Source of the DNA: Sulfuriferula sp. AH1
Lineage (GTDB): Bacteria; Pseudomonadota; Gammaproteobacteria; Burkholderiales; Sulfuriferulaceae
Length of the DNA stretch: 64,000 nt
Assembly (NCBI RefSeq): GCF_002162035.1
Contig: NZ_CP021138.1
Location: forward strand, 558,001-622,000
Direction: 5' to 3'
This document shows, piece by piece, positions 1-64,000 of this stretch (the first letter of the stretch is position 1; each line of letters starts with the position of its first letter). The translations under genes were made by a program, and so were the position numbers. The notes under the pieces are model-generated. The model saw nothing but the letters and a program-made list of their open reading frames with translations. It was not told the DNA's origin and did no database searches.

Positions 1-1
1 T

Positions 2-550
2 TTGGCGCTGGGCTTTTCCGGGCCCATGTTGCGTGGCTCTGGCATCGAATGGGATTTGCGCAAGAAGCAGCCTTACGAAGTTTATGACCGGCTGGATTTT
101 GATATTCCGGTTGGCGTTAATGGCGATTGCTACGATCGGTATCTGGTGCGGATGGAAGAAATGCGCCAGTCCAACCGTATTATCAAGCAATGCGTGACCT
201 GGCTGCGGCAGAATCCCGGCCCCGTTATTACCGAGAACCATAAGGTAGCGCCGCCTTCGCGAGTTGGCATGAAGCTGGGTATGGAAGACCTTATCCATCA
301 CTTCAAGCTGTTTACCGAAGGGATGCATGTGCCGGAAGGCGAAGCTTACGCGGCGGTCGAACATCCCAAAGGCGAGTTCGGCATCTACATGGTGTCAGAT
401 GGTGCAAACAAGCCTTATCGTTTAAAAATTCGTGCACCCGGTTATCCGCATTTGGCGGCACTGGATGAAATGGTGCGTGGCCACATGATCGCCGACGTTG
501 TTGCGATCATTGGTACGCAAGATATTGTGTTTGGGGAGATAGACCGATAA
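2..550 (+). CDS. nuoD: NADH-quinone oxidoreductase subunit D, C-terminal part
   Basis: This is the 3' part of the 49-kDa complex I subunit; the gene is cut by the window edge, so the first codon here is not the real start. NuoD with NuoB, C and I forms the peripheral arm module that passes electrons to quinone. The visible 182 residues contain the segment [17 protein letters not shown] and end in the family's terminal motif DIVFGEIDR. Its stop codon overlaps the start of nuoE (TAATG at 548-552), which indicates translational coupling within the nuo operon. Confidence 0.97.
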
Positions 551-1023
551 TGCTGAGCCCAGAATCCCTTGCCCAGATCGATCTTGAGATCGCGAAATAC
601 CCGGCTGACCAACGCCAGTCGGCCGTGATGTCGGCTTTGCGTATCGCTCAGGTAGAAAAAGGCTGGCTATCGACGGAAACGATGGACTTCGTCGCCAATT
701 ACCTCGGTATGCCGACAATTGCGGTTTATGAAGTGGCGACATTTTATAATATGTACGACACAGCCCCAGTCGGTAAATACAAGGTTACCTTGTGCACCAA
801 TATTTCCTGCATGCTGATGGGCGCGCCGGAAATGGCTGAGCATTTAAAGCAGCATCTCGGTTGTGAATTCGGTGAAACCACGGCCGATGGCCGCTTCACT
901 CTGAAAGAGGGTGAATGCATGGGGGCTTGTGGCGATGCGCCATTGTGTCTTATCAATAATCATCGCATGGAAGGTTTTCTCACCCCGGAGAAAATCGATT
1001 CGATCCTTGAAGAGCTGAAATAA
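550..1023 (+). CDS. nuoE: NADH-quinone oxidoreductase subunit E (24-kDa, [2Fe-2S])
   Basis: This 157-residue subunit belongs to the NADH-dehydrogenase module of complex I. It has a thioredoxin-like fold and carries cluster N1a. The four cluster cysteines are visible as C82 and C87 (CTNISC) and C123 and C127 (GECMGAC). The length is typical of proteobacterial NuoE. It starts by overlapping the nuoD stop and is followed after one base by nuoF, the partner with which it forms the NADH-oxidising unit at the tip of the cytoplasmic arm. Confidence 0.98.
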
Positions 1024-1024
1024 T

Positions 1025-2299
1025 ATGGTCATTAAAGGCGGCGAAGTAATATTTAATACAGCCCATCTTCCTGAATCGTGGAAGCTGGAGACCTATGTGG
1101 CGAATGGCGGTTACGCCGCGCTGCGCAAGGTGCTGACGGAAAAAATATCGGCTGAAACCATCATTGCCGAGGTAAAGAAATCCGCATTGCGCGGTCGTGG
1201 CGGCGCGGGCTTTCCAACCGGATTAAAATGGAGTTTCATGCCGCGTCATTATCAGGGTGACAAGTATCTGGTGTGCAATTCGGATGAGGGCGAGCCTGGC
1301 ACCTTCAAGGATCGCGACATCATGCTGCTTAATCCACATGCCCTGATCGAGGGGATGGTCATTGCTGCCTATACCATGGGTGTCAAGCGCGCCTATAACT
1401 ATATTCATGGTGAAATCTGGCAGACCTATGAGCGCATGGAAGTTGCGCTGGAAGAAGCGCGGGCAGCCGGTTTCCTTGGCGATAACATCCTGGGTACCGA
1501 TTTCAGTTTCAATCTGTTCAATCATCACGGCTACGGCGCCTATATTTGTGGCGAAGAAACCGCCTTGCTGGAATCGATTGAAGGCAAAAAGGGCCAGCCG
1601 CGTTTCAAGCCGCCATTCCCTGCAAGTTTCGGTTTATACGGCAAGCCGACCACCATCAATAATACGGAAACCTTTGCGAGCATTCCTTACATCATTCGTG
1701 AGGGCGGACAAAAATTTCTCGAGCTGGGCAAACCCAACAACGGCGGCACCAAGATTTTTTCGGTGTCCGGGCATGTGAACAAGCCGGGTAACTTTGAAGT
1801 GCCGATGGGCATGCCTTTCGCGGAATTGCTCGAAATGGCTGGCGGTATTCGTACCGGCCATACTTTTAAAGCCTGTATCCCCGGCGGATCTTCGACCCCC
1901 GTGGTACCCGCTGAAATGATGATGGAATGCACGATGGATTATGATTCCATCGCCAAGGCCGGCTCGGCATTAGGTGCAGGCTCGGTCATCATCATGGATG
2001 AAACCGTGTGCATGGTAGAGGCGCTGGAACGCTTGTCATACTTCTATTTTGAAGAATCCTGCGGGCAATGCACGCCATGCCGCGAAGGCACCGGCTGGCT
2101 GTATCGCGTGATCCATAGAATTGAACACGGCCAGGGCCGTCCTGAAGACCTCGATCTGTTGAATGACGTTGCACACAACATCGGTGGCCGTACCATTTGT
2201 GCGCTTGGCGATGCGGCTGCAATGCCGGTCCAGGCGATGCTCAAACATTATCGCCATGAATTCGAGTATCACATCGAGCATGGCAAATGCATGGTTTAG
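1025..2299 (+). CDS. nuoF: NADH-quinone oxidoreductase subunit F (51-kDa, NADH/FMN binding)
   Basis: This 424-residue flavoprotein oxidises NADH and passes electrons through FMN to cluster N3. The glycine-rich NADH/FMN region is visible near residues 56-69 ([13 protein letters not shown]), followed by [15 protein letters not shown]. The [4Fe-4S] cluster motif [12 protein letters not shown] lies near residue 350, with the fourth cysteine further on (TICALGDAA). It sits one base after nuoE and directly before nuoG. Nothing appears unusual compared with the family. Confidence 0.98.
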
Positions 2300-2308
2300 G
2301 TGAAGCAA

Positions 2309-4657
2309 ATGCTAGAAATTGAAATTGACGGTAACAAGGTAGCGATACCTGCTGGTGGCACGATCATGGATGCGGCGGCGCAAGTCGGTATATATATCCC
2401 GCATTTCTGCTATCACAAAAAACTTTCGATTGCGGCCAATTGCCGCATGTGTCTGGTACAGGTGGAAAAAGCAGCCAAGCCGATGCCGGCATGCGCAACG
2501 CCAATCACCGATGGCATGAAGGTTTTCACCAAATCCGATTACGCGGTCAAGGCGCAAAAAGGCGTGATGGAGTTTCTGCTGATCAATCATCCGCTGGATT
2601 GCCCGATTTGCGATCAGGGCGGTGAATGCAGCTTGCAGGATCTGGCTGTAGGCTATGGTGGCAGCTCCTCGCGCTATCAGGAAGTCAAGCGCGTCGTTAA
2701 AGACAAGGATTTGGGCCCGTTGGTCGCGACTGACATGACGCGTTGCATCCACTGTACGCGGTGCGTGCGTTTCGGCCAGGAAATCGCCGGCATCATGGAA
2801 ATGGGCCAGGTCGGTCGCGGCGAGCATTCCGAGATCATGCCGTTCATCAACAAAACCATAGATTCGGAGTTGTCCGGCAATATCATCGATTTGTGTCCGG
2901 TCGGGGCCCTGACCAGCAAACCTTTTCGCTACACCGCGCGCAGCTGGGAGCTGTCGCGCCGCAAGTCGGTCAGTCCGCATGACGGCCTGGGCAGCAATCT
3001 GGCTGTCAATGTGAAGAATAACCAGGTCATGCGCGTATTGCCGCTGGAAAATGAAGCCATTAACGAATGCTGGTTGTCGGATAAGGATCGCTTCTCCTAT
3101 GAGGGCCTGAATGCCGAACAGCGGTTGACTCGGCCTATGGTCAAGCAGGATGGTAAATGGATGGAGGTCGACTGGCAGGCGGCGCTGGAATACGTGGTCA
3201 ACGGATTGAAACAGATTCGTGAACTGCATGGTGCCGATAGCATCGGCGCGCTGGCGATTCCACATCAAACCCTGGAAGAGTTGTATCTGCTGCAGAAATT
3301 GGTGCGCGGTCTGGGTACCGGCAATGTGGATGCGCGTTTGCGTCAGTCTGATTTCAGTGCGGATGCTGCGCTAACCGGTGCGCCCTGGCTAGGAATGCCG
3401 GTTGCCGAGATCGACAAACTGGATCGGGTGCTGCTTGTGGGCAGCACGTTGCGTCAGGATCATCCATTGCTGGCCCATCGTTTGCGCCAGGCGGTGAAGC
3501 ATGGTGCGCAACTGAGTCTGGTGAATCCGGTCGATGACGACTTGCTGATGAAAGTAGCGAATAAATCGATTGTTGCACCGCAGGCTATGGTCAACGCGCT
3601 GATGCAAATCGCAGTGGCCTTGGCGTCGCAAACAGGAAAGGCATTGCCGTCAGCAATTGCAGCGCTCGCTGCAGAAATCAAGGCCGGTCCGGAATGCGAA
3701 TCCATAGCGGGCAGTCTTGCCAGCGGCGAGCATAAGGTCGTGCTGTTGGGCAATATGGCCCAGCACCATCCGCAATACGCGGATCTGCATGCATTGGCGC
3801 AGGTTATCGCAGACCTGTCCGGTGCAGCGTTCGGTTTCCTCGGCGAGGCAGCGAACAGCGTCGGCGCGTACATTGCCGGTGCAGTACCTCGCCATGGCAA
3901 AACAGGGCTGAATGCCGAAGCGATGCTGGCGATGCCACGCAAAGCCTATCTGTTGCTGGGGGCGGAACCTGAACTGGATAGCCATAACCCCGCACAAGCC
4001 ATGCGTGCACTGCAAAATGCAGATATGGTCGTGGCAATGAGCGCATACAAACATGCGGCGATGGATTACGCCGATGTGTTGTTGCCGATCGCGCCGTTCA
4101 CCGAAACAGCCGGTACCTTTATCAGCACCGAAGGTCGGGTACAGTCCTTTAATGGCGCAGTAAAACCATTGGGCGAGACGCGTCCGGCATGGAAGGTGTT
4201 GCGCGTACTGGGCACCATGCTCGGCCTGTCTGGATTCGATTACGATACTGCTGAAGCGGTGCGCCAGTCAGTGCTGCCGAACGGTGATCTGCCTGCAAGC
4301 GCGCTCAGTAACCAGCTGTCGGCTATCAAGGTTTCATCCGTCGCAGTGGCAGAAACGGTCATGCGGATTGGTGAAGTTCCGATGTATCAGGCCGATGCGA
4401 TCGTGCGTCGCGCGGAATCATTGCAGAAAACCCATAATGCCGAAGCGCCTGTAGCGCAAGCTAATTCAGCCATGCTGGCGACACTGGGGATCACCTCTGG
4501 CTCAATGGTAACTGTACGGCAAGGCGAGGCCAAAGCCGTGATGCGCGTCCAGGCCAATGATGCTTTGCCCCTGAATTGCGTGCGTGTGGCGGCCAGTCAT
4601 CCACATACGGCAGGGCTAGGGGCAATGATGGGCGAAATCAGTCTGGAGCGTGCATAA
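2309..4657 (+). CDS. nuoG: NADH-quinone oxidoreductase subunit G
   Basis: This is the large Fe-S subunit of the peripheral arm, 782 residues from this start. The N-terminal [2Fe-2S] ligands lie in FCYHKK...NCRMC...PAC, the His/Cys-ligated cluster in [15 protein letters not shown], and further ligands in RCIHCTRC with [11 protein letters not shown]. The rest is a molybdopterin-oxidoreductase-like domain without an evident cofactor role, as is usual. A GTG at 2300 in the same frame directly abuts the nuoF stop. I chose the ATG at 2309 because AGGTGA at 2298-2303 is a well-spaced ribosome binding site and the protein then begins MLEIEIDG, as in relatives. Confidence 0.95.
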
Positions 4658-4658
4658 C

Positions 4659-5687
4659 ATGGAATACATGCAAAATTTATTCGGCTATGCGTGGCCAGCC
4701 GTATGGGCACTCGTCAAGATCATCGCGATTGTCGGGCCGATGATGCTTGCGGTCGCTTATCTTACCTATGCCGAACGTAAAGTGATCGGCTACATGCAGG
4801 TACGTTTGGGACCTAATCGGGTTGGTTTCAAGGGTTTGCTGCAGCCGATTGCCGACGGCTTGAAATTACTGATGAAGGAAATCATCATTCCGAGTGGCGC
4901 AAACAAGTTCTTGTTCGTGCTGGCTCCGGTACTGACGATTGCGCCGGCATTGGCTGCGTGGGCGGTAGTGCCATTTTCACCGGAACTGGTGCTGGCCAAT
5001 GTCGACGCCGGATTGCTGTATATTCTCGCCATTACTTCCATGGGCGTTTACGGCGTTATTATCGCCGGCTGGGCATCCAATTCGAAGTATGCATTCCTCG
5101 GCAGCCTGCGTTCAGCGGCGCAAATCGTGTCCTATGAAATTGCCATGGGTTTTGCGCTGGTGGGCGTACTGATGGCGTCACAAAGCCTGAATCTGGTTGA
5201 AATCGTCAAGGGTCAGACCGGCGGTATTTTCAACTGGTATTGGCTACCGCTATTTCCGATGTTCATCGTGTATCTGATTGCCGGTGTGGCTGAAACCAAC
5301 CGCGCCCCATTTGACGTGGCCGAGGGCGAATCGGAAATCGTGGCCGGTTTTCACGTTGAGTATTCAGGCATGGCCTTTGCAGTGTTCTTCCTGGCCGAAT
5401 ACGCCAATATGATACTGATCGCGGCATTGACCTCGCTGATGTTCCTCGGCGGCTGGAATCCGCTGTTCAACATTGCGCCGTTCAACTGGATCCCCGGTTT
5501 TGTTTGGCTGATGTTCAAGATCGGTTTCGTTCTGTTCCTGTTCTTGTGGTTCCGCGCGACGTTTCCACGCTATCGTTATGACCAGATCATGCGTTTGGGC
5601 TGGAAGGTATTTATTCCAATTACCCTGGTCTGGCTCCTCTTTGTTGGCGCGATGATGCAAACCCGTTACGGATACCTGTTCCACTGA
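4659..5687 (+). CDS. nuoH: NADH-quinone oxidoreductase subunit H
   Basis: This is the membrane subunit of complex I at the junction with the peripheral arm; it forms much of the quinone-binding chamber. It has 342 residues and about eight hydrophobic helices. Conserved segments visible are [21 protein letters not shown] and, in the middle, [16 protein letters not shown]. An in-frame GTG at 4650 overlaps nuoG, but GGAG at 4645-4648 is better spaced for the ATG at 4659. It lies one base after nuoG and is followed by the frameshifted nuoI. Confidence 0.96.
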
Positions 5688-5709
5688 TGTGGAATGATGG
5701 AGTGATTTG

Positions 5710-6197
5710 ATGAACGCTATAAAACACTTTTTCTCTAGCATGCTGCTTACCGAGCTGTTGCGCGGCATGGCGCTCACGGGCGGCATTTGTTTGCGCGGAA
5801 AATTACCGTGCAATTTCCGGAAGAAAAAACCCCGCAATCCGTACGGTTTCGCGGCTTGCATGCCTTACGCCGTTATCCGAACGGCGAAGAGCGCTGCATT
5901 GCCTGCAAGTTATGCGAAGCAGTTTGTCCGGCTCTGGCGATTACGATTGAATCGGAACAGCGCGACGATGGCAGCCGTCGTACCACCCGTTATGACATCG
6001 ACCTGACCAAATGCATTTTTTGCGGTTTCTGTGAAGAATCATGTCCGGTGGATTCCATTGTGGAAACCCATATCCTGGAATACCACGGTGAAAAACGCGG
6101 TGATTTGAATTACACCAAGGACATGTTGCTGGCGGTGGGCGACAAACACGAAGCTCAGATCGCAGCGGCACGTGCAGCTGACGCTAAATACCGTTAA
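5710..6197 (+). pseudogene. nuoI: NADH-quinone oxidoreductase subunit I, with an apparent one-base frameshift
   Basis: NuoI carries two [4Fe-4S] clusters (N6a, N6b) linking NuoG to NuoB. Both motifs are intact, [12 protein letters not shown] and [12 protein letters not shown]. The N-terminal amphipathic helix typical of NuoI ([19 protein letters not shown]) is read from ATG 5710, which has GGAG at 5699-5702. The remainder is read from about 5785 in another frame. Adding one base in the run CACGGGCGGCAT (5775-5786) would give ...[15 protein letters not shown] and a protein of 162 residues, the usual length. As written, the downstream frame alone has only a TTG at 5787. This is either a sequencing error or a real lesion; the rest of the operon is intact, which favours an error. 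Confidence 0.85.
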
Positions 6198-6218
6198 TTT
6201 TGCATTAGGCGAATCGAT

Positions 6219-6836
6219 ATGAATTTTGAAACCGTAGTGTTTTATTTCTTTGCGGCAATTTTGCTATTTGCGGCTTTCCGTGTCGTCACTACCCGTAACC
6301 CGGTTCATGCGGCTTTATTCCTGGTGCTCGCATTCTTTACTTCGGCCGGATTGTGGCTGATGCTGGAGGCGGAGTTCCTTGCAATCGCACTGGTGCTGGT
6401 ATATGTAGGCGCAGTGATGGTGTTATTCCTGTTTGTGGTGATGATGCTGGATATCAACTTGGACCGTTTGCGCGAAGGTTTCTGGGATTATCTGCCGCTG
6501 GCCGGATTCGTCGCCACCATGCTGGTAGTGGAAATGGCCGTGGTACTGGGCAGTCGCAGTTTTGGGCTGAATATCGTACCAGCTCCGGTGCCGCATGCTG
6601 CCGGTTACAGCAATACCAAAGAGCTGGGAAGCTTGCTCTACACGGATTATGTGTATCCATTTGAGTTGGCAGCGGTCGTGCTGCTTGTGGCGATCGTCGC
6701 TGCGATCGCATTGACCATGCGGCGCCGCAAAAACAGCAAATATCAGGATCCGGCGCAACAGGTCAAGATCAAGCGTGCAGATCGGGTTCGTATGGTTTCC
6801 ATGCCGTCCGAGCAGCCCTCATCAACCAAGTCTTAA
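6219..6836 (+). CDS. nuoJ: NADH-quinone oxidoreductase subunit J
   Basis: This is a hydrophobic 205-residue membrane subunit of complex I with about five transmembrane helices. The conserved segment [19 protein letters not shown], containing the helix with a pi-bulge involved in coupling, is clear. The C-terminal tail is basic and polar ([15 protein letters not shown]). It follows nuoI after 21 bases and precedes nuoK after 13 bases. Confidence 0.97.
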
Positions 6837-6849
6837 GAGAGGAAGCACC

Positions 6850-7155
6850 GTGTTGTCACTTTCACATTATTTAATACTGGGTGCGATTTTGTTTGCAATC
6901 AGTGTGCTGGGTATATTTTTGAATCGAAAGAATGTGATTATTCTGCTGATGGCAATTGAGCTGATGTTGCTGGCAGTGAATATGAATTTCATCGCTTTCT
7001 CACATTATCTGGGTGACACCGCAGGCCAGATTTTCGTATTTTTCATTTTGACAGTGGCAGCGGCAGAATCCGCGATCGGTTTGGCGATTCTGGTGGTGTT
7101 GTTCCGTAACTTGCGTACCATACACGTGGACGATTTGGATCATCTGAAAGGCTAA
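6850..7155 (+). CDS. nuoK: NADH-quinone oxidoreductase subunit K
   Basis: This is a small three-helix membrane subunit of complex I, 101 residues, related to MrpC. It starts at GTG 6850, preceded by GAGAGGAAG. The next codon is TTG, so the protein begins [11 protein letters not shown] exactly like betaproteobacterial homologues. The open frame upstream to 6775 lies inside nuoJ and is not part of the gene. The membrane glutamates are visible in [11 protein letters not shown] and [10 protein letters not shown]. Confidence 0.96.
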
Positions 7156-7186
7156 TGGTGCGGAACGCATCTGACAGGAATCAACC

Positions 7187-9208
7187 ATGACAGAAATGCA
7201 GAAACTTTATCTTTTAGTGCCATTGGCTCCGCTGCTGGGTTCGGCGATCGCCGGTCTGTTCGGGTGGGCAATCGGACGTACTTTGTCACACGTAGTGACG
7301 ATTGCCGGGGTCGCGATCTCCTGCTGGGCATCCTGGCTGGTTTTTCAGGATGTGCAGGCGGGCCATGTATTCAATGGCACGGTTTATACCTGGCTGACTA
7401 CGGGCGATATCCGGCTTGAGGTGGGTTTCCTGATCGATTCACTGACCGCAATGATGATGCTGGTTGTGACTTTTGTGTCGCTGATGGTGCATATCTATAC
7501 TATCGGCTATATGCAGGAAGATCCGGGTTATCAGCGCTTTTTCAGCTACATCTCGCTGTTTACCTTCTCCATGCTGATGCTGGTCATGTCGAATAATTTC
7601 ATGCAATTGTTCTTCGGTTGGGAGGCTGTGGGTTTGGTGTCATATCTGCTGATCGGATTCTGGTACACCCGCCCGACTGCGACTTATGCCAATCTGAAGG
7701 CATTTCTGGTTAACCGCGTGGGTGACTTTGGCTTCCTCCTGGGTATCGGCATGGTGCTGGCTTACTTCGGAACGCTGGATTACGCATCGGTATTTGCCCA
7801 GGCTCCGGCAATGGCAAGCCAAACAGTAAGCATCATTCCCGGTCAGGACTGGTCATTAATTACCGTCATCTGCATTTTGCTGTTTATCGGTGCGATGGGC
7901 AAGTCCGCTCAATTCCCGTTGCACGTATGGCTGCCGGATTCGATGGAAGGCCCGACACCGATTTCGGCCCTGATCCATGCGGCTACCATGGTGACCGCCG
8001 GGATATTCATGGTGGCGCGCATGTCACCTGTATTTGAATTATCGCAAACGGCATTATCGTTTGTGATGGTCATCGGTGCGATCACGGCACTGTTCATGGG
8101 TTTTCTCGGTATCATTCAGAACGATATCAAACGGGTGGTGGCCTATTCGACGCTGTCGCAATTGGGCTATATGACCGTGGCTTTAGGTGCTTCTGCCTAC
8201 TCCGTGGCGGTATTCCATCTGATGACCCATGCGTTCTTCAAGGCGCTGCTGTTTCTGGCTGCAGGCTCGGTCATCATGGGCATGCATCACGACCAGGACA
8301 TCCGTAACATGGGCGGCTTGCGCAAATACATGCCGATTACCTGGATTACCTCATTAGTGGGCTCGCTGGCGCTGATCGGTACGCCGTTCCTGTCGGGCTT
8401 TTACTCCAAGGACAGCATTATTGAAGCAGTGCACGTGGCGATGGAGCATGGCGTGGCCGGCTCCGGTTTTGCCTACTTCGCGGTGGTTGCCGGCGTGTTT
8501 GTCACGGCGTTTTATTCATTCCGTATGTATTTCCTGGTGTTCCACGGCAAGGAGCGTTTTGAAACGCACGCGCATCATGACCACCATGACGATGAGCATG
8601 GGCACGACGAACATGGGCATCATGGCGGTGTGCCACATGAATCGCCCTGGGTGATTACCGTGCCGCTCATTTTGCTGGCGATTCCTTCCCTGGCTGTGGG
8701 CTACTTCGCCATTGAACCGATGCTGTTCGGTGATTTTTTCAAGGGCGCCATCTATATCAATCCTGAATTGCATCCGGCGATGGAAGAACTGAGAAATGAA
8801 TTCCACGGCGCTTCGGCCATGGCGGTGCACAGCCTGACCAGCTTGCCGCTGTGGTTGGCGATCTCCGGAGTGGCTCTGGCGTGGTTCTTCTATATGAAGC
8901 GTCCGGATATTCCTGCTGCGATCAAACAGCGCTTTATCATGATTTACAATATTCTTGATAACAAGTACGGGTTTGACACCTTCAATGAATGGTTTTTTGC
9001 AGGCGGAGCACGCGCTTTGGGTGGCATCTTCTGGCGCATAGGCGATGTCAAGATTATTGACGGATTTTTCGTCAACGGTACTGCGCAACTAATCGGCTGG
9101 TTCTCCACCGTAATACGTAAATGGCAATCAGGTTATATTTACCACTATGCTTTTGCCATGATCATTGGTGTGTTTGCCTTGGTCACATGGTTCGTGCGTG
9201 TGGCGTAA
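7187..9208 (+). CDS. nuoL: NADH-quinone oxidoreductase subunit L (antiporter-like)
   Basis: This is the distal antiporter-like subunit of complex I, with 673 residues and about sixteen transmembrane helices plus the long lateral C-terminal helix. Conserved segments include FFGWEAVGLVSYLLIGFW and the proton-channel region HVWLPDSMEGPTPISALIHA. An unusually His/Asp-rich soluble loop is encoded at about 8564-8640, between the helix ending FHGKERF and PHESPWV. It precedes nuoM, the other antiporter-like subunit. Confidence 0.98.
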   Translation: MTEMQKLYLLVPLAPLLGSAIAGLFGWAIGRTLSHVVTIAGVAISCWASWLVFQDVQAGHVFNGTVYTWLTTGDIRLEVGFLIDSLTAMMMLVVTFVSLMVHIYTIGYMQEDPGYQRFFSYISLFTFSMLMLVMSNNFMQLFFGWEAVGLVSYLLIGFWYTRPTATYANLKAFLVNRVGDFGFLLGIGMVLAYFGTLDYASVFAQAPAMASQTVSIIPGQDWSLITVICILLFIGAMGKSAQFPLHVWLPDSMEGPTPISALIHAATMVTAGIFMVARMSPVFELSQTALSFVMVIGAITALFMGFLGIIQNDIKRVVAYSTLSQLGYMTVALGASAYSVAVFHLMTHAFFKALLFLAAGSVIMGMHHDQDIRNMGGLRKYMPITWITSLVGSLALIGTPFLSGFYSKDSIIEAVHVAMEHGVAGSGFAYFAVVAGVFVTAFYSFRMYFLVFHGKERFETHAHHDHHDDEHGHDEHGHHGGVPHESPWVITVPLILLAIPSLAVGYFAIEPMLFGDFFKGAIYINPELHPAMEELRNEFHGASAMAVHSLTSLPLWLAISGVALAWFFYMKRPDIPAAIKQRFIMIYNILDNKYGFDTFNEWFFAGGARALGGIFWRIGDVKIIDGFFVNGTAQLIGWFSTVIRKWQSGYIYHYAFAMIIGVFALVTWFVRVA

Positions 9209-9243
9209 GCCGTTGCAGATAAATATAAACGAATAGGGATTTT

Positions 9244-10731
9244 ATGTTAGCTGGATACCCACTTTTAAGTTTGGCCGTATGGGTGCCGATCATTGCCGGT
9301 GTGCTGGTATTGGCAACAGGTTCGGATCGTAATGCAGCCGCCGCGCGATGGATTGCCTTGTTGGGCTCGATTTTGGCATTTGCGGTTACCTTGCCGTTAT
9401 ATACGCGGTTTGATGTACTGACGTCAAACATGCAGTTTGTCGAATTCGCACACTGGATTCCGACTTTTAACATCAATTACCATCTGGGCGTTGATGGTAT
9501 TTCCATGCCATTTGTGCTGCTGAACAGCTTTACCACCATTTTGGTCGTAATTGCCGGCTGGCAGGTAATACAGAATAAAACGTCTCAATACATGGCCGCG
9601 TTTTTAATCATGTCCGGGTTGATTAACGGCGTGTTTGTGGCACTTGATGCGATACTTTTTTATGTGTTCTTTGAAGCGATGCTGATTCCGTTATTCCTGG
9701 TGATCGGTGTCTGGGGCGGCCCAAGACGGGTATATGCAGCGATTAAATTCTTTCTTTATACCTTGCTGGGTTCGCTGTTAATGCTGGTGGCTTTCCTGTA
9801 CTTGTATTTCCAGTCCGGCGGCAGCTTCGAAATCCTTGACTATCACCGTTTGCCATTGGGCATGACGGCGCAGATCTTGCTGTTTGTGGCGTTTTTCATG
9901 TCCTTTGCGGTCAAGGTGCCGATGTGGCCGGTGCATACCTGGTTGCCGGATGCGCACGTTGAAGCGCCGACTGGTGGTTCGGTCATATTGGCAGCGATCA
10001 CCCTGAAAATTGGTGCGTATGGTTTTCTGCGCTTCAATCTGCCCATCGCGCCGGACGCCAGCCACTACATGACCGGGTTCATCATTACCATTTCCCTGAT
10101 TGCAGTGGTCTACATCGGTCTGGTGGCTTTGGTACAGGGCGACATGAAAAAATTGATCGCTTATTCGTCGATTTCGCATATGGGTTTTGTGACCCTCGGT
10201 TTCTTTCTGTTTAACGCGATAGGCATGGAAGGCGCCCTGGTGCAGATGATATCGCATGGTTTCATTTCTGCTGCGATGTTCCTGAGCGTCGGGGTCATGT
10301 ACGATCGCCTGCATTCACGACAGATTTCTGATTATGGCGGTCTTGCAAACAAAATGCCGATATTCGCTGCATTCCTGATGCTGTTCTCAATGGCAAACTC
10401 CGGGTTGCCGGGAACGAGCGGGTTTATCGGCGAATTCATGGTGATCATGGGCGCAATCAAGGTTAATTTCTGGTATGCCTTCCTTGCAGCCACAACCCTG
10501 ATATTCGGTGCAGCTTATACTCTATGGATGTACAAGCGGGTGATATTCGGCAATGTGACCAATCCGCATGTTGATGAGATGAAGGATATAAGCCCACGTG
10601 AGTTTAGCTTTCTTGCGGTGTTGGCGGTACTGGTGCTGGCCATGGGCATATATCCCAAGCCGGTGACGGATGTCATGCATACATCAGTGAATAATCTGCT
10701 GGCGCACGTTGCGCAAAGCAAACTGCCTTAA
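9244..10731 (+). CDS. nuoM: NADH-quinone oxidoreductase subunit M (antiporter-like)
   Basis: This is a proton-translocating membrane subunit of complex I, 495 residues with about fourteen transmembrane helices. Conserved features are FYVFFEAMLIPLFLVIG with the key glutamate, and the discontinuous-helix region VPMWPVHTWLPDAHVEAPTGGS. It lies 35 bases after nuoL and 23 bases before nuoN. Start ATG 9244 gives MLAGYPLLSLAVW, as in relatives. Confidence 0.98.
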   Translation: MLAGYPLLSLAVWVPIIAGVLVLATGSDRNAAAARWIALLGSILAFAVTLPLYTRFDVLTSNMQFVEFAHWIPTFNINYHLGVDGISMPFVLLNSFTTILVVIAGWQVIQNKTSQYMAAFLIMSGLINGVFVALDAILFYVFFEAMLIPLFLVIGVWGGPRRVYAAIKFFLYTLLGSLLMLVAFLYLYFQSGGSFEILDYHRLPLGMTAQILLFVAFFMSFAVKVPMWPVHTWLPDAHVEAPTGGSVILAAITLKIGAYGFLRFNLPIAPDASHYMTGFIITISLIAVVYIGLVALVQGDMKKLIAYSSISHMGFVTLGFFLFNAIGMEGALVQMISHGFISAAMFLSVGVMYDRLHSRQISDYGGLANKMPIFAAFLMLFSMANSGLPGTSGFIGEFMVIMGAIKVNFWYAFLAATTLIFGAAYTLWMYKRVIFGNVTNPHVDEMKDISPREFSFLAVLAVLVLAMGIYPKPVTDVMHTSVNNLLAHVAQSKLP

Positions 10732-10754
10732 GCTAGAATTACAAAGGAATACGG

Positions 10755-12200
10755 ATGAACTTTGCGTTTACTGATTTGATGCCTCTGCTCCCGGAACTAT
10801 TTTTATTGGCGGCGGTTTCTTTCATTCTGATACTGGATCTATTTCTCGGTGATGAACGGCGATATGTAACCTACATTCTCAGCCTGGCAGCATTGCTGGG
10901 CTGTGGCTGGATAACGTTTTCCACTGCAACTGGCGTGACTGCTTACGCAATGCACGGCATGTTCGTTGATGATCTGCTGGCAGACACACTGAAATTGATG
11001 CTGTATTTTACTGTGGCTGTGACACTGGTTTATTCGCGGGAATATATTCGTGAGCGCGGCATGTATCAAGGCGAGTTTTTCGTGCTGGTGCTGTTCGCGA
11101 CACTCGGCATGATGGTGATGATTTCGGCCAGTCATTTGCTGACGCTGTATATGGGCCTTGAATTGCTGAGCCTGTCCCTATACGCGCTGGTGGCACTGCA
11201 GCGCGACTCCGGTGTCGCAACCGAAGCCGCTATGAAATATTTCGTACTGGGTGCGCTGGCTTCCGGCATGCTGCTGTACGGCATGTCCATGCTGTACGGT
11301 GCAACGGGCAGTCTGGAAATCGCACGGATTGCCACAGTGCTGCAATCGGATGCCGGCAACAACACGGTGCTGGTATTCGGTCTGGTGTTCATTGTAGCCG
11401 GTTTGGCGTTCAAGCTGGGTGTCGCACCGTTCCATATGTGGCTGCCTGATGTCTACCACGGTGCACCGACTGCGGTGACCCTGTTTATTGGTACCGCTTC
11501 CAAAATCGCTGCGTTTGCATTCATTCTGCGCATATTGGCGCAAGGGTTGCAAAGCATGTCGCCGGACTGGCAGCAAATGATGGTGATCATGGCGGTATTG
11601 TCGATGGCTGTCGGCAATATCACAGCAATTGCGCAGACCAACTTCAAGCGCATGCTGGCATACTCAACTATTTCTCACATGGGCTTCCTGCTGCTCGGTT
11701 TGCTGTCTGCCGATATCAATGGCTACAGTTCGGCGATGTTTTACATGCTGACGTATGTATTGATGGGTCTAGGCTCTTTCGGCATGATCATGCTGTTGTC
11801 ACGTCAAGGTTTCGAGGCGGATTCACTGGAGGATTTGAAAGGCTTGAACCAGCGCAATCCATGGTATGCTTTTGTGATGTTGCTGATCATGTTCTCCTTG
11901 GCAGGCATACCGCCGACGATAGGGTTTTATGCCAAACTGGCAGTGCTGCAGGCCGTTATTAACGCAGGCTATACCTGGTTGGCCGTCGTGGCAGTGATGT
12001 TCTCGCTGATCGGTGCGTTCTACTATCTGCGTGTAGTACGCTTGATGTATTTCGACAAGCCGATTGATGCGCATCCTATTAAGCCGCATGCTGACGTAAG
12101 CGTGTTAATGAGCGCGAACGGTCTGGGCGTGCTGGCATTGGGTATATTGCCCCAACCATTGATGGCCTTGTGTGCCTACGTAATACAACAATCGCTATGA
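10755..12200 (+). CDS. nuoN: NADH-quinone oxidoreductase subunit N (antiporter-like)
   Basis: This is the third antiporter-like subunit of complex I, 481 residues with about fourteen transmembrane helices. Visible signatures are [18 protein letters not shown] and [19 protein letters not shown]. It ends in the ATGA overlap (12197-12200) with the DUF2818 gene, so the two are probably translationally coupled. It is the last canonical nuo gene of the operon. Confidence 0.98.
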
Positions 12201-12490
12201 ATACAGCCGTTACCGCTTTGTTGTTACTGGCGTTAGTCGCCGCCAATTTGCCGTTCTTCAGCGAACGAATAGCATTCGCCATCGCTCCCAAGTCCGGGCA
12301 CAAAGCTTTTGCCTGGCGGGTACTGGAGCTGGTGGTGCTGTATTTCGCGGTGGGTTTTGTGGCGCGTCTGCTGGAACAAAAGACGGGAGCGCCACAACAA
12401 CAGCACTGGGAGTTTTATGCGGTAACAGCAAGCATGTTTATCGTGCTCGCATTTCCAGGTTTCGTGTACCGCTTCTTGTGGCGGCGTTAA
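12197..12490 (+). CDS. DUF2818 family membrane protein
   Basis: This small 97-residue membrane protein has three predicted hydrophobic helices (residues about 3-20, 37-55 and 72-92). The start at 12197 overlaps the nuoN stop by four bases and gives [20 protein letters not shown]; the longer open frame from 12170 lies inside nuoN. DUF2818 proteins are known to sit directly after nuoN in many betaproteobacteria. A role in complex I assembly or stability is a guess from position only. Confidence 0.9.
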
Positions 12491-12513
12491 ATTGTTACTT
12501 CAGTATCAGGGAA

Positions 12514-12549
12514 ATACGGTCGGCATAGCACTTACCGTATTTTCTTCTT
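12514..12549 (+). terminator. Probable terminator of the nuo operon
   Basis: A 7-bp stem, ATACGGT (12514-12520) and ACCGTAT (12534-12540), encloses a 13-nt loop and is followed by TTTTCTTCTT. It lies between the end of the nuo/DUF2818 operon and the convergent DUF1841 gene, whose last bases overlap the right arm. This is consistent with termination of the + strand transcript; the T-run is imperfect. Confidence 0.5.
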
Positions 12550-12963
12550 CAGGCAGGCAAAATAAATCGCCGGATCAAACGCGGTTTGCTGCCGTTGCGC
12601 CTGCCAAATCATTTCCGCCAGACAGTCCATGATCTCATGCTGTGCAGTCATTGCATCCTGATGCTTGTGCAGCAGCGCCTGGTAGTGCTTGCGGATACCT
12701 GCAGGCTGGTCGATTGAGAGCTGTTCCTGTATGGCCAGATGCATGGACAAATGCAGGAACGGATTGGTTTCCCCCAGCTCCGGTGAGTATTCGCGAGACT
12801 CAAAGCGTTCAGGCTGGCTCAGTAATGCGTGATATTCAGGGTGGGCGAGCATGATGTCGATGGCGATCAGTTCGGCGCCGACCAAGGGCAGCTTTTGCTG
12901 ATGCTTGTGCCAGGTCTCGAAATAAAACTGTCTTGCATCTTCGCGGCTAGGATTAAACATCAT
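12532..12963 (-). CDS. DUF1841 family protein
   Basis: This is a soluble protein of about 143 residues that I recognise as DUF1841, a proteobacterial family of unknown function. Visible family features are FNPSREDARQFYFETW at the start and NPFLHLSMHLAIQEQ with its cluster of histidines in the middle. Two adjacent ATG codons (12963 and 12960) overlap the end of the upstream FIST gene. The longer frame up to 13041 lies inside that gene and is unlikely. Probably co-transcribed with the FIST-domain gene and nth. Confidence 0.88.
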   Translation of the reverse strand: MMFNPSREDARQFYFETWHKHQQKLPLVGAELIAIDIMLAHPEYHALLSQPERFESREYSPELGETNPFLHLSMHLAIQEQLSIDQPAGIRKHYQALLHKHQDAMTAQHEIMDCLAEMIWQAQRQQTAFDPAIYFACLKKKIR

Positions 12964-14041
12964 AATGAAACAGTCCAAAAACGGTTGAATATTCCAGCAA
13001 CTGATTGGCGTTATTAAGCCAGCCAATTTCCCCGTTGCCATAGAAGCCTATCATCGGCATGTCCGGATAAAGACGGGTGATTACTTGCAGATCCTTGTCT
13101 TCGCCACCATAGAAACTGGGGCCGCGGCCGGATGAACTGGCAACGATGGCAAAATCAGGGCGATGCCCCAGTATTTGTTCGGTACGATCCAGCGTGACGC
13201 GCATGCTGCGCTCCGCAGCAAGCGGTTGGCGTAACGCCCAAAACATCATACTGCCCTCGGCCAGGCGTGAAGCCAGGGTAACCGAACGGTCGTCAGGATT
13301 GGTGGCAATAACCGGAATCAGCCGGTAACGGCCCTCTGCCAGCGCCGTGTCGGGATCGCCGAAAACCTCGGCTGCCATGATCAGATGTAATGGAATGTGA
13401 TCGAGCTCCCTGACTTCGAGCGGCAGTTCACGTGCCAGCAAATTCAATGCTGCCTGCCGTCCCAGACTGATTACGTCGAACCCGTTACTGGCGGTGACTA
13501 CGGTCGGTGCTGTCAATGCTCGTATGCCATGGGAAACGCCGATCTCGCCACTGGCACCCTGAATGTAAAGTTCACAGCGGTTATTCGGATTGATTTTACC
13601 GTTGTTCCAGACTTTGAACAGGCCGTGTCCGGTCGCATTGCCAGCGACGCCGCCAAAACGCCGGCCAGGCGCGTTGATCCAGCCGCGGTTAATCGCATTA
13701 GGTGCGGTCAGGGCCAATACCAGATCGTCTAATTCGGGAGAGTGTGCCGTGGTCAGGCTCAGGTCGCCGCTGAATATCATGGCCGCTGCCGCGGGGGTAT
13801 CCAGCACCCAATCCTGTTCGGTAAAGATGCCGGCTGCACTGCAGCCGACTATTTGTATGCACTGGCTCTGCCGAGACGCAGCGAGCAAGGCAGGTTGCGG
13901 ATCGCGCGCGAAGGCATCGCTCAGGAACAGCAATACGCTATTCGCGTGGGTGACCGCCAAGCGGGACATGGCTTGGGCGACCGCTCTGGCGGCGATGTCA
14001 GGGTCGGCAGTTGTGCCTGTGGCAAGACCGGTGGCTATCAT
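12953..14041 (-). CDS. FIST N-terminal/FIST C-terminal domain protein
   Basis: This 362-residue protein has an N-terminal FIST domain (roughly residues 1-200, including IQIVGCSAAGIFTEQD) and a C-terminal FIST_C domain (about 215-350, ending GFYGNGEIGW). FIST domains are sensory input modules proposed to bind small ligands. No output domain is visible, so it probably acts through a partner. Its start ATG at 14041 overlaps the end of nth by four bases, and its end overlaps the DUF1841 gene. Confidence 0.88.
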   Translation of the reverse strand: MIATGLATGTTADPDIAARAVAQAMSRLAVTHANSVLLFLSDAFARDPQPALLAASRQSQCIQIVGCSAAGIFTEQDWVLDTPAAAAMIFSGDLSLTTAHSPELDDLVLALTAPNAINRGWINAPGRRFGGVAGNATGHGLFKVWNNGKINPNNRCELYIQGASGEIGVSHGIRALTAPTVVTASNGFDVISLGRQAALNLLARELPLEVRELDHIPLHLIMAAEVFGDPDTALAEGRYRLIPVIATNPDDRSVTLASRLAEGSMMFWALRQPLAAERSMRVTLDRTEQILGHRPDFAIVASSSGRGPSFYGGEDKDLQVITRLYPDMPMIGFYGNGEIGWLNNANQLLEYSTVFGLFHYDV

Positions 14042-14679
14042 CGGTTATTGACGGTTTTATCGGGGTATTTGCACAGATCGGTAATAATGCATTGCGGGCA
14101 CTCGGGTTTGCGTGCCTTGCAGGTATAACGTCCGTGCAAGATTAGCCAATGATGCGCGTGGAGTAAATATTCTTTCGGGATGGCTTTCATCAATTTGCGT
14201 TCGACTTCCAGTACCGTTTTGCCGGGGGCGAGGCCAATGCGATTGGATACGCGGAAAATATGCGTGTCAACAGCCATCACGGCTTCACCAAATGCGGTAT
14301 TGAGAATGACGTTCGCGGTCTTGCGGCCGACGCCGGGAAGGGCTTCTAGTGCGGTTCGGTCGCGCGGAACTACGCTGTTGTGCTGCTCGATCAGCAGGCG
14401 GCAAGTCGCAATCAAATGTCGTGCTTTGCTTTTGTATAAGCCTATGCGCTGAATGTACTCGGCCAGTTTTTCTTCTCCAAGAGCCAGTATCGATTCGGGA
14501 GTATTGGCAGTTCGGAACAAGACGTGGGTGGCGAGATTGACGCTTTTGTCGGTGGCTTGAGCGGACAATAGCACCGCTACCAGTAATTCAAATGTGCTGG
14601 AATATTCGAGTTCGGTAGCGGGGTGAGGATTGATCGCCGCGAATCTGGCAAAGATCTCGCGGCGCTGGGAAGCATTCAA
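14038..14679 (-). CDS. nth: Endonuclease III (DNA glycosylase/AP lyase)
   Basis: This is a base-excision repair enzyme that removes oxidised pyrimidines and cleaves abasic sites. It has 213 residues from a TTG start at 14679, directly after the upstream stop codon, giving MNASQRREIFARF as in homologues. The helix-hairpin-helix LEALPGVGRKTANVILN carries the catalytic Lys, and AVDTHIFRVSNR carries the catalytic Asp. The C-terminal [4Fe-4S] pattern C-x6-C-x2-C-x5-C is intact (CKARKPECPQCIITDLC). The open frame extends to 14847 inside the neighbouring gene, but that part has no similarity to Nth. Confidence 0.95.
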   Translation of the reverse strand: MNASQRREIFARFAAINPHPATELEYSSTFELLVAVLLSAQATDKSVNLATHVLFRTANTPESILALGEEKLAEYIQRIGLYKSKARHLIATCRLLIEQHNSVVPRDRTALEALPGVGRKTANVILNTAFGEAVMAVDTHIFRVSNRIGLAPGKTVLEVERKLMKAIPKEYLLHAHHWLILHGRYTCKARKPECPQCIITDLCKYPDKTVNNR

Positions 14680-14680
14680 A

Positions 14681-15097
14681 TTAGAAATGACGGAACCAGC
14701 CGATTTCAGGTTGAGGTGCGCGCGGACTCTGTTTGGCCTCTTCTTCCAGGTGATGCAGGAAATTGTGATGGTCTTCATCCAGTTTGTGCATTTCTTCTTC
14801 GGACATTTTGCCGAAGATGGAGCCTTTGATAAAGCCGCCCAGATCAACCAGACTGGTAGTCCATGTGCCTTGACGCAGATGGAAGTCCACGTGCGAATGC
14901 TGGCCGTAAGGATAATGATTGAACTCCTGGCCTTTCACGGCTTTCAGATCGGGATCGTTCATGACAAAATTCTTCGCCCAGTCGTACCACCATTTATAAT
15001 ATTTTTCCTGCATGGCGGGATTCAGGTTGTAACGCTCATAAAAACCGAATACGCTGACGCGGTTGGTATTGCCGCTGAAAGGGAAGTGTCCTGACAT
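14681..15097 (-). CDS. Conserved hypothetical protein, aromatic- and His-rich
   Basis: This is a soluble protein of about 138 residues that I do not recognise. It is rich in Tyr, Trp and His (YYKWWYDWAKNF, HYPYGQHSHVDFHL) and has an acidic C-terminal helix (SEEEMHKLDEDHH). The ATG at 15097 is preferred because AAGGA lies 8 bases upstream; an ATG at 15106 is also possible. The frame continues upstream to 15214 across msrA and is not coding there. Its stop abuts the TTG start of nth, so the two genes are probably co-transcribed. Confidence 0.75.
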   Translation of the reverse strand: MSGHFPFSGNTNRVSVFGFYERYNLNPAMQEKYYKWWYDWAKNFVMNDPDLKAVKGQEFNHYPYGQHSHVDFHLRQGTWTTSLVDLGGFIKGSIFGKMSEEEMHKLDEDHHNFLHHLEEEAKQSPRAPQPEIGWFRHF

Positions 15098-15180
15098 GCC
15101 TAACATCCTTTTATATGATGATAAAACCGTCATTTTAACCTGTTTTTTTATGTTTGGTATATGCCAGTGAGGTGCTAGCC

Positions 15181-15732
15181 ATGATTGAGTCAAATCAATA
15201 TGTTGCGACAGCAACTTTGGGTGGAGGCTGCTTCTGGTGCCTGGAAGCGGTATATGAACAGATGCAGGGTGTGAAAAGCATCGTGTCCGGTTATATGGGC
15301 GGTACGTGGCCTGATCCGGCTTATGCGGATGTGTGTACCGGGCAAAGCGGACATGCCGAAGTCGTGCGCATTGAGTTTGACACGCGCGTCGTCGATTTTG
15401 CCAGTTTGTTGCGCGTGTTCTTCACGATCCACGATGCCACTACTCTGAATCGTCAGGGCAATGACCACGGCACCCAGTATCGTTCTGTGATTTTTTATCA
15501 TGATGCGCAACAGTATGCCATCGCTCAACAGATCATCGCCGAATTTCAGGCGCAATTGCCACGTCCGATCGTGACCGAAGTCACGCCCGCCGATCGTTTT
15601 TATCCAGCGGAAGCGGAGCATCAGCATTATTTTGCCAGACACCCTGCGCAATCCTATTGCCAGTATGTCGTTGCTCCCAAGGTGGCGAAATTCGAACAGC
15701 ATTTCCCGCAATGGGTAGAGCGGCGTGCATAG
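15181..15732 (+). CDS. msrA: Peptide-methionine (S)-S-oxide reductase
   Basis: This 183-residue enzyme repairs methionine-S-sulfoxide in proteins and free methionine. The active-site motif GGGCFWC is visible with the catalytic Cys at residue 17, followed by YMGG and GHAEVVRIEFD. The ATG at 15181 is preceded by GAGG at a suitable distance; the open frame from 15154 adds residues not expected in MsrA. It is transcribed divergently from the 14681-15097 gene. The stop codon lies inside the start of the MFS gene (8-base overlap). Confidence 0.96.
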   Translation: MIESNQYVATATLGGGCFWCLEAVYEQMQGVKSIVSGYMGGTWPDPAYADVCTGQSGHAEVVRIEFDTRVVDFASLLRVFFTIHDATTLNRQGNDHGTQYRSVIFYHDAQQYAIAQQIIAEFQAQLPRPIVTEVTPADRFYPAEAEHQHYFARHPAQSYCQYVVAPKVAKFEQHFPQWVERRA

Positions 15733-16879
15733 TTTGCCGTACTGGCGTTTGTCAGGTTTTTATTTTTTCTATTTTGCTTTCGTCGGCGCGATGTCCCCCT
15801 ACTGGGGGCTGTATCTCAAATCCCTGCAGTTCAACGCATGGCAAATCGGTGTGCTGATGTCATTGTTGCAGGTGATGCGGATATTTGCTCCCAATATCTG
15901 GGGCTGGTTATCCGATCATACCGGACGGCGTGCAGCGATCGTGCAGGTGGCTGCTGCAGGAAGTTTGATCTGCTTCGCCGGCGTATTCTGGGGTCACAGT
16001 TTTGTCTGGCTGTTTGTGGTCATGGCGAGCATGAGCTTTTTCTGGAGCGCTTCATTGCCATTGGTCGAGGCGACCACATTGTCCAGTCTGGGCGAGCATA
16101 TCCATCGTTACGGGCGCATCAGGCTATGGGGTTCGGTAGGATTTATAGTCACGGTACTGGGCCTGGGATACTGGCTGAATTTCCGGCCGGCCAGCGATTT
16201 GCCCTGGGTCGTGTTGGCGCTGATGCTGGGCATAGCCTTGCTGGCACGCTGGATACCGGACGTGAAGAGCACGAGGCCTGCATTGGCTCATGTCGCCATC
16301 TGGCAGGTAGTGCGCCAGCCGGAGGTAATGGCTTTGCTTGCTGCCTGCTTTTTGATGGCTGTCGCGCATGGGCCATATTATGCGTTTTATTCCATCTACC
16401 TGGTCGAACACGGTTATAACAAAAGCATGGTGGGATGGCTGTGGGCGCTGGGCGTTATCTGTGAAATAGCGGTATTTCTTTGGCTGCCGCGCTGGATACC
16501 GAATGTGTCCATGGTCAGGGTGTTGCTGGCCACTTTCGCGATCGCCGTGCTCAGATTCCTGATGATAGCGTGGGGGGTTGAGCATCTGATCTGGATCGTG
16601 ATCGCCCAGACGCTGCATGCGGCGACCTTCGGTGCTTATCATCTGGCGGCTGTGGCATTGATTCATCGCTACTTCCATGGCCGCAATCAGGCGCGCGGGC
16701 AGGGTATTTATAATGGCATGACGTACGGTGCGGGCGGAACGGTGGGCGGCTTGTATGCGGGTGCTATTTGGGATGGCTGGGGCGCAAACTGGGTATTCGC
16801 TATCGCGGCCGGTTGCACGCTGCTGGCATTCGTCCTGGTGTTATGGCAGCGAAAACCGATGGAGGCGACAGCGGACTGA
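15725..16879 (+). CDS. MFS transporter, phenylpropionate permease (HcaT-like) family
   Basis: This 384-residue integral membrane protein has about twelve hydrophobic helices and an MFS loop motif after helix 2 (GWLSDHTGRR). The start region (YWRLSGFYFFYFAFVGAMSP) and the motif RIRLWGSVGFI resemble the MFS_1-like/HcaT branch. That family is named for 3-phenylpropionate uptake, but most members are uncharacterised, so the substrate is unknown. It starts at GTG 15725, overlapping msrA by 8 bases. Confidence 0.85.
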   Translation: MHSLPYWRLSGFYFFYFAFVGAMSPYWGLYLKSLQFNAWQIGVLMSLLQVMRIFAPNIWGWLSDHTGRRAAIVQVAAAGSLICFAGVFWGHSFVWLFVVMASMSFFWSASLPLVEATTLSSLGEHIHRYGRIRLWGSVGFIVTVLGLGYWLNFRPASDLPWVVLALMLGIALLARWIPDVKSTRPALAHVAIWQVVRQPEVMALLAACFLMAVAHGPYYAFYSIYLVEHGYNKSMVGWLWALGVICEIAVFLWLPRWIPNVSMVRVLLATFAIAVLRFLMIAWGVEHLIWIVIAQTLHAATFGAYHLAAVALIHRYFHGRNQARGQGIYNGMTYGAGGTVGGLYAGAIWDGWGANWVFAIAAGCTLLAFVLVLWQRKPMEATAD

Positions 16880-16880
16880 T

Positions 16881-16909
16881 TTATCAATTCGCCCCAGTCT
16901 GTGTATAAT
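16881..16909 (+). promoter_or_regulatory. Candidate sigma-70 promoter for the leuCDB operon
   Basis: A perfect -10 hexamer TATAAT lies at 16904-16909, and TTATCA at 16881-16886 is a four-of-six match to the -35 box with a 17-bp spacer. It is 32 bp upstream of the leuC ATG, so the leader would be short. No transcription attenuator structure is apparent. Confidence 0.6.
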
Positions 16910-16941
16910 TTCCGGTTCGATTATTTAGATTGGTCAGATTC

Positions 16942-18345
16942 ATGAGTGGGCAAACGCTTTACGATAAACTTTGGCAGTCGCACTTGGTGCATACCGAGGC
17001 GGACGGTTCGGCATTGCTGTACATCGACCGCCATCTGGTTCATGAAGTGACCAGTCCGCAAGCCTTCGAGGGGCTGCGCCTGGCCGGACGCAAGCCATGG
17101 CGCACAGATGCGGCGGTGGCTGTTCCCGATCATAACGTGCCGACGACACATCGCGCCGAAGGTATCGTCGATCCGGTTTCGCGTCTGCAGGTAGAAACGC
17201 TGGACCAGAATTGCGCCGAATTTGGCATCGTTGAATTCAAAATGAATGATGTGCGCCAGGGCATTGTGCATGTGATCGGGCCGGAGCAAGGGCTGACGCT
17301 GCCCGGAATGACCGTGGTCTGCGGCGATTCGCATACCAGTACGCATGGCGCATTCGGTGCGCTGGCATTCGGTATCGGTACTTCGGAAGTGGAACACGTG
17401 ATGGCGACGCAGTGCCTGGTGACCAAAAAATCCAAAGCCATGCGCGTAAACGTCGAAGGCGAACTGGGTAAGGGCGTGACCGCCAAGGATGTGGCGCTGG
17501 CCATTATCGGCACCATCGGCACCGCTGGCGGCACCGGGTATGCGATCGAATTTGCCGGTTCGGCCATCCGGGGCTTGTCCATGGAAGGCCGCATGACATT
17601 GTGCAATATGGCGATCGAGGCCGGTGCCCGCGCAGGCATGGTGGCAGTGGATGAAAAAACCATCGCCTACGTCAAGGGACGTCCGTCTGCGCCGACCGGC
17701 GAAATGTGGGATCAGGCGGTCGCCTGGTGGCGCACACTGGTGTCGGATGACGATGCGGTTTTCGATCGCGAGGTGAATCTGAATGCCGCAGAAATCCTGC
17801 CGCAGGTGACATGGGGTACCTCGCCTGAAATGGTGGTGGCGGTAACCGGGCGCGTGCCGAACCCCGCAGATGCCCCCAATGAAGTCAAGCGCCACGACTG
17901 GGAGCGAGCGCTCGCTTACATGGGCTTGACTGCCAATACGCCGATTGCGCAGATCGCTGTTGACAAGGTGTTTATCGGTTCGTGTACCAATTCGCGGATT
18001 GAAGATTTGCGGGAAGCTGCGGCAGTGATCAAAGGCCGCAAAAAGGCAGCCAATGTCAAATTGGCGATGGTGGTGCCGGGCTCGGGTTTGGTAAAACAGC
18101 AGGCGGAACAGGAAGGGCTGGATCAGATATTTCTTGCTGCCGGGTTTGAATGGCGCGATCCGGGCTGCTCGATGTGCCTGGCGATGAATGCCGATCGGCT
18201 GGAGCCGGGTGAGCGTTGCGCCTCGACCTCCAATCGCAATTTTGAAGGGCGTCAGGGGCAGGGCGGACGTACTCATCTGGTGAGCCCGACGATGGCTGCT
18301 GCCGCTGCGTTGGCAGGGCATTTCGTCGATGTGCGGGAATTTTGA
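16942..18345 (+). CDS. leuC: 3-isopropylmalate dehydratase, large subunit
   Basis: This is the aconitase-family large subunit that, with LeuD, isomerises 2-isopropylmalate to 3-isopropylmalate in leucine synthesis. It has 467 residues. The [4Fe-4S] ligands are visible in GSCTNSRI and in GCSMCLAMN. Substrate-region motifs [14 protein letters not shown] and [10 protein letters not shown] are intact. The ATG at 16942 gives [11 protein letters not shown], the usual start. It lies just downstream of a good promoter and 11 bases before a tiny leader-like ORF preceding leuD. Confidence 0.98.
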
Positions 18346-18356
18346 AAGGAACTGAC

Positions 18357-18413
18357 ATGCGTACATTGATGATTACTGTACCTGCGTTGGTAATATGGAA
18401 AAAGGCAAGCTGA
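18357..18413 (+). CDS. 18-codon ORF coupled to leuD
   Basis: The short frame from ATG 18357 to TGA 18411-18413 encodes [18 protein letters not shown]. It has a good ribosome binding site (AAAGGA at 18345-18350), and its stop overlaps the leuD ATG as TGATG. In many betaproteobacteria a small entericidin-like lipoprotein gene lies between leuC and leuD. The first dozen residues resemble the start of such a signal peptide, but no lipobox Cys follows. It may be an eroded remnant or a translational coupler; no function can be assigned. Confidence 0.4.
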
Positions 18414-19051
18414 TGCGAGCATTTACACTTTTAGATGGATTGGTCGTGCCGCTGGATCGGGCGAACGTCGATACCGATGCGATCATTCCCAAGCAGTTCT
18501 TGAAATCCATCAAACGCAGCGGATTCGGCCCGAATCTGTTCGACGAATGGCGTTATCTGGATCACGGCGAACCGGGGCAGGATTGCAGCAATCGGCCGCT
18601 CAACCCCGATTTCGTACTGAATCAGCCGCGTTATCAAAACGCGCAAGTGCTGCTGGCACGGGAGAATTTCGGCTGCGGTTCGAGTCGCGAACACGCCCCC
18701 TGGGCTCTGGAAGATTACGGTCTGCGGGCGATTATTGCGCCGAGCTTCGCCGATATTTTTTATAACAACTGCTTCAAGAACGGATTGCTGCCTATCGTGC
18801 TGGATGCCGCTGCAGTCGATCAGCTGTTCAAGGAAACGGCGGCAGCGGAAGGTTATCGTCTGCATATCGACTTGCCCGAGCAAACCGTGACTACGCCTGC
18901 CGGCACGACCTTTAAGTTCGAGGTCGATGCACACCGCAAATATTGCCTGCTGAATGGGCTGGACGATATTGGCTTGACCTTGCAGCACGTCAATGAGATT
19001 CGTGCTTATGAAGCGCAGCGCAGAAAATCTGCCCCCTGGTTATTTACCTAA
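18413..19051 (+). CDS. leuD: 3-isopropylmalate dehydratase, small subunit
   Basis: This is the swivel-domain partner of LeuC, 212 residues from ATG 18413. Family motifs [14 protein letters not shown] and [16 protein letters not shown] are present. An ATG at 18395 would add six residues. I prefer 18413 because AAAAGG sits seven bases upstream and the protein then starts [17 protein letters not shown], like relatives. Its start overlaps the stop of an 18-codon ORF, suggesting coupled translation. Confidence 0.96.
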
Positions 19052-19066
19052 AATTGAAAGATTGAG

Positions 19067-20131
19067 ATGAAGATAGCTGTTTTACCCGGTGACGGGATAG
19101 GTCCGGAAGTGACTGAGCAGGCCGTGAAAGTGCTGCGCGCCCTCAATAGCGACGGCATGAAGATAGAGATGGAACACGCCGCAATCGGCGGTGCAGGCTA
19201 CGATGCTGCCGGTGATCCGCTGCCGGAAGCCACATTGAAATTGGCTCGCGCCGCAGATGCTATTCTGCTGGGCGCGGTAGGTGGCTATCAATACGACAGT
19301 TTGCCGCGTCCGATGCGACCAGAGCAAGGTTTGCTGCGCATCCGCAAGGAGCTGAATCTGTTTGCCAATTTGCGTCCGGCTACGCTGTATCCCGAGCTGG
19401 CAGATGCGTCGACGCTGAAGCCGGAAGTGGTATCGGGGCTGGATCTGATGATCGTGCGCGAATTGACCGGGGACCTTTATTTCGGCCAGCCGCGCGGTAT
19501 CCATGTCAATGCGGACGGTGAGCGCGAAGGTTATAACACCATGCGCTATGCCGAATCCGAAGTGCGCCGTGTGGCGCATATCGGTTTCCAGATCGCAATG
19601 AAACGCGGCAGGAAATTGTGCTCGGTGGAGAAAGCCAATGTGCTGGAAACCAGCGAGCTGTGGCGCGAAGTCGTCATCGAGACCGCCAAACAATATCCGG
19701 AAGTGGCGTTATCGCACATGTACGTGGATAACGCAGCGATGCAGCTGGTGCGTAATCCCAAGCAATTCGATGTGATCCTGACAGGTAATATCTTCGGCGA
19801 TATTCTGTCGGATGAGGCGTCCATGCTCACAGGCTCCATCGGCATGCTGGGTTCGGCGTCAATGGATGAGAACCGTAAAGGTATGTACGAACCGATTCAT
19901 GGTTCTGCGCCGGACATCGCAGGCAAAGACATCGCTAATCCGCTGGCGACCATTTTGTCCGCAGCGATGATGATGCGCTATACCTTCGGCCACGATGCCG
20001 TAGCCGATCGTATCGAAAATGCGGTGAAAAAGGTCATTGCACAGGGCTTGCGCACTGCGGATATCTATACGCCGGGCACGACCAAGGTCGGTTGCGCTGC
20101 AATGGGCGATGCCGTCGTTGCAGCGCTATAA
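19067..20131 (+). CDS. leuB: 3-isopropylmalate dehydrogenase
   Basis: This 354-residue NAD-dependent oxidative decarboxylase catalyses the third step of leucine synthesis. The N-terminal [10 protein letters not shown], the catalytic-region [14 protein letters not shown], the Asp cluster in [15 protein letters not shown], and the nucleotide region [17 protein letters not shown] are all visible. It follows leuD after 15 bases and precedes asd after 15 bases. Confidence 0.98.
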
Positions 20132-20146
20132 AAAGGGTAGGAAATT

Positions 20147-21262
20147 ATGATGCGAGTGGGTCTGGTTGGTTGGCGCGGCATGGTCGGTTCGGTGCTGATG
20201 CAGCGTATGCGCGAAGAGCGTGATTTCGATTTGATCGAACCGGTATTTTTTACCACCTCGCAAGTCGGTGGCAAGGGGCCGGATATCGGCCGCGATATTC
20301 CCGCGTTGAAAGACGCACGTAATATCGATGAACTCAAGGCGATGGATGCCATTATTTCTACCCAGGGCGGCGACTATACTACCGAAATCTTCGGACAACT
20401 GCGTTCAGCCGGATGGAAGGGCTACTGGATAGACGCAGCATCGACGCTGCGCATGGAAAAGGATAGCGTGATTATCCTCGATCCGGTGAATCAGCACGTG
20501 ATCAAGGATGCGCTGGTCAAGGGTGGCAAGGACTTCATCGGCGGCAACTGCACGGTGTCGCTGATGCTGATGGCGCTGGGCGGTCTGTTCCGCGAAAACA
20601 TGGTGGACTGGATCAGTGCAATGACCTATCAGGCCGCGTCCGGCGCAGGCGCACAGAATATGCGCGAACTACTTAACCAGATGGGCGAAGCGCACAAGGT
20701 TGCCAAAGGTCTGCTGGATGACCCTGCTTCCGCCATTCTCGACATCGATCGTGAAGTAGCGGGAGTCTTGCGCGACGATGCTTTCCCCACCGCCAATTTT
20801 GGTGTGCCACTGGCCGGCAGCCTGATTCCCTGGATCGACAAGGATCTGGGCAACGGTCAAAGCAAGGAAGAGTGGAAAGCGCGTGCCGAAACCAACAAGA
20901 TATTGGGGCTGGCCGACGGTCAGGTCAATATCGACGGCTTGTGCGTGCGTATCGGCGCGATGCGCTGCCACAGCCAGGCGCTGACCGTGAAACTGATGCA
21001 GGATGTGCCGATGGATGAAATCGAGGCCATCATTGCCGCACATAACGACTGGGTCAAAGTGGTGCCTAACCAGCGCGAAGCCAGCATGGCTGATCTGACG
21101 CCTACAGCGGTGACCGGCACGCTGACGGTGCCGGTGGGGCGGATGCGCAAACTTTACATGGGCAGCGAGTACCTTTCCGCATTCACCGTCGGCGATCAGC
21201 TGCTCTGGGGTGCGGCGGAACCGTTGCGCCGCATGTTGCGTATTCTGGTGGAAGAACAATGA
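20147..21262 (+). CDS. asd: Aspartate-semialdehyde dehydrogenase
   Basis: This 371-residue enzyme reduces aspartyl phosphate to aspartate semialdehyde for lysine, threonine, methionine and diaminopimelate synthesis. The N-terminal nucleotide-binding [17 protein letters not shown] and the catalytic Cys in [17 protein letters not shown] are intact, as is the conserved [12 protein letters not shown]. It is the gamma/beta-type long Asd. The stop overlaps the start of the Usg-like paralogue at 21259. Confidence 0.98.
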
Positions 21263-22278
21263 CCGGGCTGGTGAATGTCGCCGTGCTGGGGCCAACGACC
21301 CTGATCGGCGAAGCAGTGCTGGCGCAGCTGGCTGAACGTGATTTTCCGGTCGGAAAGCTGTACCTGCTCTCGCCGAGCCTTTCGGTAGGCGACGAAGTGC
21401 AGTTTAAACAAAAAGATATCACTGTGCTTGATGCCGTAAGCTTCGATTTTAATCAGGTGCAGTTGGCGATCTTCGCTGCGGGGGCAGAAGCGGCTGCTCA
21501 CTTCGCGCCAATCGCGGTAGCTGCCGGGTGTGTCGTGATCGATACCAGCCCGCAGTTCCGTCAGGAAGAGGATGTGCCGCTGGTGGTGGCGGGGGTGAAC
21601 AGTGAATGCATCGCGGACTATAAGGCCCGCAGAATCATTGCCTGTCCGAACGCGGCAACCACGCATCTGCTGTTGAGTCTGAAGCCGATTATGGATGCAG
21701 CCGGGCTGACGCGAGTGAGTGTCGCCACTTATCAGTCGGTATCCGGTTCGGGCAAGGCCGGGGTAGACGAATTGGCCGACCAATCACGCGCCATTTTTAA
21801 TCTTACCGAAACCGAGAATATCGTATATCCTAAACGCATTTCCTTTAACATTTTGCCGCAAGTTGGTGATTTGATGGATAATGGTTATAGTGCTGAAGAG
21901 ATGAAGATGGTGGAGGAAACACGCAAGGTGCTGGCCATGCCGAACTTGGCCATTAACCCGACCGCAGTCAGGGTGCCGGTGTTCTATGGGCACGGTCAGG
22001 CAGTGCAGATAGCGACGCAGCGTAAACTCGCGGCGGATGCTGCGGTTGCGATATGGCAAAATGTGAATGGGATATCAGTTGTGGGGTCAGCTGAGGATGC
22101 CGAATATCCTACGCCTATTGATACTGCAGGGAATGATGCGATATTGATAGGCCGGGTGCGCGACGCGATTGGTGATGATCTGGGTTTGAATTATTGGTTG
22201 GTGGCAGATAATATTCATGCAGGCACCGCATTGAATAGTGTACGTATTGCGGAGAAGTGGGTAGCCGAATTTATTTAG
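21259..22278 (+). CDS. usg: Asd paralogue of the Usg type, catalytic Cys absent
   Basis: This 339-residue protein has the aspartate-semialdehyde dehydrogenase fold: an N-terminal Rossmann region ([19 protein letters not shown]) and a dimerisation domain ([16 protein letters not shown]). At the position of the catalytic NC(S/T)T motif it has [14 protein letters not shown], so the nucleophilic cysteine is replaced by alanine. This matches Usg-type proteins, which are not expected to be dehydrogenases. It overlaps asd by four bases (ATGA). Role unknown; association with Asd or another regulatory function is inference. Confidence 0.9.
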
Positions 22279-22334
22279 ATGTTCATAATTACATGAAATG
22301 CCTAACAGGCAATTGAATCAGAGGGGTCGGTACA

Positions 22335-25073
22335 ATGCATAAAAGGAAAATTGTGAGTTGTTTGTCAGCCGCGATGCTGTTACTGGCGCAAACACCCGCT
22401 TACAGTGCGGGTTTAGGTAAGCTCTCCATTAATTCGGCATTAGGCCAGCCGCTTAATGCCGAAATAGAAGTCATTGCTGCCGATCCCACTGAATTGAGCC
22501 ATTTGCAGGCGCGGATGGCCAGCGCCGAAGCTTTTCGTAATGCCAACATAGAAATGAATAACGCCTTATCGGGCGTAAAGTTTGTCGTTGACAAGAAGGC
22601 TGACGGACATACAGTACTTAAAGTTACCTCAAATCAGCCTATTAACGATCCTTTTGTCGATATGCTGATTGAACTGGACTGGGGTAGCGGACAAATGGTG
22701 CGTGAATATACCCTGCTGCTTGATCCTCCCGGTATGTTCAATAATCAGAGCAGTCGTAATCTGACTGTTACCCCCGCGACCGTTGCTCGGGATGCTTCAG
22801 CAACGCCCAAGCCCGCATCTGCTGATACAACCCGCGCTGCGAAACCGGCGTCGCGTGATATGAATGTGAGCCAGGCCAAGCCTGTCGCAAAAAAACCGGC
22901 CCCGACCAGCGTCATGCCGAAAGCCGAGAGCGAAACGCCGGCTGCCGGTGCAGTCGGTATGGAGACGGTAGGCCCTATCAAGCGCGGTGCAACTCTGATA
23001 GCAATAGCAAAAGAAACCAAACCCGAAGGTGTCAAGCTGGAACAGATGCTGGTGGGTTTATATCGCCAGAATACCCATGCGTTCGCGGGTAATAATATGA
23101 ACCGGCTGAAAGTCGGACAGATTATTAAAGTGCCGACCAAGGAAGAGGTTTCCGCTATCAGTGAAGCCGAAGCCGTGCGCGAAATCAAATTACAATCTGC
23201 GGATTGGCATAACTATCGGCAGAAATTGGCCGGAGAAGTTGCTGCTGCCCCGGCAGTAGCAGAAAAACCGGCGCAGGCCAGCGGTAAAATCACCCCAAAA
23301 GTGGAAGACAGGGCTGCTGCAGTTAAACCCGGGCAAGATGTGCTCAAATTATCCAAAGGCGAAGCGCCTGTTACGAATCAAAAATCAGCCAATGGTGTAA
23401 AAACCGCTAAACCAACTGCTGCAGAGCAAAAGCAGGCTGCACAGGATGAAGCAGTGGCGAAGCAGAAGGCGCTCAATGAAGCGAACGAGCGTGCCGCTGC
23501 CTTGGAAAAGAATATCAAGGATATGCAGCGTCTGGTTGAACTGAAAAATCAGTCCATGGCAGCGTTGCAAAAAAATGCGGAAAAACCTGCGCCTGCCGCA
23601 CCCATTCCTGTACCGCCGACAGTTAAGCCCGAGGCAGCGCCAGCCAAACCGGCGGAAGCGGTTAAAAAGCCGGTTCCGGTCGCGCAGCCAAAGCCTGCTG
23701 CTTCGGTTGCCGATACGGGTAACTGGTACGATGTCATCAATCCATTGTATGCTGGCGCAGCCGCGGTAGGCGTGTTGTTGCTGGCATTGCTGGGTTTTAT
23801 GACTAAAAGCCGTCGTCGGCGTGAAGGTTTGACTAAATTCGAAAACAGCATCATGACCAATGTCGAAGTCAAGCCTAACACTGTGTATGGCGCGCAAGGC
23901 GGTGCATCGGTCAATACCAACAACACTTCGTTCCTGACCGATTTCAGTCAATCGGGTTTAGGCAATCTCGATACGCATGATGTCGATCCAATCGCTGAAG
24001 CTGAAGTTTACATGGCTTACGGGCGCGACGCTCAGGCCGAAGAGATTCTAAAAGAAGCCATGGTTAAAGATCCGGTTCGCCACGAAATCAAACTGAAATT
24101 GCTCGAGATCTATGCGGCACGTAACAATCTGCCTGCATTTGAATCGATTGCAACCGAATTGTATTCGGCGCTCGGCGGGGAAAATACGCCACTCTGGGAG
24201 AAAGCCGCCGAGTTAGGCCGCAAACTGGACCCGAATAATCCGCTGTATGGCGGTCAACCTGGTGCAGCGGTCAAGCATGACGCTGAAGTGCCTGCAGCCG
24301 TTGCAGCAGGGGGGGCGGTAGCAGCAGTTGCCCTGGATGAATTTGTTACTGCAGATGAACCTGAAGAAACGGTAACCGCGCAAAATGTGTCCCCGACCTC
24401 TGCCGATCAGGATATGGATTTCCCAACTGCGCTGGATTTCGATACCGAACTGATGCCAGCTCCAGCAACGGGGCACGAAGAAGAGACGCCCGTTGATGCA
24501 GACATGACCGAGTTGCAGGCTGTTGATACGTTACCTGCCGAGCAGATGGCTGCAGAAGCTAATGAGTCTGAGGAAGACAAAGCAACGGCAGAACCGGTTG
24601 CCGATACGTTTGCGGGTTTGGATTTCAGTCTGAATTTCGAGCCGCAGGAAATGCCGGAGGCTGCCGAGCCTGTTGCCGTACCTGAGCCGGTGCATGAAGA
24701 GCCGGCGATGCAGGCAGAAACGGTTGTCCATGACGACATGCTGAACTTCGATTTTGATCTGGATAAAACAGATATCGATCAGCATGAGGAATTGGCGCCC
24801 ATTGCAGAGTTGGCGCCTGCGGTCGAGCCTGCTGATGCGCCAATGAACCTGGATTTCTCTGGTATAAATCTGAATTTTGACGAACCGGCCGATGCTGCGG
24901 AAACGACACTCAGTGACGTAGAGCAGGAGGTGAAAACCAAACTGGATTTGGCGCAGGTTTACCAGGAAATGGGTGATCATGAGAATGCGCGTGAAATTCT
25001 GCAGGAAGTGATTAAAGAGGGGAATGCTCAGCAGCAGGCGAGCGCCCAGGACTTGTTAAATCAATTGGGTTGA
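22335..25073 (+). CDS. fimV: FimV/HubP-family polar peptidoglycan-binding protein
   Basis: This is a 912-residue cell-pole landmark protein of the FimV/HubP/TspA family. It has a signal peptide (about 1-25, ending AYSA) and the FimV N-terminal domain beginning LGKLSINSALGQPLNAEIEV. A LysM-like peptidoglycan-binding segment lies at about 213-268, followed by a Pro/Ala/Lys-rich linker with a coiled coil. One transmembrane helix (about 472-490, GAAAVGVLLLALLGF) is followed by a very acidic cytoplasmic region and the C-terminal TPR-like FimV domain (LDLAQVYQEMGDHENAREIL). In relatives it organises type IV pili and polar proteins. Its stop overlaps the next gene. Confidence 0.93.
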   Translation: MHKRKIVSCLSAAMLLLAQTPAYSAGLGKLSINSALGQPLNAEIEVIAADPTELSHLQARMASAEAFRNANIEMNNALSGVKFVVDKKADGHTVLKVTSNQPINDPFVDMLIELDWGSGQMVREYTLLLDPPGMFNNQSSRNLTVTPATVARDASATPKPASADTTRAAKPASRDMNVSQAKPVAKKPAPTSVMPKAESETPAAGAVGMETVGPIKRGATLIAIAKETKPEGVKLEQMLVGLYRQNTHAFAGNNMNRLKVGQIIKVPTKEEVSAISEAEAVREIKLQSADWHNYRQKLAGEVAAAPAVAEKPAQASGKITPKVEDRAAAVKPGQDVLKLSKGEAPVTNQKSANGVKTAKPTAAEQKQAAQDEAVAKQKALNEANERAAALEKNIKDMQRLVELKNQSMAALQKNAEKPAPAAPIPVPPTVKPEAAPAKPAEAVKKPVPVAQPKPAASVADTGNWYDVINPLYAGAAAVGVLLLALLGFMTKSRRRREGLTKFENSIMTNVEVKPNTVYGAQGGASVNTNNTSFLTDFSQSGLGNLDTHDVDPIAEAEVYMAYGRDAQAEEILKEAMVKDPVRHEIKLKLLEIYAARNNLPAFESIATELYSALGGENTPLWEKAAELGRKLDPNNPLYGGQPGAAVKHDAEVPAAVAAGGAVAAVALDEFVTADEPEETVTAQNVSPTSADQDMDFPTALDFDTELMPAPATGHEEETPVDADMTELQAVDTLPAEQMAAEANESEEDKATAEPVADTFAGLDFSLNFEPQEMPEAAEPVAVPEPVHEEPAMQAETVVHDDMLNFDFDLDKTDIDQHEELAPIAELAPAVEPADAPMNLDFSGINLNFDEPADAAETTLSDVEQEVKTKLDLAQVYQEMGDHENAREILQEVIKEGNAQQQASAQDLLNQLG

Positions 25074-25726
25074 TGATAAACGACATATCAACTTCCCGGC
25101 GTCCTATCTGTCATCCAGCCACAGCAGTAATGCTGTGGCTGTTTTTTATGGTGTGGATAATGCAGGTGAATACGCCGATATTGGCAGGCATCAGCACGGT
25201 GACGGCGTTGGTATTCACTCGGCGTACCCGGCAGCAGTTTGTCCGCTATCTCCGGCGCAGCCGCTGGCTATTGCTGGTCTTGTTGCTGATGCATGCCTAC
25301 AGCCTGCCCGGCACACCGTTGTGGCCGGCGTTGGGGGCATATAGCCCAAGTCAGATAGGATTAAGCAGCGGTTTGTTGCAGAGCTGGCGGTTGATGCTGG
25401 TGCTGGCCATGCTCGCGGTGTTGATGACACGGCTGAGCCGCGAGGCGATCCTGATGGGCATTTATACGCTGATGGCGCCATTGCGATATGTTGGCCTGGA
25501 ACCCGAACGCATGGCAGTGCGTGTCTGGCTGACTATGCGCTATGCAGAAGCACTGATGGAAGATGCGCGGCGCGTGTCTTTCAGGCAGCGTTTGCAGCAA
25601 TTATCCAATCCGCCTGCAGCGGGTGACGATATGGTGCAGTCGCTGGAATTGCCGCTGCAGCGGTCAAGTTGGCTTGATTATGCATGCATTGCGAGTGTGG
25701 TGGTGCTTGGGATCTGGGTGAGATGA
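25070..25726 (+). CDS. EcfT/CbiQ-like energy-coupling factor transmembrane protein
   Basis: This 218-residue membrane protein has several hydrophobic helices in its first 130 residues, then a conserved-looking cytoplasmic stretch (PERMAVRVWLTMRYAEAL) and one C-terminal helix. The arrangement resembles the T-component of ECF transporters (CbiQ/EcfT). No ATPase or substrate-binding subunit lies beside it, so a transport role is uncertain. It overlaps fimV by four bases and truA by four (25723-25726). Confidence 0.6.
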   Translation: MMINDISTSRRPICHPATAVMLWLFFMVWIMQVNTPILAGISTVTALVFTRRTRQQFVRYLRRSRWLLLVLLLMHAYSLPGTPLWPALGAYSPSQIGLSSGLLQSWRLMLVLAMLAVLMTRLSREAILMGIYTLMAPLRYVGLEPERMAVRVWLTMRYAEALMEDARRVSFRQRLQQLSNPPAAGDDMVQSLELPLQRSSWLDYACIASVVVLGIWVR

Positions 25727-26523
25727 AGCGTATTGCGTTGGGTTTGGAATACAACGGCAGCCAGTTTTGCGGGTGGCAGCATCAGCCGCAAGGCTGTGGC
25801 GTGCAAGATGCGCTGGAGCGTGCCCTGTCGCAGATTGCAGGACATGCAGTATCAGTAGTGGCAGCAGGCCGGACTGACACCGGAGTGCATGCGACCGAAC
25901 AGATCGTGCACTTCGATGTGTCGATAGAGCGTCCGTTAACGGCATGGGTGCGCGGTGCCAATGCGTTTTTGCCTGACGGAGTCGCCGTGCTGTGGGCGCA
26001 ACTGGTCGGCCCGGATTTTCATGCGCGTTTTAGTGCGATATCGCGCAGCTATCGTTACGATTTGCTGAATCATCCGGTGCGTCCGGCACTCAACGCCGGA
26101 CAGGTGGGCTGGTATCATGCACCGCTGGATATTGCGCGGATGCAGCAGGCGGCTGCCTTGCTCGTTGGCGAGCATGATTTCAGTGCGTTTCGTGCGGCGG
26201 AATGCCAGGCGAGATCACCCGTGCGCGTGCTGCGGCAACTCAATGTATCCGGACAGGGCAATCTCGTCGTATTCGAGCTGACAGCGAATGCTTTTTTGCA
26301 TCATATGGTGCGCAATATCGTCGGTGCATTGGTGTACGTCGGCCAGGGCAAATATCCGCCGGACTGGATCGCCGATTTGCTGCAGCAGCGCGACCGTACC
26401 CGCGCGGCGCCGACTTTTGCAGCCGCCGGTCTGCATCTGTGCCATGTCGAATACGATGCAATGTGGGGTTTGCCCGACAGCCGTGGTGCCTGTCGGCCGA
26501 TCTCCAGGATTGAGGATAAATGA
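25723..26523 (+). CDS. truA: tRNA pseudouridine(38-40) synthase
   Basis: This 266-residue enzyme isomerises uridines 38-40 in the anticodon stem-loop of tRNAs. The catalytic Asp is D52 in AAGRTDTGVHATEQIVHFD, and the second conserved block FLHHMVRNIVGALVYVG is present. The ATG at 25723 overlaps the stop of the upstream gene (ATGA) and gives MKRIALGLEYNGSQF, the standard start. The stop abuts the trpF ATG. Confidence 0.97.
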   Translation: MKRIALGLEYNGSQFCGWQHQPQGCGVQDALERALSQIAGHAVSVVAAGRTDTGVHATEQIVHFDVSIERPLTAWVRGANAFLPDGVAVLWAQLVGPDFHARFSAISRSYRYDLLNHPVRPALNAGQVGWYHAPLDIARMQQAAALLVGEHDFSAFRAAECQARSPVRVLRQLNVSGQGNLVVFELTANAFLHHMVRNIVGALVYVGQGKYPPDWIADLLQQRDRTRAAPTFAAAGLHLCHVEYDAMWGLPDSRGACRPISRIEDK

Positions 26524-27147
26524 ATGCGAACACGAATTAAAATCTGCGGACTCACCCAGGTCGAAGCCGCCCTGCATGCAGCCTACGCAGGCGCGGATGC
26601 CATCGGGCTGGTATTCTATCCGCCCAGTCCGCGTCATGTCGAAATCGCTCAGGCGCGGGAAATCGCGCAGGCCTTGCCCGCGTTTGTGAGCAGCGTGGTG
26701 CTATTTGTCGATGCGGATGCCGCCGAAGTGCAGACCGTTATCGAACAAGTGCGTCCCAGCCTGTTGCAATTCCATGGCGACGAATCCCCAGTCTATTGCC
26801 GTCAATTCAAGCTGCCTTATATTAAGGCGGTTCGCGTTAGAGCGGGGCTGGATTTGGTACAATACGCAACTCGGTTCGATGATGCCCAAGGTATCCTGCT
26901 CGATGCATTTGTGCCGGGTGAAGCGGGCGGTACTGGACACAGTTTCGATTGGGCGCTGATTCCGCCGGTCCTGCCCCTGCCGCTGATACTGTCAGGCGGC
27001 CTGGATGCGCAGAATGTCGCTGCGGCGATTCAGCAAACCCGTCCGTGGGCCGTCGATGTGTCGAGCGGTGTGGAAATCAGTAAAGGCATCAAGGATGCGG
27101 CGAAAGTCGTGCAATTTATTCAAGAGGTAAGTAATGCATATCGGTGA
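26524..27147 (+). CDS. trpF: Phosphoribosylanthranilate isomerase
   Basis: This 207-residue TIM-barrel enzyme converts phosphoribosylanthranilate to CdRP in tryptophan synthesis. The catalytic cysteine is C8 in KICGLTQ, and the phosphate-binding C-terminal loops [12 protein letters not shown] and VDVSSGVE are present. It is in the truA-trpF-trpB-trpA order typical of beta/gammaproteobacteria and overlaps trpB by 14 bases. Confidence 0.97.
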
Positions 27148-28333
27148 ACTTCCAGATGAGCACGGTCATTTTGGCCCCTATGGCGGTATTTTTGTCGCGG
27201 AAACCTTGATTGCGGCATTGGATGAACTGCGTCAGGAATACGAGCTGGCGCGCGAGGATGCGGCGTTCATGGCCGAGTTTCGTCATGAGCTCAAGCACTA
27301 TGTCGGACGTCCTAGCCCGATCTATCACGCGAAACGCTGGTCGGAACATCTGGGCGGTGCGCAGATTTATCTCAAGCGCGAGGATCTGAACCACACCGGC
27401 GCGCATAAAATCAACAATACCATTGGGCAGGCTTTGCTGGCACGGCGCATGGGCAAGAAGCGCGTGATCGCGGAGACAGGTGCCGGGCAGCACGGCGTGG
27501 CGTCCGCCACGGTGGCTGCTCGCTACGGCATGGAATGCGTGGTGTACATGGGTGCCGAAGACGTCGCGCGACAGTCGCCTAACGTGTACCGCATGAAGCT
27601 GCTGGGTGCGACCGTGGTGCCGGTGTCTTCCGGTTCCAGGACCTTGAAAGACGCACTAAACGAAGCCATGCGCGACTGGGTCACCAACGTCGAATCGACT
27701 TTTTACATTCTGGGTACCGCGGCCGGACCGCACCCGTATCCCATGCTGGTGCGCGATTTCCAGTCGGTTATCGGCGAAGAGTGCCTGACGCAGATGCCGG
27801 ACATGATCGGCCGCCAGCCTGATGCGGTGATTGCCTGTGTCGGCGGCGGCTCCAACGCCATCGGCATTTTCTATCCGTATCTCGAACATAACAACGTACG
27901 CCTGATCGGTGTCGAGGCAGGCGGCGAGAGTGTCGCCAGCGGGCGCCATGCAGCGCCGCTGACGGCGGGTACGCCCGGCATATTGCATGGTTTCCGCAGT
28001 TACCTGATGCAGGATGAGAACGGCCAGATCATCGAGACGCATTCCATTTCTGCCGGTCTGGATTATCCTGGCGTCGGTCCTGAACATGCCTGGCTGAAAG
28101 ACAGCGGTCGCGCCGAATATGTTGCCATTAACGACGACGAGGCGATGCGCGCTTTTCATGACTTGTGCCGTTTCGAGGGCATTATCCCGGCACTCGAATC
28201 CAGCCATGCGCTGGCACATGCGGCCAAAATCGCGCCTGGCATGAGCAAGGACCGGATACTGCTGGTGAACCTGTCCGGGCGCGGTGATAAGGACATCAAC
28301 ACCGTGGCGAAACTGTCGGGCATCACACTTTAA
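27134..28333 (+). CDS. trpB: Tryptophan synthase, beta subunit
   Basis: This 399-residue PLP enzyme condenses indole with serine. The PLP-binding lysine is K92 in [16 protein letters not shown], and the cofactor phosphate loop VGGGSNAIG is present. The start at 27134 ([18 protein letters not shown]) overlaps the end of trpF. It is followed by trpA after 30 bases; the two subunits form the alpha2-beta2 complex with indole channelling. Confidence 0.98.
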
Positions 28334-28363
28334 ACAGCGCCGGAAATTTTGTAGAGAGTAAAT

Positions 28364-29161
28364 ATGAGCCGTATCAAGCAGACTTTTGCCCAACTCAACG
28401 CGCAACACAAGGCAGCGCTGATTCCGTTTATCACCGCAGGGGACCCGGATCCGCAGCTGACGGTGCAAATTCTGCACGGCCTGGCTGCTGCAGGGGCGGA
28501 TATCATCGAGCTGGGCGTGCCGTTTTCCGACCCGATGGCGGATGGCCCTACCATACAGCGCGCATCGGAACGGGCGCTCAAGCATCATGTCGGTTTGAAG
28601 GACGTGCTGGCGATGGTAACCGAGTTTCGAGCCACCAACACCACTACGCCGATCGTGCTGATGGGTTATGCCAATCCAATTGAACATATGGGTTACGCCG
28701 TGTTTGCCCAGGCGGCAGCCGCTGCCGGCGTGGACGGCGTGCTGACGGTGGATATTCCGCCGGAAGAAAGTGTGGCGGAGATATTCATGGCCGCCGGCAT
28801 AGATACGATATTCCTGCTGTCGCCGACCACCCCGGATGCGCGCATCAATCTGGTGGCGAGCAAAGCCAGCGGTTTCGTCTATTATGTATCGCTGAAAGGC
28901 GTAACCGGCTCCGCCAATCTGGATCTGGCCGAAGTTGCCGGACATATTCCGGTGATACGCGAGCGCTGCGGGCTGCCGGTCGGCGTGGGTTTCGGTATCC
29001 GTGATGCGCAGACTGCAGCAGCCATTGCGAAGTTTGCTGATGCGGTCGTAATCGGTAGCCGGATTGTGGAAGAAATAGAAAACTCGCCGCGCGAACAGGT
29101 GGTGGCGAATTTGACGACGTTTGTTGCCGGCGTGCGCGCAGCGATGGATGTGACGGCTTAA
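28364..29161 (+). CDS. trpA: Tryptophan synthase, alpha subunit
   Basis: This 265-residue TIM-barrel subunit cleaves indole-3-glycerol phosphate. The catalytic Glu49 and Asp60 are in [18 protein letters not shown], and the phosphate loop [11 protein letters not shown] and VIGSRIVE follow. It lies after trpB. Downstream, before accD, there is only a short 5-bp hairpin (29166-29178) and a few T residues, which could cause partial termination. Confidence 0.98.
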
Positions 29162-29202
29162 GTCAGGTACAACGTACCGTTTTCAAGAATGAAGGAATTG
29201 CC

Positions 29203-30072
29203 ATGAGTTGGTTTCAGAAAATATTGCGCCCCAAGATTAATCGCCGTCTGGCGGAAGACCCGAAAAAGGTGATGCCGGAGGGGCTGTGGAGTAAATGCCC
29301 ATCGTGTGAGACAGTCCTGTATCGCGCCGATCTGGAACGCAATATGGAAGTGTGTCCGAATTGCGCCCATCACCACCGGATTGGTGCGCGTACGCGACTG
29401 AATATGCTGCTGGATACCGAAGGCCGGTTTGAAATCGGTGCGGAAGTGACGCCGGTCGATACGTTGAAATTCAAGGACAGCAAAAAATACAGCGATCGTT
29501 TGCTCGAAGCGCAACGCGCTACCAGTGAAAAGGATGCGCTTGTCGTCATGAAAGGCAAGGTAGTCAATGTGCCGTTAGTCGTGGCTGCTTTTGAATTCAA
29601 ATTCATGGGCGGCTCGATGGGGGCGGTGGTAGGCGAGCGTTTTGTGCGCGGCATCGAAGTCTGCCTGCAGGACAAAGTGCCGTTCGTGTGTTATGCCGCC
29701 AGTGGCGGTGCCCGGATGCAGGAAGGCTTGTTCTCGCTGATGCAGATGGCAAAAACCAGTGCCGCGCTGACCAAGCTGGCGGAAGCCAAACTGCCCTTTA
29801 TTTCCGTGCTGACCGACCCGACCATGGGCGGCGTGTCGGCCAGTTTCGCGATGTTGGGTGATGTGATCATTGCCGAACCGCGCGCCTTGATCGGCTTTGC
29901 CGGGCCGCGGGTGATCGAGCAGACCGTGCGCGAAACGCTGCCTGAAGGCTTCCAGCGCGCCGAATTCCTGCAAGAACACGGCGCAGTCGATCTGATTATC
30001 GACCGGCGTGAAATGCGCGAGCGTTTATCCAGCCTGCTGGCGATGATGCAGCGCAAATCAGCGGTAGCTTGA
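29203..30072 (+). CDS. accD: Acetyl-CoA carboxylase carboxyltransferase, beta subunit
   Basis: This 289-residue subunit, with AccA, transfers the carboxyl group from biotin to acetyl-CoA in the first step of fatty-acid synthesis. The N-terminal C4 zinc ribbon has C32, C35, C51 and C54. The crotonase-fold core carries [17 protein letters not shown] and [10 protein letters not shown]. It overlaps folC by four bases (ATGA), as in many proteobacteria. Confidence 0.98.
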
Positions 30073-31319
30073 TGAATTTAGCTCAATGGCTGGATTACCT
30101 CGAGGGGTTGCATCCGCAAGTCATTGATCTCGGGCTGGAACGGGTTGCGCAAGTCCGCGGGACACTGCTTCCGCTTGTGCGGACCCCGATCATTATCGTC
30201 GGTGGTACCAACGGCAAAGGCTCAACCTGCGCCTATCTGGAATCGATGCTGAGTGCCGCAGGCTATCGCGTCGGGCTGTACACGTCGCCGCATCTGCTGC
30301 GCTACAACGAAAGAGTGCGCATCGCGCAGACCGAAGTCAGTGACGCCGCGCTGTGTGCAGCATTCGCTGCCATAGAGGCGGCGCGTGGCTCCGTATCGTT
30401 GAGCTATTTTGAATTCGGTACGCTGGCAGCGATGTGGCTGTTTGAACAGGCGGCTGTCGATATCGCGATTCTCGAAGTGGGGCTGGGCGGCCGTCTGGAT
30501 GCTGTCAATGTATTTGATGCCGATTGCGCCGTGATTACCAGTATCGACATCGATCATACCGAATATCTGGGCACCACCCGCGAGCAGATCGCGCGAGAAA
30601 AGGCGGGTATTTTCCGTGCCGGGCGTCCGGCAGTCTGTGGCGATGTTGCCCCCCCCTCCGTGTTGCAGGACGAAGCGAGGCGTCTGGGTGCCGACTGGCG
30701 GGCAATTGGCGAGGCATTCCAGTTCCGCAAGCAGGTGTCGGGCTGGGATTATCAGGGTGTCCAGCATTATCGGAATTTGCCGCTACCCGTTATGCGCGGC
30801 GATTATCAGTTGAATAATGCGGCCACAGCGATTGCCGCTCTGGAAAGTCTGGCGCCTGTTTTTGCGTTGAAGGAGCATGCAGTGCGCGAAGGTTTGCTGC
30901 ATGCCCGAGTACCTGGGCGATTCCAGATCATGGCTGAAAAGCCGCAGCGTATCCTGGATGTCGCGCATAATCCGCATGGGGCGAGCGCGCTGGCAGCCAA
31001 TCTGGCGCAGACCCCGGTATCCGGCAAAACTTACGCGGTGTTTGCGATGCTGGCAGACAAGGATATCGCAGGGGTTGTCGCTGCCATGTCCGGTGTGGTC
31101 GATGTCTGGTATATCGCCGGGCTGGATGTGCCGCGTGGCGCGCCAGCGGAGATGATACAGAATGCATTGACCGCGGCCGGCATCAGCGAAGTGCTGGCGA
31201 TGGACAATGTGGAATCCGCCTGGACTTTTGCCTGTGAACAAGCACGGGAAAATGATAGAATATGCGTCTTTGGTTCCTTTTATACCGTCGCCGCCATCCT
31301 GCGATTGATAGTCGGCTAA
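30069..31319 (+). CDS. folC: Bifunctional folylpolyglutamate/dihydrofolate synthase
   Basis: This 416-residue Mur-ligase-like enzyme makes dihydrofolate and adds glutamates to folates. The ATP-binding loop [17 protein letters not shown] lies near residues 45-61. [16 protein letters not shown] and the C-terminal domain start [12 protein letters not shown] are clear. It starts inside the accD stop and is followed by a SPOR-domain gene after 15 bases. Confidence 0.97.
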
Positions 31320-31334
31320 TTAGGAAGCTCATGT

Positions 31335-32159
31335 ATGGCCATTCAAGCCACGTCTGAAGAACAGCTGCGATTGAAAAAGCGTGCACGGCAACGTCTGTTG
31401 GGTGCAGCGACTTTGTTAATCGGCGCCGCGATCGTCTTGCCGCTGGTGCTCGATCAGGCACCCCGTCCCTTGAATTCCGATATTGCGATCAATATGCCGG
31501 GCTTGGCGGCTGCTTCTACTCCTGCGGTTGCAGCGGCACCCGCTGTCCCGGCGGTAGCGGCCGCAATTTCGGTTCCGGCGGTTAATTCCGGGACAGACAA
31601 GTCCGAATCGGCAACGAAAGCGGACACAGCCCAGACATCTGCCGACCCCGCGCCTGCCGATGCCGCGCAGCAGAAACAGATCGCCGAAGCCAAACAGACA
31701 CAGCAACAGGAAGCACAGCGCAAAGCTGACGAAGCCAACGTGGCTTTGGCGGCGGAAAAAGCCAAACAGGCGCAGCAAGTGCAACTGGCGCACGATAAGG
31801 AAATGGCACGCCAGTCTGCACTCGCCGCAGAAAAAGCCCAGCAGGCAGCGAAAGCCAAGCAGGCAGCGGCAATCCCGCCCGCATCCCAACCAGTTCCCGC
31901 CAAGAGCAATCTTCATACGGATGCGCCTGCCAGCCACTACGTTGTGCAATTGGGCGCGTTCAGCAGCGCCGACAATGTACGGCAGCTTCGCGAGCGCTTG
32001 AATGCGGTGGGAGTGACCACATATACAGAAAACCTGCCGAGCGGCGCGACACGGGTGAGGGCCGGTCCCTTTGCCGAACGCGGGCAGGCCGACAAGGTGC
32101 TGGCCAGGATCAATGCTGCGGGTGTGCAGGCACAAATCGTGCCGCTGGCGCACAAATAG
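31335..32159 (+). CDS. SPOR-domain protein (DedD-like)
   Basis: This 274-residue envelope protein has a short cytoplasmic N-terminus, one transmembrane helix (about 24-45) and an Ala/Pro/Gln/Lys-rich linker with heptad-like stretches. The C-terminal SPOR domain (about 197-272) begins YVVQLGAFSSADNVRQLRE. SPOR domains bind denuded septal peptidoglycan. The position between folC and cvpA is that of dedD in gammaproteobacteria, so a role in cell division is likely. Confidence 0.88.
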   Translation: MAIQATSEEQLRLKKRARQRLLGAATLLIGAAIVLPLVLDQAPRPLNSDIAINMPGLAAASTPAVAAAPAVPAVAAAISVPAVNSGTDKSESATKADTAQTSADPAPADAAQQKQIAEAKQTQQQEAQRKADEANVALAAEKAKQAQQVQLAHDKEMARQSALAAEKAQQAAKAKQAAAIPPASQPVPAKSNLHTDAPASHYVVQLGAFSSADNVRQLRERLNAVGVTTYTENLPSGATRVRAGPFAERGQADKVLARINAAGVQAQIVPLAHK

Positions 32160-32168
32160 AGCGAAATC

Positions 32169-32657
32169 GTGACCGGTTTCGATTTCGTGGTGTCAGGTAT
32201 CGTGGGATTGTCGATGCTACTCGGCATTATGCGTGGTGGCGTCAAGGAAATATTATCGCTGGCTGCCTGGGTAGTGGCCTTCATCATGGCCAAAACCTTT
32301 GCCGATGCAGCGGCAGGCTGGATGCCTGCGATGATCAGCAATCCGGCGTTGCGCTATCTTGGCGGGTTCATTCTGGTGTTCGTCATTGTCATGGCAGTGG
32401 CGATGTTATTGAGCCTGTTATTGGCAGAATCGCTCAAGGCAGCTGGCCTGGGCGTCATGGACAGACTGCTGGGGCTGGTATTCGGCGCAGCAAGAGGCAT
32501 GGTAATCGTGCTTACGCTGGTGCTGCTGGCGGGTTTGACCGCATTGCCGAAAACCGGGTTGTGGCAGCACGCACTGTTCGCGCCTTCTTTGGTCAAGTTG
32601 GCAGTCATGGTTAAGCCGTGGTTGCCTGATAGTTTGGTTCAACACATACAATTTTAG
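32169..32657 (+). CDS. cvpA: CvpA family membrane protein
   Basis: This 162-residue membrane protein has four hydrophobic helices and the family start FDFVVSGIVGLSMLLGIMRG. CvpA is named for a requirement in colicin V production, and its conserved location beside purF is seen here (9 bases away). It starts at GTG 32169. The precise biochemical function of the family is not established. Confidence 0.92.
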   Translation: MTGFDFVVSGIVGLSMLLGIMRGGVKEILSLAAWVVAFIMAKTFADAAAGWMPAMISNPALRYLGGFILVFVIVMAVAMLLSLLLAESLKAAGLGVMDRLLGLVFGAARGMVIVLTLVLLAGLTALPKTGLWQHALFAPSLVKLAVMVKPWLPDSLVQHIQF

Positions 32658-32666
32658 GGTCTTCCT

Positions 32667-34187
32667 ATGTGCGGCATAATCGGCATCGTTTCTCATACTC
32701 CCGTCAACCAGTTGCTCTACGATGGTCTGCTGGTATTGCAGCATCGCGGACAGGATGCTGCAGGGATAGTCACCGCAGAGGGTAACGTGTTCCATATGCA
32801 TAAGGCCAACGGCTTGGTGCGCGACGTGTTCCGTACCCGCGATATGCGCAATCTGCTGGGTAATTCCGGCATCGGCCATGTACGCTATCCTACCGCAGGC
32901 AATGCCGCTTCAAGTGCCGAAGCACAGCCGTTCTATGTGAATTCGCCTTACGGCGTCGTGCTGGCGCATAACGGCAATCTGACCAATACCGATCAGCTCA
33001 AGGAAGATTTGTTCCGGCTGGATTTGCGCCACGTCAACACCAGTTCCGATTCCGAAGTGCTGCTGAATGTGCTGGCGCATGAACTGGTTGAAGTCGGCAA
33101 TACCGACCGCCTCAGCGTTGACCGCATCTTCAAGGCTGTGAGCGGCGTGCATCGCCGTTGTCGCGGCGCCTATGCCGTGGTGGCGATGATTGCCGGGCAT
33201 GGCTTGCTGGCGTTCCGTGATCCCTATGGTATCCGCCCATTGATTATCGGCAGCCGTCAGACCGAAATGGGCACCGAATACATGGTAGCGTCCGAAAGCG
33301 TGGCGATCGATGCGCTCGATTTCAAGGTGCTGCGCGACGTGGCGCCTGGCGAAGCCATTTATATCGATGCCTTTGGCAAGCTGCACAGCCAGCAATGTGC
33401 GGACAATCCGCAATATTTCCCCTGCATCTTCGAATACGTCTATCTGGCGCGCCCGGATTCCGTGATAGACGGTGTTTCGGTCTACGAGACCCGGCTGCGC
33501 ATGGGCGAGCAACTGGCAGAAAAGATACGCAAGCAATGGGCGCATCTGCGCATTGATGTGGTGATCCCGATCCCCGATACCAGCCGCCCCAGCGCGCTGC
33601 AATTAGCCAACGCTTTGGGACTGTCTTACCGCGAAGGTTTCATCAAGAATCGTTATATCGGCCGCACTTTCATCATGCCCGGCCAAGCGATGCGCAAGAA
33701 GTCGGTACGCCAGAAACTCAATGCGATCGGCATGGAATTCAAAGACAAGAACGTCCTGCTGGTCGATGACTCCATCGTGCGCGGCACGACCAGCCGCGAG
33801 ATCGTGCAAATGGCACGGGATGCCGGCGCCAACAAGGTGTTCTTCGCATCGGCTGCGCCGCCGGTGCGGTTTCCTAACGTGTATGGCATCGACATGCCTA
33901 CGCGCCAGGAATTGCTCGCCACCGGACGCACCGATGAAGAGATCGCGCGCGAGATCGGTGCGGATGCGCTGGTATACCAGGATATCGATGCCCTGATCGA
34001 GGCGGTGCGGGAGATCAACCCCGCCCTGCAGCACTTCGATACCTCGTGTTTCAATGGCAAATACGTAACCGGCGATATTACTGCGGAGTACCTCGATCTG
34101 ATCGAATCCATGCGCTGCGGTTCGGATAAGGGCAGTCAAAGCCCGGACACCTTGCAGCTGGACCTGAATCTGGCTCGGGGCAACTAG
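32667..34187 (+). CDS. purF: Amidophosphoribosyltransferase
   Basis: This 506-residue enzyme commits PRPP to purine synthesis. The N-terminal nucleophile C2 ([10 protein letters not shown]) of the glutaminase domain and the PRPP-binding loop [17 protein letters not shown] of the phosphoribosyltransferase domain are intact. The segment [15 protein letters not shown] is also typical. It is followed by a probable terminator before metZ. Confidence 0.98.
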
Positions 34188-34292
34188 GAGTCTGCTGAAC
34201 TGATTGACGGATAACGAGCCAGCAGTTTAATATGATTACGCGCCGATTTGAAACAGCTTGCGGGCGCATTACAAATACTGCTAAAGCGGCAT

Positions 34293-34330
34293 AACCCGTT
34301 TTGGCTGGCATGGTCGAAGCGGGTTTTTTA
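34293..34330 (+). terminator. Possible rho-independent terminator after purF
   Basis: AACCCG (34293-34298) pairs with CGGGTT (34320-34325) around a 21-nt loop, followed by a T-run (TTTTT). It lies in the 156-base gap between purF and metZ. The large loop makes it weaker than a classic terminator. It could also reduce read-through into metZ rather than stop it. Confidence 0.45.
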
Positions 34331-34343
34331 TTAGGAGCAGAAA

Positions 34344-35522
34344 ATGGATAATGAAGATTACGACATAGAAACCCTGGCGGTACGCGCCGGCATCAGCCGC
34401 AGCCAGTTCAATGAGCACAGTGAAGCACTGTACCTGACCTCCAGCTTTGTGTTCAACAATGCGGCCGAAGCCGAGGCGCGATTCCGCGGCGACCAGCCGG
34501 GCAATATTTACGCGCGCTTTACCAATCCTACCGTCACCATGTTCGAGCAGCGGCTCGCCGCGCTGGAAGGCGCCGAGCGTTGTGTCGCCACCGCTTCCGG
34601 CATGTCCGCCATCCTGGCGACGGTAATGGGCTTGCTGTCGGCAGGTGATCATATCATCGCTTCGCGCTCCATCTTCGGTTCGACGGTACAGCTGTTCAAT
34701 AACATCATCGGGCGTTTTGGCGTGGAGACGACCTTCGTGTCGCCGACCGATATCGGCGAATGGCAGGCAGCGCTGCGTCCCAACACCAAGCTGTTCTTTG
34801 TCGAATCGCCGTCCAATCCGTTAACCGAGGTGAGCGACATCAGCGCGCTAGCGGCGCTGGCGCAGCAGTCCGGCGCCAGGCTGGCGGTCGATAACTGTTT
34901 CTGCTCGCCGGCGCTGCAGCGGCCATTGGCGCTGGACGCGGATATCGTGATCCATTCCGCGACCAAGTATCTGGACGGACAAGGACGCGTACTCGGCGGC
35001 GCAGTGCTGGGCAATCATCAGTTGCTGGAAGGTGTGTACGGCTTCTTGCGCACAGCCGGCCCTACCTTGAGTGCGTTTAACGCCTGGATATTCCTGAAAG
35101 GACTGGAGACGCTGAAATTGCGCATGGATGCGCATTCGGCATCGGCGTTGATGCTGGCGCAATGGCTGGAAGCGCATCCGCAGGTCGAGCGCGTGTATTA
35201 CCCCGGTCTGCCGTCCCATCCGCAGCACGAACTGGCGATGCGCCAGCAGCGTACAGGCGGCGGTATCGTCGCCTTCGAAGTCAGGGGCGGCAAGGATGCG
35301 GCATGGCGAGTGGTGGACAGCACCCGCATGATTTCCATCACCGCCAATCTTGGCGATGCCAAAACCACGATCACGCACCCGAGCACGACGACGCATAGCC
35401 GTCTGACTGCAGAGCAGCGCGCCAGTGCAGGTATACGCGACGGCCTGCTGAGGGTGGCGGTGGGTTTGGAATCCATCCGCGATATTCAGAACGATCTGGC
35501 GCGAGGACTCGATGCGCTATAA
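34344..35522 (+). CDS. metZ: O-succinylhomoserine sulfhydrylase
   Basis: This 392-residue Cys/Met-metabolism PLP enzyme is assigned to MetZ, which makes homocysteine from O-succinylhomoserine and sulfide. The PLP lysine is in VIHSATKYLDGQGRVLGG. Other family blocks are NIYARFTNPTV and ATASGMSAILA. The purF-metZ order is common in beta- and gammaproteobacteria. O-acetylhomoserine specificity cannot be excluded from sequence alone. Its end overlaps the next gene by 11 bases. Confidence 0.93.
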   Translation: MDNEDYDIETLAVRAGISRSQFNEHSEALYLTSSFVFNNAAEAEARFRGDQPGNIYARFTNPTVTMFEQRLAALEGAERCVATASGMSAILATVMGLLSAGDHIIASRSIFGSTVQLFNNIIGRFGVETTFVSPTDIGEWQAALRPNTKLFFVESPSNPLTEVSDISALAALAQQSGARLAVDNCFCSPALQRPLALDADIVIHSATKYLDGQGRVLGGAVLGNHQLLEGVYGFLRTAGPTLSAFNAWIFLKGLETLKLRMDAHSASALMLAQWLEAHPQVERVYYPGLPSHPQHELAMRQQRTGGGIVAFEVRGGKDAAWRVVDSTRMISITANLGDAKTTITHPSTTTHSRLTAEQRASAGIRDGLLRVAVGLESIRDIQNDLARGLDAL

Positions 35523-36195
35523 AAATTTGGGTCGGGGATTGGCCGGGTTGTGCGCATCGATATGCGCTGTATCGGCATGGGCAGCAGCAGCGACCATGTC
35601 GGAACTGAACTATCAGGACGCCGATCCGGGTACGGCCGCATATCGTACGCGGATACTGGTGACCCCGGATTATTTGCGCATGGATACGGGTAACGATAAC
35701 GGCGATTTCGTACTGCTCGATCGCGCCAGCGGCGAGTTGCTGAACGTGATTCGCAGCGAACAGCGCGCGTACCGCTATGAGAGCAAAATAGTACGGCTGA
35801 GCAAGCCGCAGCCCTGGAAAATTACGCAAACGGTCAAGCAGTTGGCGCCGACTACCCGGCGCTTTGCCTGGGCGGTGAATGGCAAGACCTGCGGGCAAGT
35901 AACCGCCGCGGCAACCTTGCTGCCGGATACGGTCAAGGCCTTGCAGCAATACTGGAAGGCGCTGGCGCCGAGTCAGGCGCAAACCTGGCAGCGCACACCG
36001 CCGGAAATGCGCGATGAATGCGATCTGGCGCGTTATGTACTGGATATCCCGCGCTTGTTTCAGTATGGCTTGCCGCTGGAGGATATCGCCAGTGACGGAC
36101 GCACCCGTCGCTATGAATCCAACCGGCAGCTACCGATGCAGGCGGATTTGTTTGTCGTGCCCAAATCCTATCAGACAGTCAGGCTGGCGAACTGA
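35512..36195 (+). CDS. Exported protein of unknown function
   Basis: This 227-residue protein has an N-terminal signal peptide (about 1-26, LAGLCASICAVSAWAAA). The mature part looks like a beta-rich periplasmic domain (YRTRILVTPDYLRMDTG, DFVLLDRASGELLNVI) with two cysteines (KTCGQ, DECDLAR) that could pair. I do not recognise a family. It overlaps metZ by 11 bases and converges on lpxH with a 25-base overlap. Confidence 0.75.
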   Translation: MRYKNLGRGLAGLCASICAVSAWAAAATMSELNYQDADPGTAAYRTRILVTPDYLRMDTGNDNGDFVLLDRASGELLNVIRSEQRAYRYESKIVRLSKPQPWKITQTVKQLAPTTRRFAWAVNGKTCGQVTAAATLLPDTVKALQQYWKALAPSQAQTWQRTPPEMRDECDLARYVLDIPRLFQYGLPLEDIASDGRTRRYESNRQLPMQADLFVVPKSYQTVRLAN

Positions 36196-36914
36196 CAAGT
36201 GTGCGCATCGCAGCGCAAATAGCCGCCGTTGTCATACCAGTCAGGCAGTACCCAGCGCTGGCAAGCGCGACCGTCGAGGCTGACGGTGTGTTGCGCCGAC
36301 CGGTGTGTATGGCCATGGATAAGGCGCGGATAATGATGCTGGCGCAATATCTCACGCACCGCGTCGTCGTTGACGTCCATGATCTCGGTGGACTTTTCCT
36401 GTTTATCTGATTCGCTTTGCGCACGTGCCTGTTGTGCCATGCTGATGCGGGCTGCCAGCGGTTGGGCGAGGAACTGGTTTTGCCAGTTCGGATCGTGCAC
36501 CTGCGTGCGAAAAGCCAGATATTTCACGTCATCGGTACACAGTGTGTCGCCGTGCATCAGCAAGGTAGGGGTACCGTACAGATTAACCAGAGCTGGGTCG
36601 GCAAGCAGGGTCGCATGGCAGGCGCTGGCGAAACGTTCCGCGATCAGGAAATCGCGGTTGCCGTGCATGAAATACACGTTTACTCCGCTGTCGGCCAATT
36701 GGCGCAGTTCCCGGCATACCTGCTGATTGAGCGGGGCATCCAGCGTGTCGTCGCCCAGCCAGTATTCAAACAGGTCGCCCAGAATATACAGCGCATCGGC
36801 ATGAATCGCGGTCTGTTGCAGGAAATCGAAAAACAGCCGGCTGATTGCAGGCCGGCTGTCGCTCAGATGCAAATCCGAGATGAACAGGCTGTGTGCGCTG
36901 TCTTTGACCGACAC
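36171..36914 (-). CDS. lpxH: UDP-2,3-diacylglucosamine diphosphatase
   Basis: This 247-residue calcineurin-type metallophosphoesterase hydrolyses UDP-2,3-diacylglucosamine to lipid X in lipid A synthesis. The metal-binding motifs are in order: FISDLHLSD, LGDLFEYWLGDD, FMHGNRDFLI and IHGHTHRS. Together with the length these identify LpxH. It lies immediately downstream of ppiB on the minus strand (2-base gap), an arrangement seen in many proteobacteria. Confidence 0.95.
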   Translation of the reverse strand: MSVKDSAHSLFISDLHLSDSRPAISRLFFDFLQQTAIHADALYILGDLFEYWLGDDTLDAPLNQQVCRELRQLADSGVNVYFMHGNRDFLIAERFASACHATLLADPALVNLYGTPTLLMHGDTLCTDDVKYLAFRTQVHDPNWQNQFLAQPLAARISMAQQARAQSESDKQEKSTEIMDVNDDAVREILRQHHYPRLIHGHTHRSAQHTVSLDGRACQRWVLPDWYDNGGYLRCDAHTCQFASLTV

Positions 36915-36916
36915 TG

Positions 36917-37408
36917 TTACACCACCTCGGCACGTTCGATGACGACGTCTTCGACAGGCACGTCCTGATGTCCCGCCTTGTTGCCGGTTTTTACTTTCTT
37001 GATCTTGTCGACCACATCCATGCCTTCAACGACTTTGCCGAATACGCAGTAGCCGAAGCCTTGCGAAGTAGGCGCGCTGAAATTGAGGAAGCTGTTGTTC
37101 TTCACGTTGATGAAGAACTGCGACGAAGCGGAATGCGGATCGGGTGTGCGTGCCATGGCGACGGTGTAGTTGTCGTTGGTGAGACCGTTCGCTGCCTCGT
37201 TCTCGATTTGCGCGTTGGTTGGTTTCTGTTTCATGCCAGGTTCGAAACCGCCGCCCTGGATCATGAATCCGTCGATGACGCGGTGGAAAACGGTGTTGTC
37301 ATAAAAACCGCTGTTCACGTATTCGAGAAAATTGGCGACCGTTTTTGGTGCCTTTTCTGCGTTGAGTTCCAGAGTGATGACGCCGAAGTTGGTGTGAAGT
37401 TTGACCAT
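36917..37408 (-). CDS. ppiB: Peptidyl-prolyl cis-trans isomerase, cyclophilin type
   Basis: This 163-residue cyclophilin has no signal peptide, so it is a cytoplasmic PpiB-type folding catalyst. Visible active-site blocks are [35 protein letters not shown] and [16 protein letters not shown]. It precedes lpxH by two bases and follows the L,D-transpeptidase gene on the same strand. Confidence 0.96.
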
Positions 37409-37441
37409 GATATGTAATCCCGTGTGGTTGAAAAAGAAAGG

Positions 37442-38671
37442 TTAAGCGCCGTTTTCGGCAACGATTTTCCAGATGCCGTTATGTTGCACCCAGTACTGCC
37501 GCTTGTGCGTGACATTGCTGAGGTTGTTGCTGCGGTAGCTCTGATCGAAGCTGACCATGTACATGTGTTTCTGCCCCGGATATTCGAATATGCTGACTTT
37601 CGACAAATCGACCTTGATCCAGGTTTTGGTCTGATTGACGCGTCGCTTGCCTGCGGCCCATTCATTCAGTCTGGTGCCATTGGCGGTAAAATCGGCAGCG
37701 TAATGGCGCAAGTATAACGCGGTATTGCGGCTTTCCCAGTCGCGGCGCCAGGCCTCGACCTGACGCATCAGTGCATCCTTGTCTGGCTCTGCAGTCTGCG
37801 GCTGTACCCATTTGATGTGGCCGGTGATCACCACCGGCGTCACGCCTGGCGTCAGGTATTTGCCGAGTTCGTTCAAATCGTTGTTGGTTAGCACCACGCA
37901 ACCGTCGCTGGCCTTGGGCGGGCGGCTGTAAGTGCTGCTGACCGTGCCGTGCAGCCAGATGCCATGACCCAGATTGCCCTGTTTTTCATCCCAGTCATTG
38001 GGGAAATTGAGCGGGAACGCAAAGCTTCCGTACAAGTCGGGCAGCTTGCTGCCTTCCAGTTTCTGGGTGATGTAGTACACGCCGAGCGGCGTCCGCCCGT
38101 CACCTTCACGGGTTTTGTCGATGCCGTTTTTGCCGATGGTGACATAAAAATCGGCAACGTTGTTCAGCCTGCCATCCTGATTCTGGAAAACATACAAGCG
38201 CGACTTTGACGTGTCAACGACGATGGCTGCCGGAATGCTGGCGTCGAGCTGCAGCAATTGCTCCGGAATCATGCCGACGATCGGGCGATCGATATAGCTG
38301 TTCAGGCGTGCGCGTGCTTCGTCACGCAGATCATTGAGCTTGGCGGCAGGTGCATTGACATTGCCTATGGTAGTCAACGGCTGGGCGCGTGCCAGCAACA
38401 GATCGCCGTAGATGAGTTGAGCCAGATGGAAATCCGGATGCAGATGAAGCAGGTTCTCGATCTGCCGGAGTGCAACGTCCAGACGGTTCTGCTGGATGGA
38501 CAGTAGCGTCTGCGCCAGCAGGGAGTCGGTATAGTTTCTCGGTGAAACCACCATGGACCGGGTATGGGAGTCAAACGGCATCCCCGCCATGGCCAGTTTT
38601 TCATCGGCTTGCGTCGTTGCGGCACTTACACTGCAAAGCAGGAGCATGGCGACGGTGTATTTACCTAACAT
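37442..38671 (-). CDS. L,D-transpeptidase (YkuD) with C-terminal NTF2-like domain
   Basis: This 409-residue exported protein begins with a signal peptide (about 1-22, LLLCSVSAATTQA). A helical segment at about 60-130 resembles TPR-like repeats. The YkuD catalytic domain (about 140-275) ends with the SDGCVVL motif carrying the nucleophilic Cys and an upstream GIWLHGTV histidine. A C-terminal NTF2/SnoaL-like domain (about 300-409) follows. It probably crosslinks peptidoglycan or attaches proteins to it. Its last domain matches that of the TPR protein encoded just upstream. Confidence 0.88.
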   Translation of the reverse strand: MLGKYTVAMLLLCSVSAATTQADEKLAMAGMPFDSHTRSMVVSPRNYTDSLLAQTLLSIQQNRLDVALRQIENLLHLHPDFHLAQLIYGDLLLARAQPLTTIGNVNAPAAKLNDLRDEARARLNSYIDRPIVGMIPEQLLQLDASIPAAIVVDTSKSRLYVFQNQDGRLNNVADFYVTIGKNGIDKTREGDGRTPLGVYYITQKLEGSKLPDLYGSFAFPLNFPNDWDEKQGNLGHGIWLHGTVSSTYSRPPKASDGCVVLTNNDLNELGKYLTPGVTPVVITGHIKWVQPQTAEPDKDALMRQVEAWRRDWESRNTALYLRHYAADFTANGTRLNEWAAGKRRVNQTKTWIKVDLSKVSIFEYPGQKHMYMVSFDQSYRSNNLSNVTHKRQYWVQHNGIWKIVAENGA

Positions 38672-38689
38672 GGCTGATACAGCAACGAA

Positions 38690-39670
38690 TTAACGTGACC
38701 GCTCCTCGGTAATCAGCCATTTTCCACCAGACTTGGTAAGTTCCAGTATCTTGTGCGCGGTCGTGCTCAGGCGATCGGAGCGATAGCTCTGTTTGAAGGT
38801 CACCGTAGCATGATTGCTGTCATCGCTGGCTACACTGATATCGGATAATGCCACTTCGATCTTCTTCGGCGCGGTGATGCGTTGCCGGCGCGTATTCTCC
38901 CAGCTGCTGCGCGATTCGCCCTTGGGCGGCTTGAATTTTGGTGAGTAGGCTGCCAGATACGCATCCACATTTCTGCTGGCCCATGCATGGGCCCAGGCCT
39001 GTACTGCCTCTTTTGCGCCGCTGTTGTCGACTGGCGCCGGTGTGGGGTCTGATGGCGCCGGCCTGGCTTCGACCGGTTTGGCAACAGCTACGACGGCAGC
39101 CGGTTTGACCTTGCTGTTGTTGTTGTCGCTGACTCGGGCGATCGTCGGCGCCCTGCGTCCGCTGAATAATTCCTTGATAAGCGAGAGCTTGGTTTGCGCA
39201 GAAGCGTTGTTGTTATCCAGTTGCAGCGCTTTATCGTAAGCGATGGAGGCCATTTTGGCGTAAATGTCACCCAGATTCTCATGGGCAGTGGCATAGCTAG
39301 GATGGGTGTGAATCGCCATTTCCAGCGCGTTTTTCGCCTTTTCGTACTGACCCTGTGCGGCATACAGCACAGCCAGGTTATTGTACGGTTCCGGCAGTTC
39401 CGGGAAATCTTCGGTCAGGCCGGTAAATACCTTGATGGCTTCGGCGTTCTTGTTCTGTTCGGTGAGTATCAGGCCTTTAAGGAAACGGGCTTGAGCGTCC
39501 TGCGGATTTTTGCTGATGTAAGTATTGACCCGGTCAAGGGCGGGAGCATATTGACCTTGTTTGAATAAGTTATTGATTTCTTGAAATTCCGTGTTCGGAG
39601 CAGCATAAGCCAGAGCCGCGTAACCGGTGACGACAGCGAATAACAGCGCAAAAAGGGGAGTTCGTTTCAT
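38690..39670 (-). CDS. Exported TPR protein with C-terminal NTF2-like domain
   Basis: This 326-residue protein has a signal peptide (about 1-23, ending AALAYA) and several TPR repeats at about 28-165 (for example PEPYNNLAVLYAAQGQYEKA). A Pro/Ala linker follows, then a C-terminal NTF2-like domain (about 215-326; WAHAWASRNVDAYLAAYS, FKQSYRSDRLSTTAHK). The same C-terminal domain ends the adjacent L,D-transpeptidase, which starts 18 bases downstream. The two probably act together in the periplasm; this is an inference from shared domain and operon. Confidence 0.85.
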   Translation of the reverse strand: MKRTPLFALLFAVVTGYAALAYAAPNTEFQEINNLFKQGQYAPALDRVNTYISKNPQDAQARFLKGLILTEQNKNAEAIKVFTGLTEDFPELPEPYNNLAVLYAAQGQYEKAKNALEMAIHTHPSYATAHENLGDIYAKMASIAYDKALQLDNNNASAQTKLSLIKELFSGRRAPTIARVSDNNNSKVKPAAVVAVAKPVEARPAPSDPTPAPVDNSGAKEAVQAWAHAWASRNVDAYLAAYSPKFKPPKGESRSSWENTRRQRITAPKKIEVALSDISVASDDSNHATVTFKQSYRSDRLSTTAHKILELTKSGGKWLITEERSR

Positions 39671-39762
39671 TATGATATACTCGACCGACCACTAATCAGG
39701 GGGTTCAATTCTAGCAAGAACTCGCGCTGATTCAAAATATTACCTTTTATTTTTGATCGATT

Positions 39763-41130
39763 ATGCTCACAATTTATAATTCATTAGGGCGTGAAAAACA
39801 GCCATTCGTAGCAATTACTCCGGGACGGGTTCGTTTGTATGTTTGCGGCATGACCGTTTACGATTATTGCCATCTTGGGCATGGCCGCGTCATGGTCGTG
39901 TTCGACATGATCACGCGCTGGCTGCGGGCTTCCGGCTATGAGGTTGATTATGTACGCAATATTACCGATATCGACGACAAGATCATCAAACGCGCAGCGG
40001 AGAATAACGAGCCTGTCAGTGCGTTGACCCAGCGCTTTATCACCGCCATGAACGAAGATGCGGCCGCGCTGGGCGTATTGCCGCCTACCCATGAGCCGCG
40101 TGCCACCGATTTCGTCAAGCAGATGCAGGCCATGATCGCCGTGCTGATCGAACGCGGCCTGGCTTATCCGGCGCCCAACGGCGACGTGTATTACGCCGTG
40201 CATGAGTTTGCCGGCTACGGCAAACTGTCGGGCAAATCGCTGGATGAGTTAAGGGCGGGCGAGCGGGTCGAGATCGACCAGAACAAGCGCGATCCGCTGG
40301 ATTTCGTGTTGTGGAAAGCCGCCAAGCCGGGCGAGCCGTCGTGGGAATCGCCGTGGGGTCTCGGGCGGCCGGGCTGGCATATCGAATGTTCGGCGATGGG
40401 CGAGCATTATTTGTCCGAGCATTTCGACATCCATGGCGGCGGTCAGGATCTGCAATTCCCTCATCACGAAAACGAGATCGCCCAGTCCGAAGGCGCGCAT
40501 GGCTGCACGCTGGCGAATTACTGGATACATAACGGCTTTGTGCGCGTGGACAATGAAAAGATGTCCAAATCGCTGGGCAACTTTTTTACCATCCGCGAAG
40601 TGTTGACCCGGTACGATGCGGAAACGCTGCGCTTTTTCATCGTGCGCGCGCAATATCGCAGTCCGCTGAATTATTCCGATCACCATCTGGATGATGCCAA
40701 ACAGGCATTGAACCGGCTCTACACCGCATTGCGCGACGTGCCCGCCGCAGAGGTCGAGATCGAGTGGCAGTCCCCGTATGCCGCACGCTTCAAGGCCGCG
40801 ATGGACGACGACTTCAATACCCCGGAAGCAATTGCCGTGCTGTTCGATCTCGCCACTGAAACCAACAAGAGTAAGTCGGCGCAGACTGCCGGTTTGCTCA
40901 AGGCGCTGGGCGGCGTGCTCGGCTTGCTGCAGAACGACCCTGCCGCCCATTTGCAGGCCCTGACCAGCAGCACCTACAGCGCCGAACAGATCGAGCAGCT
41001 CATTGCCGACCGCGCCGCAGCACGCAAGGCGAAGAACTTTGCCGAGGGCGACCGTATCCGCCAGCAGTTGCTGGATGCTGGCATCGTGTTGGAAGACAGC
41101 GCGCAGGGCACCATCTGGCGGCGCGATTAA
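39763..41130 (+). CDS. cysS: Cysteinyl-tRNA synthetase
   Basis: This 455-residue class I aminoacyl-tRNA synthetase carries the HIGH-type motif CHLGHGRV and the KMSKS motif [10 protein letters not shown]. Zinc ligands are C28 ([10 protein letters not shown]), the Cys in WHIECSAM and the following His residues (FPHHENE). It is transcribed divergently from the TPR gene, with a 92-base AT-rich intergenic region that must hold both promoters. Confidence 0.98.
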
Positions 41131-41148
41131 GGACAGGGTGAATATCCA

Positions 41149-41793
41149 GTGATGTCGCAATTGCATCTTACCGAGCAGATCAAGTTTCTGGTTGGCCTTT
41201 TCGCCATCCTCAACCCGCTGGGCGCCATCCCGATTTTTCTGAGCATGGCGGCCGACCGGCGCTCGCAGGAAATGCATCGCACCGCCGCCAAGACTGCGGT
41301 CGCAGTGACCGTCATCCTGATTCTGGCGTTATGGGCGGGTGACAGCCTGCTCGGTTTCTTCGGTATCGGCATCCCCGCGTTCCGCATCGCCGGCGGCTTG
41401 CTGGTGCTGATGATCGCCGTGGCGATGTTTCACGCCAAAGTCAGCCCGGCGCGGCATACTGATGCCGAGGAGCTCGAAGCCGAATCCAAGGTCGATATCT
41501 CCGTCGTGCCGCTGGCGATCCCGCTGCTGGCCGGCCCCGGCGCGATCAGTCTGGTCATCGTCGATGCGCATCAGGCCGCGGGCCTGCTCGACAAGCTGTT
41601 TTTCAGCCTGTCGATCACCCTGATCGGCGCGGTGGTGTGGCTGGTGCTGCGTCTGGCCGAGCCTATCGGCGAATATCTGGGCACCGCCGGGCTGAATATC
41701 GCCACCCGTGTCATGGGGCTGATCCTCGCCGCAATGGCGGTGCAATTCATGGTCGACGGCCTGGTAGTGCTGCTGCCCGGCCTGGCCCATTGA
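41149..41793 (+). CDS. MarC family membrane protein
   Basis: This 214-residue integral membrane protein has six hydrophobic helices. The family signature FAILNPLGAIPIFLSMAADR lies in helix 1 and VPLAIPLLAGPGAISLVIV in the middle. MarC/YhgN family members were once linked to multiple antibiotic resistance, but no function is proven. It starts at GTG 41149 or ATG 41152, shortly after cysS, and is followed after 4 bases by an RNA methyltransferase gene. Confidence 0.92.
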   Translation: MMSQLHLTEQIKFLVGLFAILNPLGAIPIFLSMAADRRSQEMHRTAAKTAVAVTVILILALWAGDSLLGFFGIGIPAFRIAGGLLVLMIAVAMFHAKVSPARHTDAEELEAESKVDISVVPLAIPLLAGPGAISLVIVDAHQAAGLLDKLFFSLSITLIGAVVWLVLRLAEPIGEYLGTAGLNIATRVMGLILAAMAVQFMVDGLVVLLPGLAH

Positions 41794-41797
41794 GCTT

Positions 41798-42568
41798 ATG
41801 TCTGAACTGATCGTATCCCCGCACAACACCCACTTCAAGGCACTGAAAAAGCTGGCCGAATCCGCCAGCACCCGGCGCGAACTCCGCCAGACCCTGCTCG
41901 ATGGCGAACACCTGCTGCTGGCCTATCTCGCCGCCGGTCATGTTCCGCGCCAGATCATCGTCGCCGAATCCGCTCAGCATCATCCGCTGCTGGCGCAACT
42001 GCCGCAAGTACCTGTGCTGCGACTGGCAAACGGCCTGTTCAACACACTGTCGCCGGTCAAAACACCGACCGGCCTGATGCTGCTGATCGATATCCCGCCA
42101 GTTACAGTGCCGGATCAGCCGCAGTTCATCGTGCTGCTCGAAGCCATCCAGGACCCCGGTAACCTCGGCGCCATGCTGCGTAGCGCCGCCGCAGCCGGGG
42201 TAGAGGTCGTGTACCTGTCCACCGGCTGCGCCGACGCATGGTCGCCCAAAGTGCTGCGCGGCGGCATGGGCGCGCACTTCGCCACCCAGATCATCGAGCA
42301 TTCTGACTTGATAGCCGTGGCGCAAGCTTTCCCCGGCAAAGTCTGCAGCACCGCGCTCAACGCCCCGCAAAGCCTGTTCGCCGCCGACCTCACCGGGCCG
42401 ATAGCATTTGCCGTCGGCAACGAAGGCACCGGCCTCAGCGCCGAACTGCGCGCCGCCGCGAGCCACGAATTCAGCATCCCTATGCCCGGCAACGTTGAGT
42501 CGCTGAATGCGGCAGCGGCGCTGGCGGTGTGTGTGTTTGAGCGGGTAAGGCAGACGACGCTGGGTTGA
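41798..42568 (+). CDS. SpoU/TrmH-family RNA 2'-O-methyltransferase
   Basis: This 256-residue SPOUT-type methyltransferase has an N-terminal substrate-binding domain (about 1-90) starting SPHNTHFKALKKLAES. The C-terminal knotted SpoU domain contains EAIQDPGNLGAMLRSAAAAG, GNEGTGLS and IPMPGNVESLNAAAALAV, the cofactor-binding knot. It probably modifies rRNA (RlmB/TsnR-like); the target cannot be told from sequence. It is the last housekeeping gene before the accessory island. Confidence 0.92.
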   Translation: MSELIVSPHNTHFKALKKLAESASTRRELRQTLLDGEHLLLAYLAAGHVPRQIIVAESAQHHPLLAQLPQVPVLRLANGLFNTLSPVKTPTGLMLLIDIPPVTVPDQPQFIVLLEAIQDPGNLGAMLRSAAAAGVEVVYLSTGCADAWSPKVLRGGMGAHFATQIIEHSDLIAVAQAFPGKVCSTALNAPQSLFAADLTGPIAFAVGNEGTGLSAELRAAASHEFSIPMPGNVESLNAAAALAVCVFERVRQTTLG

Positions 42569-42708
42569 TGGGAGTACCTTGATTTTGGCGCGTTACCGCA
42601 ATTTCGATTATTGCTTGCCATAGGGGAGAATATGGCGTTTAATTTATTCCAGACGTGATTATTTAGTGCGAATGTTGTCATATTTGGCACGTAATATGTC
42701 ACGAACAT

Positions 42709-42849
42709 CTAATTTGGACTAGTGGTGTTTTTATCGAGAAAATTAGGATGTGCCAAAATTTTATCATCAATAAATTCAATTAATTGCGAAATAAATCCCA
42801 GCTTATACACCTTGAAGGTGCTTTTACCGGCGTTTTTTAGGGTGTCTAC
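42709..42849 (-). other. Possible 3' remnant of a gene, minus strand
   Basis: An open minus-strand frame of about 46 codons ending at 42709 reads VDTLKNAGKSTFKVYKLGF... and has protein-like composition (balanced charges, an amphipathic FISQLIEFIDDKIL). It lacks a start and runs into the left edge of the integron cassettes at about 42855. It may be the tail of a gene truncated when cassettes were inserted. No family is recognised. The rest of 42569-42855 is AT-rich and shows no gene. Confidence 0.25.
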
Positions 42850-42945
42850 TTTACGTTGCACGCAATAGGTGGCTCCGATTTGGCAACCGATGATTTTATA
42901 CCTAAAGTCGAGGCTATATAAAGGGTTGCCAAATATGGTACGGTG

Positions 42946-43009
42946 CAAAGCGTTGCACGTACCGGTGTATAACGCGAGCGTTGATGCACACGGTCGATGC
43001 AACGCTTTG
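42946..43009 (+). repeat. Palindrome cluster in cassette copy 1 (repeated at 43243-43306)
   Basis: CAAAGCGTTGCA (42946-42957) pairs perfectly over 12 bp with TGCAACGCTTTG (42998-43009). The left arm can also pair with sequence just upstream (GGTACGGTGCAA at 42937 with TTGCACGTACC to 42963). The loop can form a separate hairpin around AACGCGAGCGTT (42971-42982). These pairings are mutually exclusive, as in switch-like RNAs, but could equally be DNA recombination structures. Confidence 0.6.
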
Positions 43010-43088
43010 GTTTATTCATATTGGAGAGGGTGTTTTTTGCCGAAGATGCTTATCAAATACCAGGTTGTTATGTGCCGCCACCTCTCAC

Positions 43089-43158
43089 GTCCAACGGTTC
43101 GTCCAAGCACACTCGCCGCCCTATGGGCGTCAAGGTGCTTAACTCAATTACGTTGCAC
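43089..43158 (+). other. Integron attC site 1
   Basis: The R''-like box GTCCAAC (43089-43095) and the core GTTGCAC (43152-43158) bracket a foldable sequence. AAGCAC pairs with GTGCTT around a GCCC-TAT-GGGC hairpin tip. The flank GCTTAACTCAA before the core is nearly identical to that of the classic aadA-type attC. The site closes cassette copy 1. Confidence 0.8.
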
Positions 43159-43385
43159 GCAATAGGTGGCTCCGATTTGGCAACCGATGATTTTATACCT
43201 AAAGTCGAGGCTATATAAAGGGTTGCCAAATATGGTACGGTGCAAAGCGTTGCACGTACCGGTGTATAACGCGAGCGTTGATGCACACGGTCGATGCAAC
43301 GCTTTGGTTTATTCATATTGGAGAGGGTGTTTTTTGCCGAAGATGCTTATCAAATACCAGGTTGTTATGTGCCGCCACCTCTCAC

Positions 43386-43455
43386 GTCCAACGGTTCGTC
43401 CAAGCACACTCGCCGCCCTATGGGCGTCAAGGTGCTTAACTCAATTACGTTAGGG
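43386..43455 (+). other. Integron attC site 2
   Basis: This is an exact second copy of the attC site at 43089, displaced by 297 bp, except that the core is followed by AGGG (GTTAGGG, 43449-43455) because a different cassette follows. This difference maps the cassette junction to the G|TT position at 43449/43450 and supports site-specific cassette insertion rather than simple tandem duplication. Confidence 0.8.
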
Positions 43456-43466
43456 GTCTCCAATAC

Positions 43467-43979
43467 ATGGGAACAGTTCGCATCATCGTTAAAAATATGC
43501 AAGCAAGCGATTACTCCAATCTTGGAGTTCCCATTACCTTGCGTCCCGGTGATAATGAAATCGATGTGCTTCATTGGCTTAATCTCCGAAATCATTTGAA
43601 AACTCAAATTGAGGGTGGTTTTGTTTCCGTGGATGATGGTGAAGCAGTAGCTATTGAATCGTTTAAACAGGACTGGTTCATCAGGTTTGAGTCGCTTGGC
43701 GCTCCCTCTGTTGAGGCCGCCACCGAATCTGGAGAGCTTTCTAAAGGTGCATTGAAACAATTTGCAACCGAGTGGCTTTTGTCAAAAGAAGAATCACGCA
43801 AAGATGAGAGCTTGTCTATTTCACGCAAAGCATTGGCAGCCTCAGTAGAGGCTAATTCGCTAGCGGCTGTCGCATCGCGTAAAGCTGAACGAGCAAATAA
43901 CATTGCGATAATGGCAATTATTTGTAGTGCCGCAGCCGCACTTATTGCCGCTTGGATAACAGTTAAATTCGGTAAGTAA
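43467..43979 (+). CDS. Cassette-encoded tail-anchored protein of unknown function
   Basis: This 170-residue protein starts 17 bases after the cassette junction, as is typical of integron cassettes. The N-terminal part (about 1-85) looks globular (ITLRPGDNEIDVLHWL). The middle is helical with Ser/Lys/Glu-rich coiled-coil character, and a C-terminal transmembrane helix (about 146-165, IAIMAIICSAAAALIAAWI) ends in KFGK. I recognise no family. It would be a membrane-anchored cytoplasmic protein. Confidence 0.75.
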   Translation: MGTVRIIVKNMQASDYSNLGVPITLRPGDNEIDVLHWLNLRNHLKTQIEGGFVSVDDGEAVAIESFKQDWFIRFESLGAPSVEAATESGELSKGALKQFATEWLLSKEESRKDESLSISRKALAASVEANSLAAVASRKAERANNIAIMAIICSAAAALIAAWITVKFGK

Positions 43980-43993
43980 TACATGTCACTAAC

Positions 43994-44050
43994 CCCTAAC
44001 CTTTCAGTCCACGGGACTGCCTTCGGCAGCCCGTGACTTCTACGTTAGGT
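43994..44050 (+). other. Integron attC site 3
   Basis: CCCTAAC (43994-44000) and GTTAGGT (44044-44050) bracket a strong imperfect hairpin. CACGGG pairs with CCCGTG, then CTGCC pairs with GGCAG, around a TTCG tip. The core fits GTTRRRY. It lies 15 bases after the stop of the 43467 gene and defines a 595-bp cassette (43450-44044). Confidence 0.85.
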
Positions 44051-44076
44051 ATTTCTCTCTCAAGGATCATCGCGCA

Positions 44077-44538
44077 ATGCTCAACAAATCATTTTCAATT
44101 CGCGCTACATCAGTAGTCCTCTTTGCCCTTGCTTCTTTCGCCGCAGTCGCAAAACCAGTGCTTGTCTATCAATTCGGAAGCAATGGAAAGGTAATTGGCA
44201 TCAATGCCCTAGTTGGCATCGAGGAGCCAATGGTTGAAATCGGTGACAACTGCGATCAAAGAATTGCTGATCTTGTTGTAGATGACGTTGTTTATGAAAG
44301 GTCGAGTGAAACAATCTCTGGCTTTCGTGCCAAGAAGCCAGCACCGAATGAAATAAACGCTCTATTCACTATCGATAGCAAAGCAGTTTATGGTGCATTG
44401 CCTAACGCCTCTCGGCGAGACGTACAAAAGATTATTAGCAAAGGCTCACGCCTCATAGTTGTTTATCAGGTGTGTGGCAGTGGTGGATATTTCTCCGTGC
44501 GTGACATCTTCAAAAAGGGTGCCGTTAACAACCCATGA
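44077..44538 (+). CDS. Cassette-encoded exported protein of unknown function
   Basis: This 153-residue protein has a clear signal peptide (about 1-26, SVVLFALASFAAVAKP). The mature domain begins VLVYQFGSNGKVIGINAL and has two cysteines (DNCDQR, QVCGSGG) that may form a disulfide. It starts 32 bases after attC site 3. No family recognised. A CCCCTAAC box at 44562-44569 after the stop looks like the first half of a further attC site, but I find no convincing second half before the next gene. Confidence 0.7.
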   Translation: MLNKSFSIRATSVVLFALASFAAVAKPVLVYQFGSNGKVIGINALVGIEEPMVEIGDNCDQRIADLVVDDVVYERSSETISGFRAKKPAPNEINALFTIDSKAVYGALPNASRRDVQKIISKGSRLIVVYQVCGSGGYFSVRDIFKKGAVNNP

Positions 44539-44719
44539 CATCTCTTACAAGCACTGCTATGCCCCTAACCCGGTGGGCGGAGTAAGCCTGCTGTGTCGCG
44601 GAATGGTAATGGGTGCTGTCATCGAAAAATCCACGATTCTGTTGCGGCTCCCATATAGCTCGTGGCTCTACAACATATCGACAGGCGGCAAAACATATGA
44701 TCGTTAAAGGAGGGGAAAC

Positions 44720-44992
44720 ATGGAAGTTTTTTTATTAGCTGTTCTGCTCGGCCTCATTCCAGCGGTAATCGCCAAGGGCAAAGGGCGTTCATTTGGCCTT
44801 TGGTGGTTCTATGGTGCTGCGCTGTTTATCGTGGCCTTACCGCACTCGCTCATCATGAAAGCAAATATTCAAGCTATTGAGCATCAGCAACTTTCAGAAG
44901 GTATGCAGAAATGCCCGCACTGCGCTGAGTTCATAAAGGCAGATGCCAAGGTGTGTCGGTACTGTGGGCGCGATGTTCAGCCCTCGGTCTAA
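44720..44992 (+). CDS. Small membrane protein with C-terminal zinc ribbon
   Basis: This 90-residue protein has two hydrophobic segments (about 1-20 and 29-45), then a short helix and a CPHC...CRYC zinc ribbon (CPHCAEFIKADAKVCRYCGR). Such hydrophobic plus zinc-ribbon proteins are widespread and uncharacterised. GGAGGGG lies upstream of the ATG. The stop codon lies inside GTCTAAC (44987-44993), an R''-type attC box, as is typical of cassette genes. Confidence 0.7.
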   Translation: MEVFLLAVLLGLIPAVIAKGKGRSFGLWWFYGAALFIVALPHSLIMKANIQAIEHQQLSEGMQKCPHCAEFIKADAKVCRYCGRDVQPSV

Positions 44993-45029
44993 CAATGACA
45001 TGGTGTTACAACAAGATGTGGGGTTCCAA

Positions 45030-45317
45030 ATGAAAAAGATAGTTACCGTCGTTATGTCGCTACTCTGTTCTAGCGCATTTGCATTTGACATTAATGGGTA
45101 CTGTCGCCAGGTCGCCGATGCCGTTGGCGGAAGTTACCAAATTGAGGAACAATGCCGCCAACAAGAGCGTCAGGCTCAATCAAGCCTATCTCGGAAGCAA
45201 ATACCACCCCGAGTCGAAAGCTATTGCAGGGAGGTTGGGCAAGCCGTAGGGGGCAGTTACCAAATCATGGGTACTTGTGTCCAACAGGAACTCGCTGCAA
45301 AAGCGCGGCTACGCTGA
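45030..45317 (+). CDS. Exported protein with two Cys-containing repeats
   Basis: This 95-residue protein has a signal peptide (about 1-19, VVMSLLCSSAFA). The mature part is made of two similar units of about 30 residues: YCRQVADAVGGSYQIEEQC and YCREVGQAVGGSYQIMGTC. Each has a pair of cysteines suited to a disulfide. The start ATG 45030 is chosen because the upstream frame (from 44943) lies in the previous gene. No family recognised. The IS110-family element begins about 9 bases after the stop. Confidence 0.65.
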   Translation: MKKIVTVVMSLLCSSAFAFDINGYCRQVADAVGGSYQIEEQCRQQERQAQSSLSRKQIPPRVESYCREVGQAVGGSYQIMGTCVQQELAAKARLR

Positions 45318-45332
45318 AACGAGACCTCGTAT

Positions 45333-45560
45333 CATCCCCCTACCTGCCTTCCTGAAGACGAAAGTATTAAACTATCAGTCGTGATTGAGCAGGCTGAGTC
45401 GGGAGACATCGGCGAGACTTTAGGTCAGTCCCATCGGGATTAAACCTGTGGGTCAGATAGGTGCCCCGGCTCATTTCACGTTTATCACAAACCGAACGGT
45501 AACTTAGGTCGGCTTGGCTACTTGCCAAGTCAGAACCTGCATACGAGGAAGGTTAAAACG
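45333..45560 (+). ncRNA. Candidate bridge-RNA region of the IS110-family element
   Basis: This non-coding leader lies between the left end of the element and the transposase ATG, where IS110-group elements encode their bridge RNA. It contains hairpins such as CTTGGC (45513-45518) with GCCAAG (45524-45529), flanked by AGGT and ACCT, and a CCCA...TGGG pairing around 45430. I assign it by position and structure only; the target and donor loops were not matched. Confidence 0.35.
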
Positions 45561-46100
45561 ATGAATCAGGCCATGCAAGTCATTTCCACCTTTGTGGGTA
45601 TCGATGTCTCCAAACGTAAACTGGATATTGCCGTACTCTTGAACGGCAAGATTAAATCCAAAGTCGTAGCCAACGATCCATCCGGCTTTGCCCAACTGGA
45701 TAACTGGCTGCGCGAACGTAATATCAGCCATCATAACGCACACCTCTGCCTTGAAGCGACCGGCTCTTACAGTGAGCAGGCCGCACTGGCCTTGGTCAGC
45801 TATGGTTGGATCATCAGTGTCGTTAATCCTGCGCGTATCAAAGGTTTTGCGCAGAGCGATCTGGTGCGCAACAAAACCGACCGGGCCGATGCCGCGCTAC
45901 TCGCACGGTTCTGTGCGGCCATGCGCCCCAGCGTCTGGATGCCACCCAGCCCCGCCTATCGCCAACTACGTGCCATGGTGGAACGTCTGCAAGCGCTGAA
46001 AGACATGCACCAGCAAGAAGCCAACCGATTGGAAGCGCATCACGCCAGTGGGGAAACCACAGTTCTCCCCAATATTGAGAGCCATATTGCCTGGCTAGCC

Positions 46101-46105
46101 AAAGA
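46101..46105 (+). repeat. 5-bp target duplication, left copy (right copy 48158-48162)
   Basis: AAAGA directly precedes the IS21-family left end and directly follows its right end. Collapsing the two copies restores the IS110 reading frame, which identifies it as the target-site duplication. Confidence 0.9.
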
Positions 46106-46189
46106 TGTCAACGCCGATTTAAAATTGATACAGTTTTGTAATGAGCGCCGATTCAAATTTGATACACCCCCATTTAATTTTCCTGGCAA

Positions 46190-48114
<1,925 letters not shown>

Positions 48115-48642
48115 TTTTCAATCGGCGCTCTGTATCAATTTACATCCGGCAGTGACAAAAGAGATCGCCGAGTTGCAACGTACCATCAACGATCATATCA
48201 ACGGCCATCCCGAACTGAAGCAGGATGCCGACCTGATTGCCAGTATCCCTGGTATAGGTGAAGTGACGGTGGCCAAGGTGCTGGCGTATGCAGGCGATAT
48301 CCGACGTTTTGCCAACGGCAAGGCTCTGGCAGCCTTCATCGGTGTATCGCCGCGTCAGCGGCAATCTGGCAGTTCAATCAAGGGGCGCACCATGATTTCC
48401 AGAACCGGTCATGCGGATTTAAGAAAGGCCTTGTATATGCCGGGTATGGTGGCGCTACGTCATAACACAGTGCTACAGGCGTTTGGGGAAAGAATGAAGG
48501 CCAACGGCTTGGTGCCGAAAGCGGTTATCGGGGCGGCAATGCGCAAACTCGTCCATATCATCTATGGCGTGGTGAAGTCAGGCAGGCCGTTTGATGCCAA
48601 TTTCGCGAATAGGGGGCTTGCTTTTCAAGACGGTATCTCGTA

Positions 48643-48978
48643 TAGGGGCGGCCCATACCCGCTAAATTGCTTTCCAGGAAGGCCCCGGCGTTTGGGACCG
48701 AACTCTGGTTCTTGGCAATCTTCCATTCTTTGCCCTTTCGGGCGTTGCATGTCAGTAGATTCCCCGCTTAATAGCTTGTACAGATTCTCTGCGCCATGTC
48801 TCGTTTTTATCCATGCGCTCGAACAGCGCTCTGCCCGCTTCATGCTCGAATTGTTTGATTTGAATGGGTATCACGGATCAGGTCAATGTTGTTCCTTGCC
48901 TGTGTGGACAAGGCTCATGCCTGAATTACTGCCCCCGAAAATCTTGTATGGATGGGGAGTCGTATGAGCGAAGTCATG
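48643..48978. other. Intergenic stretch right of the IS110 element, no recognised gene
   Basis: This sequence of about 340 bases is open on the + strand only as run-on of the transposase frame. On the minus strand two short frames are protein-like: one ends near 48625 (MQRPKGQRMEDCQEPEFG...) and one of about 40 codons contains FEHEAGRALFERMDKNETW and stops near 48737. They may be fragments of a gene broken by the insertions. I recognise no family. Confidence 0.3.
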
Positions 48979-49124
48979 TTTTATATTAAATTTTAATAAA
49001 ATATTATAGTAAATATATTTAACTTTTATTAAGCAAACATTTCCTCCACAATGGATTCAGCCGTCGGAACCTAGATGACGGTTCCAGCAGAATTTTTCAA
49101 TTTATAGTACTAAGGAGAGCAAAC
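48979..49124 (+). promoter_or_regulatory. Upstream control region of the RubisCO/carboxysome operon
   Basis: This very AT-rich tract (48979-49036; for example ATATTAAATTTTAATAAAAT) contains several T-N11-A spacings of the kind bound by LysR-type regulators such as CbbR. A GGAACC...GGTTCC inverted repeat (49065-49087) lies further down, and AAGGAGAG is placed just before the cbbL ATG. It must hold the main promoter; the exact -35/-10 cannot be fixed by eye. No cbbR gene is adjacent. Confidence 0.5.
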
Positions 49125-50546
49125 ATGGCCGCAAAAAAGTATGAGGCAGGTGTTAAGGAATATCGACAGACCTACTGGATGCCGGAGTACGCACCTTTGG
49201 ATTCGGATATCCTGGCCTGCTTCAAGATCACTCCGCAATCGGGCGTAGACCGGGAAGAAGCTGCTGCGGCAGTGGCTGCCGAGTCCTCCACCGGTACCTG
49301 GACCACTGTGTGGACCGATCTGTTGACCGATATGGATTATTACAAAGGCCGCGCCTATCGCATAGAAGATGTGCCGGGCGACGACACATGTTTCTACGCT
49401 TTCGTTGCTTATCCGATCGATTTGTTCGAAGAAGGCTCCGTTGTGAACGTATTCACCTCGCTGGTGGGTAACGTGTTCGGCTTTAAAGCGATCCGCGCAT
49501 TGCGTCTGGAAGACGTGCGCTTCCCCTTGCACTATGTGAAGACCTGCGGTGGTCCTCCTCATGGTATCCAGGTCGAGCGCGACAAGATGAACAAATATGG
49601 TCGCCCTCTGTTGGGTTGCACCATCAAGCCCAAGCTGGGTCTGTCTGCGAAGAACTACGGTCGCGCTGTTTACGAGTGCTTGCGCGGCGGTCTGGACTTC
49701 ACCAAGGACGACGAGAACGTCAACAGTCAGCCGTTCATGCGTTGGCGTGACCGTTTCCTGTTTGTGCAGGATGCGACTCTGGCTGCGCAGGCCGAAACCG
49801 GCGAGCGTAAAGGACACTACCTTAACGTTACCGCCCCGACCTGCGAAGACATGATCGAGCGTGCCGAATTCGCCAAGGAAATCGGCGCACCGATCATCAT
49901 GCACGACTACATTACCGGTGGCTTTACCGCTAATACCAGTCTGGCCAACTGGTGCCGCAAGAATGGAATGTTGCTGCACATCCACCGTGCCATGCACGCT
50001 GTGCTCGACCGTAACCCGCACCACGGTATCCACTTCCGTGTTCTAACCAAGATTCTGCGCCTGTCTGGCGGTGATCACCTCCACTCCGGTACCGTTGTCG
50101 GCAAACTGGAAGGCGACCGCGAAGCAACGCTGGGCTGGATAGACTTGATGCGTGAGTCGTTCATTCCCGAAGACCGCTCGCGCGGCATCATGTTCGATCA
50201 GGACTGGGGTTCCATGCCTGGCGTAATGCCTGTCGCATCCGGCGGTATTCACGTTTGGCACATGCCGGCGCTGGTCAACATCTTCGGCGATGATTCCGTT
50301 CTGCAGTTTGGTGGCGGCACACTTGGCCATCCTTGGGGTAACGCCGCGGGCGCTGCTGCCAACCGCGTCGCGCTGGAAGCCTGCGTTGAAGCGCGTAATG
50401 AAGGTCGCGAGCTGGAACGCGAAGGCAAGGAGATTCTCACCAATGCAGCCAAGGACAGCCCTGAACTCAAAATCGCTATGGAAACCTGGAAAGAGATCAA
50501 GTTCGAGTTCGATACCGTGGACAAGCTGGACGTGGTCAACCGCTAA
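49125..50546 (+). CDS. cbbL: Ribulose-bisphosphate carboxylase large chain, form IA
   Basis: This 473-residue catalytic subunit fixes CO2 onto RuBP. The carbamylated lysine and metal ligands are in [17 protein letters not shown], the first catalytic lysine region in [17 protein letters not shown], and loop 6 in [13 protein letters not shown]. The C-terminal phosphate loops are [20 protein letters not shown] and [11 protein letters not shown]. The start [18 protein letters not shown] is that of carboxysomal form IA enzymes. It opens the carboxysome operon, 91 bases ahead of cbbS. Confidence 0.99.
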
Positions 50547-50586
50547 TCCCGGGGCGACAGCCCTGGAGGCGTAAACGAAAACCGTA

Positions 50587-50615
50587 GCGGTGTGCGGGCG
50601 AAAAGCCCGTACCGC
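50587..50615 (+). promoter_or_regulatory. Stem-loop between cbbL and cbbS
   Basis: GCGGT (50587-50591) pairs with ACCGC (50611-50615), and inside it GGGC pairs with GCCC around a GAAAA loop. It is a stable hairpin with no following T-run, so it is more likely an mRNA stabiliser or processing element than a terminator. It may help set the relative amounts of cbbL and later messages. Confidence 0.5.
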
Positions 50616-50637
50616 AAAAACTGAAAGGAATAAGGAA

Positions 50638-50970
50638 ATGGCTGATATTCAAGATTACAACTCGACTCCGAAGTACGAAACCTTCTCGTATCTGCCGGCC
50701 ATGACGCCGGACAAGATACGCCGGCAGATTGCCTATGTCATTAGTCAGGGCTGGAACCCCGGCATTGAGCACGTTGAGCCGGCACGCGCGAATGCTTACT
50801 TCTGGTACATGTGGAAGCTGCCCATGTTCGGTGAGCAGTCGGTAGATACGGTTATCTCTGAACTGGAAGCATGTCACCGTGCGCACCCGAACCATCACGT
50901 GCGTCTGATCGGTTACGACAACTACTCCCAAAGTCAGGGTAGCTCCTTCGTGGTGTTCCGCGGGCGCTAA
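50638..50970 (+). CDS. cbbS: Ribulose-bisphosphate carboxylase small chain, form IA
   Basis: This 110-residue small subunit caps the L8 core of RubisCO. Family blocks are [30 protein letters not shown] and [14 protein letters not shown]. The ATG at 50638 has AAGGAATAAGGA upstream; the open frame from 50590 crosses the intergenic hairpin and is not coding. It is followed by csoS2 after about 100 bases. Confidence 0.98.
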
Positions 50971-51068
50971 GTAGATTTGCCAGGTAGGTTTGAAACAGAC
51001 TATCCAGCAGATGACCCTTGCAGCAAGTGACCCGTGCGAGGGTCCGTTGAATATGGAAGGATAAAAAC

Positions 51069-53414
51069 ATGAGCGACGCTATGGCAAACAATACGGCAAC
51101 TCCGCGCTCGGCACGTGCCGCAGCGCTGGAGAGACGTCGTGCGCTGTCCCAGAACGGCCGCGCTGCACTGGGGACGAAAGCATCCCAGCCAGCACGTCCG
51201 GCGGCTAGGCCCGCAGTGGCGACAACGGCGGCAACAGCCCCGGAACGGGCAAGTTCGGTGCAGATTGCATCAGCAGCGCCGGCACCAGCGGCTCCGGTAG
51301 CAGCAACAGGTTCTGTACCCGCGAGCGCCTCGGGAAAATCGCTCTCAAGAGCGCGGCGCGAGGCGTTATCGCAAGGCGGAAAAACAGCATTAGGGCAAAC
51401 CAGGACGGCCGCGTCGCGGGCAGCCAGCCCGGCTCCGGCGGCAGTCACGCCTGCGCCAACACAGACGGTTGAATCGTCTGCGGATTGCGGTTGTGGTTGC
51501 AAAGGCGGCAAAGATAAGACAGAAGCAGCTGAATACGATCAGGCAATTGAAGCCGTATGTGCGATTGTGGACGACGAGCCGATGGCTGTGTCCGGTCCGA
51601 TCGCCTCGGCAGTGCGTCAATTGTGCCAGGAGCGCCGGCGTGCGCTCTCCAGTCAAGGCAAGATGGCTGCGAAATTTTCGAAAATGAAGATTGCTGCAAC
51701 ATCCGGTCTGACCGGTCGTGCGGCTGCACAAGCGCGCCGGGCGGAATTGTGCGAGAACGGTCGCGGCAATGATCCGGCATGCCGTCCTACAGGGCGCGTG
51801 CGCTCACGGCTGGCTCCGGTCAAAGTCGAGATCGGCACCACATTGAGCGGCACGCCGGTGAGCGGTACCCAGGTCGAGCGCAGCAGCAAGGTTACCGGGG
51901 TTGAAACAGGCAGTTGCCGCGCGATTACCGGCACTGAATATATCGGTGCCGAACAGTACAAAACACTGTGCACGTCCACACCGCCAGCCGCGCCTGCCAA
52001 GGTAAGTGTCAGCAATACCAGCCGGGGCCAGCGTGTAAGCGGCGTCGATGTTGACCTGAGCGTGAAAATGACAGGCGGTGAATCAGGTGCATGCAAGGTG
52101 GTGACAGGTACCGAATATTTGAGCGCAGACAAGTTTGAGTCGTTCTGTGCCGCCAAGCCGGCGCTTGCGCCCGCCAAGGTAGGGCTGGCCGTTACTCGGG
52201 CAGGTTTGACTGTGAGCGGTACTGAAGAGACGCGCAGCGTGAAAGTGACGGGCGATGAATCCGGCGCTTGCAACAGCAAGCTCACCGGCAGCCAGTATGC
52301 TCAGGATCAGTCTGCAAGCGTGTGTCGTAATGGCAGCGGTGCGCCGCATAAGGTGAGCCTGATGAGCACGGTGATGAACCGCAACGTGACCGGTACCGAT
52401 GTTGCACCCGGCAGCCAGGTGACTGGCGGTGAGCGTGGTGCTTGTGCAGGCGTGACCGGCACCGAATCCAGTGGCCTTGCCCAGTATCAGGCATGCAACC
52501 GTGAGCCAATGCTTGCGCCGGAAAAAGTCGGTGTGATGCGTACCTGGCGCGGACAACAGGTATCCGGTACCGCAGTGGAACACAGCCCTAAAGTGACTGG
52601 CGATGAATACGGCAGCTGCCAGCAGATTTCCGGCACCGAATACATAGGCCAGGACCAGTACGTGGCATTTTGTGATGCCGAGCGTCAGGCTGCTTCGCGT
52701 GCATTGATAAGCAGTCGTGGCGCACGGGCGGGTCTTGCATTGCGCGGCGATTACGCCGGATCGGGTGGCAAGGTGACCGGTGCGGCACGCGGTGAAAATC
52801 AGATGCTGAGCGGTACGCCTTATTCCGGGATGCATCAGCGTGTTTCGCAGCGCGGCGTCAATAACAACCCGCATCCGCTCAGCCGCAGCCCGCTTGATGC
52901 ACCGCGGGAGGTAGAAATTGCTCCGCAGATGCAAAGGGTACAAGGGGATTTTAGCGTTGCTACTCCGGCTCGCAGTGCGCAGGGCAGTAGCTTGAATCGT
53001 ATCACTGGCACTGCTTACGGCGCAGTCGGGCGTATCACCGGGCCGATTAATATGGCCGCGGGCCTGGTATCCGGTACACCGGAATTCCGTTATCAGGAAG
53101 GTGCGTCACAGGTAGCGATGGAGCCGGTTCCCGCGGTCGATGAGATGCGGAGCCGCTTGACTGGCGACGGTCGCGAAGGCGGTTTTGCAATTACCGGCGC
53201 TGCGTGGCGGCGTAATGAAAGTGTGACAGGAACCGAAGGCAGCTCGACGCGCCGCAATCCCACTATCCGTGGTGACCAGCGCAGCGTGATGGTAGGCGCT
53301 TCACAGTTGAAAGACCGTGAGCGGCCGGAATTGCCGCTGAGCCGGATCACTGGCAGCAGCGGTAACGATAGCAAAGGTTCTGCCATAACCTACTCTGGCG
53401 GCGCACGCGGTTAA
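51069..53414 (+). CDS. csoS2: Carboxysome scaffold protein CsoS2
   Basis: This 781-residue disordered, repeat-built scaffold links RubisCO to the shell. The N-terminal region has four basic RubisCO-binding motifs (about 14-35, 91-109, 182-200, 215-231; for example ALERRRALSQNGRAAL). The middle region has five repeats of about 50 residues (about 250-301, 309-360, 368-419, 427-476, 484-535), each with VTG/VSGT and paired Cys. The C-terminal region (about 545-781) attaches to the shell. A CGCGCKGG cluster lies at 140-147. It is shorter than the well-studied Halothiobacillus protein. No internal stop is present. Confidence 0.97.
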   Translation: MSDAMANNTATPRSARAAALERRRALSQNGRAALGTKASQPARPAARPAVATTAATAPERASSVQIASAAPAPAAPVAATGSVPASASGKSLSRARREALSQGGKTALGQTRTAASRAASPAPAAVTPAPTQTVESSADCGCGCKGGKDKTEAAEYDQAIEAVCAIVDDEPMAVSGPIASAVRQLCQERRRALSSQGKMAAKFSKMKIAATSGLTGRAAAQARRAELCENGRGNDPACRPTGRVRSRLAPVKVEIGTTLSGTPVSGTQVERSSKVTGVETGSCRAITGTEYIGAEQYKTLCTSTPPAAPAKVSVSNTSRGQRVSGVDVDLSVKMTGGESGACKVVTGTEYLSADKFESFCAAKPALAPAKVGLAVTRAGLTVSGTEETRSVKVTGDESGACNSKLTGSQYAQDQSASVCRNGSGAPHKVSLMSTVMNRNVTGTDVAPGSQVTGGERGACAGVTGTESSGLAQYQACNREPMLAPEKVGVMRTWRGQQVSGTAVEHSPKVTGDEYGSCQQISGTEYIGQDQYVAFCDAERQAASRALISSRGARAGLALRGDYAGSGGKVTGAARGENQMLSGTPYSGMHQRVSQRGVNNNPHPLSRSPLDAPREVEIAPQMQRVQGDFSVATPARSAQGSSLNRITGTAYGAVGRITGPINMAAGLVSGTPEFRYQEGASQVAMEPVPAVDEMRSRLTGDGREGGFAITGAAWRRNESVTGTEGSSTRRNPTIRGDQRSVMVGASQLKDRERPELPLSRITGSSGNDSKGSAITYSGGARG

Positions 53415-53459
53415 TGTGAACGCAGTATTTGAGTAAACAGTAACTAATCGGAGAGTGTA

Positions 53460-55031
53460 ATGAATACGAGAAACCGTCCGGGACGCAACATCAGCCCGCA
53501 ACCGCCAGTAAGTCGTCCGCCCTATGGGCTGGGCACGCCTGCTGGTGCGCTGCAGGTGCGCCCCCGGCCGGCGGTATTCGCGCTCGATGCCGAGGTGATG
53601 CCTAACCCGGCTTGCGCTACAGATACTGGACGGCCATGCCGTCACCCGCTGACTAACGAAGCGGAGAATCAGCGTCTGCTAGCACATGAGCTGGCTGTAA
53701 AAGGTGCTTTTGATGCCATCGTGCCCGTACTGAAACGCATCGCAGGCCTGCAGCACGAAACTGATTTTTCCGAGCGCGCGCAGACCATTGCGCGTGAACA
53801 GCTCGGTTTCGAGTTGCCCGAGCGGATTCTGGCGGATGCCTGGATTGCTGATCTGGATATGCGTGCGTTGTATGGTGCGTGTGTCATGCGCACGTTACGC
53901 CTTATGGCAGAGCGGGCGAAAATGAACAACCCGCATCAGGCTACGGACGAAGCCGTCGCGTTCTTTCTCGATAGCGGCTACCACGCGGTGGATATTTCAC
54001 CCTGTTCGGATGGCCGTCTGAAGGGCCTGGTGCGCTATATCCTGCGTTTGCCGGATGGTGCGGTTCGCAGTCGCAAGGCCTACGCTGGCGCGATGTTCGA
54101 TGTGGATGCCAACGTAAAACGCTGGATCGAAACCGAGCTGATGCGCTTCCGCGAAGGCCGTCCGGTGACTGCGGATGCGGGTACGCGCTACCTGAAAGTG
54201 GCGGTATATCACTGGAGCAGCTCGGACCCGACTCACGAAGGTTGCGCCGCACATTGCAGCAACGTGACGGCGGCTGCGGAGGCCGGACTGAAACGCCTGA
54301 GCGAGTTCCGTCAGGCGATAGAAAATAGCTTTTGCTGTGGCGCATCGGTGGATACCTTGTTGATAGGTGTGGATACCGACACCGACGCGATCAAGGTGCA
54401 CGTCCCCGACGCCGCCGGAGAAATGAGTCTGCACCGGCATGTGGACAACATCGAACTCTACCGCGCCAGCGTGAATGCTGATGCCAGTACCGCACGGCTC
54501 AAGGTATACCAGGCGATACAGGCAGCCAGCAGCAGCACTGGCTGGGGTGGGGGACATGGCGAGCCGCATGAAGGCATGCGCCGGCTTATTGCCACGTTAC
54601 TGATTAACAATCTGTCCCAGATTGAATACGTATGCAGCAACTGGGGCGGGCGTTATGCCGACATTGGCCATGCCGAGCGTTTTATCAGTGTCGGCGAGGG
54701 TTTTGAAGAATTTCAGTTGCGCAATCTGGCCTACTTTGCCCACCTGCATACAGTGGAAGAAGGTGCGCCGGATATGGATGTGGGTATTAAAATTTTCAGG
54801 AAGCTCAACGCCAGTCATGGCTTGCCGGTGCCGGTGGCGATTCACTTCCGTTATGACAGCCGCGTGCCGGGTTGCCGTGAGCGCACGGTAGAACGTTGTC
54901 AGCGCGTCAAGGGCGCAATCGAGGCACGTTACACCGAGCTGGTGCAAAAGGGCCTGCTGGTGTGTGGCATGACGGTACAGGATAAACGTCCGGGTAGCCC
55001 GGTTGAGCTGGTTGAAGCGGATGCGACATAA
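53460..55031 (+). CDS. csoSCA: Carboxysomal epsilon-class carbonic anhydrase
   Basis: This 523-residue enzyme dehydrates bicarbonate to CO2 inside the carboxysome. The zinc and catalytic residues of the family are visible: C182, D184 and R186 in SPCSDGRLKGL, H251 in VAVYHWSSSD, and C262 in HEGCAAHC (the His-x10-Cys spacing). The basic N-terminus (about 1-35, RNRPGRNISPQPPVSRPP) fits the disordered RubisCO-binding peptide of relatives. It follows csoS2 after 45 bases. Confidence 0.97.
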   Translation: MNTRNRPGRNISPQPPVSRPPYGLGTPAGALQVRPRPAVFALDAEVMPNPACATDTGRPCRHPLTNEAENQRLLAHELAVKGAFDAIVPVLKRIAGLQHETDFSERAQTIAREQLGFELPERILADAWIADLDMRALYGACVMRTLRLMAERAKMNNPHQATDEAVAFFLDSGYHAVDISPCSDGRLKGLVRYILRLPDGAVRSRKAYAGAMFDVDANVKRWIETELMRFREGRPVTADAGTRYLKVAVYHWSSSDPTHEGCAAHCSNVTAAAEAGLKRLSEFRQAIENSFCCGASVDTLLIGVDTDTDAIKVHVPDAAGEMSLHRHVDNIELYRASVNADASTARLKVYQAIQAASSSTGWGGGHGEPHEGMRRLIATLLINNLSQIEYVCSNWGGRYADIGHAERFISVGEGFEEFQLRNLAYFAHLHTVEEGAPDMDVGIKIFRKLNASHGLPVPVAIHFRYDSRVPGCRERTVERCQRVKGAIEARYTELVQKGLLVCGMTVQDKRPGSPVELVEADAT

Positions 55032-55050
55032 ATCGGTTTAGGAGCGGGCG

Positions 55051-55302
55051 ATGAAGATTTGTCAGGTGGAAAAAACGCTGGTTTCGACCAACCGAATTAA
55101 GGATCTGGGGCACCGTCCATTGCTGGTGGTGCGGGAAAAGGTAGGCGGTCCGCGTCAGGTTGCAGTGGATGCGGTGGGCTGCATACCCGGTGACTGGGTG
55201 ATATGCGTGGGTTCCTCTGCTGCGCGCGAAGCTGCGGGCAGCAAAGAGTTTCCCAGTGATTTGACCATCATCGGCATCATTGATCACTGGTCGGAAGGCT
55301 GA
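55051..55302 (+). CDS. csoS4A: Carboxysome vertex protein CsoS4A
   Basis: This 83-residue BMC-V (CcmL/EutN-type) protein forms the pentamers that close the vertices of the shell. The start MKICQVEKTLVSTNRIKDL, the GDWVICVGSSAAREAAG loop and the C-terminal DLTIIGIIDHW are characteristic. It follows csoSCA after 19 bases and is separated by one base from csoS4B. Confidence 0.97.
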   Translation: MKICQVEKTLVSTNRIKDLGHRPLLVVREKVGGPRQVAVDAVGCIPGDWVICVGSSAAREAAGSKEFPSDLTIIGIIDHWSEG

Positions 55303-55303
55303 T

Positions 55304-55561
55304 ATGGAAATCATGCGCGTGGTATCAGACCTGGTGGCAACACGGCGTGTACCTGGGCTGCAGAACGCATCGCTGAGGGTGCTGGAAGACACACAGGGCA
55401 AGATCAGCGTGGCGTGTGATCCGGTGGGAGTGCCGCCAGGGAAATGGGTAATTACAGTAGGTGGTTCGGCAGCACGCATTGCAACAGGTAACAAGGCGAC
55501 ATTGGTTGATTTGACCATCTGCGGAATTATTGATGCATGGGATACCGGCGACGGCAAATGA
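55304..55561 (+). CDS. csoS4B: Carboxysome vertex protein CsoS4B
   Basis: This 85-residue second BMC-V protein is similar to CsoS4A (VSDLVATRRVPGLQNASLRV, GKWVITVGGSAARIATGN, DLTICGIIDAW). The ATG at 55304, one base after the csoS4A stop, is chosen; the frame from 55280 lies in csoS4A. Loss of these proteins in relatives makes shells leaky. Confidence 0.96.
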   Translation: MEIMRVVSDLVATRRVPGLQNASLRVLEDTQGKISVACDPVGVPPGKWVITVGGSAARIATGNKATLVDLTICGIIDAWDTGDGK

Positions 55562-55595
55562 GCAAGTTTTTTTAATTTAAAAGGAGTACTTAAAA

Positions 55596-55889
55596 ATGGC
55601 AAGCGTAACTGGAATAGCATTAGGGATGATAGAGACACGCGGTCTGGTACCCGCGATTGAAGCGGCAGATGCGATGACCAAGGCGGCGGAAGTGCGTCTG
55701 GTAGGTCGTCAGTTTGTCGGCGGCGGCTACGTGACCGTACTGGTTCGCGGCGAAACAGGCGCGGTAAACGCAGCGGTGCGTGCGGGTGCGGATGCGTGCG
55801 AGCGTGTGGGTGACGGCCTGGTGGCTGCGCACATCATCGCCCGCGTGCATTCCGAAGTGGAAAACATCCTGCCTCACGTCTCCGAGTAA
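55596..55889 (+). CDS. csoS1C: Carboxysome shell hexamer protein CsoS1 (first copy)
   Basis: This 97-residue BMC-H protein is a main facet component. It contains the family helix start [20 protein letters not shown], the pore segment [15 protein letters not shown], and the C-terminus ending ILPHVSE. It begins MASVTG, whereas the other two copies begin MANVSG; the bodies are otherwise nearly identical. The symbol follows the order and lengths in Halothiobacillus. AAAGGAG lies upstream. Confidence 0.97.
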
Positions 55890-55941
55890 TCGGGCAATAA
55901 GCAGGTCTGAAATCAACTGAATCTGAGGAGGGGTATTTAAA

Positions 55942-56235
55942 ATGGCAAACGTAAGCGGAATAGCATTAGGCATGATCGAGACGCGCGGTCTGGTACCCGC
56001 GATTGAAGCGGCAGATGCGATGACCAAGGCGGCGGAAGTGCGTCTGGTAGGTCGTCAGTTTGTCGGCGGCGGCTACGTGACCGTACTGGTTCGCGGCGAA
56101 ACAGGCGCGGTAAACGCAGCGGTGCGTGCGGGTGCGGATGCGTGCGAGCGTGTGGGTGACGGCCTGGTGGCTGCGCACATCATCGCCCGCGTGCATTCCG
56201 AAGTGGAAAACATCCTGCCTCACGTCTCCGAATAA
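55942..56235 (+). CDS. csoS1A: Carboxysome shell hexamer protein CsoS1 (second copy)
   Basis: This 97-residue BMC-H protein differs from the first copy only in the first few residues. The DNA of the two genes and of the spacers after them is nearly identical, with a repeat period of about 346 bp. A strong GAGGAGGGG lies upstream. Near-identity at silent positions suggests recent duplication or gene conversion. Confidence 0.97.
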
Positions 56236-56288
56236 TCGGGCAATAAGCAGGTCTGAAATCAATTGAATCTGATAAGGAGTATTTAAAA

Positions 56289-56615
56289 ATGGCAAACGTA
56301 AGCGGAATAGCATTAGGCATGATCGAGACGCGCGGTCTGGTACCCGCGATTGAAGCAGCAGACGCGATGACCAAGGCGGCGGAAGTGCGTCTGGTAGGTC
56401 GTCAGTTTGTCGGCGGCGGCTATGTGACCGTACTGGTTCGCGGCGAAACAGGCGCGGTAAACGCAGCGGTGCGTGCGGGTGCGGATGCGTGTGAGCGTGT
56501 GGGTGACGGCCTGGTGGCTGCGCACATCATCGCCCGCGTGCATTCCGAAGTGGAAAACATCCTGCCGAGCACCCCCGATGCCAGTATCACCGGCAATGAC
56601 GGCAACATCAGCTGA
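56289..56615 (+). CDS. csoS1B: Carboxysome shell hexamer protein CsoS1, C-terminally extended (third copy)
   Basis: This 108-residue BMC-H protein has the same body as the two upstream copies, but the C-terminus diverges after VENILP into a polar tail ([15 protein letters not shown]). This matches the extended CsoS1B of Halothiobacillus, hence the symbol. The tail would project from the hexamer face. It is followed by the ferritin-like gene after 31 bases. Confidence 0.97.
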
Positions 56616-56646
56616 AACTGGCGATTAAGTTGAGTGGAGGTTGTCC

Positions 56647-57090
56647 ATGCAGTCCGACCCACGTTTAAGCGGATATCTGTCACGCGCCCTCAGTCACGAG
56701 CTGGGGGCAGTGCAACAGTATTTGATGCAGGCCAAACTTGCCGGCTTGTGGGGAATGACTGACTTGAGCGCGCGTCTGCGTACGGATGTGAACGAAGAGC
56801 TGGTGCATGCCGAACGTTTGATGGCCAGGATGCTGGTGCTGGGCATCCCTTCCAATGCCACGCAGCTGCCGCCGGCGCGGACCGGCCGTAGCGTGGAAGA
56901 GATGTTGCAGATTGACCGCATGCTGGAAATCGAGGCGATTCGTTTATACGAAGAAGCGGCACATTATTGTGCGCGGATACGTGATAGCGAGACACAGGCG
57001 CTGCTCGCGGATATTTTGCAAGACGAGCTGGGCCACCTGGGTGAGCTGGATCGTATGCTGACGGAAATTCATACAGGAGTGATGCGATGA
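56647..57090 (+). CDS. Carboxysome-operon bacterioferritin-like protein
   Basis: This 147-residue four-helix ferritin-like protein carries diiron-type residues in ALSHELGAVQQYLMQ, EELVHAERLMARM and LQDELGHLGELDRM, which keep the E...ExxH pattern. Such genes are conserved in alpha-carboxysome operons. The role is not established; iron storage or redox protection has been suggested. I chose ATG 56647 over TTG 56641. It overlaps the next gene by four bases. Confidence 0.9.
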   Translation: MQSDPRLSGYLSRALSHELGAVQQYLMQAKLAGLWGMTDLSARLRTDVNEELVHAERLMARMLVLGIPSNATQLPPARTGRSVEEMLQIDRMLEIEAIRLYEEAAHYCARIRDSETQALLADILQDELGHLGELDRMLTEIHTGVMR

Positions 57091-57368
57091 GTGATGCAAA
57101 GATTATCAATGCTGACGCTGCGGCGGGTCAGAAGCCGGTTGCGGCCTTGAATCAGCGTTTTGATTTTGCCAGCTATGCTGAGACTCGACGGTTTCTGGAT
57201 CAGCTAGCGGATTTGTCCAAACGCGAGGATTACTACCCCAATATAAATTTTGGCAAAACCTACGCCAACGTGAGTATTGATGGCGAGGGGCAGGCCGTGT
57301 TGCGCGAACGTAACTCCAGTTTTATCAGCGACATGCACGCGCTGGCGTCAGCACTAGCGGACGTTTGA
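57087..57368 (+). CDS. Alpha-carboxysome RubisCO assembly factor (acRAF, PCD-like)
   Basis: This 93-residue protein has a pterin carbinolamine dehydratase-like fold (FASYAETRRFLDQLADLSKR, REDYYPNINFGKTYANVSI) but lacks the HHP-type catalytic triad of true dehydratases. In alpha-carboxysome operons this position is taken by acRAF, a RubisCO assembly chaperone. Its start overlaps the ferritin-like gene (ATGA). Confidence 0.9.
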   Translation: MSDAKIINADAAAGQKPVAALNQRFDFASYAETRRFLDQLADLSKREDYYPNINFGKTYANVSIDGEGQAVLRERNSSFISDMHALASALADV

Positions 57369-57416
57369 TCGCGTCGGCTCAAACAAGCGCTACGCGTCAT
57401 TACTGGCAGAAAATCA

Positions 57417-58067
57417 ATGGATGGGATGACCATGACCAACCGTATCATTGCAGTGATCAACCAGAAGGGCGGGACCGGTAAAACCACACTGGCACTGAAC
57501 CTGTCGGCGGGCCTGGCATTGCGCGGTTCTACCCATCTGGTCGATGCCGATCCGCAACGTTCGATCACTCAATGGGTGGCCATGGACGGCGGTAACTCCG
57601 GTTTGCCGGAGGTCACCCGGTTGGGCGGCAACCCGACTGCCGTGCTTGCCGATCTGGCACGCAGTCATCGCTATGTGGTGGTGGATTGCCCGCCTACAGT
57701 ACAGGGTGAAACGGTAGCCGCCATCATGCGCGCGGCGCACCTGGTGTTGATCCCTGTGCTGCCATCGCCGATAGACTTGTGGGCCAGCGTGGATATGGCT
57801 GTTGCGGTCAAGGAAGCGCAACGAAACAATTCAAATTTGCGCGCCTGTCTGGTGCTCAATCAGCTCGAATCGCGCAACGCCTTGTCGCGTGACATGCGCG
57901 AAGCGGTCGCTGAGTTTGATGTGCCCGTGCTGATTTCCGGCATGCAGCGGCGCGCGGCATATCGTACTGCCGCCGTAGAAGGCATGAGCGTGTACGGTGT
58001 GGGTAAACGCGGCCAGCAGGCCGTGGCAGATATTGAAGCAATTATCGAGGAGGTCTTATGTCTGTGA
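57417..58067 (+). CDS. mcdA: Carboxysome positioning ATPase McdA (ParA type)
   Basis: This ParA/MinD-type ATPase of about 211-216 residues spaces carboxysomes on the nucleoid. It has a deviant Walker A, INQKGGTGKTTLALN, and a Walker A' region HRYVVVDCPPTVQGE. In-frame ATGs at 57417, 57426 and 57432 are all possible; the last would start MTNRIIAVINQKGG directly before the ATPase core. It overlaps the next gene by 10 bases, the McdA-McdB arrangement known from alpha-carboxysome operons. Confidence 0.92.
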   Translation: MDGMTMTNRIIAVINQKGGTGKTTLALNLSAGLALRGSTHLVDADPQRSITQWVAMDGGNSGLPEVTRLGGNPTAVLADLARSHRYVVVDCPPTVQGETVAAIMRAAHLVLIPVLPSPIDLWASVDMAVAVKEAQRNNSNLRACLVLNQLESRNALSRDMREAVAEFDVPVLISGMQRRAAYRTAAVEGMSVYGVGKRGQQAVADIEAIIEEVLCL

Positions 58068-58282
58068 AAAATGTTGGATCAAAACTTGCTCGAGGCGTGC
58101 GCCAAGTCAAAGCCCAGCAGAATGGCACGTCGTCCATTGCAGCGGCGGACAATGCCCCGGTTGCAGCGGCCGTCAAGGCGGCGCTGCCCCCTGCCACAGT
58201 CAAGCCTGTAGCGGCCAAGCTCGCACCTGCCAAGGCTGGCGAATCGGGCATGCAGCATCCGGATCGCGTCTGGCCGGACTAA
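58058..58282 (+). CDS. mcdB: Carboxysome positioning adaptor McdB (alpha type)
   Basis: This 74-residue, mostly disordered protein is rich in Ala, Pro and Lys. It ends HPDRVWPD, with the near-terminal tryptophan that is characteristic of alpha-McdB. It would connect carboxysomes to McdA. The start overlaps mcdA by 10 bases. Confidence 0.85.
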   Translation: MSVKNVGSKLARGVRQVKAQQNGTSSIAAADNAPVAAAVKAALPPATVKPVAAKLAPAKAGESGMQHPDRVWPD

Positions 58283-58291
58283 GCGCTGGCT

Positions 58292-58306
58292 CGGCGTAAA
58301 ACGCCG
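58292..58306 (+). repeat. Small hairpin between mcdB and cbbQ
   Basis: CGGCGT and ACGCCG form a 6-bp stem with a three-base loop, in a 139-base spacer that holds further GC-rich inverted repeats (GCCGGTAACGCCGGAC; GCCGCCGTGATGTGCGGC). There is no T-run, so it is more likely a stability or processing signal than a terminator. Confidence 0.35.
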
Positions 58307-58421
58307 CCGGTAACGCCGGACAGGTTTGTAGCGTATTTTATTTTGCCGCCGTGATGTGCGGCAGTAGTAGCGTGGCGTCCGGCGTGATGCCTGTCCTGTG
58401 CTACCCGTTAAAGGAATAGTC

Positions 58422-59225
58422 ATGAATGACGTGATTAATCAATATCGTATCGAGAAAGAACCTTACTACCGCAATGTGGCCGACGAAGTCGAGCTGTACG
58501 AAGCCGCTTACTCAGTGCGTATGCCGATGATGCTGAAAGGCCCCACCGGTTGCGGTAAATCCCGTTTTGTTGAATACATGGCGTGGAAACTCAACAGGCC
58601 GTTGATTACCGTGGCGTGTAACGAAGATATGACGGCATCGGATCTGGTTGGCCGCTTTTTGCTGGATGCCAGCGGCACCCGCTGGCAGGATGGCCCTCTG
58701 GCCATCGCCGCGCGTCATGGCGCGATTTGCTACCTGGACGAAGTGGTCGAAGCGCGTCAGGACACCACCGTGGTGATCCACCCGCTGACCGATAACCGCC
58801 GCGTGCTGCCGCTGGAGAAAAAAGGCGAACTGATCCAGGCGCATCCTGATTTTCAATTGGTGATTTCCTATAATCCTGGCTACCAGTCGTTGATGAAGGA
58901 CCTGAAACAGTCCACCAAGCAGCGCTTTGGCGCACTGGACTTCAATTACCCGGCGCATGAAATCGAGACCGAGATCGTCGCCCATGAAACCGGTGTGACG
59001 GCGGAAGTGGCCGGTAAACTGGTATCCATCGCCGAGCGGGCCCGCAATCTTAAAGGGCACGGCCTTGACGAAGGTATCTCCACCCGCATGCTGATCTACG
59101 CAGGCAGCCTCATCGCCAAGAACGTCGATTCCATGGCGGCCTGCCGCATGGCGTTGGTGCGTCCGATCACTGACGACCCCGACATGCGCGATGCGCTTGA
59201 TGCGGCGGTGAGCACGTTCTTTTAA
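58422..59225 (+). CDS. cbbQ: RubisCO activase AAA+ subunit CbbQ
   Basis: This 267-residue MoxR-type AAA+ ATPase removes inhibitory sugar phosphates from RubisCO with CbbO. It has a Walker [19 protein letters not shown], a Walker [15 protein letters not shown] and a sensor [16 protein letters not shown]. The ATG at 58422 ([16 protein letters not shown]) has AAAGGA upstream; the frame from 58398 is unlikely to be coding. It precedes cbbO after 135 bases. Confidence 0.97.
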
Positions 59226-59241
59226 CAGTCGTATCGCGCAG

Positions 59242-59270
59242 GGTGGATTTAGCCGCAGGCGTCATCCACC
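59242..59270 (+). repeat. REP-like palindrome between cbbQ and cbbO
   Basis: GGTGGAT (59242-59248) and ATCCACC (59264-59270) flank TTAGCCGCAGGCGTC. Similar GGGTGGATTAGC-type palindromes occur as dispersed intergenic repeats in many proteobacteria. It could stabilise or attenuate the transcript between the two activase genes. Confidence 0.5.
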
Positions 59271-59360
59271 GGGTCTGGGCAATAAGTCAGCTGGCGTGCT
59301 GCGTCTGGCTCATTACGCCCGGAAGATACCAAGCCACAACCTACCCTCCGGAGCAAGAAC

Positions 59361-61712
59361 ATGGCGGTTGAACTCGAAAAGTATCAAGACATATTGGACG
59401 AGCTCGGGGAGCACGCGGGCGAAGTGCTGCGCGCTTCCTGGGGCGAAGCTGCGCGGGTGTTCAGTCCGCGTGGGCTTGAGAGCTATTACCTGCAAGGTGC
59501 GACCGGGCTGAAATCGCTGGGGCGTGGCACCGATCTTGTGGTGTCGTTTATCCAGAACGCACCTGCCGTCGCGCGCGAACTGGGTGAGGATGCGGTGAGC
59601 GACCTGCTCGCCGCGGCAATCAAGATGTATTCCAAGACCAGCGCCACGGTTATCGCTTCGATATTTTCCACCAGCCCGGTAGCGGCTTCGCGTCTGGGCG
59701 ACGCAGATCTATTCCGGGGCTACCTGCATTTGCTCGATACCCTGCTGGCACAAGCGCCGCGCGGGGTGCGTCCGATGCTGGATCATCTGAGCACGCTGCT
59801 GGGCCAGTTGACATTGGGCGGATTGCGGCGCTGGGCGCTGTGGGGCGCGCAGGCGCACAAGACCAATTTCGACGGGCAGCTCAAGTATTTCAGTCTGGAA
59901 AGCCCTGAATCCATCGGTGTGCTGCAAAAGGAACGCAAGGGCACCCTGTTCATTGACGTGCAGCGTCGCATCGGCATGTACTTGCGCGCCTTGTGGGGAC
60001 GCGACTTCTTTATGCGCCCAACCAGCGGCGACTTCGAACAGCGCGAAGGCTACCGCCCCTCGATCGAGGGTTACATCATCCATTTGCCCGATGCTTACGA
60101 TGATTTTGTGTTTAATTCGCCCTCGGGCGAGGGAATGCGCATCCCCGGCATCGAGCTGTACCGCGCCAGCGCCGCCCACGCGGCTTGCCATCAGGTTTAT
60201 ACCGTTAACCAGTTTGACAGCGCCGGGTTGAACCTGCTGCAGATGGAGCTGATAGGGCTGATCGAGGATGCGCGCGTGGAAGGGCTGGCGCTGGCGCAGT
60301 TTCCGGGTCTTCAACAGATATGGATCCCTTTGCATACAGCCACGCCGCAATCCGGCGACACCGCCGCAGCGTTGATGGCGCGGCTGGCGCGTGTACTGTT
60401 GGATAAGGATTACCGCGACGATCATCCCTGGGTGACGCTGGGCCGCCGTCTGTTTGACGAGCAGCAGGGTCAGCCTGAACCCACCGTATGGGTGCGTGAT
60501 ATCGGCCTGCGCCTGGCGGATGAAATGCAGGCGCTAGGAGTCAGCTACAGTAAATCGAACGATGTGGTCGATATTCCGTACCGGGATGACAACCGTTACA
60601 TGTGGGAATTCGAGGATGTCCGCGAAACCGTAGAGGTGATTGCCGGCAGCAATCCCAAGCAAATCCGCAAATACGTCAGCGTGATGGAAATGATCAACGC
60701 CATCGATGTACCTGGTGCGGGCGACGACGCCAATGAAATCTGGGTGCTGGCCACCGAGTTTTTTCGTGATGAGGAAACCACCAGCCTGAACGAGCAGGAA
60801 GGCCGTGAGCCGCCGCCGGATCCCTACCATTACCCGGAGTGGGATTACCAGATGCAGCTGGACCGCCCGGACTGGTGCACGGTGCTGGAAAAGCGCCCCA
60901 AGTCCGGCGACGTGGAAGTCATTGATGACATTGTGGTCAAGCACAAGCCGATCGTGGGCCGGCTCAAGTACCTGATCGAAGCCATGCAGCCGCAGGGCGT
61001 GCAGCGCCTGCGCAAGCAGGAGGACGGCGACGAGATCGACCTCAACGCCGCGGTGCGCGCCATGATCGAGATGCGCATGGGCGAGCAGCCCGACCCGCGC
61101 ATCATGATGCGCAATGTGCGCAAGGTGCGCGATCTGTCGGTGCTACTGCTGATCGACCTGTCTGAATCCACCAATGACACGGTGCTGGGTTCGGATAGCA
61201 CAGTGCTGCAACTGGCGCGCGAAGCCACGGTGCTGCTGGCCGATGCCCTCAACAAGATCGGCGATCCCTTTGCGATCCACGGTTTCGATTCCAACGGCCG
61301 TCACGATGTGGAGTATTTCCGCTACAAGGATTTCGGCATGCCCTACAACGATCAGGCCAAATCCCGCCTGGCAGGCATGAGCGGGCAGCTTTCTACCCGT
61401 ATGGGTGCTGCGATGCGCCATGCCGGTTCGATCCTGAAGCGCCAGCCCAGCAATAAAAAGTTGCTGCTGGTGATTACCGACGGTGAACCCGCTGACAATG
61501 ATGTGCGCGATCCTCAATACCTGCGTTTTGACGCCAAAAAAGCGGTGGAAGAATTGACGCGCAATGGCATCGCCACTTATTGCCTGAGTCTTGACCCGCG
61601 AGCCGACCAGTACGTGTCGCGTATCTTTGGCGCCAAGAACTACATGGTGGTGGACCACGTGCAAAAACTGCCCGAAAAGTTGCCGCTCCTGTACATGGGA
61701 CTCACGCGATGA
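59361..61712 (+). CDS. cbbO: RubisCO activase adaptor CbbO (VWA domain)
   Basis: This 783-residue adaptor pairs with CbbQ and delivers it to RubisCO. The large N-terminal helical part (about 1-500) is followed by a C-terminal von Willebrand A domain (about 590-783) with the MIDAS motif LIDLSESTND and a later ITDGEPADND. This is the known CbbO architecture. The stop overlaps an ATG of the next frame (ATGA, 61709-61712). Confidence 0.96.
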   Translation: MAVELEKYQDILDELGEHAGEVLRASWGEAARVFSPRGLESYYLQGATGLKSLGRGTDLVVSFIQNAPAVARELGEDAVSDLLAAAIKMYSKTSATVIASIFSTSPVAASRLGDADLFRGYLHLLDTLLAQAPRGVRPMLDHLSTLLGQLTLGGLRRWALWGAQAHKTNFDGQLKYFSLESPESIGVLQKERKGTLFIDVQRRIGMYLRALWGRDFFMRPTSGDFEQREGYRPSIEGYIIHLPDAYDDFVFNSPSGEGMRIPGIELYRASAAHAACHQVYTVNQFDSAGLNLLQMELIGLIEDARVEGLALAQFPGLQQIWIPLHTATPQSGDTAAALMARLARVLLDKDYRDDHPWVTLGRRLFDEQQGQPEPTVWVRDIGLRLADEMQALGVSYSKSNDVVDIPYRDDNRYMWEFEDVRETVEVIAGSNPKQIRKYVSVMEMINAIDVPGAGDDANEIWVLATEFFRDEETTSLNEQEGREPPPDPYHYPEWDYQMQLDRPDWCTVLEKRPKSGDVEVIDDIVVKHKPIVGRLKYLIEAMQPQGVQRLRKQEDGDEIDLNAAVRAMIEMRMGEQPDPRIMMRNVRKVRDLSVLLLIDLSESTNDTVLGSDSTVLQLAREATVLLADALNKIGDPFAIHGFDSNGRHDVEYFRYKDFGMPYNDQAKSRLAGMSGQLSTRMGAAMRHAGSILKRQPSNKKLLLVITDGEPADNDVRDPQYLRFDAKKAVEELTRNGIATYCLSLDPRADQYVSRIFGAKNYMVVDHVQKLPEKLPLLYMGLTR

Positions 61713-61948
61713 AACAGATGCCGCACAGTTCCGGCAACCGGGTGCGAGTGAAGGTGGCCGCGCGTCGCCCAGGCGTCCCCGCGGTTATTTATCCGGATCA
61801 TGGCGCCCGCCTGGAATCGGCAGCGCGGGTGATCCGCTCGGATTGCAACGGCGTCACGGTGGACGTCTCTCATTTGCCGTTCGGAGGGAATCTCCATCCC
61901 CCGCGCTGTTGCAAGTCGGGCTGTCAGAACTTGGAAGGAGGTAACAGC
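61709..61948 (+). other. Aldolase-fragment segment fused in frame ahead of the aldolase-like gene
   Basis: Starting at an ATG that overlaps the cbbO stop, 80 codons run in frame into the next gene. Residues about 23-61 (VPAVIYPDHGARLESAARVI, then GVTVDVSHLPFGGN) match the class II aldolase core, including the Asp-His pair of the active site (D30, H31). They align to a region that the downstream full domain also contains. It is either an N-terminal extension of one 403-residue protein or a relic of an older aldolase gene. Confidence 0.6.
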
Positions 61949-62920
61949 ATGCCCTTGGTGAATATGACAGATATGTTGCACCACGCCTATCATCACGGAT
62001 ACGCGGTGGGCGCGTTCGGCGTGGCTGGCTGGGATATTTTGGAAGGTGTGGTTGCGGCTGCCGAAGGTATGCGCGCTCCGATTATTCTGAGTGTCTCCAA
62101 ATCTTATCCGGGAACTGACAGCATCGAATCCCTGGCGCGTGCGGTGGTCGAAATGGGGCAGCGCGCCTCGATTCCCGTGGCATTCCAGATCGAGGTGGAA
62201 GACAACCCGCAGGCAGCTGCTGCAGCGATCAGCATGGGTTGCGACGGAGTCGTGTTCAACGCTTCCTCACATTCGCTGCCCGATAATGTGAAGCTGACTC
62301 AAAAAGTCGTTGAGTTGGCGGCTACCCAGGGTGTTTTGGTGGTCGGGCAAGTGGGTCAGCTAGAGAGCGGGGAGGCCAATGATGCGGCAGAGTCTGTGGT
62401 CAACGGTTCGACGTCTCCGTCCGAAGCCAAATATTACGTTGAGCGTACCGGCGTGGGTTGTCTGGCAGTATCGGTCAACCGCATGAATAGCGGTGGTAAC
62501 AAGTATGACTTTACCCGGCTTTCGAAAATAAATCAGGCCGTGGGTATTCCTCTCGGTATCCACGGCAGTGCGGGTTTCACCGACGACCAGTTGCGGCGCA
62601 TGATCAGTTTCGGCGCGACTAAAATCAACTACAGCTCGGTGCTGTTCGATGTCGCCGCGCGACGTATCCGGGAGAATGCATTGGCTGGGGTCGAAGGTTA
62701 TGCCGCTACCATGGAAGGAGTGCGCGCTGCGGTTCGTCTCGAAGTGGAACGCTGCATCAGGGTGTGGGGCGGTGGCGGCCGCGCGGCGGAAGTGCTGTTG
62801 CAGTGCCGGCTGCGGAAGCCCACCCCCACCCTCACAAATTTGGTAGGCGACATCGGAGAAGCGGTGACTGGCGGCGCGGCAGGAAGTGTGAAAGCTGTTT
62901 TCAGCAAGCCAATTCAATGA
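61949..62920 (+). CDS. Class II fructose-bisphosphate aldolase-like protein with degenerate active site
   Basis: This 323-residue TIM-barrel protein starts MPLVNMTDMLHHAYHHGYAV after a near-perfect AAGGAGGT ribosome site (61935-61942). The fold is that of class II ketose-bisphosphate aldolases. Where the family has LHLDH the sequence reads FQIEV, and the second zinc His region reads VNRMNSGGNKYDF, so the catalytic Asp and two zinc ligands are missing. The later IHGSAG His and INYSSV phosphate loop remain. Aldolase activity is therefore doubtful. It follows cbbO and overlaps the Sua5-like gene by four bases. Confidence 0.8.
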   Translation: MPLVNMTDMLHHAYHHGYAVGAFGVAGWDILEGVVAAAEGMRAPIILSVSKSYPGTDSIESLARAVVEMGQRASIPVAFQIEVEDNPQAAAAAISMGCDGVVFNASSHSLPDNVKLTQKVVELAATQGVLVVGQVGQLESGEANDAAESVVNGSTSPSEAKYYVERTGVGCLAVSVNRMNSGGNKYDFTRLSKINQAVGIPLGIHGSAGFTDDQLRRMISFGATKINYSSVLFDVAARRIRENALAGVEGYAATMEGVRAAVRLEVERCIRVWGGGGRAAEVLLQCRLRKPTPTLTNLVGDIGEAVTGGAAGSVKAVFSKPIQ

Positions 62921-63906
62921 TGGTTGATATGGTTGGGCAGGACGCTATTCATAGCGCCGCCGAACTGCTCCGCGCTGGCGGCACAGTGGCTTTCCCCACC
63001 GAGACGGTTTACGGGCTGGGAGCGGATGCCGCCAACCCGCTGGCGCTGCACCGGGTGTTCGAGGCCAAGGGGCGGCCAGCCGATCACCCGCTCATCGTTC
63101 ACATTGCCGATGCTTCCAATCTGTCCGAATGGGCACAAGACATACCTGACGCGGCGTGGCGGCTGGCAGCAGCATTCTGGCCGGGGCCACTGACTCTGAT
63201 CCTGCGCCGCCATGATCAGGTCCTAAACGAGGTCACCGGCGGCCAGGATACCGTGGGCCTGCGTGTGCCCGACCACCCGGTCGCAGCCGCTTTGCTGCAT
63301 GCGTTTGGAGGCGGGGTTGCGGCCCCCTCGGCCAACCGTTTCGGGCGGGTGAGTCCAACCACGGCGCAACACGTGCGCGACGAGTTGGGTGCCCAGGTCG
63401 GCATTGTTCTGGATGGCGGAACATGCCGGGTCGGCGTGGAATCCACCATCGTCAGCCTGGCACACGGCAAGGCGGTGCTGTTACGGCCCGGCGGTCTTTC
63501 CGTTGCAGCCATTGAAGACGTGCTTCAGCAGAAAATAACGTCGACTCAGGCGACCGGGCGGGAAGTACGTGCCCCCGGTGCGCTGTCCGCGCACTATGCG
63601 CCAGCAACGCCGCTAGAACTGCATCCTGCCGATGCGTTATGGCAGAGGGTGCATCAGCTCTCCGCGCAAGGCCGTAAAGTGATTGTGCTGGGCCTGGGCG
63701 ACGCGAGTGGGAGCGATATCAGCGGCGGCGGTTTTGCGTACTTTCCCATGCCTGGATTCGCTGACGAATATGCACGTGTGCTCTATGCGACGCTACATCG
63801 CTTTGACCGCGCAGGGTTCGACTACCTGCTCGCCGAAGCACCGCCTGATACGCAACCCTGGCTTGCGGTCAGGGATAGGTTGCAACGCGGCGCTCGGGGC
63901 GCTTGA
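62917..63906 (+). CDS. sua5: L-threonylcarbamoyladenylate synthase, Sua5 type
   Basis: This 329-residue enzyme makes threonylcarbamoyl-AMP for the tRNA modification t6A. The YrdC domain (about 1-205) shows FPTETVYGLGADA, KGRPADHPLIVHI, WPGPLTLIL and APSANRFGRVSPT. The linker region GALSAHYAPATPLEL and a C-terminal Sua5 domain distinguish it from the short TsaC. It starts at ATG 62917, 62920 or 62932; the first overlaps the aldolase-like stop (ATGA). The co-location with carboxysome genes looks incidental. Confidence 0.93.
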   Translation: MMVDMVGQDAIHSAAELLRAGGTVAFPTETVYGLGADAANPLALHRVFEAKGRPADHPLIVHIADASNLSEWAQDIPDAAWRLAAAFWPGPLTLILRRHDQVLNEVTGGQDTVGLRVPDHPVAAALLHAFGGGVAAPSANRFGRVSPTTAQHVRDELGAQVGIVLDGGTCRVGVESTIVSLAHGKAVLLRPGGLSVAAIEDVLQQKITSTQATGREVRAPGALSAHYAPATPLELHPADALWQRVHQLSAQGRKVIVLGLGDASGSDISGGGFAYFPMPGFADEYARVLYATLHRFDRAGFDYLLAEAPPDTQPWLAVRDRLQRGARGA

Positions 63907-64000
63907 CGGGTGTTTACACGGATGGCATTGTGACATAAATCGTTATCGTGCTGCGCCGTAAACCAGACGTAACGTCTTGATTCCGGAAGTGTCACGGCGG
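63907..64000. other. Intergenic end of window
   Basis: Ninety-four bases follow the Sua5-type gene. I see no gene, strong hairpin or promoter in them. Confidence 0.5.

Follow-up and report, generated by a model that had tools for sequence, protein, structure and literature searches.

The window analysed here, a stretch of 64,000 nucleotides from the sulfur-oxidising bacterium Sulfuriferula sp. AH1, contains, beside the carboxysome genes, a gene for an aldolase-like protein directly behind a gene for a VWA protein (Table 1). The latter is CbbO, the partner of the RubisCO activase CbbQ. A preliminary description of this DNA had pointed to two available starts for the aldolase-like gene, and both are present: an ATG at 61709, which overlaps the cbbO stop codon, and an inner ATG at 61949, with GGAAGGAGG located 7 nt upstream. 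The inner start (MPLV) is common to all ten members of the group of close homologues that we call clade B and is preceded by GGAG in eight of them (the exceptions are L083 and L084), while six of the ten have no earlier in-frame start. The 323-residue product from 61949 is most likely the real protein.

Table 1. Features at the AH1 locus (positions in the window, unless a locus is given) and the second AH1 family member.
Feature	Position	Strand	Basis or remark
cbbO, gene 5' of the pseudo-aldolase gene	59361..61712	+	783 aa; Pfam VWA 9.3e-8
403-codon ORF	61709-62920	+	open frame read in the window
Putative relic of psiE start, 14 codons	61709..61750	+	28/42 nt identical to psiE start, L035:5533
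Putative relic of intact-type RubisCO-operon aldolase, residues 14-63 of long frame, YPDHG	61748..61897	+	Pfam 1.6e-5
Shine-Dalgarno GGAAGGAGG of inner ATG	61933..61941	+	read directly
Pseudo-aldolase gene (clade B), 323 codons + stop	61949..62920	+	
Lost catalytic Asp82-His83, now Glu-Val	62192..62197	+	alignment to 7nc7 and family rows
Lost zinc ligand His180, now Asn	62486..62488	+	alignment to 7nc7 and family rows
Kept third zinc-ligand His, H205 (GIHGSAG; equivalent of His208)	62561..62563	+	same alignments
Intact AH1 aldolase-Dabb paralogue	L085:7312-8490	minus	RubisCO operon

The Pfam F_bP_aldolase profile (PF01116) matches residues 84-356 of the 403-residue protein (2.2e-55 for the whole protein), and the 323-residue form belongs to this fold family with 167.8 bits against a gathering score of 25.5. 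Structure prediction, proposed in the preliminary description, showed the aldolase fold to be retained, while residues 1-81 of the 403-residue form, none of which was covered by the aligned rows, stayed below a pLDDT of 50. The 323-residue form did not reach the NCBIfam equivalog cut-offs (the best was PRK06801.1, with 152.8 bits versus 406) or that of TIGR00167 cbbA (121.6 bits versus 215.6), and Pfam found no Dabb domain (PF07876) in the window protein.

In tagatose-bisphosphate aldolase, the zinc ligands are His83, His180 and His208, and Asp82 is the base. Alignment with the solved class II aldolase 7nc7 pairs its IHLDHG with FQIEVE and its GSVH with NRMN, so that three of the residues expected in a catalytic class II aldolase (Asp82, His83, His180, His208) are replaced by E82, V83 and N180; the loss of the LHLDH motif and of another zinc histidine, first noticed in the preliminary description, is therefore confirmed. 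Compared with the class II fructose-bisphosphate and tagatose-bisphosphate aldolases 7nc7, 1gvf and 6ofu, the AH1 protein has also lost the phosphate-loop serine and Glu134, the latter changed to Gln. The third zinc histidine, H205, on which that description was silent, is kept.

Clade B comprises ten genomes, the nine other members being 71-85% identical to the window protein. Position 82 is Glu in all ten, position 83 has changed from His to Val (nine) or Ile (one), and His180 is absent throughout; the phosphate-loop serine/threonine is replaced by Ala, Gly or Val, and Glu134 by Gln or Arg. In nine members the gene follows cbbO on the same strand, while the region of the tenth, L082, begins at DabB. 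The median dN/dS was 0.098, versus 0.118 for three intact Sulfuriferula paralogues, the former calculated from 32 of the 45 clade-B pairs (13 were dropped because dS was not computable or was at least 3), and since the median dS of the remaining pairs was 1.57, these ratios are rough. The main protein is thus under purifying selection, and hence is not decaying. A loss of catalytic residues that is itself conserved under purifying selection, as seen here in ten members out of ten, is the mark of a pseudoenzyme. Loss of most of the metal residues together with strong conservation among relatives suggests that the protein serves carbon fixation otherwise than as an enzyme, and the shared losses, the selection and the position behind cbbO support the earlier proposal of a non-catalytic RubisCO-associated factor. 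An obligate partnership of clade B with an intact family member of the same genome was considered and rejected, because in four of the ten genomes (G001, G007, G008 and G045) a search at E <= 1e-30 gave no further member.

The window protein is a member of a class II aldolase family, often Dabb-tailed, whose genes follow those for RubisCO and for its activase, either CbbQO or CbbX. It shares with this family the cbbO/cbbX gene upstream on the same strand, which is found in 53 of 53 cbb-context rows (cbb context being defined by CbbL, CbbO or CbbX within reach), and the C-terminal G..GRA motif. The Dabb domain, present in the AH1 paralogue, L090 and L111 and missing from the window protein, is a usual but not a constant feature; a length of at least 370 aa was found in 34 of 39 intact cbb-context rows, so some intact members also seem to lack it. 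None of the lettered rows, 10 from clade B and 12 from the other cso-linked degenerate members, departs from H12, R190, G222, G274, G277, R278 or A279. In seven generic aldolases, H12 was seldom found (0.14) and R278 never. The intact AH1 paralogue resembles the window protein in its position behind a cbbO, in H12, R190 and the GRA motif, and in being 48% identical over the barrel, but differs in its intact metal site, its Dabb tail and its non-carboxysomal cbb operon.

At non-carboxysomal cbb loci, all four catalytic/metal residues were present in 39 of 52 readable rows and two or fewer in 2 of 52, versus 3 and 17, respectively, of the 20 readable rows at cso-linked loci, although these rows are not independent, as clade B supplies 8 and clade D 4 of the 23 readable rows with cso or McdA linkage. 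Three members (L165, L164 and L156) are intact despite cso linkage, and five degenerate copies (L090, L092, L144, L166 and L167) lie outside cso loci. L078 and L082, whose regions show only CbbQ-CbbO-DabBA or DabBA-SulP, were counted as cso-linked for the tree and kept outside the cso rows in the residue counts. CsoSCA-bearing genomes hold 21 members, of which 12 are cso-linked, 9 of them degenerate, and 9 are unlinked, 1 of them degenerate. At a threshold of 270 bits, no member of the family was found in 46 of 67 other CsoSCA-bearing genomes, and the protein is therefore not essential for carboxysomes.

A copy without the Asp-His pair, the second zinc histidine and the Dabb tail is present in Sulfuriferula carboxysome loci and in one genome of another family. 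Clade D (L111-L114) is like the window protein in lying behind the McdA and CbbO genes of a cso operon and in being under purifying selection (dN/dS 0.11); it has lost all four catalytic/metal residues, by replacements other than those of clade B, and, unlike the window protein, it has kept the Dabb domain (Pfam, L111 only). Replacement residues differ between the degenerate clades in general. In approximately unbiased (AU) tests on 41 rows, with groups named after the tree had been seen, a single origin of B, C, D and L090 gave p 0.021, while single origins of B+D (p 0.056), B+D+L090 (p 0.166) and B+C (p 0.125) were not rejected. On 104 rows, after exclusion of those too short or gapped at any of the four sites, neither B+D (p 0.46) nor one origin for all cso-linked degenerate rows (p 0.155) was rejected. 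To judge from these tests, the carboxysomal losses may all go back to a single origin. The tree contains two independent pairs on starred branches and six on all branches; with only two of the former, no significance can be claimed for the association between carboxysome and loss.

Wider searches returned 116 matches among 72,556 plasmid records, all below 60% identity, and the 15 matches listed look like ordinary aldolases. In the phylum, 27 of 398 genomes matched at E <= 1e-50; besides G000, four genomes exceeded 540 bits (G856, G985, G986 and G1011), and the remaining matches, up to 276 bits, were taken for generic aldolases.

The closest described gene is cbbA (AFE_1676) of Acidithiobacillus ferrooxidans, which the available parts of PMC2942843 and PMC6458275 place at the end of the carboxysomal cbb1 operon, behind cbbO1 as in AH1, and name fructose-bisphosphate aldolase, with the domains Pfam01116 and Pfam07876 (Dabb). 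The AH1 protein differs in having no Dabb domain, and AFE_1676 is known to us from these descriptions, in which its metal site is not discussed. Annotation has thus treated a gene in such a position as an ordinary Calvin-cycle aldolase, while the AH1 copy and most of the carboxysome-linked copies seen here are without the catalytic residues, which calls for caution in scoring such genes as working aldolases in metabolic models. PMC7895386, in the part available, reports enrichment of PF01116 with the Calvin cycle and does not address metal sites. The word "aldolase" is absent from the main text of PMC12918739, PMC8718961 and PMC12285272, and "aldolase-like" from the listed matches on RuBisCO, cbbO or cbbQ. 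In searches that left most subscription papers outside, no article was found to link the Dabb (A B barrel) domain with an aldolase, and carboxysome, pseudoenzyme and Rubisco occurred together only in a reference list.

In our reading, to which we give a probability of about 65%, the gene encodes a conserved pseudo-aldolase that would have a non-catalytic role in RubisCO maintenance, and the part upstream is a relic. The gene would descend from the class II aldolase family behind RubisCO and activase in cbb operons, and its product would have abandoned metal-dependent aldol chemistry to become an accessory of RubisCO or of inorganic-carbon metabolism. It might bind a sugar phosphate in a remodelled pocket, a possibility raised in the preliminary description, or it might dock through residues common to intact and degenerate members (H12, R190, G222 and G..GRA). 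A broader proposal can be put forward only tentatively: that the RubisCO-maintenance aldolase behind CbbQO or CbbX turns non-catalytic once its locus has been made part of a carboxysome system, perhaps on several independent occasions, and that the kept H12, R190, G222 and GRA point to an undescribed accessory of alpha-carboxysomal RubisCO. Carboxysome loci hold satellite genes of unknown role. If this one encodes a RubisCO accessory, engineering efforts have worked without one component of the CO2-concentrating machinery. In that case the intact family would also indicate a sugar-phosphate clean-up step beside the activase.

Alternatively, the protein could be a neofunctionalised enzyme, its Glu82/Glu84/His205/Lys225/Asn227 pocket catalysing another RubisCO-related sugar-phosphate reaction, metal-free or differently metallated. 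None of the five varies within clade B, the constraint on the protein is close to that on the intact enzyme, and 53 positions invariant in clade B, including 82, 84, 104, 132 and 207, deviate from the consensus of intact members; the retention of H205, K225 and N227 with conserved Glu82 and Glu84 makes another chemistry possible. However, the phosphate-loop Ser/Thr and Glu134 are replaced in clade B, and the other cso-linked degenerate clades keep few pocket residues (0/4 sites in clade D; N227 in 0/12 rows), so that we regard this alternative as rather unlikely. Ordinary decay of an aldolase dispensable in carboxysomal loci would agree with the many CsoSCA genomes that have no family member, with the existence of strongly divergent, long-branched copies at cso-linked loci, and with the frameshift-split copy of L192, in a draft genome; it is improbable because both clade B and clade D have a dN/dS of about 0.1 and because all clade-B members have the same Glu82. 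Even less probable is that the protein still works as a class II aldolase and binds its metal in a different way, because, despite the predicted fold and the third zinc histidine, the Asp base and two of the three zinc histidines are gone and no NCBIfam cut-off is reached.

As for the relic, the preliminary description stated that the 80 codons upstream of the inner start match the same aldolase region and keep the Asp-His pair, and this is correct for a piece of 50 residues. Residues 14-63 alone match positions 65-114 of the F_bP_aldolase profile (E 1.6e-5; 25.0 bits, just below the gathering score of 25.5). With rows having more than five gaps in the 50 columns excluded, the piece is identical at 25-29 of 50 positions to its 14 best rows, every one with an intact site; for clade B the figure is 9-13. 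At its first codon the piece overlaps the end of the match to psiE, and that match was equalled by none of 20,000 codon shuffles. The upstream part is best read as the relic of a psiE start and of an inner section of an intact-type aldolase, which would have been brought together by deletions in the region that separates cbbO from the real gene. The openness of the long frame is weak evidence for its use, because 480 of 2000 dinucleotide shuffles of the 237-nt stretch were also open.

Ten of 18 same-genus genomes matched the fragment; among the matches listed, all but the window's own are separate family genes, none of them 5' of another clade-B gene, and tblastn against the loci of the nine other clade-B members gave a best E of 3.4. 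The fused frame, whose presence in close relatives had been set as a check in advance, thus occurs in none of these nine loci, and the idea of a functional fusion, or of an enzyme rebuilt from two pieces, fails with it. Its absence was to indicate random decay, and this holds for the fused part, which is a relic, and not for the conserved main domain. A 403-residue protein in which the upstream segment restores Asp-His to the defective barrel is hardly credible, in spite of its open frame and of the pair kept in the piece, since it is found in AH1 only, begins with 14 codons that match psiE, has a merely 50-residue aldolase piece without the other zinc histidine, is unfolded in the model over residues 1-81 (where no rows were aligned), has a frame as open as many shuffles, and competes with a strong inner ribosome site at a start that all clade-B members share and that six of them have as their earliest in frame. 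The psiE gene itself is still at the locus in one relative, where the gene at L035:5533 matches Pfam PsiE with 2.4e-25.

The 403-codon frame that follows cbbO in the window was confirmed as real, together with the features first recognized in it, namely its likeness to aldolases, the loss of the metal site and a fused upstream segment. It lies behind csoS2-csoS3-csoS4AB-csoS1(x3)-Bfr-acRAF-mcdA-cbbQ-cbbO and is followed by a Sua5/YrdC gene; domain and protein searches confirmed CsoSCA, a ParA domain, a VWA domain and Sua5 among the neighbours, and the remaining names are those we presume from recognition of the sequence. A second in-frame ATG, preceded by GGAAGGAGG, is present at position 61949 and opens the 323-codon main domain.

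Positions of the genes discussed (window coordinates, or coordinates within the compared locus)
Feature	Locus	Position	Strand	Remarks
Long frame	Window	61709-62920	+	403 codons; ATG overlaps cbbO stop
csoS1, three tandem copies	Window	55596-56615		Near-identical; name recognized from sequence
Small protein adjoining cbbO	L085	9014-9316		No Pfam family at E 0.01; marker matches in 34 of 109 loci
Small protein adjoining cbbO	L085	8534-9010		No Pfam family at E 0.01; marker matches in 18 of 109 loci
Clade C aldolase	L091	8017-8925		
Clade C aldolase	L092	7430-8329		
Clade C aldolase	L093	7706-8614		
Clade C aldolase	L094	9903-10811		
Adjacent pair of degenerate aldolase-like genes	L191 (G439)	7573-8532; 8637-9743		cso and Dab genes adjoin
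cso-linked aldolase-like gene in two frames	L192 (G608)	5808-6961		Draft genome; assembly error or pseudogene

Nine further genomes, eight of the same genus and one (G045) of a different family, hold the same protein, with 71-85% identity to that of the window (clade B). In all ten members, position 82, the catalytic Asp of intact aldolases, is E, and the zinc ligand H180 is absent, with N, T, C or I in its place as aligned; at position 83, V stands in nine members and I in the remaining one. The dN/dS ratios (NG86; 32 of 45 pairs usable) have a median of 0.098 and a maximum of 0.152, compared with 0.118 for three intact Sulfuriferula paralogues, and although high dS makes them rough, values around 0.1 argue strongly against decay. 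A cbbO on the same strand precedes nine of the genes, with DabBA or SulP intervening in six of these, and the region of the tenth (L082) starts at DabB; cso genes or mcdA are within reach of eight. The main domain is a conserved carboxysome-linked pseudo-aldolase, with a function that we infer.

The position of the gene at the end of a carboxysome operon is already known from A. ferrooxidans. According to the portions available of the papers concerned, 'cbbA', named as a fructose-bisphosphate aldolase, closes the carboxysomal cbb1 operon (Esparza et al., 2010, PMC2942843; 2019 paper, PMC6458275) and contains Pfam01116 and Pfam07876 (Esparza et al., 2010, PMC2942843). Loss of the metal site in copies linked to carboxysomes came up nowhere in the accessible portions of the literature searched on carboxysomes and aldolases, and the word 'aldolase' is absent from the main text of a 2026 review (PMC12918739).

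Both starts noted in the preliminary description exist, but the one coupled to cbbO is most likely an old psiE start. In G007, a complete psiE gene (Pfam PsiE, 2.4e-25) stands between cbbO and the pseudo-aldolase, and codons 1-14 of the long frame share 28 of 42 bases with its start (0 of 20000 codon shuffles were as good); the short spacer of G006 matches the same psiE start at 37 of 60 positions. The inner MPLV start, looked for specifically, was found in all ten clade B members and is preceded by GGAG in eight; an in-frame start upstream of it is present in the window, L076, L078 and L080, and in none of the other six. Residues 14-63 of the long frame match positions 65-114 of the aldolase profile. 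This piece is identical at 25-29 of 50 residues to the 14 rows that match it best, whose sites are all intact, at 20-22 to the intact Sulfuriferula paralogues, at 19-20 to the cso-linked clade D (L111-L114), at 14-17 to clade C and at only 9-13 to clade B, which indicates that the neighbouring gene was not its source. The proposal of a functional fusion, or of an enzyme rebuilt from two pieces, was not supported: the segment was not found in front of the other clade B genes (tblastn against their nine loci gave a best E of 3.4), and residues 1-81, the stretch without aligned rows, have pLDDT <50 in the 403-residue model. A fragment search of 18 same-genus genomes matched ten, and beyond the window's own site the matches listed all lay in separate family genes; an equally open frame arose in 480 of 2000 shuffles. 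We read the segment as a scar left by deletions, in which the order of events would be a matter of reconstruction.

Homologues were found in 34 of 399 genomes of the order (E <= 1e-30) and in 64 of 369 of the class (E <= 1e-50), the latter including generic aldolases. AH1 itself has an intact paralogue of 392 residues with a C-terminal Dabb domain, behind a second cbbLS-cbbQ-cbbO (L085). In 53 rows, CbbL, CbbO or CbbX is within reach and no carboxysome gene is; all of these have CbbO or CbbX upstream on the same strand, and 47 have CbbL there. This placement behind either activase type points to a putative role of the family in RubisCO upkeep rather than in the sugar cycle as such. A DUF6671 gene (Pfam, from L112) occurs in 8 of 109 loci (L111-L114, L078, L080, L081, L166), with carboxysome or Dab genes nearby.

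When D82, H83, H180 and H208 were scored in each readable row, 39 of 52 non-carboxysomal cbb rows kept all four, 11 kept three (nine H180Q, three of them Sulfuriferula clade C, one H180R and one D82E) and two kept two or fewer, namely L092 (clade C) and L078 (clade B, cso genes out of range). Of 20 cso-linked rows, three kept four and 17 two or fewer, and the three McdA-linked rows, all clade B, kept one. The loss extends beyond carboxysome loci, since of the 29 rows with no cbb, cso or McdA neighbours in reach, 22 kept four, two kept three and five (L082 of clade B, L090, L144, L166 and L167) two or fewer. A family member at >=270 bits was present in 21 of 67 other CsoSCA genomes: 12 are cso-linked (three intact, nine degenerate, that of G608 being counted from two pieces) and nine unlinked (one degenerate). 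The best tree of 104 rows places the cso-linked degenerate rows in four groups, of which starred branches force two, and a single origin was not rejected (AU test, p 0.155); paired comparison gave two independent pairs on starred branches and six on all branches, too few for power. The association of loss with carboxysomes is strong by counts and weak by independent events.

Along with general fold residues, H12, R190, G222, G274, G277, R278 and A279 are identical across clade B (10 rows) and the remaining cso-linked degenerate members (12 rows) wherever a row has a letter; among these 12, D82, H83 and H208 are each kept in one and H180 in none. In seven generic aldolases, the frequency of H12 is 0.14 and that of R278 is 0.0. 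Retention of H12, R190, G222 and the GRA region together with loss of the site leads us to favour a shared, putatively non-catalytic surface over a common new chemistry.

The clade C genes belong to a non-carboxysomal cbb operon and encode proteins of 297-299 aa, with a tail too short for Dabb, H180Q and E134 changed to K or I; their dN/dS is about 0.03, from three usable of six pairs. Gln also replaces H180 in seven more RubisCO-family aldolases (L120, L121, L136, L139, L141, L142 and L143), and there is a solved structure (5ud3) of the Helicobacter pylori aldolase carrying H180Q.
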